IMG/VR virus record: IMGVR_UViG_3300010354_000292
Coordinates: 1 to 34,170 of that record
DNA: 34,170 nt
Strand: one strand, 5' to 3'
DNA from: a virus
Both the position numbers and the translations under genes were made by a program. Positions 1 through 34,170 of this stretch are shown piece by piece; position 1 is the stretch's first letter; each line of letters opens with the position of its first letter. The notes below the pieces were generated by a model. The model made no database searches. It was given only the letters and a program-made list of their open reading frames with translations, and was not told where the DNA came from.

Positions 1-37
1 GCTTTAATGAGAAATTTAGAACCATAGTGAGAATTTG

Positions 38-1084
38 ATGAAATCCAAATTATTGTCATTACAGACACTTATCTGGTTTTGTGCAATAGGTTTAGCATCT
101 TTTTCTGGATATTACTCTGTATACGGAATATCCAAATTATTTTCTGGTGGTTCATGGTCAATCATAGGAATGGCCGCCATGCTTGAATTTTCCAAGTTAG
201 TTGTTATAACATTTTTACATGATCACTTCAAAACACTTAAACCTTTATTTAAGTTTTATTTAATGTCATCCGCAGCGGTACTAATGATATTAACTTCTGT
301 TGGTGTATACGGTTATCTTACCAACTCATATCAAGAAACAGCAAAATCTATTTATGAAGCACAAAATAAAATTGCTCTTCTTGAACAAAAGAAAAAAATA
401 TTCACGGAACAAAAAACACAAATCGATACGTTAGTTAAACAAAAAACTGAACGTATTTCCTCATACGATAAATTAAGACTTTCTCAAGAAAACTCATTGA
501 ATTCCCAATTAACTCAGAAGCAAGGAACTCGTGGTTTACAAAAAAATATTCAATCAGTTGATCAATCTACACAAACACTAAATTTAGAAATCTCCCAATT
601 AAATCAGAAATCAATTAATTTATCAGATTCGGTAGCTTTATTAGAACAAGATAAATTAGTATTGGAAAATTCAACATTTAGTTCTGAAATTGGTCCATTA
701 CTTTATTTGAGTAGGTTAACAGGGAAACCGATGGACATAATTGTAAATTGGTTCATACTTGTTCTTGTTTCTGTATTTGATCCATTGGCAGTTTCTTTAG
801 TAATTGCTGCAAATCATTTAAGACATAAAGAAAAAGAAATTATAAAAGTAGAATCTCAAATAACAGATGCCGTAACTGCTCCCAATTTCAATAATCAAAT
901 AACAGATGCGGTAACTGTTCCTATGAAAAAAACAATGGAAGTAGTTGATATACAAGAAGATATAGAAAAAAATAATTTGGAAATAGAAGAAGAAAATGTT
1001 AATTTTGAAGAAGATGAAAATGAAAAAAAAGTATTCTACGGAGAACCATCTGTTCAATCTTATAGAAGAGGGATTTCTGTATAG
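38..1084 (+). CDS. Four-TM coiled-coil phage membrane protein, function unknown
   Basis: A 348-residue protein starting at ATG 38 (a TTG lies directly before it at 35; no strong ribosome binding site separates them). Three hydrophobic segments lie in the first ~105 residues, then a Gln/Lys-rich coiled coil (about 100-210), a fourth membrane segment (about 232-260) and an acidic, Glu/Asn-rich cytoplasmic-looking tail. The block around GMAAMLEFSKLVVITFL and the third TM (LMILTSVGVYGYL) resemble a conserved membrane protein I associate with T4-like cyanophages and other marine myophages, which has no assigned function. It lies just upstream of a ClpP-like protease and the sigma-like gene, suggesting late or mid expression. 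The tail contains a 13-residue duplication. An inner-membrane role during infection is inference; the topology is seen in the sequence. Confidence 0.75.
   Translation: MKSKLLSLQTLIWFCAIGLASFSGYYSVYGISKLFSGGSWSIIGMAAMLEFSKLVVITFLHDHFKTLKPLFKFYLMSSAAVLMILTSVGVYGYLTNSYQETAKSIYEAQNKIALLEQKKKIFTEQKTQIDTLVKQKTERISSYDKLRLSQENSLNSQLTQKQGTRGLQKNIQSVDQSTQTLNLEISQLNQKSINLSDSVALLEQDKLVLENSTFSSEIGPLLYLSRLTGKPMDIIVNWFILVLVSVFDPLAVSLVIAANHLRHKEKEIIKVESQITDAVTAPNFNNQITDAVTVPMKKTMEVVDIQEDIEKNNLEIEEENVNFEEDENEKKVFYGEPSVQSYRRGISV
857..921 (+). repeat. 39-bp direct repeat inside the membrane-protein gene
   Basis: Two near-identical copies start at 857 and 896 (period 39 nt, in frame), encoding QITDAVTAP and QITDAVTVP in the cytoplasmic tail. 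The length keeps frame, so this is a local in-frame duplication in a disordered tail. Confidence 0.7.
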
Positions 1085-1116
1085 AATACTATTATTATAT
1101 ATACTGGAGTAGTTAT

Positions 1117-1773
1117 ATGGAAGATTTTTATGATGACGGAGTTAATGCAGAAAATAATAAAATTCAAAAAAAAGAAAAGCAAGAAGAAGATATTCCGTTA
1201 CGATGGAAAGAAGCAACTACTCAAATGGATTATGGTATTGACGTAAACGCTTCAAGTGTTCTTTTGTTTGGTGAAATTATGGACGGTACTCTTTATGATT
1301 TAATTACTCGTATTAGAGCAATTTTACACATGAGAGACGAAAGTAAAAAAGATGACCCAATAAACCTTGTTATTAACTCAACTGGTGGTTCTGTATACGA
1401 AGCATTAGGTATTATTGACTACATTCAGAGTTTAGATGTTAAAGTAAATACAATTGTTCGTGGATGTGCAATGTCCGCTGCTGCCTTAATATTATGTTCT
1501 GGAACAGGTGTTCGTGCAGCATCTAAGAACAGTACAATAATGTTTCATGAAATGTCCTCCGATATTTACGGTAAATCCTCCGATATGAAGGCAAATGTCC
1601 AACATATGGAGAAATTAGAAGACATTTTATTAGATATTATGTATACAAATTCCAAAAAAGACGTTGAATGGTGGAAAACAACTACAATTAAAGATTTTTA
1701 TATTACACCGAAAGAAGCATTAGAATTAGGTGTTATTGATACAATTATACAGCCTAAACATTTAAGGGGATAA
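1117..1773 (+). CDS. ClpP-like serine protease (S14 family)
   Basis: 218 residues; ATG 1117 with GGAG about 8 nt upstream. The fold-defining stretches of ClpP are present: INSTGGSVYEALGIIDYI, the nucleophile motif GCAMSAA with Ser120, MFHEMSS with His144, and Asp193 in KDFYITPKEALELGVID. The His-Asp spacing (49) equals that of ClpP (H122/D171) and the Ser-His spacing is one shorter, so the triad looks intact. The ~40-residue charged N-terminal extension replaces the ClpP axial loop. T4 itself uses gp21 for prohead maturation; several other phages use ClpP-like proteases instead, so a capsid or scaffold maturation role is possible. The gene sits next to a sigma-like gene rather than visible capsid genes, so a regulatory or host-proteolysis role cannot be excluded. 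Confidence 0.9.
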   Translation: MEDFYDDGVNAENNKIQKKEKQEEDIPLRWKEATTQMDYGIDVNASSVLLFGEIMDGTLYDLITRIRAILHMRDESKKDDPINLVINSTGGSVYEALGIIDYIQSLDVKVNTIVRGCAMSAAALILCSGTGVRAASKNSTIMFHEMSSDIYGKSSDMKANVQHMEKLEDILLDIMYTNSKKDVEWWKTTTIKDFYITPKEALELGVIDTIIQPKHLRG

Positions 1774-1776
1774 TTT

Positions 1777-2109
1777 ATGGTTATTTTAGTATATATATTG
1801 TTACTTTTATTGTGTGGAGCGGGTTATGTAATATATAATCTGAATAAAAAATACACGGAATTGGAAGAAATTGCATTAGAAAATCAAGAATTTGTGTTGT
1901 CACTTAGAAATAGAGTACAATCTCATAGGTCTGTATTAAAACAATTAGATAGAATTGGTTCGTTTGAAGCAGACGATGAAACTGGTTATTTTTTCAAAGA
2001 GTTAAAGAAAATAATAAACGATATAAATTATTACTTTGACGAAAAACCAATTGAAGAAGATGAAGAAACTGGTAGTAGAAGAGTTGGTATGTTTTCAAAT
2101 ATAGAGTGA
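1777..2109 (+). CDS. Small single-TM coiled-coil protein
   Basis: 110 residues; ATG 1777 preceded by AAGGGG that overlaps the end of the protease gene, with a gap of only 3 nt. An N-terminal hydrophobic segment (about 2-21) is followed by a charged helical stretch likely to form a coiled coil (about 25-65) and an acidic conserved-looking patch (FEADDETGYFFKELKKI). That patch resembles small orphan proteins I recall from other T4-like phages, but I cannot assign a function. Its tight spacing with the protease and the sigma-like gene indicates co-translation in one operon. Confidence 0.7.
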   Translation: MVILVYILLLLLCGAGYVIYNLNKKYTELEEIALENQEFVLSLRNRVQSHRSVLKQLDRIGSFEADDETGYFFKELKKIINDINYYFDEKPIEEDEETGSRRVGMFSNIE

Positions 2110-2116
2110 GATTGAA

Positions 2117-2848
2117 ATGGAAGAAAAGAAAAAAGTAAAACAAAATATATATTTCACTCAAGACACCGAAGATGCTATTGTAATGTACAATACTATTGAA
2201 GATGATATACAGCGTAATATAATTTATACAAAAAAGATTCACCCTGCATTTTATAAACTTGCAGAAATAATGATTCATAGATTCAAGTTTTATAATTTTG
2301 ATGTTTCACATGAAGATGTTAAACATGAAGTTGTTGCTTTCTTACATGAAAAAATTCATAAATACAAAGCCGATAACGGAAAGGCTTTTTCTTATTTTTC
2401 AATTGTTGCTAAGAATTATCTTATTGCTGAAAATAATAAAAACTATTATCATTTCAAACGTAGTCAAGATATTCAGACTATTGATTCTGAGAGAAATATT
2501 GTAAATGAAAAAATAAGAACAGATATGATAGAAGAAAAACAGGACTTTATTGATTTGTTTTCTAACATTGTAGAAAAATATTTACCACTTTTATTTTCAA
2601 AGAGACGAGATATACAAGTTGCGGATTCTATTATATATTTGTTTAAGACGCGTGAGAATATAGAAAACTATAATAAGAAGGCTATATACATTCTTGTTCG
2701 TGAAAGAACAGGAATAAGTTCACAATATATAACTAATGTTATAAACAAAATAAAATACATTTATACAAAACTGTACAAGCAATACCGTGATGGTGTTAAC
2801 ATAAATAATTTATCTTGGTACGAATTACAAGACATTATTAACAACTAA
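2117..2848 (+). CDS. Probable gp55-like late-transcription sigma factor
   Basis: 243 residues; ATG 2117. The N-terminal half has the layout of T4 gp55-type minimal sigma factors: a helical segment around residues 50-90 (HEDVKHEVVAFLHEKIHKY), then KADNGKAFSYFSIVAKNYLI, which matches the sigma region 2 helix pattern (Asp/Lys-rich turn, AFSYF, then an N-terminal-helix Asn/Arg-rich stretch). The C-terminal ~100 residues contain a second helical region with an HTH-like run (ERTGISSQYITNVINKIKYI) that T4 gp55 lacks. In T4, gp55 directs host core RNA polymerase to late promoters together with gp33 and the gp45 clamp. Assignment rests on pattern recognition, not on a search; another DNA-binding regulator remains possible. 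Confidence 0.6.
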   Translation: MEEKKKVKQNIYFTQDTEDAIVMYNTIEDDIQRNIIYTKKIHPAFYKLAEIMIHRFKFYNFDVSHEDVKHEVVAFLHEKIHKYKADNGKAFSYFSIVAKNYLIAENNKNYYHFKRSQDIQTIDSERNIVNEKIRTDMIEEKQDFIDLFSNIVEKYLPLLFSKRRDIQVADSIIYLFKTRENIENYNKKAIYILVRERTGISSQYITNVINKIKYIYTKLYKQYRDGVNINNLSWYELQDIINN

Positions 2849-2861
2849 CATATTTATTTAC

Positions 2862-3251
2862 ATGAGCTTTGATCAAGAATTATTTGGAAATAAAAAGTTT
2901 TCTGATTTATTAAAAGATATTTACGATAATCAGAAAAAAAAGGAACGGCAACTCAATTTATTGATTGCAGACCTAAAACCACTTATAACTAATATAAGTG
3001 ATGCAGGTATGTTAGTTCCTTCTATCAAAGACTTAATGGAAGTGTCAGTTAAGAATGATGAACATTTAGTTAAATTGGCAGCGGTTATACAACGTGCTAC
3101 AAGTAATAAAACTGAGGAATCTTCCTCGTTCTTGACTGATGAAGAAAAAGAAGCCTTATTAAAGGGATTTCAAGAAATTCAAGAAGAACAAGAGGAAAAT
3201 AAAATTGGCACAAAATCCACAAAAGACGATTCTGAATGGTCAGGAATATGA
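2862..3251 (+). CDS. Conserved small phage protein, function unknown
   Basis: 129 residues from ATG 2862; no clear Shine-Dalgarno, the upstream sequence being AT-rich. The protein is predicted all-helical from its composition, with a charged C-terminal tail. The blocks FGNKKFSDLLKDIYDNQKKK and VKNDEHLVKLAAVIQR look conserved and are familiar from small proteins beside gp5/gp55-type genes in T4-like environmental phages. Its last 47 nt overlap the start of the following spike-like gene, indicating translational coupling. A tail-assembly or transcription accessory role is guesswork. Confidence 0.7.
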   Translation: MSFDQELFGNKKFSDLLKDIYDNQKKKERQLNLLIADLKPLITNISDAGMLVPSIKDLMEVSVKNDEHLVKLAAVIQRATSNKTEESSSFLTDEEKEALLKGFQEIQEEQEENKIGTKSTKDDSEWSGI

Positions 3252-5538
3252 GAATATTCCTGCTGAAGTTGTTACCGTAGATTTTGACGGTAAAAATAAA
3301 GAAAAGTTATATACAATTTATTGTAGGTTTTTGGGAGCATACGGCTCGCAAACACAAACTAATGTTATTGCTGCAAGACCATTAGATGCTAATATAAAAA
3401 ATATTCCAGTAAAGGGTGAAGTTGTTATGTTGTTAAAGGGCCCAACATCTTACAATAGTGCACTTAGGACTGGACAAGAATATTATTATACAAATCCAAT
3501 CTCAATACAAAGTTCTGTTCATCACAACGGTATTCCAGGTGTAACTGATTTTCAAAGACAAGTTAGCACATCGAATGTAACTACGAGAAAAAATGCAGAA
3601 GATGGTGCATATAATAAAGTAGAATCACGTTTAGAAACAGGTAAAACGATAGATCCAGGTTTTCCAGAAAGGTTAGATGTTTATCCTATACAGCCTTATC
3701 CCGGTGACATTATTCTTGAAGGTAGATGGGGAAATTCAATTAGATTGGGTTCTACCGTTGATGAAAGACGAGCATATCCACAAAGACCACTTTGGAAAAA
3801 AGGTTTAGGTGACACAGGTAACCCTATACTGATAATTTCAAATGGTACTAATCCAGATAAAAAACCTTTTAATGAATTTATTATTGAAGATCCAGAAACA
3901 GATGATTCATCAATTTGGATGACTTCTGGACAGTCTTTTGCATTTACACCAGCATCAGACGTGGCGGCATCTATTACAAATCGTAGTGTTAATTTATATA
4001 TTGACAACGTTAATGCTGGTAATCAAATTTTAATGTCATCCGATAGAATATTATTAAACGCTAAAAAGCAAGAATTAATGGGATTTAGTAGTGAAGGTAT
4101 TGGGTTTTCCTCACAAAAAGCAATAGCGTTAGATGGTGGTATTGTTGTTGAAATGGAAGCACCCCGCATAAATTTAGGTTTAAACGCAGTATCTCCTGTT
4201 TTATTGGGAGATAAAACAATGCAATGGTTGGGTGACTTATGTGATTCTTTAGCTAATTTATGTACATCAATAAGTAAACAAACACACTTAACTGGTACGG
4301 GTGAATCACTTCCACCAACAAATGCTCCAGACTTTAATAAAATTAAATCAGATATAAAATCACTTCGTTCTTCATTGAAATCACTTCCAAGTAATCAAGT
4401 ATTTGTTTGTGAAAATCCTGGTGGACCAACAAAAGCAGAAATGGATAAAGCTAAGGAAAGAGCAGCAAGTGGTGGTGGTTATGTTGAAACTAACAAAATA
4501 GATGGTGATAAACCAGATGTATTAGCGGGTGTAGAATTGGAGCAACCAGTGGTTAATGTTGTAACTATAATACAAGAATTAAGTGATATTGAAAAACAGA
4601 AAAAAGCTATATTGGAAGAAATTTCTAAAGCGTCTGGCGCTTCTTTAACACCTCCATCCGAAATGGGTATGAGTAGTGCAGAAGCAGAAGAAGCAGCAGA
4701 AAGAGGAGATTTTGTAACTGATTCCAATACACCAACAACAGGACAAGGAACAGCTGGAACTGATTCTAATACACCAACAACAGAACAAGGAACAGCTGGA
4801 ACTGATTCCAATACACCAACAACTCCACCGCAGACTGTTCAAATACCTGGTAGTGTTTCTTCTAATTATCCCAATGGTTTAACATACGAACAATTAGGTT
4901 TAGAATCAGCCAAGATGAAAAATATTGGTGGTAGATGGAATTATGATGGTGATGTTGATTTATCAGCAAAAACAAATCCACTTACAAATAGAAGATTTAC
5001 CGAAATACCTATACCGTTTGGTGTAGTAGCTGGTAATTTTAATTGTTCTAACATGGAACTTAAATCATTGAAGAATTCTCCAACTGAAGTTGGTGGAACA
5101 TTTAATTGTTCTGGTAACCAATTGGAATCATTACAGGAAGGTCCAAAGAAAGTAAAATCATATCTATGTAAAAACTCAGAATTAAAATCTTTAACTGGTG
5201 GACCAACTGAAGTTACAAGTACATTTGATTGTAGTAACAATAGATTGGATAACTTAGTCGGTGGTCCAACTAAGGTTGGTTACGCTTACCACTTAGGTGG
5301 AAATATAAAGATAACTTCATTGAAAGGTATTTCTACAAATGGTCCATTGAATCCATTACAAATATTACAATGTGATAATTGTTCATTAACAGATGCAACA
5401 ATATTTGCAGGTGTAAATGAAATAAAAACAAAAACATTCAATGGTGGTTATCAACAAGATGCAGCAGATGGTAAAGCAATAAAATTAGATGCTACAATAA
5501 TAAAAGAAATTACAGGTGCAAAAAACATATACGTTTAA
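3205..5538 (+). CDS. gp5-like baseplate hub/central spike candidate with C-terminal LRR cassette
   Basis: 777 residues from a TTG start at 3205 supported by AGAGGA a few nt upstream, inside the preceding gene. Residues ~15-100 look like an OB-fold (VVTVDFDGKN... YCRFLGAY... VKGEVVMLLKGP). Residues ~150-400 carry PGDIILEGRWGNSIRLGST and SIWMTSGQSFAF, matching the spike/hub proteins of T4-like marine phages that pierce the outer membrane. A Thr/Pro linker with a 14-residue tandem repeat (about 506-540) precedes a leucine-rich-repeat domain (about 600-735; units like FNCSNMELKSL, FNCSGNQLESL, FDCSNNRLDNL) and a short tail ending in Val. No lysozyme domain is visible inside it; hydrolases are supplied by nearby genes. 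Spike role is inferred from domain pattern and gene order. Confidence 0.65.
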   Translation: MAQNPQKTILNGQEYENIPAEVVTVDFDGKNKEKLYTIYCRFLGAYGSQTQTNVIAARPLDANIKNIPVKGEVVMLLKGPTSYNSALRTGQEYYYTNPISIQSSVHHNGIPGVTDFQRQVSTSNVTTRKNAEDGAYNKVESRLETGKTIDPGFPERLDVYPIQPYPGDIILEGRWGNSIRLGSTVDERRAYPQRPLWKKGLGDTGNPILIISNGTNPDKKPFNEFIIEDPETDDSSIWMTSGQSFAFTPASDVAASITNRSVNLYIDNVNAGNQILMSSDRILLNAKKQELMGFSSEGIGFSSQKAIALDGGIVVEMEAPRINLGLNAVSPVLLGDKTMQWLGDLCDSLANLCTSISKQTHLTGTGESLPPTNAPDFNKIKSDIKSLRSSLKSLPSNQVFVCENPGGPTKAEMDKAKERAASGGGYVETNKIDGDKPDVLAGVELEQPVVNVVTIIQELSDIEKQKKAILEEISKASGASLTPPSEMGMSSAEAEEAAERGDFVTDSNTPTTGQGTAGTDSNTPTTEQGTAGTDSNTPTTPPQTVQIPGSVSSNYPNGLTYEQLGLESAKMKNIGGRWNYDGDVDLSAKTNPLTNRRFTEIPIPFGVVAGNFNCSNMELKSLKNSPTEVGGTFNCSGNQLESLQEGPKKVKSYLCKNSELKSLTGGPTEVTSTFDCSNNRLDNLVGGPTKVGYAYHLGGNIKITSLKGISTNGPLNPLQILQCDNCSLTDATIFAGVNEIKTKTFNGGYQQDAADGKAIKLDATIIKEITGAKNIYV
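4717..4823 (+). repeat. 42-bp tandem repeat in the spike-like gene
   Basis: About 2.5 copies with starts at 4720, 4762 and 4804 (period 42 nt), encoding the 14-residue unit DSNTPTTxQGTAGT. It forms a flexible Thr/Gly linker between the spike-like body and the LRR cassette. Copies differ at only a few positions, consistent with recent expansion by slippage. Confidence 0.85.
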
Positions 5539-5551
5539 TTGGAGATAAAAT

Positions 5552-7726
5552 TTGGCTGGTTCTTCCACATATACCATAACAGCAAATGACTTTATATTCT
5601 TAAAATGTTCAAATACAGTAGAGGAGAATGGATTTACATTACCACAAACTTTTAAGTTTACAGAATGTCCTGATGATCCGCATACAACAGAAGACGCTGT
5701 AAAACATAGAAAACTAGCAAAAGTATATTCGATAGCAAATATATATTGTTCTGGATTTGAATTAGAGTTAAGTGATAAAACAAAAAAATACTTAAACGGT
5801 TATGAATACATAGGCGATGATAAATGTCCTATTGTAATTTTAGAAAAAGATAAAGCACCTACCGAAGACGATAAACCAGCACCAACTGAAAACATTAATG
5901 CAAAGAAAATGTTTGAATCAACAGTAAATTCTCCATTAACGTATGAATACACATTAGCAGATACAAGAACAGCTGTATATGACGGTTTTACACAAAGTGT
6001 AAAGGATTCTATATTAAGTGGAAAAATAAATGTTGACGCACTAAAAGATTCTGCTATAAACGCATTAAAAGATGCTGCACCTGGTGTTTTAAATTCTTTA
6101 GCTTCTAGTCTTGGTGTAGATACAAAAACATTGTCAGCAATAACAGATATTGTTGATTTTGTAGGTAGTGACAACATTATTAATGGTGACATTGATGCTA
6201 TTAAGAAAAAATTATTAGAACAATTGGAATTAAAAAATTTAGTAGATATTGCATCAAAGCCAGAAATAACAGAAATATTATCTAAAACTTTAAATATTGG
6301 TAAAGATACTCTTACTAATTTATTTGATTCTTCAAAAAACATAAAAACATTGTCTGATATAAAGACTATTGAAACATACACTAGTACGGATGATATATTT
6401 AAAATAAAAATTATTGATGACAATTATTTGAACACAAGACAATCGTTGGATTTAATAGTATCCGCATCGGTATTATTTTATTCAGATGATGAAAAGGATA
6501 GAATAGAAGGAGAAAGAATAGCTAAAGGTCTTTCTAAAGAGTTTTTATCGTTACTCAAACCAATAAATACAACGGTTAGAGATGATGCAAGTCCAGATCA
6601 AAAAGTTATTTCTAAAGGAACTTGGCTAACAACATTTAATAAAATTGATTACCGTATTCAAAAAGTTGCTGCGATAGGATTGGGTTTTGGTATAGAAGAA
6701 GAAGGTGTTACAAAACTTCAAACGTATATAGATAATTTGAATAAATATCAACAATTGAATGAAAAATCTGATGAATTAAGAGAGGGATTGAAAGAACATA
6801 CTGAAATATTAGAAGAAGAAAATAGATATAATTCAGACGCAGAAAAAGATTATAAAGAAAAACATGGTCTTACTGATAAACAATATGATGAATCGTTGGG
6901 TATAGTTTATGACAGAAATAATAATAACCAATCTGACATAGAGTGTTTTCAGGATTCAGATCCATCGGAAGAAGATCCAGATATAAACGATCCAGTTTAT
7001 GTTATGGGACTTGATCCTGCGTTAGCAGTAAAAGATTCTTTAGGAAATGTAATTTCATATAACGGTGACATTGTATTAACTGGAAAAAGAAGTGGTATGG
7101 ATTTTACAGGAAATAATTCTTCTGATAATACGCCATTAACTTCTATACCATTTAAAATTAAAAATGTTAATGGTAAATTTATATGTAAAAATATGGGATT
7201 AAAGAGCTTAGAAAACGCCCCAGATGTTGTAGAAGGTGATTTTGATTGTTCTGGTAACGAATTGGTTTCTTTAGATTTTGGTCCAAAATCTGTTGGTGGG
7301 AATTATTTTGCTAATAAAAATAAATTAGAAAACTTAGACGGACTTCCAAGTTCAATAGGACAAAATTTGAATTTATCTGAAAACAGAATAAGCAGTTTAG
7401 AGAATTTAGGCTGTGGAAACTTTTCAACTACATCTGGTTGTCCAACTACTGTTTTTGGTGATGTTAATTTATATGATAATGATTTAAAAACATTAAATAA
7501 TGCAAATTTGAATATTCGTGGTACACTCGATGTTAGTAAGAATGAATTAACTGATGCAACTATTTTTAGTGGTATAAGTGAAGGATTGGATGGTAAAAAT
7601 GAAAATTTCAATACCGATATAAGAATTAAGAAATTTATTGGTATTAATCAACAACCAGATGGTGTTGGTAAACTAAATAGTAGTTTAATTCAAAAAACAT
7701 TACAAATAGACAATATAATAGTTTGA
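5552..7726 (+). CDS. Virion-associated protein with helical body and C-terminal LRR cassette
   Basis: 724 residues from a TTG start at 5552 with GGAGATAAA just upstream. The N-terminal ~100 residues are a beta-rich unit with several Cys, unrelated to anything I recognise. Residues ~125-400 are helical and Ile/Leu/Lys-rich, followed by an acidic coiled-coil stretch (about 395-450). Residues ~520-690 form leucine-rich repeats (FICKNMGLKSL, FDCSGNELVSL, LNLSENRISSL, LDVSKNELTDA) and the last ~35 residues match the tails of two other LRR proteins here (IGINQQP, ending IDNIIV). It sits between the spike-like gene and the peptidases with short gaps, so a spike or baseplate partner carrying host-contact repeats is plausible. 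No enzymatic motif was seen. Confidence 0.6.
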   Translation: MAGSSTYTITANDFIFLKCSNTVEENGFTLPQTFKFTECPDDPHTTEDAVKHRKLAKVYSIANIYCSGFELELSDKTKKYLNGYEYIGDDKCPIVILEKDKAPTEDDKPAPTENINAKKMFESTVNSPLTYEYTLADTRTAVYDGFTQSVKDSILSGKINVDALKDSAINALKDAAPGVLNSLASSLGVDTKTLSAITDIVDFVGSDNIINGDIDAIKKKLLEQLELKNLVDIASKPEITEILSKTLNIGKDTLTNLFDSSKNIKTLSDIKTIETYTSTDDIFKIKIIDDNYLNTRQSLDLIVSASVLFYSDDEKDRIEGERIAKGLSKEFLSLLKPINTTVRDDASPDQKVISKGTWLTTFNKIDYRIQKVAAIGLGFGIEEEGVTKLQTYIDNLNKYQQLNEKSDELREGLKEHTEILEEENRYNSDAEKDYKEKHGLTDKQYDESLGIVYDRNNNNQSDIECFQDSDPSEEDPDINDPVYVMGLDPALAVKDSLGNVISYNGDIVLTGKRSGMDFTGNNSSDNTPLTSIPFKIKNVNGKFICKNMGLKSLENAPDVVEGDFDCSGNELVSLDFGPKSVGGNYFANKNKLENLDGLPSSIGQNLNLSENRISSLENLGCGNFSTTSGCPTTVFGDVNLYDNDLKTLNNANLNIRGTLDVSKNELTDATIFSGISEGLDGKNENFNTDIRIKKFIGINQQPDGVGKLNSSLIQKTLQIDNIIV

Positions 7727-7741
7727 TAATTGGAGAAAGTA

Positions 7742-8815
7742 ATGGCAAATATTATTGACGGGTTGGATGACATTGACAAAGAAGAAATAAATGTTACCGT
7801 TGTTGATCCAAATTATGGAGCACAATTATTAGAGTTTATTACAGATGATGATTTGAATGAAACAGCCGATATTAATACTGATGGTGGTGACTGGTCAGAT
7901 GTAAAACCTGGTGAATATCGAGTAATTCAAGCAGAACTGCCAGGTGAACAAAGAGGTGGAATAAGTGGTGGTGGTAGTAGTGCTTGTATAAAGCCAGGTA
8001 CAGAAACCCCTGTAAACGCAAATGAAACAGCTACCAGCACTACTACTGATGCTACTACTGATACAGGTGATACAGGCGGTGGTGGGGGTGGTGCATCCCC
8101 TACTCCTAAACAAGATGAATCGGCAGCAATTGGAACTGCTCAAGTTCCAAATTTAGACGCCTCTGGACAAGGTAGTAGTGGAACATATGCAGGGCGGAAA
8201 TTTACAAATATAAAAGCTTCCAATGAGTGGTACGTTGGTCCTATAAAGACGAAAGTGGTAAAGATTCCTGGTATTCTATCCACGTGGAAAGTAACAATAG
8301 AAACATGGTCTATTTATACAAATTTATTTTATGATATTCACAATGAAATAGAAGATATAAACTTAGATAAGGGTGGTCAAGGTGAATATGCTCTGTTTGT
8401 AAGAGAAATTAATGATGGGAATGTAAATCCCGGATGGTCAAAAGGTAAACCAAGATGGTCTAACCATGCTACTGGAACGGGTATTGATGTGAATGCGCCG
8501 TACCATCCTTATTACAAAAAGAGTAATCGTCCAACAGATGACAAACGTCATTGGGGAGTCAGCGGCCTCCAAAAACTTAATTATCTTCTGAACACTAAAT
8601 ACAAAAGTGCGGTAAAAGGAGGTTATACATATTATGATGATATGCATTTTGAAGTAGTAAAAACACCAACTGAATTTGGGAAAATAATAAAACAATTAAA
8701 TAAAGAAATGAATTTAGATGCGCGTGCAGCTGCTATTGCATCAGGACAGATTCCAATCACAGCAAAGTATCCACCCGTTGTAGTTACGCCACGTAAGAAA
8801 AAAGGCAAAAAATAA
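7742..8815 (+). CDS. M15-family peptidase, L-alanyl-D-glutamate endopeptidase type
   Basis: 357 residues. ATG 7742 is preferred because GGAG lies 6 nt upstream; a TTG at 7730 in the same frame precedes that site. The N-terminal third is acidic and then Thr/Gly-rich low complexity. The catalytic domain (about 180-335) shows FVREINDG, WSNHATGTGIDVN with zinc ligands His242 and Asp249, and DDMHFEV with Asp299 as likely catalytic base and His302 as third ligand. The D-x-x-H form fits phage M15C endolysins such as those of T5 and A500, which cut the L-Ala-D-Glu (or D-iGlu) bond in peptidoglycan stems. Located in the spike module, it may be a virion-associated lysin used at entry; a lysis endolysin is the alternative. 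A basic tail (RKKKGKK) ends the protein. Confidence 0.85.
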   Translation: MANIIDGLDDIDKEEINVTVVDPNYGAQLLEFITDDDLNETADINTDGGDWSDVKPGEYRVIQAELPGEQRGGISGGGSSACIKPGTETPVNANETATSTTTDATTDTGDTGGGGGGASPTPKQDESAAIGTAQVPNLDASGQGSSGTYAGRKFTNIKASNEWYVGPIKTKVVKIPGILSTWKVTIETWSIYTNLFYDIHNEIEDINLDKGGQGEYALFVREINDGNVNPGWSKGKPRWSNHATGTGIDVNAPYHPYYKKSNRPTDDKRHWGVSGLQKLNYLLNTKYKSAVKGGYTYYDDMHFEVVKTPTEFGKIIKQLNKEMNLDARAAAIASGQIPITAKYPPVVVTPRKKKGKK

Positions 8816-8872
8816 TCAAACTAATTTATAGTTATAATATATGTTATTTAATTTATTTATAGAGAAATGTAA
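8816..8872 (+). promoter_or_regulatory. AT-rich spacer with promoter-like elements
   Basis: A 57-nt gap, almost pure A+T, before the large hydrolase gene. It contains TATAAT at 8833-8838 (no good -35 partner seen) and TATTTATA at 8854-8861, the reverse complement of the T4 late promoter box TATAAATA. The second element is only 11 nt before the ATG, too close to act as a forward promoter with a normal leader. Function is uncertain; the composition alone could produce these strings. Confidence 0.25.
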
Positions 8873-11800
8873 ATGGCAGGCCCATTAGAACCAAGAGTAG
8901 AACTTAGAAGTAAATGGGGTAGATTCAAATCCTCAAAAAAAGCGTTAAATGCACCACTTGTTTATTGTGTTGGTGGAATAGCAGTTGGTACTAAAGTGAT
9001 GTGTAAAGGTAAAGAAGAATGCCGTGCACTTCCTGGTGAATATATGTGGCCAGAAGAAGAAAATGGAAAGCCAGGAAATAAATGGAGTGAGATTGGTGAC
9101 AATAAGGGTTATTCCATGTTAACAGATTTTCATGTTTATACACCCATGTTTACATCAGGTACAAGTGGCGCAACTGGTGATCATTGGGAAGGTTATAACG
9201 CTAAAACATTTGCTAGAGAATCTTGGAATGAATTACAAGGTATATTGACTAAAAATAATATAAAACCATCTTCAAAAATACTTGTAGGTTTTTCTGGTGG
9301 TGTTGGTGCTGTAACAACCTATATTCCTATTTGGGGTGGTAGTTATAAATATTGGAATATTGTTTTATTAGCAGGAGCTTACGCTAAAACAAGTACACTT
9401 GCAAAAAGTGTACAAGCTGCAAAAACACAAAATCCAAATACATACTACTTTTCAGGTGGTCTAAAAGCAGGTGCTGATGGTTTTGAAAATCCACAATTTG
9501 ATGAAACTGTGACATTTTACGGTAAAGATTTTATCAAAACTTCAGCAGGTCACATGGGATTAATTACGGTTACTGCTAATTGGATTAAAAATAATGTGAA
9601 AGTTAATTCTACTGGTGAAGCAGCAACACCAAGTGGTGCGGCAACAACAGAAGGTACAGGTGGAACACCAAATCCAAAAACAGAAACACCAAAAACAGAA
9701 ACAGGTGGAACAGAATCACCAAAAGCAGAAACAGGTCAAAAATCTAAACTCCCAACTATATGTGAGTTACTCGCCCCACATTTACCTGCAACAGTAATTG
9801 AAGAATTACCATCTCTTATTAAGAAATTTAATGTAACTACAATGAATCAAATGATTCATTTTTGTGGACAATGCGCTCATGAAACGGGAAATTGGAAAAG
9901 TACGGTAGAATTAGGAGCAAATGCTGGAGCTAGATATGAAGGGAATACGAAGTTAGGAAACACTCAACCAGGAGATGGTGTAAAATTCAAAGGCCGTGGT
10001 TATATTCAACTAACTGGGCGTTGGAATTATGATCATTTTTCAAAGTGGTTAAAAAAATCAGGTAATGGAACAGAAGATTTAACACAATTTCCAGATTTAG
10101 TTGCAACTAAATACGCAGTATTATCTGCATTCTTTTTTATGGAAGATAAAGGACTATGGACAGCAGCACAAGACGCTGGATATAGTGATGCAGAAGTAAC
10201 ACGCATAACTAAGGTTGTGAATGGTGGCTCTAATGGCTTAGCAGAAAGAAAAAAATATACTGAAAAATTTAGAAAAATACTCGAAGGAAATAAATTTGTT
10301 TTATGCGGTGAAGTGGTTGAGGGAGTTATAGCGTCTTCGGTTACTGAATCAAATGGTTCTAATGCACAAGTAGCATCTGCAGCCGATGATTGTAATGATT
10401 TACAAAAAGAAGATGCAAAATTAAAATCTAACGAATCACCAGAAGGTGCTAAAGAAGAAGTAGTAGCAAAAGATCCTTTACCACCACCTAAAGATGAAAC
10501 ACCTGTTAGTTTAGATGGAAAATATAACCATAGATTTTATATTTTACCAACTAAAGAAAATAAACCACTCACATTGGCAGAGATGGTTGATAAAAAACAA
10601 AAATATTATAAAAGATATTGGGCATGGCGAACAGATGAAAATCCAGGATATGGAAGTGCTGCAAACGAAAATAAGTTGGTATCGGATGATGGAAAAAATT
10701 TAATAAGTGCATTAGTTCCATACTGGCCACCACATAGTGGATCCTTTGATGATATTAAAGAACCAACTGTACAAGGTAAATGGTTGAATTTAATAAAGGG
10801 ACAAAAAGACATTGAATCTTTTTTAGATGTTCCAATTTTGTTGAATGCTTATGATGTTGGTGTTTTTAATGATAACATAGGTTATGTTTTTGAAGCAGGT
10901 AATGAATTACATATGACTTTATTGGAAAAAGTTTTTCTTACAAACAAAGGTTCTCAGATTGGAATAGGTAATGCTGTAAATACAACAATATCAGATAAAA
11001 AAAATCAAGATTCAAGTTGGAGAGAATGGCCAAAGTGGTCTGGTATATGGGTTGAACATTGTTTGAAAAAATCCGGCTATACTTTACACGGTGATATAAG
11101 TGTAAACATCAATACTTATCATGAAAAACTTTTAAGTGGGAATAAATTAATAAATTATCCCGGTAATAAAGAATGGAAGTGGAAAGATTTGAAAGCAGCG
11201 GGTATGCAAGACCTTGTTTTTAAACCAAGTAAAATATGGTATGATCCAGCAAACTTAAATTCAGATGAATTATTAAAAGAGAGTGGTGATATTGCAATAT
11301 TCATTGTTGATTATCATATAAAGAAAGATGGTACATTAACTGAAAGAGGGCAAAAATTATTAGATAAAATAATATCGTTGAATTGGAAATTAGGAGTTAT
11401 TTCTGCCGTAAAAAGTCACACGGCACAATCTAATCAATTATATGCAGAAGTTTTAGTGTATCTTGATAAAACAGGTAAGATTGTTACATTTGGTGGTAAT
11501 ACAACACCAAGGGGAGCAGATTCTATTCCAGGTGGTGGTCCATATCACATTGCTGTAAAAGAAACAAACTTCAAAGATTTTGCAATATTAGCAGGTGATA
11601 ATTGGATAAATGGTGCAGTATTTATTTCTAATGTTAAATCTGGAGGAGATGGACACAGAGTTGGTGGATTGGATTCTAAGATATATACAACAAGTATATT
11701 CAAAGATTATTATACAAGAATTGATACTGAAAAAGGTAAATTAACAGGTAGAATGTATAATTTTCTTTTACCGTATATTGAGCAAAAACCAGCTGCACCT

Positions 11801-12505
11801 GCACCTGCAAAAATAGAACCATCAGAATCAAATGAAGGACAACATACAAAACTACCAGTTTCTCGTGGAAATGACGGTGGTAAAGATGGAAATGGTGGAA
11901 CAATTCTTACAGAAAGACCTGAAGCACTTGCATCAGGTTTGATAGGACTTATACCAGGTGAATCAAATCAATATCTGAGAGCATCTGCGTTACCTGATTT
12001 TAATGCAATGAAAGCTGCAGCTAAAGCAGCGGGAATTAGTATTTCAAGCAATGCGGATCCAACAAGAACAGTTGACGATCAGGTGAAGATTTGGAAAAAA
12101 AACAGAGGTAAAAAGGGTGGACCACCTATATACTGGCCTCACGAATGGTTAACATCGTCGAATAAAAAGTACGGTCCAATTATGCAATTTAATCGTGATA
12201 GTTTAACTTCGGGTGGTGAACCGGGACAGGTTGCACCACCACTTGGGTTTCACACGAGTACTGGAACAACGTACAGAGAAGGATCTTATCATCAGAAAGG
12301 TAGAGCAATTGACGTTGCAGGAGGTTTGACTGGCGATACAGCAAAAAAACTTGGATTGGCGGGTAACTATGTAAAATATCAAGAAAAATATCAAGGTCCT
12401 GCACAAAAATGGATTCGTGAAAATGGTCAAAAATATAACTGGTATTCATATTGGAATGAAATATGGCATTTTAATTATAAATTCAGCGGGAATGTAAAGC
12501 CATAG
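8873..12505 (+). CDS. Four-domain surface/cell-wall hydrolase (esterase-like, GH19, CHAP-like, M15)
   Basis: 1210 residues from ATG 8873. Residues ~70-245 resemble an alpha/beta hydrolase: nucleophile elbow ILVGFSGG (Ser141), an Asp candidate at 202 and His227 in SAGHMG. After a Pro/Thr linker (about 248-290), residues ~295-480 are a GH19 lysozyme/chitinase domain with CAHETGNW (Glu337), second acid candidate Glu346 and FKGRGYIQLTGRWNY. Residues ~555-970 include WSGIWVEHCLKKSGY, GDIAIF and KIVTFGGNT, the layout of CHAP/NlpC-like amidases but with Ser where the Cys nucleophile is expected. Residues ~1020-1210 are a VanY-type M15 peptidase: SYHQKGRAIDVA (His1140, Asp1147) and NEIWHFNY (Glu1196, His1199). 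It likely digests surface polymer and peptidoglycan during entry. The N- and C-terminal calls come from motifs; substrates are unknown. Confidence 0.85.
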   Translation: MAGPLEPRVELRSKWGRFKSSKKALNAPLVYCVGGIAVGTKVMCKGKEECRALPGEYMWPEEENGKPGNKWSEIGDNKGYSMLTDFHVYTPMFTSGTSGATGDHWEGYNAKTFARESWNELQGILTKNNIKPSSKILVGFSGGVGAVTTYIPIWGGSYKYWNIVLLAGAYAKTSTLAKSVQAAKTQNPNTYYFSGGLKAGADGFENPQFDETVTFYGKDFIKTSAGHMGLITVTANWIKNNVKVNSTGEAATPSGAATTEGTGGTPNPKTETPKTETGGTESPKAETGQKSKLPTICELLAPHLPATVIEELPSLIKKFNVTTMNQMIHFCGQCAHETGNWKSTVELGANAGARYEGNTKLGNTQPGDGVKFKGRGYIQLTGRWNYDHFSKWLKKSGNGTEDLTQFPDLVATKYAVLSAFFFMEDKGLWTAAQDAGYSDAEVTRITKVVNGGSNGLAERKKYTEKFRKILEGNKFVLCGEVVEGVIASSVTESNGSNAQVASAADDCNDLQKEDAKLKSNESPEGAKEEVVAKDPLPPPKDETPVSLDGKYNHRFYILPTKENKPLTLAEMVDKKQKYYKRYWAWRTDENPGYGSAANENKLVSDDGKNLISALVPYWPPHSGSFDDIKEPTVQGKWLNLIKGQKDIESFLDVPILLNAYDVGVFNDNIGYVFEAGNELHMTLLEKVFLTNKGSQIGIGNAVNTTISDKKNQDSSWREWPKWSGIWVEHCLKKSGYTLHGDISVNINTYHEKLLSGNKLINYPGNKEWKWKDLKAAGMQDLVFKPSKIWYDPANLNSDELLKESGDIAIFIVDYHIKKDGTLTERGQKLLDKIISLNWKLGVISAVKSHTAQSNQLYAEVLVYLDKTGKIVTFGGNTTPRGADSIPGGGPYHIAVKETNFKDFAILAGDNWINGAVFISNVKSGGDGHRVGGLDSKIYTTSIFKDYYTRIDTEKGKLTGRMYNFLLPYIEQKPAAPAPAKIEPSESNEGQHTKLPVSRGNDGGKDGNGGTILTERPEALASGLIGLIPGESNQYLRASALPDFNAMKAAAKAAGISISSNADPTRTVDDQVKIWKKNRGKKGGPPIYWPHEWLTSSNKKYGPIMQFNRDSLTSGGEPGQVAPPLGFHTSTGTTYREGSYHQKGRAIDVAGGLTGDTAKKLGLAGNYVKYQEKYQGPAQKWIRENGQKYNWYSYWNEIWHFNYKFSGNVKP

Positions 12506-12508
12506 TAA

Positions 12509-12525
12509 AAGATTTATATAATCTT
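12509..12525 (+). other. AT-rich hairpin after the hydrolase gene
   Basis: AAGATT and AATCTT form a perfect 6-bp inverted repeat around a 5-nt loop, starting 3 nt after the stop codon. The stem has only one G-C pair and no U-run follows, so a working terminator is doubtful. It may be a weak 3'-end or processing structure. Confidence 0.3.
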
Positions 12526-12559
12526 AATGTCTATTGGTTTCCTTAAATTACCGAAAATA

Positions 12560-12578
12560 TATAAAAATGATATTTATA
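12560..12578 (+). promoter_or_regulatory. Possible late-promoter-like box upstream of the wedge module
   Basis: The 118-nt gap 12506-12623 is the second longest intergenic stretch here. It holds TATAAAAA at 12560-12567 (7 of 8 match to the T4 late box TATAAATA) and TATTTATA at 12571-12578 (its reverse complement), 46-57 nt before ATG 12624. A gp55-like sigma encoded nearby would be expected to use such boxes, so this is a reasonable start for a wedge-gene transcript. Such strings are common in DNA this AT-rich, hence the low confidence. Confidence 0.3.
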
Positions 12579-12623
12579 TTTTTAGATAGGTTATTATTAA
12601 AAATTATTTGAGTAGGTATTCAA

Positions 12624-13055
12624 ATGGAATCTAATCAGTTTTTTAAGAAAATCCGAGAAATAATCAGAGAAGAAATAGATTATGCTTTGGATAAAAAATT
12701 AAATACTCCACCAGTAAACAAAAAAAGTCAAAAGGAAACTATTGAGCATGGTTTAGCTTTATTAAAGCAATATCAAGATAAACCTAAACCTCAACAAAAA
12801 CCAAAACAATCAAAATCAGCGTATGGTTCTATACAAGATATTTTGGCAGAAACAAGAAGAACATTACAAGAAAGTACCGATTTAGACGGTGAATTTTCAT
12901 TCACATCTGATATGGCAAGCGGATTAGGTAATTCTAAATACGGTGCTATACCACAAGGTGTTGATCCAACAGAAGTTCCAACAGAAGTAATGAGTGCATT
13001 GACAAGAGATTATTCAGCACTTGTTAAAAAGATGGATGAGAAAAAAGGGAGATAA
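12624..13055 (+). CDS. Small conserved phage protein upstream of gp25
   Basis: 143 residues from ATG 12624. The N-terminus is a charged amphipathic helix (FFKKIREIIREEIDYAL), the middle a Lys/Pro/Gln-rich linker (about 48-66), and the C-terminus has the block EVPTEVMSALTRDYSALVKKMD. That last block looks familiar from orphan proteins next to gp25 in other T4-like environmental phages. No enzymatic motif. The 3-nt gap to gp25 indicates co-expression, so a baseplate assembly or minor structural role is likely but unproven. Confidence 0.7.
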   Translation: MESNQFFKKIREIIREEIDYALDKKLNTPPVNKKSQKETIEHGLALLKQYQDKPKPQQKPKQSKSAYGSIQDILAETRRTLQESTDLDGEFSFTSDMASGLGNSKYGAIPQGVDPTEVPTEVMSALTRDYSALVKKMDEKKGR

Positions 13056-13058
13056 TGA

Positions 13059-13553
13059 GTGTCAATATTTAGAAGAAAAAGAGAATTTGTAAATCCTAAT
13101 AATCCCAATATAAATTTAGGAAAACCAATTGGAGTTTTAATTCCATTCAATGCAGAGTCAGGGATATTTAGACAAAGTTTTACAAATACTCAACAAGTTT
13201 TATCTAACTTGAAAAATCTTTTGTTGACTTCAAAGGGTGAACGGTATATGTTGCCAACGTTTGGTACTGATATTCGTACTATATTGTTTGATAACATTTC
13301 AAGCGAAGACGAATTTACAGGTAGATTAAATTCTGAAATAGAAAGTGCAATTGCAGAATGGATGCCGTTCTTAACAATAGTTCAATTGGAAACAATAATA
13401 CCAACAGTTGACCCACGATTAGATGATCCAGGTCATGCTGTTTCTATAAAATTAGTTGTAAAAATTAGTGGTACAAACATTTATCTACCTATACAGATAT
13501 TTATATCAGATACAGGAAACTTACAAATAAAAGAGGCAATCTATAATGGCTGA
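13059..13553 (+). CDS. 25: Baseplate wedge protein, gp25-like
   Basis: 164 residues from a GTG start at 13059 with AAAGGGAG upstream; an ATG at 13055 is in another frame. The diagnostic gp25/GPW block is clear: LKNLLLTSKGERYMLPTFG followed by TDIRTILFDN, then the acidic helix ESAIAEWMPFL and a beta-rich C-terminus. T4 gp25 (132 residues) is part of the inner baseplate core bundle with gp6 and gp53 and nucleates sheath polymerisation. The ~30-residue N-terminal extension (FRRKREFVNPNNPNINLG) is longer than in T4. It overlaps gp6 by 8 nt, the classic gene pairing. Confidence 0.93.
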   Translation: MSIFRRKREFVNPNNPNINLGKPIGVLIPFNAESGIFRQSFTNTQQVLSNLKNLLLTSKGERYMLPTFGTDIRTILFDNISSEDEFTGRLNSEIESAIAEWMPFLTIVQLETIIPTVDPRLDDPGHAVSIKLVVKISGTNIYLPIQIFISDTGNLQIKEAIYNG

Positions 13554-15447
13554 TTTAGTTAAAAAAGACATTCGTTATCTTTCAAGAGATTTCTCTTCTT
13601 TGAAACAAAACCTTATTGATTTTACGAAAAATTATTTTCCAAATACATATCAAGATTTTAATGAAGCATCTCCAGGGATGATGTTTTTAGAAATGGCTGC
13701 GTATGTTGGTGATGTTTTATCTTATTACACAGATGTTACTCTTCAAGAAACAATGCTTTTACATTCAACTGAGCGTGTAAATATATTAAATACTGCTCAA
13801 TCTCTTGGATATATGCCAAAAAATAGAATTGCTGCTAATGTAAAACTTGATGTTTTTCAAATAGTTCCTGCTAAAACTATAACTTCCGATAGTGGAAGTC
13901 AAGTTGTACCAGATTATTCATACGCATTTGCAATTGAACCTGGTATGATAGTTGGTGCAACAACTAATTCTGATGTTGAGTTTAGAACAGTTGATTTTGT
14001 TGATTTTAAATTTAGTAGTAATATTGATCCAACTGAAGTTACTCCGTTTGAAGTTGATACAAACGGGGAAGTTTTATTTTGGTTGTTAAAAAAATCTGTA
14101 AGAGCTGTTTCTGGTAAAGTAGAATATTATGATTATGAATTTAAAGACCCAAAACCATACGATAGAGTTGTTCTAAATAATGCAGACCTTATAGAAATTT
14201 TATATGGTATTGATGAAGATAATAATACTTGGTATAATGTACCGTACCTTGCGGCTGATACTATATTTAATCCAGTTATAAATATTCCAAGAAACGATGT
14301 AGAGTTATCAGCGTATAGAGACGAAACACCTTATCTTCTTAAATTAAAGAAAGTTTCAAGAAGATTTACAGTAAGAACAGTTGATCAAGGAATTTATGAA
14401 ATACAGTTTGGTGCTGGTGTTGCTGACTTAGATGATGAGGAATTGATACCTAATCCAGATTTAATTGGAAGTTCATTAACTGGTATTGAGAGTTCTGTTT
14501 CTTTAGATATAGATCCATCTAATTTCTTATATACCAAAACATACGGACTTGCTCCAAATAACACTACAATTAGAATTTATTATACGACTGGTAAGGGTAT
14601 GCAAGATAATGTTGCTAGTGATACAATTACACGGATTTTAAAAAGAAGCATTTTACTTGATGAAACTGGTCTTGATAGTATTTTATATAATCAGATAGTT
14701 GCAAGTTTAGCAGTTACAAATCCAAAGCCAGCCGTAGGTGGTAAAGCAGGTGATGAAATAAATGAAATACGAAATAATGCTTTAGCTAATTTTGCTGCAC
14801 AAAACAGAGCAGTAACAAAAGAAGATTATATTATTAGGGCGTACACACTACCTTCCAAATATGGTTCTATTGCAAAAGCGTATATTACAAAAGATACACA
14901 GTTAACAGTTGAATCTATATATAATACAGAAAGAATTCAAAATAATTTAGCCTTAAATTTTTATGTATTAGGATATGACGCTGATAATAAATTAACTGTT
15001 ATTAATGATGCAACTAAGGAAAATTTAAAAACATATTTGAATTATCATAGAATATTAACCGACGCTATTAACATTCGTGATGCATATATAATTAACATCG
15101 GTATTGAATTCGATATAATAACTTTTCCAGACCAAAATAGTAATCAAGTTATATTAAGATGTATAAACAGATTAAAACAATATTTTGACGTAAATAAATG
15201 GCAAATAAATCAACCTATTATAGTTAGCAATATATTAACCGAATTGGATAGAATAGAGGGCGTGCAAACTGTTGTTGATGTTAGGTTAACAAATAAATAC
15301 GATCAAACATTAGGTTATTCTCCACATGCTTATAATTTACAAGAAGCAACAAGAAATGGAATTGTTTTTCCTTCTTTAGATCCTTCTATTTTTGAAGTAA
15401 AATATCCAGATAATGATATTATCGGTAGAGTGAGGGCATTCGGATGA
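13546..15447 (+). CDS. 6: Baseplate wedge protein gp6 (baseplate J-like)
   Basis: 633 residues (T4 gp6 is 660); ATG 13546 with AGAGG upstream. The N-terminus is typical of gp6: IRYLSRDFSSLKQNLIDF, NEASPGMMFLEMAAYVGDVLSYYTD and SLGYMPKNRIAA. The baseplate-J core follows with NEIRNNALANFAAQNRAVTKEDY (about 405-430), the segment that also marks Mu/P2 gpJ family proteins. gp6 forms the dimeric iris of the baseplate wedge and joins neighbouring wedges through gp25 and gp53. The end overlaps the next start by 4 nt (ATGA), so the genes are translationally coupled. Confidence 0.93.
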   Translation: MADLVKKDIRYLSRDFSSLKQNLIDFTKNYFPNTYQDFNEASPGMMFLEMAAYVGDVLSYYTDVTLQETMLLHSTERVNILNTAQSLGYMPKNRIAANVKLDVFQIVPAKTITSDSGSQVVPDYSYAFAIEPGMIVGATTNSDVEFRTVDFVDFKFSSNIDPTEVTPFEVDTNGEVLFWLLKKSVRAVSGKVEYYDYEFKDPKPYDRVVLNNADLIEILYGIDEDNNTWYNVPYLAADTIFNPVINIPRNDVELSAYRDETPYLLKLKKVSRRFTVRTVDQGIYEIQFGAGVADLDDEELIPNPDLIGSSLTGIESSVSLDIDPSNFLYTKTYGLAPNNTTIRIYYTTGKGMQDNVASDTITRILKRSILLDETGLDSILYNQIVASLAVTNPKPAVGGKAGDEINEIRNNALANFAAQNRAVTKEDYIIRAYTLPSKYGSIAKAYITKDTQLTVESIYNTERIQNNLALNFYVLGYDADNKLTVINDATKENLKTYLNYHRILTDAINIRDAYIINIGIEFDIITFPDQNSNQVILRCINRLKQYFDVNKWQINQPIIVSNILTELDRIEGVQTVVDVRLTNKYDQTLGYSPHAYNLQEATRNGIVFPSLDPSIFEVKYPDNDIIGRVRAFG

Positions 15448-16616
15448 TTTATACACTATACGCTCAAAAAGATACAACTATTTATGAAAAATTTGAAACA
15501 CTAAATAGTGGTTTAGATCCATTATTGGAATTATCTCACGAAAAAGCATCTACTTCATCTTTGGTTTACAACAGTCGTATATTGATGAAGTTTGATATGA
15601 GTGATATTGAAAGTAGAGTGAATGGTGGTAAAATTTCTCAAAATGCAAAATATTATTTATCATTACGTTCTGCTGACGTTAGAGAAATACCACAAGAATA
15701 TACTGTGTATGCTTATCCATTAAGTTCTTCTTGGACAAATGGAACTGGAAAATATTTTAATAATCCAATAACTACCGATGGTGTTTCTTGGAAGTATAAC
15801 AGTTCAAAAGCAAATGGTACAGAATGGGATATTCCACCTGCAATTGCAAATTATGAATGGGACACTATTTCACAAACTTGGGTTGATGCCAATATTTTAT
15901 TCGGTGTAAACCTTTCTGCTTATGTTACTTCATCTTATAATTCCAAAGAAGGTGGTGGTACATGGTGGACATATGATAATGTAGAGTGTACACAATCGTT
16001 TTCATACGAGTCTTCTGACATTTATATGGATGTTTCTCAGATAGCTAAAAAATGGATAACTGGTTCTGGTAGATTCGTAAACGATGGTTTAATTATGAAG
16101 TTCAGTCAAGAACTTGAAAATTCAGGCGAAAGTTTAACAAGTCTTAAATTCTTCGGTACTGATAGTAATACAATATATGTTCCAAGATTACACGTTGTTT
16201 GGGATGATTCTATATTTATTACTGGAAGTTTAACACAAGTAGATGTTGACGGATTGATGCCAAACATTAAGTTAAAGAAGTTTTATTCACAAGACGAAAA
16301 ACCAAAAATAAAAATACACGCTAATAAAAGATTTCCACAAAAAAATTATACAACTGAAGCATATCATTTAACAAACTATTATTTACCTTCATCTTCTTAT
16401 TATGAAGTAAGAGACGCACATACTGATGAAGTAATTTTACCGTTTGATTATACTGGTTCTAAGATAAGTTGTGATGGTACAAGTAGTTATTTTAATTTAT
16501 GGATGAACTCTTTTCAACCAGAGAGATTTTATAGAATATTATTAAAAGTAGAAACATCGGGTGGAGATAATGTTCAAATATTTGATAACAATTATTACTT
16601 TAAGGTTACGAGATAA
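15444..16616 (+). CDS. Baseplate/tail structural protein with DNRLRE-like domain
   Basis: 390 residues from ATG 15444, overlapping gp6 by 4 nt. The N-terminal ~250 residues resemble the DNRLRE/disaggregatase-related beta-sandwich: YAQKDTTIYEKFETLNSG at the start, RILMKFDMSDI, AYPLSSSWTNGTG, DVSQIAKKWITGSG and a closing PRLHVVWDD. The C-terminal part (about 275-390) is a second beta-rich domain rich in Tyr and Ser. Proteins of this kind follow gp6 in T4-like environmental phages and are annotated only as structural. Carbohydrate binding is known for related sandwich folds, but nothing here proves it. Confidence 0.65.
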   Translation: MIYTLYAQKDTTIYEKFETLNSGLDPLLELSHEKASTSSLVYNSRILMKFDMSDIESRVNGGKISQNAKYYLSLRSADVREIPQEYTVYAYPLSSSWTNGTGKYFNNPITTDGVSWKYNSSKANGTEWDIPPAIANYEWDTISQTWVDANILFGVNLSAYVTSSYNSKEGGGTWWTYDNVECTQSFSYESSDIYMDVSQIAKKWITGSGRFVNDGLIMKFSQELENSGESLTSLKFFGTDSNTIYVPRLHVVWDDSIFITGSLTQVDVDGLMPNIKLKKFYSQDEKPKIKIHANKRFPQKNYTTEAYHLTNYYLPSSSYYEVRDAHTDEVILPFDYTGSKISCDGTSSYFNLWMNSFQPERFYRILLKVETSGGDNVQIFDNNYYFKVTR

Positions 16617-16618
16617 TT

Positions 16619-18229
16619 ATGTTAGAACGTGATGCATTGACTGGCGGAATAATAAGTTATACTGATGATAGTGAAATTCAAAATCAAGGAGCTCTTGATG
16701 TTGCTGTATTGGATGGAAGATATGTGCGTAGAGATTTCTCTCGTATAATAGACACTAATTTTAAATCACTAAAAGACGCAGTTTCAGCAGAAGATAATGT
16801 GAGTAAAAAAATAAAGAGTATTCAAAATAGAGCTTTATTACCAGGTGAGTTAGAAAAAATAGCTGGTAGAAACTTACCAGATATTGCATTAAGTGATACG
16901 GAAAAAGCAGAATTAGCTAAAAAAGAATTTCTCAGTAATATATCTAATTTGATTAGTATGGACAGTAATACAACTACCGGTATGCAATATCAAATGAATC
17001 AAATGCAAGAACAATTAGCAACTAAGGATTCTATTATAAGTCAACAAATACAAACAATTTCAAAGTTTGATGATGTTTTATCATCAGTTTCAGCAGAAAG
17101 AGCACTTGCTGTTGCAAAAGCAGAAAGATTACGTGAAGCAAATGTTTCACTACAAAGACAAGCAGATGAAAAATTAGCAAGGATACAAAACGAAGTAGTT
17201 GCTCAGAGAAAACAAGCAGAACAATCAGCAAAAGACTTAAAAACTGCATTGGTAGATAATATAAGTGCAACAAATACAAAACAAGATGTTGATATTGAAC
17301 AACTTAAATTACAAAATTTACAATTACAGCAAAATTTACAAGACACAAATACTGCAATATCTGACACAAAACAATCTGTTATAGATTTACAAAATTCAGT
17401 AATTGATGCTGCAAATAATTCTGGTACAAATGATTCTGGTGCAAATGATTCTGGTGCAAATGATTCTAATCCACCGCCAGACGGACCAACTACTGATCCT
17501 AATGTATTAACAGCTCTTGGATTACAACCTACTGACGTTTCGTATGTTGAAACTCCAAACGGTAGAGTTATGAATGTGTTCAGAAGTGTAAAGGTTTCAT
17601 CACAAGCGGTAAAAAATGGGGCACTTATGGTAAAGTTCGGTGTTGTTAATGGAACATTTGATTGTTCTGGTGTTGGGTTAACAACTTTAGCAGGTGCACC
17701 GTCTAAGTGTTCTGAATTTAATTGTTCAAATAATTTGTTAACCTCATTACAAGGTTCACCACAAATTGTTTACGATGGAACAGTTGATTGTTCTAAAAAT
17801 AAATTAAAAGATTTATTAGGTGGTCCACAAACTGGTGCTTTTACTAAATTAGACGGTGATGTTGCTAATGCACAGCGTAATACGTTTTATAGATATGATT
17901 GTTCAGATAATTTATTGAACACTTTAAAGGGGTATCCACAAACTGCTTCCGATTTAGGTGGAACAACCGATGTTACGGTGATAATGGCGGATTTTAATTG
18001 TTCCAATAATCAGTTTCTTTTTGTAATCGATGGTGTAACCGTTACACCAGGAAAACAACCTATGAATAGATTTAATGCAAGTAATTGCCTTCTTACTGAT
18101 GAAACTTGGACTCGTTCTGACGTACGTTGGCAAACCTTAGAATTTAATGGTGCAAATCAACAAAATGGAAAAAAACTAAACGCTGATTTGGTTAAAAAGG
18201 CTACAAAAGCAGTAACCGTTATAGTATAA
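16619..18229 (+). CDS. Coiled-coil virion protein with C-terminal LRR cassette
   Basis: 536 residues from ATG 16619. The N-terminal ~85 residues include GALDVAVLDGRYVRRDFSR, a pattern seen where phage structural proteins dock to a baseplate or tail. Residues ~120-265 are a long Gln/Ala/Lys-rich coiled coil (alanine/glutamine heptads), then an Asn-Asp-Ser-Gly repeat linker, then leucine-rich repeats from ~340 (FDCSGVGLTTL, FNCSNNLLTSL, VDCSKNKLKDL, YDCSDNLLNTL, FNCSNNQF). The tail (FNGANQQNGKKLNADLV ... VIV) is the same kind that ends the other two LRR proteins. A trimeric or dimeric fibre-like stalk carrying an LRR head is the simplest reading; it lies in the wedge operon, so attachment to the baseplate is likely. 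Confidence 0.65.
   Translation: MLERDALTGGIISYTDDSEIQNQGALDVAVLDGRYVRRDFSRIIDTNFKSLKDAVSAEDNVSKKIKSIQNRALLPGELEKIAGRNLPDIALSDTEKAELAKKEFLSNISNLISMDSNTTTGMQYQMNQMQEQLATKDSIISQQIQTISKFDDVLSSVSAERALAVAKAERLREANVSLQRQADEKLARIQNEVVAQRKQAEQSAKDLKTALVDNISATNTKQDVDIEQLKLQNLQLQQNLQDTNTAISDTKQSVIDLQNSVIDAANNSGTNDSGANDSGANDSNPPPDGPTTDPNVLTALGLQPTDVSYVETPNGRVMNVFRSVKVSSQAVKNGALMVKFGVVNGTFDCSGVGLTTLAGAPSKCSEFNCSNNLLTSLQGSPQIVYDGTVDCSKNKLKDLLGGPQTGAFTKLDGDVANAQRNTFYRYDCSDNLLNTLKGYPQTASDLGGTTDVTVIMADFNCSNNQFLFVIDGVTVTPGKQPMNRFNASNCLLTDETWTRSDVRWQTLEFNGANQQNGKKLNADLVKKATKAVTVIV
17411..17467 (+). repeat. 15-bp tandem repeat in the coiled-coil/LRR gene
   Basis: Nearly four copies of a 15-nt unit start at 17411, 17426, 17441 and 17456, encoding the linker unit NDSGA/NNSGT/NDSGT-like between the coiled coil and the LRR head. 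In-frame period and near identity indicate replication slippage of a flexible spacer. Confidence 0.85.
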
Positions 18230-18243
18230 CATAGGATATTTTA

Positions 18244-21200
18244 ATGTCAAATTTTAATTATACAAATATAGACTCAATACTTTTAGCAAAGAACCCCATT
18301 CGTGGTTCAAGAACACGTTTATCTTCGGTTAGAAGAAAATTAGTTGTTCCTGTATTGAATGATCCAGAAGAACAATATTTTGGTAGAGAATCTTCACTTG
18401 AATTGCACGTATTTTTACCAAACACTACTTATGTTGATAATTCTTCTTTGTATGATTTACCATTTAAAATAGAATCAAGAACCGAAATAGTTACTTCGGG
18501 TGACGTAACAGAAACAGTTGATAGAAAATATGCTTTAATTGATGTACACGATCATATTCAAAATTTATTACAATTACCGCCAGATAATTATAAAATTGTT
18601 TATAATTTTTTTAGAAATCTTATTGGTGGTTCTACTGATGAAAACGGAAGATTATTTATAGCAGATATTTCACAAGACAGACGTGAATTAAAATTAGCAC
18701 TTAAATATCCAGAAAATGTAGCAGCAAAAACTTCATTAACACAGTTTGTGTTAAATTATTTATCATCAACAACTTACCTACCGCCAATTATAATAAATTT
18801 TGGTGAGAATTTAATTGTGGATGTTATTAATGTTACATCCGATGGTGATGATACATATTTCTATGTTAAACTATATGACACACTTCCACTTGAAATAGAT
18901 TTATATTATGAATGTTGGTTAGGAAGTCAAATTCTAAAACCTTGGATAGATAATGTAGTTGTTAGAAATCAACAACCAATGGATATGATTCCTTATATTA
19001 AAGGACCAAATTTTGAAGTTGACTATGATTATTGGGTAAATACTGAAACTGCATATAAGTCTTGGAACGATTTATTATCAACGAATGTACAAACTTCTCA
19101 AGAAATTTTAAATAGATACGTTAATGATACTGGTTCTAGTGTAAAATTAAATGTTGATTATAGAGATTTTTCCAACTTCATATTTTACTCTTCGGCTGAA
19201 GATAGGTCTGCTAATTTCTTTTATAAACTTGGATTAATTGAAACGTACAATACACAACTTTTATTACTGAATACATATACTGGTTCTGTTAGTTCAAATA
19301 TTATCAATGTTAAAAATTTAAGAAATAAAATAGAACAGGGCTTTGATGAGTTTGAAAAATGGTTGTATTATGAAACAACTGCTAGTAATTTTTACACTAG
19401 TCAGTCTGCTGCAATAATTACGCCGTATCCAAAATATGAAGTTGATCCAACTTCTAGTGATTATCATATTTTAACAAAAGAAGGTAAATATAAATTATAT
19501 TCTGTTTTGTCTGATACGGGTATAGATTGGTATAACGATTTAGTTGATAATGGACTTGAATACGATTTAAAGAATTACAATTCATTACAAAAAGCAATAC
19601 CAGAATACATACTAGACGATGGTCAGAGTGAGCAATTCAAAACATTTGTAAACATGATTGGTCAGCACTTTGACATTTTATATTTATACACAGACCACAT
19701 ACTAAAGAAAAACACAAGAAAAGAAAATCCAAAAGATGGACTTTCTCAGGATTTAGTTTATGAAACAACAAAAAATTTAGGTTGGACACTTTCAAATGGA
19801 ACTCAAACAAAAGACCTTTGGGAATATGCTTTAGGGTTGAGTGGAAGTGGTGAACCTATTTGGACAGGTAAAACAACAATAAATAAATACCTTTCAAAAT
19901 CAGAAGAAAATAGAACAAAGGAAGTTTGGAGAAGAATATTAAATACTCTTCCGTATGTATACAAAAGTAAAGGTACTTCACGGAGTATAAAGGCATTACT
20001 TTCTGCATATGGAATTCCTTCAACTATTCTTTCGATTCGTGAATATGGTGGTCCTGACAATGCAGACTTCGGTAAAGTTCCTAGAGCAGAGTGGGATAAA
20101 CAAACATATTATCTTAACTTTTTAGGAAGTAAGCAGCAACCAAAAACAAATCAATATGTTCGAGTACCTTGGGAAAAAGTAAATAATGCAAATAGTCAAT
20201 GGCAATATCCAGATGCTTTGACTTTCCGTTGGAAAATGAACGATGCAAAATACTATCCATACTTTGATAATAAAGTTCAAACTATTTTACAAAAACAATC
20301 TGGTAGTAGATTAGATTGGTATGTAACAATAGCAAACGATGGAACTGATTATGATAGGGGAAGTTTAACTTTCCACATGAAAGGTGAAGACGTTACTACA
20401 TCTGGTGGTTGGTCAAAAATATCAGCAGGGTTCAACCATAGTACTGCTGTTAAAACTGATGGAACTTTATGGGGTTGGGGATTAAATACCAACGGTCAAC
20501 TTGGTGATAATTCTACTACAACTAAATCAAGTCCAGTTCAAATTGGAACTCTTTCAGATTGGTCTTATGTATCAGCAGGCGATAACTATACATTAGCAGT
20601 TAAAACTGACGGTACACTTTGGGGTTGGGGACAGAACACTTATGGTGAACTTGGTGACAATTCTACTTCAACTAAATCAAGTCCAGTTCAAATTGGTACT
20701 TTATCTAATTGGTCAAAGGTAGAAGGTGGAAATAACCATGCATTAGCTCTTAAAACTGACGGTACACTTTGGAGTTGGGGTTTTAGTGGTAATGGTGAAT
20801 TGGGTCAAGACAGTACTGTATCACGCTCTTCTCCAGTTCAAATTGGAACTTTATCAACTTGGTCATCTATATCAGCAGGTTCAAACCATTCGTTTGCTAT
20901 AAAAAATGATAATACTTTATGGGGTTGGGGTAGAGATACTTTTGGTGAATTAGGAGATAATACAACTGTTAATAAATCTTCTCCAGTACAAATTGGTTCA
21001 AGTTATTCAGTAGTTTCTGCTGGTGGATATTATACATTAGCAGTTAAAACAGACGGAACATTATGGGCTTGGGGTTATAATAATAAATATCAACTCGGTG
21101 ATGGTACTACTAATACATATTCATCGCCAATTCAAATAGGTACAGGATTCGCAACGGTATCCGCTGGACCAGATTCTGGTGGGTTGAATTACGCTACATC

Positions 21201-23346
21201 ATTAGCGGTTAAATCCAATGGAACTCTATGGGGTTGGGGTAACAATAGTGATGGACAAGTTGGTACAGATACAGGAGTTGGTTTTCAAGTATCTTCACCT
21301 ATTCAAATTGGTAGTGATGCGGATTGGAATACTGTAAGTGATGGATTAACACATACCGTTGCCTTAAAAACAAATGGTAGTTTGTGGGGTTGGGGAAATA
21401 ACGCAAATGGACAGGTTGGTGATAATACAACAGTAACACGTTCGTCGCCAGTTCAAATTGGAACTTTAAGTGCAACAACAATTAGTTCATATAAATCTGC
21501 TTCAATTACAGACCAATATTTATATGATGATGTTCCACTAAATATTATGCTCCAAAGAAGATTTTCAACTGATTTAACTTCTTCAAACCAAATTTATGAT
21601 TTTATTCTCAAAACAGGAAAATACGGTAAGATTGTAATTGAACAATCTGCAAGTATTGTTATAAGTGGAAGTGTGAGTGGTAGTTATAATCAAGCATGGG
21701 CTTCTGATGGACAATTATACATAGGTTCTGGTTCTAATCCACAAACTGATAATATACTTTCTGGCTCTATTTTTGAATTAAGATATTGGTCGACTATATT
21801 AAATACTTCTTCTTTTGATAATCATGTGTTAGCACCAAGGACATATAATTCTAATAATCCAACTGGTTCTTTCTATGATTTACAAGGACAATGGCAATTC
21901 TGGAAAAAGTTTGATTCTGCAACTACTACCAGTTTTATAAGTAGTCATCCCGATCAAACCAAGAAAACGTTTTATTCTTCTTCTAAAACAGCTTATCTAA
22001 ATGAATTCAATAGTTCATCTTTTGAATCTTTAGCAGAAACGTATAATATGGAAGTTGTTACAGTAGCAAACAATACGCCATTTACTGAAAAAATAAGAAT
22101 AGATTCCGCTTCATTACAAGATTCTTTACAGGTTGATAAGTCGGTAACTATAACTCAGTTTGATAAATATTCAATCGATTCAAGTAAATTGATGGTTGCA
22201 TTTTCTCCACAACACATAATAAACGAAGATATTTATGAATCGTTAGGATACACGGTATTAGATGATTATTTCGGTGGATATGATTCTGTTAATTTAGAAG
22301 AATATCCAGATTTAAAATTCTTAGCAAAAGAATACTGGAAAAAATATTCAAATAAAAATGATTTTACAGCATATATTGATTTAATAGCAAAATTTGATTT
22401 TAGTATATTCGATCAAATACGTCAAGTTTTACCACTACGTGTAAATGAAATTTTAGGTTTAGTAGTTGAGCCAAATGTTTTAGAAAGATCTAAAGTAAAA
22501 ACAACACGAGATTTTGCGGTAGAAAAATCAGATAGTGTAGAAACAAATGATATTTCAACTTTAGGTTCTCCGTCATTAAAATTGAATAACGTTAAATCAA
22601 CTATTACTATTGGGTTTGATGAAAATTATGATAGTGAAATTTTAGAATACGGTGGTGAATTTGAAATTGGAAATACGTTTGAAACGGAATTACAGGATAT
22701 TGATGGTGAAAAGGACTTAAATTATATAACTACTTCCAAATTAAGTAGAACTAGTGGAAGTGTATTTTTACCTCAAAAATCTTTTATAAGTGAGCAAAAC
22801 AAACTAAAAACTTTTGTAACTGGTTCTAAAATAAAATCATTTGTTGCTACTCTAAAGGGGGTTGATGCTAATATTAATCTTAAACCGGCAGTTTCAACAA
22901 CAGGTAATGATGGTAAAACTACATTCTGGTACACACCAGATATAGTTGGTACAATTACAACAATACCGATTCCATCTGATTATGTTAATAACACAACAAC
23001 AATTACACCAAATGAAACAGAGCAAACTACTGGTACGTTTGATCAAATAAATCCCCCAATTAAAATCGGTGGATATTACCAAACACCTGAGCCAGTATAT
23101 TCTACTATGGAAGAGTATGCAACTAATCAACCTAGTTCTTATATTTTTGTTGATAGTGATTATACTAATCCAGACAATTTAAGAACTGCACAACAAAATT
23201 ATATGTTTGCTGGTTGTAAACTTGAAGGACAAAACGGTGAAGGAATTAATGATGTAGCATATCCGGCAGTAACACCAGATGGTGGAGCAATTGTGGAAGT
23301 TACTACTACTGATACACTTGAGGATGTTTCTTTTATTATAGAATAA
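18244..23346 (+). CDS. Giant baseplate/tail structural protein with RCC1 propeller nested in a LamG-like domain
   Basis: 1700 residues; ATG 18244 with AGGAT upstream. The N-terminal ~650 residues are a wedge-type structural region: YILDDGQSEQFKTFVNMIGQ (about 452) and the conserved ILNTLPYVYKSKGTSRSIKA block (about 570), known to me from large LamG-containing proteins of marine T4-like phages. A concanavalin A/LamG-like sandwich begins at ~658 (DALTFRWKMND), is interrupted at ~720-1077 by seven RCC1 repeats, and resumes (YLYDDVPLNIMLQRR, LYIGSGSN, GSIFELRYWST) to ~1200. The C-terminal part has FDFSIFDQIRQVLPLR and GLVVEPNVLERSKV, again typical of the family. By position after gp6 it could correspond to a gp7-like wedge protein or a tail-fibre base; this is inference. 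Confidence 0.75.
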   Translation: MSNFNYTNIDSILLAKNPIRGSRTRLSSVRRKLVVPVLNDPEEQYFGRESSLELHVFLPNTTYVDNSSLYDLPFKIESRTEIVTSGDVTETVDRKYALIDVHDHIQNLLQLPPDNYKIVYNFFRNLIGGSTDENGRLFIADISQDRRELKLALKYPENVAAKTSLTQFVLNYLSSTTYLPPIIINFGENLIVDVINVTSDGDDTYFYVKLYDTLPLEIDLYYECWLGSQILKPWIDNVVVRNQQPMDMIPYIKGPNFEVDYDYWVNTETAYKSWNDLLSTNVQTSQEILNRYVNDTGSSVKLNVDYRDFSNFIFYSSAEDRSANFFYKLGLIETYNTQLLLLNTYTGSVSSNIINVKNLRNKIEQGFDEFEKWLYYETTASNFYTSQSAAIITPYPKYEVDPTSSDYHILTKEGKYKLYSVLSDTGIDWYNDLVDNGLEYDLKNYNSLQKAIPEYILDDGQSEQFKTFVNMIGQHFDILYLYTDHILKKNTRKENPKDGLSQDLVYETTKNLGWTLSNGTQTKDLWEYALGLSGSGEPIWTGKTTINKYLSKSEENRTKEVWRRILNTLPYVYKSKGTSRSIKALLSAYGIPSTILSIREYGGPDNADFGKVPRAEWDKQTYYLNFLGSKQQPKTNQYVRVPWEKVNNANSQWQYPDALTFRWKMNDAKYYPYFDNKVQTILQKQSGSRLDWYVTIANDGTDYDRGSLTFHMKGEDVTTSGGWSKISAGFNHSTAVKTDGTLWGWGLNTNGQLGDNSTTTKSSPVQIGTLSDWSYVSAGDNYTLAVKTDGTLWGWGQNTYGELGDNSTSTKSSPVQIGTLSNWSKVEGGNNHALALKTDGTLWSWGFSGNGELGQDSTVSRSSPVQIGTLSTWSSISAGSNHSFAIKNDNTLWGWGRDTFGELGDNTTVNKSSPVQIGSSYSVVSAGGYYTLAVKTDGTLWAWGYNNKYQLGDGTTNTYSSPIQIGTGFATVSAGPDSGGLNYATSLAVKSNGTLWGWGNNSDGQVGTDTGVGFQVSSPIQIGSDADWNTVSDGLTHTVALKTNGSLWGWGNNANGQVGDNTTVTRSSPVQIGTLSATTISSYKSASITDQYLYDDVPLNIMLQRRFSTDLTSSNQIYDFILKTGKYGKIVIEQSASIVISGSVSGSYNQAWASDGQLYIGSGSNPQTDNILSGSIFELRYWSTILNTSSFDNHVLAPRTYNSNNPTGSFYDLQGQWQFWKKFDSATTTSFISSHPDQTKKTFYSSSKTAYLNEFNSSSFESLAETYNMEVVTVANNTPFTEKIRIDSASLQDSLQVDKSVTITQFDKYSIDSSKLMVAFSPQHIINEDIYESLGYTVLDDYFGGYDSVNLEEYPDLKFLAKEYWKKYSNKNDFTAYIDLIAKFDFSIFDQIRQVLPLRVNEILGLVVEPNVLERSKVKTTRDFAVEKSDSVETNDISTLGSPSLKLNNVKSTITIGFDENYDSEILEYGGEFEIGNTFETELQDIDGEKDLNYITTSKLSRTSGSVFLPQKSFISEQNKLKTFVTGSKIKSFVATLKGVDANINLKPAVSTTGNDGKTTFWYTPDIVGTITTIPIPSDYVNNTTTITPNETEQTTGTFDQINPPIKIGGYYQTPEPVYSTMEEYATNQPSSYIFVDSDYTNPDNLRTAQQNYMFAGCKLEGQNGEGINDVAYPAVTPDGGAIVEVTTTDTLEDVSFIIE
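20407..21471 (+). repeat. Seven RCC1-type repeats (complete beta-propeller)
   Basis: Seven consecutive units of ~50 residues (residues 722-1076) each show the RCC1 pattern: W-x-x-V/I-S-A-G, then A-V-K-T-D-G-T-L-W-G-W-G, then G-Q/E-L-G-D, then SSPVQIG. Starts are near 20407, 20557, 20707, 20857, 21001, 21148 and 21322; unit 6 has an insertion of about 10 residues. Seven is the number of blades in the RCC1 fold, so a closed propeller is expected. Units 1 and 2 share a 28-nt identical run (20519-20546 and 20669-20696), pointing to recent duplication. Confidence 0.95.
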
Positions 23347-23349
23347 ATA
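23342..23349 (+). promoter_or_regulatory. Possible late-promoter-like box after the giant gene
   Basis: AATAAATA matches 7 of 8 positions of the T4 late box TATAAATA and lies 120 nt before ATG 23470, overlapping the stop codon of the upstream gene. The 123-nt gap 23347-23469 also carries TATTTATA at 23383-23390 and a hairpin at 23403-23420. The gap length and the restart of a new gene set make a promoter here reasonable, but the motif alone is weak evidence. Confidence 0.3.
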
Positions 23350-23402
23350 ATAAAAAAAATGTAGAAAATACTATCTGTTTCATATTTATAGTTTGAGAAC
23401 AT

Positions 23403-23420
23403 ACCCATTGTTTTGTGGGT
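23403..23420 (+). terminator. Short hairpin, possible terminator or processing site
   Basis: ACCCAT and GTGGGT pair (five Watson-Crick pairs plus one T-G) around a six-nt loop TGTTTT. It stands out as GC-rich in an AT-rich gap, 57 nt after the giant gene's stop. Only a weak T-rich stretch follows, so it may be an attenuator or RNA-processing element rather than a strong intrinsic terminator. Confidence 0.35.
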
Positions 23421-23469
23421 TACATTAATTTGTCATATTGAAATAATATTAAATAAAAAGGAGTATGGT

Positions 23470-24228
23470 ATGGGTTATTTAAGCAATAATGGTACAGTAA
23501 CCGTTGACGCAATTCTTACTAAAAAGGGAAGAGAACTTTTAGCAAAAGGTGATGGTAAATTTAGAATTACACAATTTGCTCTTGCAGATGATGAAATTGA
23601 TTATGATTTATGGAATCCGAATCATGGTGGTGGCTCTGCATATTATGGCGTTGTTATTGAAAATACACCAATTACCGAGGCCGTTCCTGATGAAACTCAA
23701 TCAATGAAATATAAATTAATTTCTTTACCAAAAGGAACAATATCTATTCCATTTTTACAAACAGAAACAGGCGCTACTTCATTTACATTTAATAGTCCAA
23801 CTGGTGACGGTACAATTAGTGCACCTGGAAGTTCAAATTTGGGTTATCAAATAGTTAAACTTCAAACGAACCAATATACAGGTGTACCTGGTACATTTAC
23901 TCCACAACTCACACAAACATATACGGTTACTATATTAGACACAACATATATGGAACTTTGGGCTGCTGCTCCAGTAAATACTGTAACATCTACGATTTCT
24001 GGTAATTCAAAAACTATATCAGGCGTTCCAGCAACACCAAATGAAAATTTCCTAAATATTTTAGTTTACGGAAAACCCAAACTAGGTAATGGGACAAAAA
24101 CTACAAAAGTTATTGTTACAAATGAACAGTATGGTTCAAGAATAGTTTTGAACTTTACATATTCATGGACTTCTCAACAAGCTGCTACACCACCAACAGT
24201 AGCAGATACTTACAATTATCGTCCATAA
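23470..24228 (+). CDS. Conserved virion structural protein, function unknown
   Basis: 252 residues. The start is ATG 23470 because AAAAAGGAG lies 6 nt upstream and the conserved N-terminus MGYLSNNGTVTVDAILTKKG begins there; an upstream in-frame ATG at 23413 would add 19 residues lacking similarity. The block ITQFALADDEIDYDLWNPNHGGG is characteristic of a family I know from marine T4-like phages, usually annotated as hypothetical or structural. The remainder is beta-rich and Thr/Ser/Pro-rich. It opens the array of paralogous virion proteins, so a role at the tail or in fibre attachment is plausible. Confidence 0.75.
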   Translation: MGYLSNNGTVTVDAILTKKGRELLAKGDGKFRITQFALADDEIDYDLWNPNHGGGSAYYGVVIENTPITEAVPDETQSMKYKLISLPKGTISIPFLQTETGATSFTFNSPTGDGTISAPGSSNLGYQIVKLQTNQYTGVPGTFTPQLTQTYTVTILDTTYMELWAAAPVNTVTSTISGNSKTISGVPATPNENFLNILVYGKPKLGNGTKTTKVIVTNEQYGSRIVLNFTYSWTSQQAATPPTVADTYNYRP

Positions 24229-24265
24229 ATTGTTTTTAAATAAAAAAAGATAGGAAATTAAAGAT

Positions 24266-25507
24266 ATGGCATCAGTACCACAAATATTTTTCCCAATAAC
24301 AACTATATCAGATCCATTAAATAATTATGGTTCTACGATTTATACAAATACACCAACACGTCCACTTTGGGGTTCTAATATTGGGTTTACATTAAATAAT
24401 TTTTACACGAGTTCTTTACAAACAGCAACTTCTAAACAATATTATTATGAGGTGTGGGCATCAGCGTCACTAACTTGTAATGATGAAAGAATGTTTGCCG
24501 TAGCGTATGGTAACATAAGTGGATCTGGTTCATCGTATGATGCAGATGACACTTCATTAACAGGTGATACATCAACCAGAGCTATATATAATCAATATAG
24601 ATTACTTTGTTTGGATGGTGATGAAGTTGGATTATTATTATCTGGCTCAAGAGCAACAGAACTTTTAACAACAACACCATTGGAACATTTTTATGCAGTT
24701 TCAATTAATCGTGATAGATTTGGTGATAAATTAGATCCAGGTAATTTCCAATTAAATGTTGCAGAATTAAATGGCGCATTGGTTGAAATGCAATATCACA
24801 CAGGAAGTAATGTATCTGTAAAATCTGCTGGTAAATTAATTCACCTAATTGATGACTCTGGCGATATTAGTAATAATGCATTAGAATATAATGAACTCAT
24901 TGATGATCCAAAATCATTATCAAAACCAAGAGCGATTGTTAGTGGAAGTATTTCAGATGGGATTTATAATAATGGTGCTGGCATTAACGGTGGAAGAGAA
25001 ATTTATGGAATGGTTTATCCGAGTTTGGGTGTAATGTTATTATCCGCTGATGTATTAAATAAATCAGCATCCTTTAATAGTTTTACAGCAAGTAACGCTA
25101 ACGGTGATAATGCTTATAAATTATTTACAGCAATTTCTGGCGCATATGCAACTCATAGTTCTGGTTTCCAAGCTAGATCAATCGATATAAAAAAATCTCA
25201 ACAATATTATGTTAGTGTAATGCCAACATTGGAAGGGTTTGGAACATCAAATCCAACTTGGGTTTTACCTCCTGATAGTGAAGATCCATATGTTCCAGGT
25301 GGAACTGTTACTGGCTTAATAAAATATTCTGATATGCGATGGAAAGGTGACAAGGATACCGGTACACCTGGTCAAACTGTTGTTTACGTAACTTCTATTG
25401 GATTGTATGATGATTCCAAGAATTTATTGGCAGTTGCTAAATTAAGTGAACCAATAAAACATGAGAATAATGATATGTTGTCTGTTACAGTTAAGTTGGA
25501 GTATTAA
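24266..25507 (+). CDS. Virion protein, paralog array member 1
   Basis: 413 residues, ATG 24266 with AGGA upstream. It shows the full module shared by five proteins here: an N-terminal LWGSNIGFTLNNFYTSS stretch, FAVAYGNISGSGSS followed by AIYNQYRLLCL, a FYAVSINRDRFGDKLDPGNF block, LIDDSGD, IVSGSISDGIY, YGMVYPSLGVMLL, GDNAYKLFTAISGA, and the end block YVTSIGLYDDSKNLLAVAKLSEPI. The blocks alternate with variable loops and read as beta-strand-rich. No enzyme motif is seen. Proteins with these blocks occur in other environmental T4-like phages as structural proteins; tail-fibre, adhesin or decoration function is inferred only from context. Confidence 0.65.
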   Translation: MASVPQIFFPITTISDPLNNYGSTIYTNTPTRPLWGSNIGFTLNNFYTSSLQTATSKQYYYEVWASASLTCNDERMFAVAYGNISGSGSSYDADDTSLTGDTSTRAIYNQYRLLCLDGDEVGLLLSGSRATELLTTTPLEHFYAVSINRDRFGDKLDPGNFQLNVAELNGALVEMQYHTGSNVSVKSAGKLIHLIDDSGDISNNALEYNELIDDPKSLSKPRAIVSGSISDGIYNNGAGINGGREIYGMVYPSLGVMLLSADVLNKSASFNSFTASNANGDNAYKLFTAISGAYATHSSGFQARSIDIKKSQQYYVSVMPTLEGFGTSNPTWVLPPDSEDPYVPGGTVTGLIKYSDMRWKGDKDTGTPGQTVVYVTSIGLYDDSKNLLAVAKLSEPIKHENNDMLSVTVKLEY

Positions 25508-25509
25508 TA

Positions 25510-26634
25510 ATGGCGATACTTCCAACAAATACGATGGCTTCCAATTTAGATAGAACTCAACCTATTGGAAATAGTAATTACGGAAATGGTTTCAGTTTCA
25601 AATCTTTTGATGATTCGTCTATTAACAATTATCAAAGACAAGTTGTAACAGCACCTCTTTGGTCAGGTGGACAAGCGAGTTTACGTAACATATACACTAG
25701 TTCTGCTCAGTCTTCAAATGAGAAAAGATATTATTATGACGTTTATAATAGTCAATCTAATAGTCAAGGTTCTGCTATTCAATTTTCTGTTGCATACGGT
25801 GATTTGTATGGTAGTGGTTCATCTACTGGTTCAACTGGTACAAACGTATATGATTATCCAACAAAAGCAATTTATTCTCAATACCGCCAATTATTATTAG
25901 AACCTAATGTTCCGTTATTTACATTTGAAAATGGTGAAACATCAGAATATGTTTATGTGATTAATGTTAACCGTAGTAGATACAAAGACAAAATAGACAC
26001 TAATACATGGCAACTTTCTTTAGCAGAACTAAACACAACTGGTGCAGTTTCTTCTTCAAATAAATTGGTTACACTTATAGATGATGCAACTGCTTCAACC
26101 ACAGAATTAGCAACACAGGGTGGTCGAGTATTTAATATTAGAAGTGGAAGTCTTATAAACGGAATTTATACAGCGGATACAACACCTTGGGGATTATTCT
26201 ATCCAGATAACGGTATTATTGTTTTGAATGGTAAAGCATTAGACGCTTCAGCATCATTTACAACACTCCGAAGTCCTGCTACTGCAAGTGGTGATAATGG
26301 TGCATTAAAATTATTTACAGCTATTAGTGGAGCAATGACAATTAGTTCAACAACTGGCTCATTCACCGCTAAAACAAGTGAGATGTATGCAAGTACGTAT
26401 TATTTTGCAAGACTTAATAATAATGAATTTAACTATACAAGCAATCCAAGTTTTTATTCTGGTAGTACAAATATAGTTAAATGGGCTGGAATGTACGATA
26501 ATCCAAGAACATATGTAACATCCATCGGGTTATATAATGATAATTTTGATTTACTAGCGGTAGCTAAACTAAATCAACCAATTGCAAAAACATTCGATAA
26601 AGAAGTTTCAATAAAAATAAAATTAGATTTCTAA
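25510..26634 (+). CDS. Virion protein, paralog array member 2
   Basis: 374 residues, ATG 25510, only 2 nt after the previous stop. Same module as its neighbour with matching blocks: LWSGGQASLRNIYTSSAQS, FSVAYGDLYGSGSS, AIYSQYRQLLL, VYVINVNRSRYKDKIDTNTW, LIDDAT, SGSLINGIY, WGLFYPDNGIIVL, GDNGALKLFTAISGA, and the end block YVTSIGLYNDNFDLLAVAKLNQPI. It has shorter loops than member 1 and is the most compact version. Tandem placement and collinear blocks indicate gene duplication followed by divergence. Confidence 0.65.
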   Translation: MAILPTNTMASNLDRTQPIGNSNYGNGFSFKSFDDSSINNYQRQVVTAPLWSGGQASLRNIYTSSAQSSNEKRYYYDVYNSQSNSQGSAIQFSVAYGDLYGSGSSTGSTGTNVYDYPTKAIYSQYRQLLLEPNVPLFTFENGETSEYVYVINVNRSRYKDKIDTNTWQLSLAELNTTGAVSSSNKLVTLIDDATASTTELATQGGRVFNIRSGSLINGIYTADTTPWGLFYPDNGIIVLNGKALDASASFTTLRSPATASGDNGALKLFTAISGAMTISSTTGSFTAKTSEMYASTYYFARLNNNEFNYTSNPSFYSGSTNIVKWAGMYDNPRTYVTSIGLYNDNFDLLAVAKLNQPIAKTFDKEVSIKIKLDF

Positions 26635-26641
26635 GGTAAAT

Positions 26642-29600
26642 ATGGATCAATACTACAACCCCAACGAACTACAAGCGGTACAATCAGCGTGGCTGTTCTT
26701 TTTACAAAACGACGTTTTTCAGTTAGAGGGTCAAATTAATGCAATGAATTTAATATTGAGCGATCCTCAATACGGAATTCGTGCAAGATTTGCTGACCAA
26801 CAAACTGAACCATATCAACGTCCAGTTACAGTTTATCAGGGATTAATAAACCTTTTTACTATCTACCGTGATTATTTACAAGCGTCAAATGGTGGTTTAT
26901 TAATAGGTTTTACAGATTGGTCTGATATAGAATATGCAGATTATGGTAATGTAAAGCCATCTGATAGAGTGCAAAAAATATATGATCAATTAGAAGGTTC
27001 GTTTGGATTCGCTTCAGAGAAGTATGGCACTTTATGGAGTATATATTTTGGCCCTGGACCATTAGGTAGACCTTCTATGAAAGACAATATGAGACTTGCC
27101 ATTCAATCGTCTGGCGGTAGTCAACCATCAGGTGATGGTGCTACTCTGACTGGTGGAGGTGATGGTGGAGCAACAAAATTTTGTACACCTAGTGATTGGA
27201 AATGGCAATTCAGACCAGAAATAAAAACACTTGCAGACGAAGAATATGTTGGCAATGTTCCATGTGGAAAAAAAATAGTATTGGAATATACATTATGGAA
27301 ATGTTGTCCGAAAAACGCAAACCAAGAATATCCAGTTAAATTAAACCGTGCAACTGATCAATTTACTGTTAGAATACCTGCAAAATTACTTTCATCAACA
27401 GAACCATGTCCAGTTGATTTAAGTCCTGGTAAAGTAACGTATAAAAGATATTTTGATGTTAGAGATATTGTACAAAAATTATATGATTCTTTAGATATAA
27501 TACATAATGATACTACTAACCCGCCATTTCTTTTATTACAATATATGCTTGGAAATACAAACATATATCCAAAGGGTGTTGGTTTATGTGAAACAAGTAC
27601 ATACACAACTCCTAAACTGTATAGTCAAAACTTTGCAGAATTTGGTAATGGAACTATTAGAAATTTGACTTGGGGAAGTTCAGAACGTAATATGCAAGTA
27701 GCTTATCCTGGGTATCTTTCTGGTGATGTTATAAATGTTGCAACTCAAGTTATAGGTAACCCTAGTAATATTATAGTAGAAAGGTTTTTACTGGATGCCG
27801 GTTTTCAACCAAATGATTTGTTAAATAGTACACAATTAACAGTTCCATCTATTGCGGCTATAAAATCATATAACGATTACTATGATGAAACATTATTAAT
27901 CTCTGCTCAAGAAAAAGGTTATGCTGAAGTATGTGATACTATTATAAATCCACCACCACCGTCAGACGGAAGTATTAATGTGGATAGTTGTCTTTCTCCA
28001 TATAATGCAGATAATATATTCCAATGGTCATTGGCGTTATCCGAACCAGCTGTTACAGATGTTTTTCAAGACATATATGATTTTAGAAATGATTATGATG
28101 ATAATACTAAATTATTTAGAGATTTAGAATTCGCATTTCCAACTTCTCTTGCTGATAATGCAGCGGTTGTTATACGCAATAGAGGACGTTTCATTTTTGA
28201 AGATAATATAAATATTCAAAAAACATCGATGAACAAAGTGGAAAGAAAATCCATTTCAAGTAATCCATGTTATACCGCAACTGCAGAAACTTTTAGATTA
28301 GACATAAAGCGAAAAAGAAAAAGATATATTAAATTAAGATGTGGTGCAGCAGAAACAACTGGAACAGGTGGTTCATTAGGCTATAATGTTGTTTACTTCG
28401 CTGAAAGTGCAACGAGTGATTCAAAGTTTGCACCACCACCTAACAAAAATGGTGTTTTAATAACAAGTTATTTATTTGGTAATAATTTTACTGATACAAA
28501 GCCAGATGGTACTATTAATGCAGGTGAAACTACTCGTGGTAAACTTGCAACCTATTTAGCAGTTCAGAAATACGGAAAAAATAATGTATTTAAAGAAGAT
28601 TCTGGACCAAACGCAGGTCAATTATATATTTTTGAAGAAGGTTATTATCCATTATATAGTAGTGATAGAACAAGAGATTTTGTTTCTGAAATATCAGATA
28701 TTAACACAATAGAATTTACTAAAAATAACTTAGGTTGTATTCCCGATGAGTATTGTGTAGATAAAGGTTGGACTCCTGACCCAACAGATTTATGTGGCTG
28801 TGTTGAAGTTAGTGTTCAAGAATGCTACGATGTTTATCCTGCACTTGAATATTTAGATGGTAATAGGATTAAAAGAACAATACCTGAACGATTAATATTA
28901 AAAACATATCCGTTTAATCCAGATTATCCGTTTTTAACAAAAGGACAACGAGTAGTTAGTACAAGAAGAGCAAGTTCTGCAATATGTAATCCAAGTATTG
29001 TTAAACTATATCACCCATTACTTTACGGTGGTGATATTTTACCTGGAGTATCTAAAAATCAAGTTTACGGTATATTCAATGGTTCTTCTTCTCTTGACTG
29101 TTATTACACAAGTTCAACTCAAACTACCGCTTCTAAACAAATATATTACGATGTACTTGGATGTAACACATGCGATGTAACTCCTTTCTATGCAGTAGCA
29201 TATGGACATTATGAAGGTTCTGGTTCGATAGGATATAACTATGATTATAGTGATAGTTCTACTAAAGCAATATACTCACAGTTTAGACTTTTGGGCATGG
29301 AAGCAACACAATCAAGATTTACATTCTTAGATTCTGGATCAGCAAACACTCCAAAAGATGTTTATGTTATAAACTATTATAGAAATGGACTTTCACATAA
29401 ATTAGATTTAGGTAATTTTGAAATAAATTTGGCAGAACTGAACGGTACTGCATATCCGAATAGATATTATACTGGTAGCAATGTTCAAGTAAGTTCTTCT
29501 AATAAAGTTTTATCACTTATTGATAATTCTGGTGATGGGGACGATAATAGATTCTGTACAGAAGACCCAACAGATTATTATGATATTGTTAGTGGAAGTC

Positions 29601-30088
29601 TTATAAATGGTGTTCATGCAACATCAACTGGCAGTAATGTAACAACTTACGGAAAAATATTTCCAAATATTGGTGTTATAGTATTGGACGGTAGTAAGTT
29701 AAATAGTTATTTGAATTTTAATTCTGTAAGTGGAAGTAATATACATGGTGATAATTCTTGGAAAATACACACAGCAATAAGTGGTGCAGCAGTATTAAAT
29801 AAGCCGATGATTGGTAGAACGGTAAAACAAAAAACAACTAATCATTATTTTATAAGAATACCAGTTGATGAAGCAAATTATAGTACAAATCCAACATATC
29901 TTACAGACGATACAACTAAAATTGGACATTTGAAATATGATTGTTTTATTGATAACCCAATTACATATATAACAACAGTTGGTTTATATAATGATTCTAA
30001 TGAGTTACTTGCTATTGCAAAATTAAATAAGCCAATACAAAAATCATACGAAAATGATATTTTAATAAAAATTAGGTTAAATTGGTAA
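26642..30088 (+). CDS. Large fusion protein: Cys-containing N-terminal region plus paralog module 3
   Basis: 1148 residues, ATG 26642. Residues 1-~165 are helical (ELQAVQSAWLFFLQNDVFQLE, FTIYRDYLQ) with a Gly-rich linker after them. Residues ~180-790 contain Cys-rich stretches (KCCPKN, CIPDEYC, DLCGCVEVSVQEC) and a basic patch (RLDIKRKRKRYIKLRC) with no recognised fold. From ~800 the paralog module begins: YYTSSTQTTASKQIYYDV, YAVAYGHYEGSGS, AIYSQFRLLGM, LIDNSGDG, VSGSLINGV, YGKIFPNIGVIVL, GDNSWKIHTAISGA and the end block YITTVGLYNDSNELLAIAKL. The fusion suggests the module is the distal or exposed part and the N-terminal region the anchor, possibly to the baseplate or head; not proven. Confidence 0.65.
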   Translation: MDQYYNPNELQAVQSAWLFFLQNDVFQLEGQINAMNLILSDPQYGIRARFADQQTEPYQRPVTVYQGLINLFTIYRDYLQASNGGLLIGFTDWSDIEYADYGNVKPSDRVQKIYDQLEGSFGFASEKYGTLWSIYFGPGPLGRPSMKDNMRLAIQSSGGSQPSGDGATLTGGGDGGATKFCTPSDWKWQFRPEIKTLADEEYVGNVPCGKKIVLEYTLWKCCPKNANQEYPVKLNRATDQFTVRIPAKLLSSTEPCPVDLSPGKVTYKRYFDVRDIVQKLYDSLDIIHNDTTNPPFLLLQYMLGNTNIYPKGVGLCETSTYTTPKLYSQNFAEFGNGTIRNLTWGSSERNMQVAYPGYLSGDVINVATQVIGNPSNIIVERFLLDAGFQPNDLLNSTQLTVPSIAAIKSYNDYYDETLLISAQEKGYAEVCDTIINPPPPSDGSINVDSCLSPYNADNIFQWSLALSEPAVTDVFQDIYDFRNDYDDNTKLFRDLEFAFPTSLADNAAVVIRNRGRFIFEDNINIQKTSMNKVERKSISSNPCYTATAETFRLDIKRKRKRYIKLRCGAAETTGTGGSLGYNVVYFAESATSDSKFAPPPNKNGVLITSYLFGNNFTDTKPDGTINAGETTRGKLATYLAVQKYGKNNVFKEDSGPNAGQLYIFEEGYYPLYSSDRTRDFVSEISDINTIEFTKNNLGCIPDEYCVDKGWTPDPTDLCGCVEVSVQECYDVYPALEYLDGNRIKRTIPERLILKTYPFNPDYPFLTKGQRVVSTRRASSAICNPSIVKLYHPLLYGGDILPGVSKNQVYGIFNGSSSLDCYYTSSTQTTASKQIYYDVLGCNTCDVTPFYAVAYGHYEGSGSIGYNYDYSDSSTKAIYSQFRLLGMEATQSRFTFLDSGSANTPKDVYVINYYRNGLSHKLDLGNFEINLAELNGTAYPNRYYTGSNVQVSSSNKVLSLIDNSGDGDDNRFCTEDPTDYYDIVSGSLINGVHATSTGSNVTTYGKIFPNIGVIVLDGSKLNSYLNFNSVSGSNIHGDNSWKIHTAISGAAVLNKPMIGRTVKQKTTNHYFIRIPVDEANYSTNPTYLTDDTTKIGHLKYDCFIDNPITYITTVGLYNDSNELLAIAKLNKPIQKSYENDILIKIRLNW

Positions 30089-30103
30089 TTTTAAGAGGGT
30101 TTT

Positions 30104-30607
30104 ATGGCAAAAAAATTTTCATTTACGCCTGAAGGGATAGAAGAGTTTGGTTCATATCCTAATGCGTATTTTACACCAAATCCACCAAAATATCAAGCTC
30201 CATTTCTTTTACCAGTTTTAGCTAGTGGTATTTTGGATTTATATCCAAACACATCTGTTTATACTGGAGAAGCTCTTGCTATTAAAGCATTAGAAGAAGG
30301 TGGTCCATTTTATAGTCAGGGATCAAATGTTAAAGAAAAAATTGAACAACAAATTGTACAACAAAGTGCAGATTACATTTTAGAAATATTAAGAGATGGT
30401 GGTCCTTTCGTGGATGGAGATGAAGCAGCTGAAAAGATGTTGAGTGATATTAATGTTGCTCTTGATATGTTGAAAGAATTAGAAGAGAGTGCTGTAAAAA
30501 GAGCAGCTGAAATTGGAATTGACGCAGCAGAAGACGAAATAACAGTAAGAGCACCATACGCAGATACTTGGATAGAGATGGTTGAACAAATTACTTTAAC
30601 GGACTAA
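30104..30607 (+). CDS. Small protein between paralogs, function unknown
   Basis: 167 residues, ATG 30104 with GAGGG 6 nt upstream, one of the better ribosome binding sites here. The N-terminal ~65 residues are Pro/Tyr-rich, the rest helical and acidic (EEGGPFYSQGSNVKEKIEQQ, DGGPFVDGDEAAEKMLSDI). Two similar EGGPF/DGGPF turns each start a helical segment, hinting at an internal duplication. It resembles nothing I recognise. Placement between two paralog genes suggests a chaperone or structural partner for them. Confidence 0.6.
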   Translation: MAKKFSFTPEGIEEFGSYPNAYFTPNPPKYQAPFLLPVLASGILDLYPNTSVYTGEALAIKALEEGGPFYSQGSNVKEKIEQQIVQQSADYILEILRDGGPFVDGDEAAEKMLSDINVALDMLKELEESAVKRAAEIGIDAAEDEITVRAPYADTWIEMVEQITLTD

Positions 30608-30611
30608 TTTA

Positions 30612-31883
30612 GTGAAAATTACTTCATTACAAATAAATAAGTATATATTAGAATGGATGGCAGCATATGTAAGATTCTTACAAGATGAGGGCTTTCCACG
30701 GTTTGATGATATTCAGGTTTTTAATGATACTCTCTTATCATCTACAAGTCCACAAATAAGACTTGTTAATAATGGTGCACCAAAACAAGATAATTCTCTT
30801 GTATTTAAGGTAACAGATAAATCTGTACCAATAAAAGAATGGAGAACAAGTGGATTATTTAGTTGCAATAATAGTGAACGAATAAATACTTTTATAAGTG
30901 GAACTGTTAGTTCTGATCATCAAAAATATTTCATGTCCATTTATAATAAACCAACTACACATCCAAATAGTTACCACGAGTTTGATTTAGCATATGCTCA
31001 TATAAGTGGTTCTGGTTCTTCATATGAAGTAACTGTACTTACTGAGCCAAGTGAATTATTACCTGCAAAAACAATGTTTCGTAAATATATATTAGATTGT
31101 TTTGATACAATTGAAGGTAAGTTTCCGTTTAAGAACAATAAAAATGGTGATTATTTTTATGCAATACATTTTAATAGAAATTCATTTAAAGATAGATTAG
31201 ATATTGGTAATTTCCAATTAACCTTAGCACCTATTTCTTCGAGTACTAATCAATTAATAAATACTGGTAGTAACTTTTATCCAAATCCTTCTTCAAGTGT
31301 TATTTATACATTGATAGATGACTCAATAGACGGTAAAGAATATGTTACTTACACCGAAGAGTTAAAAGATTATTATTATTTAGTTTCTGGCTCTTTGAAT
31401 GATGGTATATATGGTGAAAGTGAGAATGATGCATGGGGTATTGTTTTTCCTAGAAAAGGTTTAATAATTCTTGATGGGGTTGTACTCGATCAATCATGTT
31501 CTTTCAATACGGTTACTGCTTCCATCGATGGTGATAATATAAAGAAATTGTTTTATTCTATTAGTGGTTCTACTACTCCAAATGTAGTTAGAACTGAAAC
31601 TGGTTCATGGTGGGGACGTGGTTCAAATGAGTATATGACAGAGACTTATTTTTGTAGAGTATTACCATCGGAAATGAATTTTTCAAATAATCCAACATAC
31701 GTTTCTGGATCTAATAAAGAATTAAAATATTTAACTATGAGAGATGATTCACAAACATATATAACTTCGATTGGTTTATATAATAGAAAAAAAGAATTGT
31801 TGGCTGTTGGTAAATTAGAAAAACCATTACTTAAAAAACATAATACAGAGTGTAATTTTCACGTTAGAATAAGGTTAAATTAA
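30612..31883 (+). CDS. Virion protein, paralog array member 4
   Basis: 423 residues from a GTG start at 30612, 4 nt after the previous stop. The first ~75 residues (YILEWMAAYVRFLQDEGFP, FNDTLLSSTSPQIRLVNN) differ from members 1-2 and may anchor the protein. The module follows: WRTSGLFSCNNSERINTFIS, FDLAYAHISGSGSS, YAIHFNRNSFKDRLDIGNF, LIDDSIDG, VSGSLNDGIY, WGIVFPRKGLIIL, GDNIKKLFYSISGS, and the end block YITSIGLYNRKKELLAVGKL. Same inferred role as the other members. The GTG start and weak ribosome site suggest coupling to the preceding gene. Confidence 0.65.
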   Translation: MKITSLQINKYILEWMAAYVRFLQDEGFPRFDDIQVFNDTLLSSTSPQIRLVNNGAPKQDNSLVFKVTDKSVPIKEWRTSGLFSCNNSERINTFISGTVSSDHQKYFMSIYNKPTTHPNSYHEFDLAYAHISGSGSSYEVTVLTEPSELLPAKTMFRKYILDCFDTIEGKFPFKNNKNGDYFYAIHFNRNSFKDRLDIGNFQLTLAPISSSTNQLINTGSNFYPNPSSSVIYTLIDDSIDGKEYVTYTEELKDYYYLVSGSLNDGIYGESENDAWGIVFPRKGLIILDGVVLDQSCSFNTVTASIDGDNIKKLFYSISGSTTPNVVRTETGSWWGRGSNEYMTETYFCRVLPSEMNFSNNPTYVSGSNKELKYLTMRDDSQTYITSIGLYNRKKELLAVGKLEKPLLKKHNTECNFHVRIRLN

Positions 31884-31884
31884 A

Positions 31885-33600
31885 GTGGCATTTCAATTTG
31901 GAAATAATATAAGTTTTGCTTGGAAACAATTAAAAGCAGGTGATTATACTGTAAGACATTTTCAAGCTAATAAAACATGGAAGTTTAACACACTTTCTAC
32001 TGATGTTGATTATTATGAAAATCACGGTATAAATGTTTATCGTGCATTATATCCAGAAAATAGTAAATACTTCGGTAATGTATTGAATTTATCATCTGAT
32101 ATGTATCGTAACTCATATACCTCACAAAGTATTGATCCTAAACAATTATGGTATTCATTAGATCACAATTATTACACAGTTTATTCTGATTATAGAATGT
32201 ATGACTATTCATTGGATGAAAAGTATAATGGTTATCTATGGGAAACAAGCTCTATTTTTATATTACCGATGAAAAATTTTGGTGAGGGTATAAAGAAAGG
32301 TTCTTTCTCTATAAATAATTATAATGCAAATCCTTCTTACAGTTATACATTAGTAGACGATGAATATGGAAATTTAATTGACAAATCATTTGATACTACA
32401 AAATTTGTTAATGAATCGTATTGTTTGTTAAATGTGGGATTCAATGAAAAATATAGAGAATACAAATACAAAAATAATAAATCAATTTATGTATTGGATT
32501 CATCGCCTTATAACAATATTATTAATATAAAAAATACTAAAAAAATCTCATATCACCCTGGCATTCCAACAACAGATACGGCAGAATCAACTGGTGTTTC
32601 TGCTGCAATTCATGGTACATATTTAACAGTTGATAATTATGAAAAGTTTAATTTTAATCGATCAAACAATTTTGCATTTAGTTTTTGGTTAAATGTTCCT
32701 GCAAGTCAATCAATAGAAACATATAATCATAATTACTTATTTAATAAGAATCGAATAAAAATGTTACGTGTAGGTGATGATGTTATTGAAACTGGTTCTT
32801 ATTCCAACAGATTTCCATTTGATATTTATCTGACAAATAGAACAGCAGCAAACCCATACTCCATTGTTTTCAGACAAAGTTCTGATGTTGAGAGTATGCA
32901 AGTAACTTCTAGTATGTTAGCAACTGGCAGTTGGAATCATGTTATTTGTCAAAAAACTGGAAGTAACTATGAGATTTATATAAACGGTACATTAAATGCT
33001 TCTACTAATAAAATAATGACTAAAACCATTAATAATGACCATAAATTTTATATAGCAGGTGACGGAACTAATGATAAAGTTTTGTCTGGTTCATTGGACG
33101 AAATTAGAATTTACAATAAAGGATTGACTTCGGATGACGTTACCTACCTATACAACAATAGTTCAGTAAATGGTTATGCATATCAAACAGCAAGAGTCGG
33201 TAATGTATTCTATAACCAAGGTGTAGTTGTTATTAGTGATCCACGTCCTAAATATAAAAATGCACTTCTCGGAGCAAGTGGTTCATATGATTATAGTGAT
33301 TTAACTAACGGGTTTGATGGTCAATACAAAAGTACAACTACTTTTTTTGAACATGAAATTATATGTAAAATTCGTAAACATGAATATAATTTTACACAAA
33401 ACCCATCCATATTTTCAGATATAAATTTTTCACCTGCATTGGTTAATACAAATGTGACTCATAAAGATTTTAATCCATACATAACAACGATTGGATTATA
33501 TAATGAAGATAGGGATTTAATTGCTATTGCAAAATTGGCTAATCCTCTGATAAAACGTGATGATGTTGATATGAATATTATTGTACGGTTTGACATGTAA
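31885..33600 (+). CDS. Virion protein, paralog array member 5 with inserted LamG lectin-like domain
   Basis: 571 residues from a GTG start at 31885, 1 nt after the previous stop. The N-terminal ~230 residues are a diverged module start (YSDYRMYDYSLDEKYNGYLW, SYTLVDDEYGN). Residues ~243-427 form a typical LamG/concanavalin A-like sandwich: FAFSFWLNVP, GSWNHVICQKTG, YEIYINGTLNAS, FYIAGDG and SGSLDEIRIYNKGLTSDDV. The module then resumes with VGNVFYNQGVVVI and finishes with the shared block YITTIGLYNEDRDLIAIAKLANPL. The lectin-like domain is therefore inserted inside the module rather than appended. Binding of a host surface glycan is a reasonable inference. The stop overlaps the resolvase ATG by 1 nt. 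Confidence 0.75.
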   Translation: MAFQFGNNISFAWKQLKAGDYTVRHFQANKTWKFNTLSTDVDYYENHGINVYRALYPENSKYFGNVLNLSSDMYRNSYTSQSIDPKQLWYSLDHNYYTVYSDYRMYDYSLDEKYNGYLWETSSIFILPMKNFGEGIKKGSFSINNYNANPSYSYTLVDDEYGNLIDKSFDTTKFVNESYCLLNVGFNEKYREYKYKNNKSIYVLDSSPYNNIINIKNTKKISYHPGIPTTDTAESTGVSAAIHGTYLTVDNYEKFNFNRSNNFAFSFWLNVPASQSIETYNHNYLFNKNRIKMLRVGDDVIETGSYSNRFPFDIYLTNRTAANPYSIVFRQSSDVESMQVTSSMLATGSWNHVICQKTGSNYEIYINGTLNASTNKIMTKTINNDHKFYIAGDGTNDKVLSGSLDEIRIYNKGLTSDDVTYLYNNSSVNGYAYQTARVGNVFYNQGVVVISDPRPKYKNALLGASGSYDYSDLTNGFDGQYKSTTTFFEHEIICKIRKHEYNFTQNPSIFSDINFSPALVNTNVTHKDFNPYITTIGLYNEDRDLIAIAKLANPLIKRDDVDMNIIVRFDM

Positions 33601-34007
33601 TGAAAAGAAATGCCGTAGCAATAAAGCATGGTTTCAGAAGCGGATTAGAAGATAATATAAACAATGCACTTCAAGAATCTAAAAAAGAATTCGGTTATGA
33701 GACCCATAAAATATCTTATATACAGCCTGCAACAAAACACAATTATACTCCTGATTTCGTTCTTACTAAGAAAACAGGTGAGAAACTTTATATAGAATCA
33801 AAGGGTAGATGGGTAAAAACTGACAGATTAAAGTTTGATTTAATATTTGAACAATATTCAGAAATAGATATTCGATTTGTATTTCAAAATCCAAATGCAA
33901 AATTGTATAAAGGAAGTAAAACCACATACGCTCAGTATTGTGATAAGAAAGGTTGGAAGTGGGCAAAGAAGGAAATTCCAAAAGAATGGTTGGATGAGTG
34001 TTTGTAA
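33600..34007 (+). CDS. T7 endonuclease I-like Holliday-junction resolvase
   Basis: 135 residues (T7 gp3 is 149), ATG 33600 overlapping the previous stop by 1 nt. It matches T7 endonuclease I along its length: FRSGLEDNI, YIQPATKHNYTPDF, LYIESKGRW, IDIRFVFQNPNAKLYKGS, TYAQYCDKKGWKWA and IPKEWL. The catalytic set Glu17, Asp52, Glu66 and Lys68 corresponds to T7 Glu20, Asp55, Glu65 and Lys67 and is complete. The T7 enzyme cuts four-way junctions and branched DNA as a domain-swapped dimer. T4-type phages often use gp49 (endonuclease VII) for this; here a T7-type enzyme may debranch DNA before packaging. The N-terminal arm is shorter than in T7. Confidence 0.93.
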   Translation: MKRNAVAIKHGFRSGLEDNINNALQESKKEFGYETHKISYIQPATKHNYTPDFVLTKKTGEKLYIESKGRWVKTDRLKFDLIFEQYSEIDIRFVFQNPNAKLYKGSKTTYAQYCDKKGWKWAKKEIPKEWLDECL

Positions 34008-34010
34008 TTG

Positions 34011-34035
34011 TCACAAATTTTTACTATATTTGTGA
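34011..34035 (+). other. 8-bp inverted repeat after the resolvase gene
   Basis: TCACAAAT (34011-34018) and ATTTGTGA (34028-34035) are perfect inverted repeats around a 9-nt loop, 3 nt after the stop codon. No T-run follows, so it may be an operator-like dyad or a weak 3' structure at the boundary between virion and replication genes. Confidence 0.4.
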
Positions 34036-34064
34036 TATAAACTATTATACAAAAAAGTGTTGTT

Positions 34065-34170
34065 ATGATAAATTATGATTTACTTAATTTGTTAGAAAAG
34101 GTTCTTGGTAAGGGACGAAAAACTTCTGGCAATAACTACTCTTTTTTCTCTCCGTTCATTTCCCATTACA
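34065..34170 (+). CDS. Probable DNA primase, N-terminal fragment (cut by window end)
   Basis: 35 codons from ATG 34065 remain open at the right edge. The sequence LLEKVLGKGRKTSGNNYSFF with SPFISHY resembles the N-terminus of phage primases with a zinc-ribbon (LGKG-x-K-T-x-x-x-N-Y-x-F-x-C-P-F-C-x-H). In this copy Ser stands at both positions where the first Cys pair is expected. Primase makes RNA primers for the lagging strand in the replisome. The call rests on a short segment, so confidence is moderate. Confidence 0.45.
   Translation, partial: MINYDLLNLLEKVLGKGRKTSGNNYSFFSPFISHY

Follow-up and report, generated by a model that had tools for sequence, protein, structure and literature searches.

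The window, by which we mean the whole 34 kb stretch analysed here (34,170 nucleotides of the IMG/VR virus record IMGVR_UViG_3300010354_000292), contains an open reading frame (ORF) at positions 18244-23346 that encodes a protein of 1700 aa. Genes for gp25-like and gp6-like baseplate wedge proteins, recognised by PHROG matches, lie just upstream (Table 1). Both these neighbours and synteny place the ORF within a tail/baseplate gene cluster, a position expected of a receptor-binding protein. The complete 190 kb genome of Microcystis phage Mel-JY01 holds a homologue of this carrier protein (WWT39511) with the gene order of the window, and Flavobacterium phage immuto has one (YP_010114574) directly after its baseplate wedge genes. 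Both homologues are annotated only as hypothetical, and both lack the propeller described below.

We considered whether the carrier is a homologue of gp7 and rejected this, as hhalign comparisons with T4 gp7 and P2 gpI gave E-values of 0.29 and 0.11 with a probability below 1 %. Since there is no profile match to either protein, we use the term baseplate-cluster protein rather than gp7. A weak trace of Tail_P2_I was found in 11 of 28 carrier relatives, with E-values of 0.067 or worse. Residues 1-650 of the carrier gave a poor structure model (pLDDT 54.7) and a fold search with this model returned no significant match.

Table 1. Positions in the window of the carrier ORF, its domains and two context genes.
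Feature	Position	Strand	Basis
gp25-like baseplate wedge protein (context)	13059..13553	+	phrog_261 E 6.9e-10, phrog_43 E 6.5e-8
gp6-like baseplate wedge protein (context)	13546..15447	+	phrog_219 E 5.5e-22
Propeller-hosting baseplate-cluster protein, 1700 aa	18244..23346	+	ORF; relatives in 72 distinct viral sequences; syntenic homologues
Host beta-sandwich domain, first half (possibly LamG/ConA-like), ends in GSLTFHM, residues ~621-712	20104..20379	+	family alignment; model strands to residue 713
Insert left linker KGEDVTTSGG	20380..20409	+	common to carriers with divergent backbones
RCC1 unit 1 (50 aa), residues 723-772	20410..20559	+	Pfam
RCC1 unit 2 (50 aa), residues 773-822	20560..20709	+	Pfam
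RCC1 unit 3 (50 aa), residues 823-872	20710..20859	+	Pfam
RCC1 unit 4 (48 aa), residues 873-920	20860..21003	+	Pfam
RCC1 unit 5 (48 aa), residues 921-968	21004..21147	+	Pfam
RCC1 unit 6 (59 aa; longer loop PDSGGLNYA), residues 969-1027	21148..21324	+	Pfam
RCC1 unit 7 (50 aa), residues 1028-1077	21325..21474	+	Pfam
Insert right linker TTISS	21475..21489	+	alignment
Host beta-sandwich domain, second half, begins at YKSASITD, residues 1083 to ~1230	21490..21933	+	alignment, model

Other proteins encoded in the window have features of their own. A 1210-aa tail-cluster protein (8873-12505) combines two wall-degrading domains, one chitinase/endolysin-like (phrog_181, E 7e-38; Glyco_hydro_19 weak) and the other a VanY carboxypeptidase domain at the C terminus (E 1.9e-6). 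The 571-aa protein at 31885-33600 has a clear Laminin_G_3 domain (E 4.1e-16) and is a possible second binding protein in the cluster. The 536-aa protein at 16619-18229 is coiled-coil-like in its N half and has short LRR-like repeats (FNCSNNLLTSLQG...) in its C half, with only a marginal Pfam match (LRRNT, E 0.037). Within the carrier, residues 1501-1600 (approximately 22744-23043) form a second variable region close to the C terminus, where DNA identity to the relative L009 is 57.5 % compared to 70-83 % in the adjoining blocks. Carrier relatives also vary in C-terminal length.

A preliminary description of this DNA had read seven consecutive RCC1-type repeats of about 50 residues at 20407-21471, and Pfam bears this out with boundaries at 20410-21474 (residues 723-1077). 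In the profile search that it had proposed as a check, PF00415 (RCC1) matches the 1700-aa ORF in 7 stretches (E 4.9e-65, 216 bits), all seven places scoring above the curated cut-off of 21.7 bits, and PF13540 likewise matches in 7 stretches (E 1.5e-54). The RCC1-like domain PF25390 reaches an E-value of 1.3e-75 and the best PHROG for this region is phrog_4219 (E 4.2e-49). Among solved structures, the seven-bladed UVR8 is nearest in sequence (E 1e-42), followed by HERC2, HERC1 and RCC1.

We modelled residues 600-1270 with AlphaFold2 from an alignment of 28 sequences. The model is of moderate confidence (mean pLDDT 63.6, pTM 0.48, blade cores about 65-84). Its best PDB match is again UVR8, with a TM-score of 0.74-0.77 normalised to the target over about 370 residues, and BLIP-II is also among the fold matches. 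Residues 723-1077 thus fit a predicted closed seven-blade ring at moderate confidence. The closed ring of the preliminary description stands as far as the seven units and the likeness to UVR8 are concerned, while closure itself is a prediction at the pLDDT given above.

What had been missed is that the propeller is an insertion absent from most relatives. Its roughly 370 aa cleanly take the place of a beta-turn of 5-7 aa between adjacent strands of a beta-sandwich. In nearly all relatives a short turn of 5-7 residues (GDGTN, for example) connects the strand GSLTFYL to YKSASI; the insert precisely substitutes this turn (e.g. GDGTN, HDGASA) between the strands GSLTFHM and YKSASITD. The AlphaFold2 model likewise places it between two adjacent antiparallel strands, 705-713 and 1083-1090.

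We scanned viral contigs with the window protein, with a family alignment and with the propeller, yielding 72 distinct relatives. The fetched set has 68 distinct proteins that can span the site, of which about 65 have it empty and 3 have 370-371 residues there; with the window as the fourth full carrier, about 65 of 69 are empty and 4 of 69 are full. One further protein in the underlying count is a spurious short match. An early alignment that mixed in unrelated RCC1 proteins was poor and was discarded. The propeller is carried by six proteins in total, at the same site in all, two of them partial because the contigs (L011 and L071) end inside the propeller. Each full carrier keeps the reading frame and all seven units.

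The identity of the domain that hosts the insert was addressed by profile comparison. A single member matches Laminin_G_3 of Pfam (E 0.12), hhalign against the true LamG domain of the window ORF starting at 31885 gave P 2e-4 with a probability of 46 %, and searches of Pfam or PDB profiles for a LamG identity gave nothing better than E 0.1. On this weak profile support the host domain is possibly a sandwich of the LamG/ConA type.

The insert and the backbone of the carrier have separate histories. The closest backbone relative of the window, L010, is 92.4 % identical in DNA over codons 1-600 and its site is empty. The DNA identity between the window and L009 is 76.1 % in the backbone and 96.3 % in the insert, and between L011 and L054 it is 68.1 % and 93.9 % respectively. 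The discordance also runs in the opposite direction, with 95.2 % in the backbone and 79.5 % in the insert for L009 and L071, and 88.6 % and 74.3 % for the window and L008. The synonymous divergence agrees with these identities, independent of protein selection: for the window and L009, dS is 0.86 (backbone) and 0.10 (insert), and for the window and L008 it is 0.43 and 1.00.

AU tests on trees that were picked after the identities had been seen reject the backbone topology on the insert (p 6.6e-4 for four taxa, 2.9e-57 for six) and the insert topology on the N-terminal backbone (p 0.0027 for four taxa, 2.7e-66 and 1.1e-46 for six). The backbone tree, built from 71 rows, requires at least 3 changes, gain or loss, for the carriers, and in it L011 groups with the empty L023 with full bootstrap support. 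The position of one such change is visible in L011, which matches its empty sister L020 at every base as far as GGAAGTTTA and then continues with the carrier sequence ACTTTCCACATGAAAGG. This sharp crossover lies about 15 bases ahead of the insert junction. The tract of high identity between the window and L009 runs from residue ~720 to 1199 and so includes part of the host domain's second half; an extension past the insert is the expectation under homologous recombination.

Taken together, the discordant identities and the rejection of the swapped trees show that the propeller is a domain cassette exchanged laterally between virus lineages. The ORF therefore presents a modular exchanged domain, a candidate binding domain, on a conserved carrier. 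The propeller had been described as part of a T4-type structural protein: the gp25-like and gp6-like neighbours uphold the baseplate setting, while the propeller turns out to be an exchangeable insert and not a fixed part of that protein.

The insert is under purifying selection. Its dN/dS is 0.18-0.32 for full-length pairs and 0.45-0.55 in two partial pairs, compared to 0.09-0.25 for backbone regions of near relatives. With dN/dS below 1, strong positive or diversifying selection on the insert was not seen. The GC content of the insert (38 % versus 30 %) raised the possibility of a foreign base composition, which we rejected: GC3 is 0.16 versus 0.14-0.17. Because GC3 is the same as in the rest of the genome, the GC excess is attributed to amino-acid content.

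RCC1 domains are found in other phages; dozens of phage records are so annotated, and the presence of RCC1 in phages is not new. In the T7-like Pseudomonas phages PollyC and Ppr_SeaP2, RCC1 lies inside a protein at the tail-fibre gene position, with the gene for the large internal virion protein on one side and the lysis genes on the other. In S-SRM01, BUCT-ZZ01 and LIBA6276 it lies beside tail-fibre genes. Four relatives of the window phage encode RCC1 arrays as proteins of their own, 725 to 2851 aa long and containing 13 to 51 repeat motifs. These arrays share a common N-terminal start (MIKN/MIKD...), and the protein encoded directly before each one contains an Mtd_N, collagen or YadA-head domain, Mtd being the major tropism determinant of a Bordetella phage; one contig with an array has an S74 chaperone protein at the same place. 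The longest array (L227:7056-15611; IMGVR_UViG_3300010354_000096, 47.6-56.1 kb) is encoded by one 2851-aa ORF, which has about 51 RCC1 motifs, perhaps seven consecutive propellers, and directly follows an Mtd_N protein. The shorter ones, of 725-1449 aa, are at L228:7090-9267, L229:6037-10386 and L230:6871-9129. We considered whether the cassette had been copied recently from the phages' own arrays and rejected this at 44-51 % protein identity; the DNA identity of about 65-75 % over longer matching stretches means that any copying was not recent.

RCC1 proteins have been detected by mass spectrometry in phage particles, those of phrog_4219 in virions of the E. coli phage W70 (PMC11370258) and another in virions of GAP32 (PMC5259590). 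The RCC1 families phrog_4219, phrog_7220 and phrog_16766 carry the PHROGs category 'DNA, RNA and nucleotide metabolism'; the gene contexts described here suggest that a tail or adhesion category would fit better. Among cellular proteins, the closest relatives found were RCC1 proteins that Flavobacterium secretes and that bear a T9SS sorting domain (TIGR04183), up to 51 % identical to the insert, one of which (from GT3R68) is little beyond a single seven-unit propeller. As these relatives are secreted, the lineage of the insert looks extracellular. They also hint at a Bacteroidota host for the window phage.

We consider it probable that the locus holds a self-contained RCC1 cassette that sits in a loop of the baseplate-cluster protein, projects from it, binds the host surface and is recombined in and out. 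In a seven-bladed propeller the two chain ends would adjoin, so that it could replace a hairpin turn with the carrier fold undisturbed. The propeller would project outward from the baseplate and bind something on the host cell surface, which would add to or alter the adhesion specificity of the phage. Gain, loss and replacement of the cassette would proceed by homologous recombination in the conserved flanking DNA. We infer that the carrier and its propeller are present in the virion, and the propeller would be displayed outward on the baseplate with a host-surface receptor as its probable target. A receptor-binding or host-binding head had been proposed earlier, and surface binding is the best-supported reading of it, inferred from RCC1 in tail-fibre positions, arrays after Mtd_N, collagen or YadA-head proteins and the virion data for W70 (phrog_4219) and GAP32. 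The secreted Flavobacterium relatives also point to a propeller acting outside the cell. The cassette is not expected to be the sole receptor-binding part because the phage lineage that lacks it is evidently viable.

One alternative is that the propeller decorates the virion and adheres weakly to glycans, exopolysaccharide or particles, keeping the phage near cells with its host range unaffected. Ig-like domains are known to decorate phage virions in a comparable way, the cassette can be dispensed with (L010 is empty), the carrier is not a fibre tip and the insert is under ordinary purifying selection. Elsewhere, however, RCC1 occupies the tail-fibre gene position and lies next to Mtd_N-type proteins, which points to specificity-determining parts, and we regard mere decoration as rather unlikely. 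It is distinctly improbable that the propeller instead binds a host protein or DNA in the cell or periplasm after injection. BLIP-II, a bacterial propeller that binds beta-lactamase, is among the fold matches of the model and would suggest an inhibitor of that kind, and the authors of the phAPEC6 study proposed that RCC1 proteins may order DNA (PMC7247149). Yet the ring is fused within a large baseplate-cluster protein by the gp25 and gp6 genes and its closest cellular relatives found are secreted.

A further explanation for the patchy presence of the insert is that it is a neutral passenger in a permissive loop, shuffled by general phage mosaicism. The loop does tolerate an insert and these phages are mosaic elsewhere in the genome too, but the conserved frame and seven units of all full carriers, the dN/dS of the full-length pairs and exchange or retention at the same site at least 3 times on the tree make this improbable. 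An artefact of metagenome assembly, in the insert or in its patchwork, is scarcely credible. Repetitive sequence may mislead assemblers, and the contigs of L011 and L071 end within the insert; against this, the window, L008, L009 and L054 cross both junctions in frame on contigs that are 34-60 kb long and come from different samples, and the overlap at the L011 crossover is only about a dozen bases, presumably below the usual assembler k-mers.

The preferred reading, an exchanged cassette that binds the host surface, has partial precedents. The phrog_4219-type virion proteins (W70_237-239, GAP_001 of GAP32 and those of PBECO4 and phAPEC6) belong to jumbo and rV5-like phages and are separate genes, often arrays, whereas the window has a single propeller that is exchanged in a carrier loop. 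In PollyC and Ppr_SeaP2, RCC1 makes up the C-terminal part of a fibre, whereas the insert lies in an internal loop of the baseplate-cluster protein; the two are only 26-28 % identical. The Flavobacterium T9SS proteins are cellular, secreted and free of fusion to phage proteins, unlike the insert. The predicted propeller has its seven-bladed fold in common with the plant photoreceptor UVR8, the RanGEF RCC1 and the enzyme inhibitor BLIP-II, but none of these functions is expected for it; to our knowledge Ran is absent from bacteria, and we do not claim a RanGEF function. Propellers at the baseplate periphery are found in phi11 Gp45 (five blades), which is a precedent for a propeller in host recognition, and in phiKZ gp131C (seven blades), for which such a role has been suggested (PMC4901313). 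Gp45 is a homotrimeric receptor-binding protein platform, and the recognised likeness of both to the insert is one of fold type.

Exchange of phage receptor-binding domains is already known, as are RCC1 proteins in phage genomes and virions. In the open-access literature we found no report of a mobile RCC1 cassette occupying a fixed loop of a baseplate-cluster protein, nor of RCC1 as a phage receptor-binding domain.

We regard it as close to an even chance that a loop of the conserved baseplate protein is a general plug-in site, into which an entire RCC1 propeller fits and acts as a mobile module for specificity. If so, baseplate proteins, and not fibre tips alone, would bear exchangeable receptor-binding rings, and these rings would come from a pool that also supplies the separate multi-propeller adhesins of the same phages. 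Phage RCC1 proteins are often annotated with 'chromosome condensation' or 'DNA metabolism', and the locus provides a natural experiment against such naming: near-identical baseplate proteins occur with and without the propeller, and the same propeller occurs on different baseplate proteins. The binding target of phage RCC1 propellers thereby becomes directly testable. These results suggest that a familiar fold of eukaryotic type serves as a mobile adhesion module of phages.
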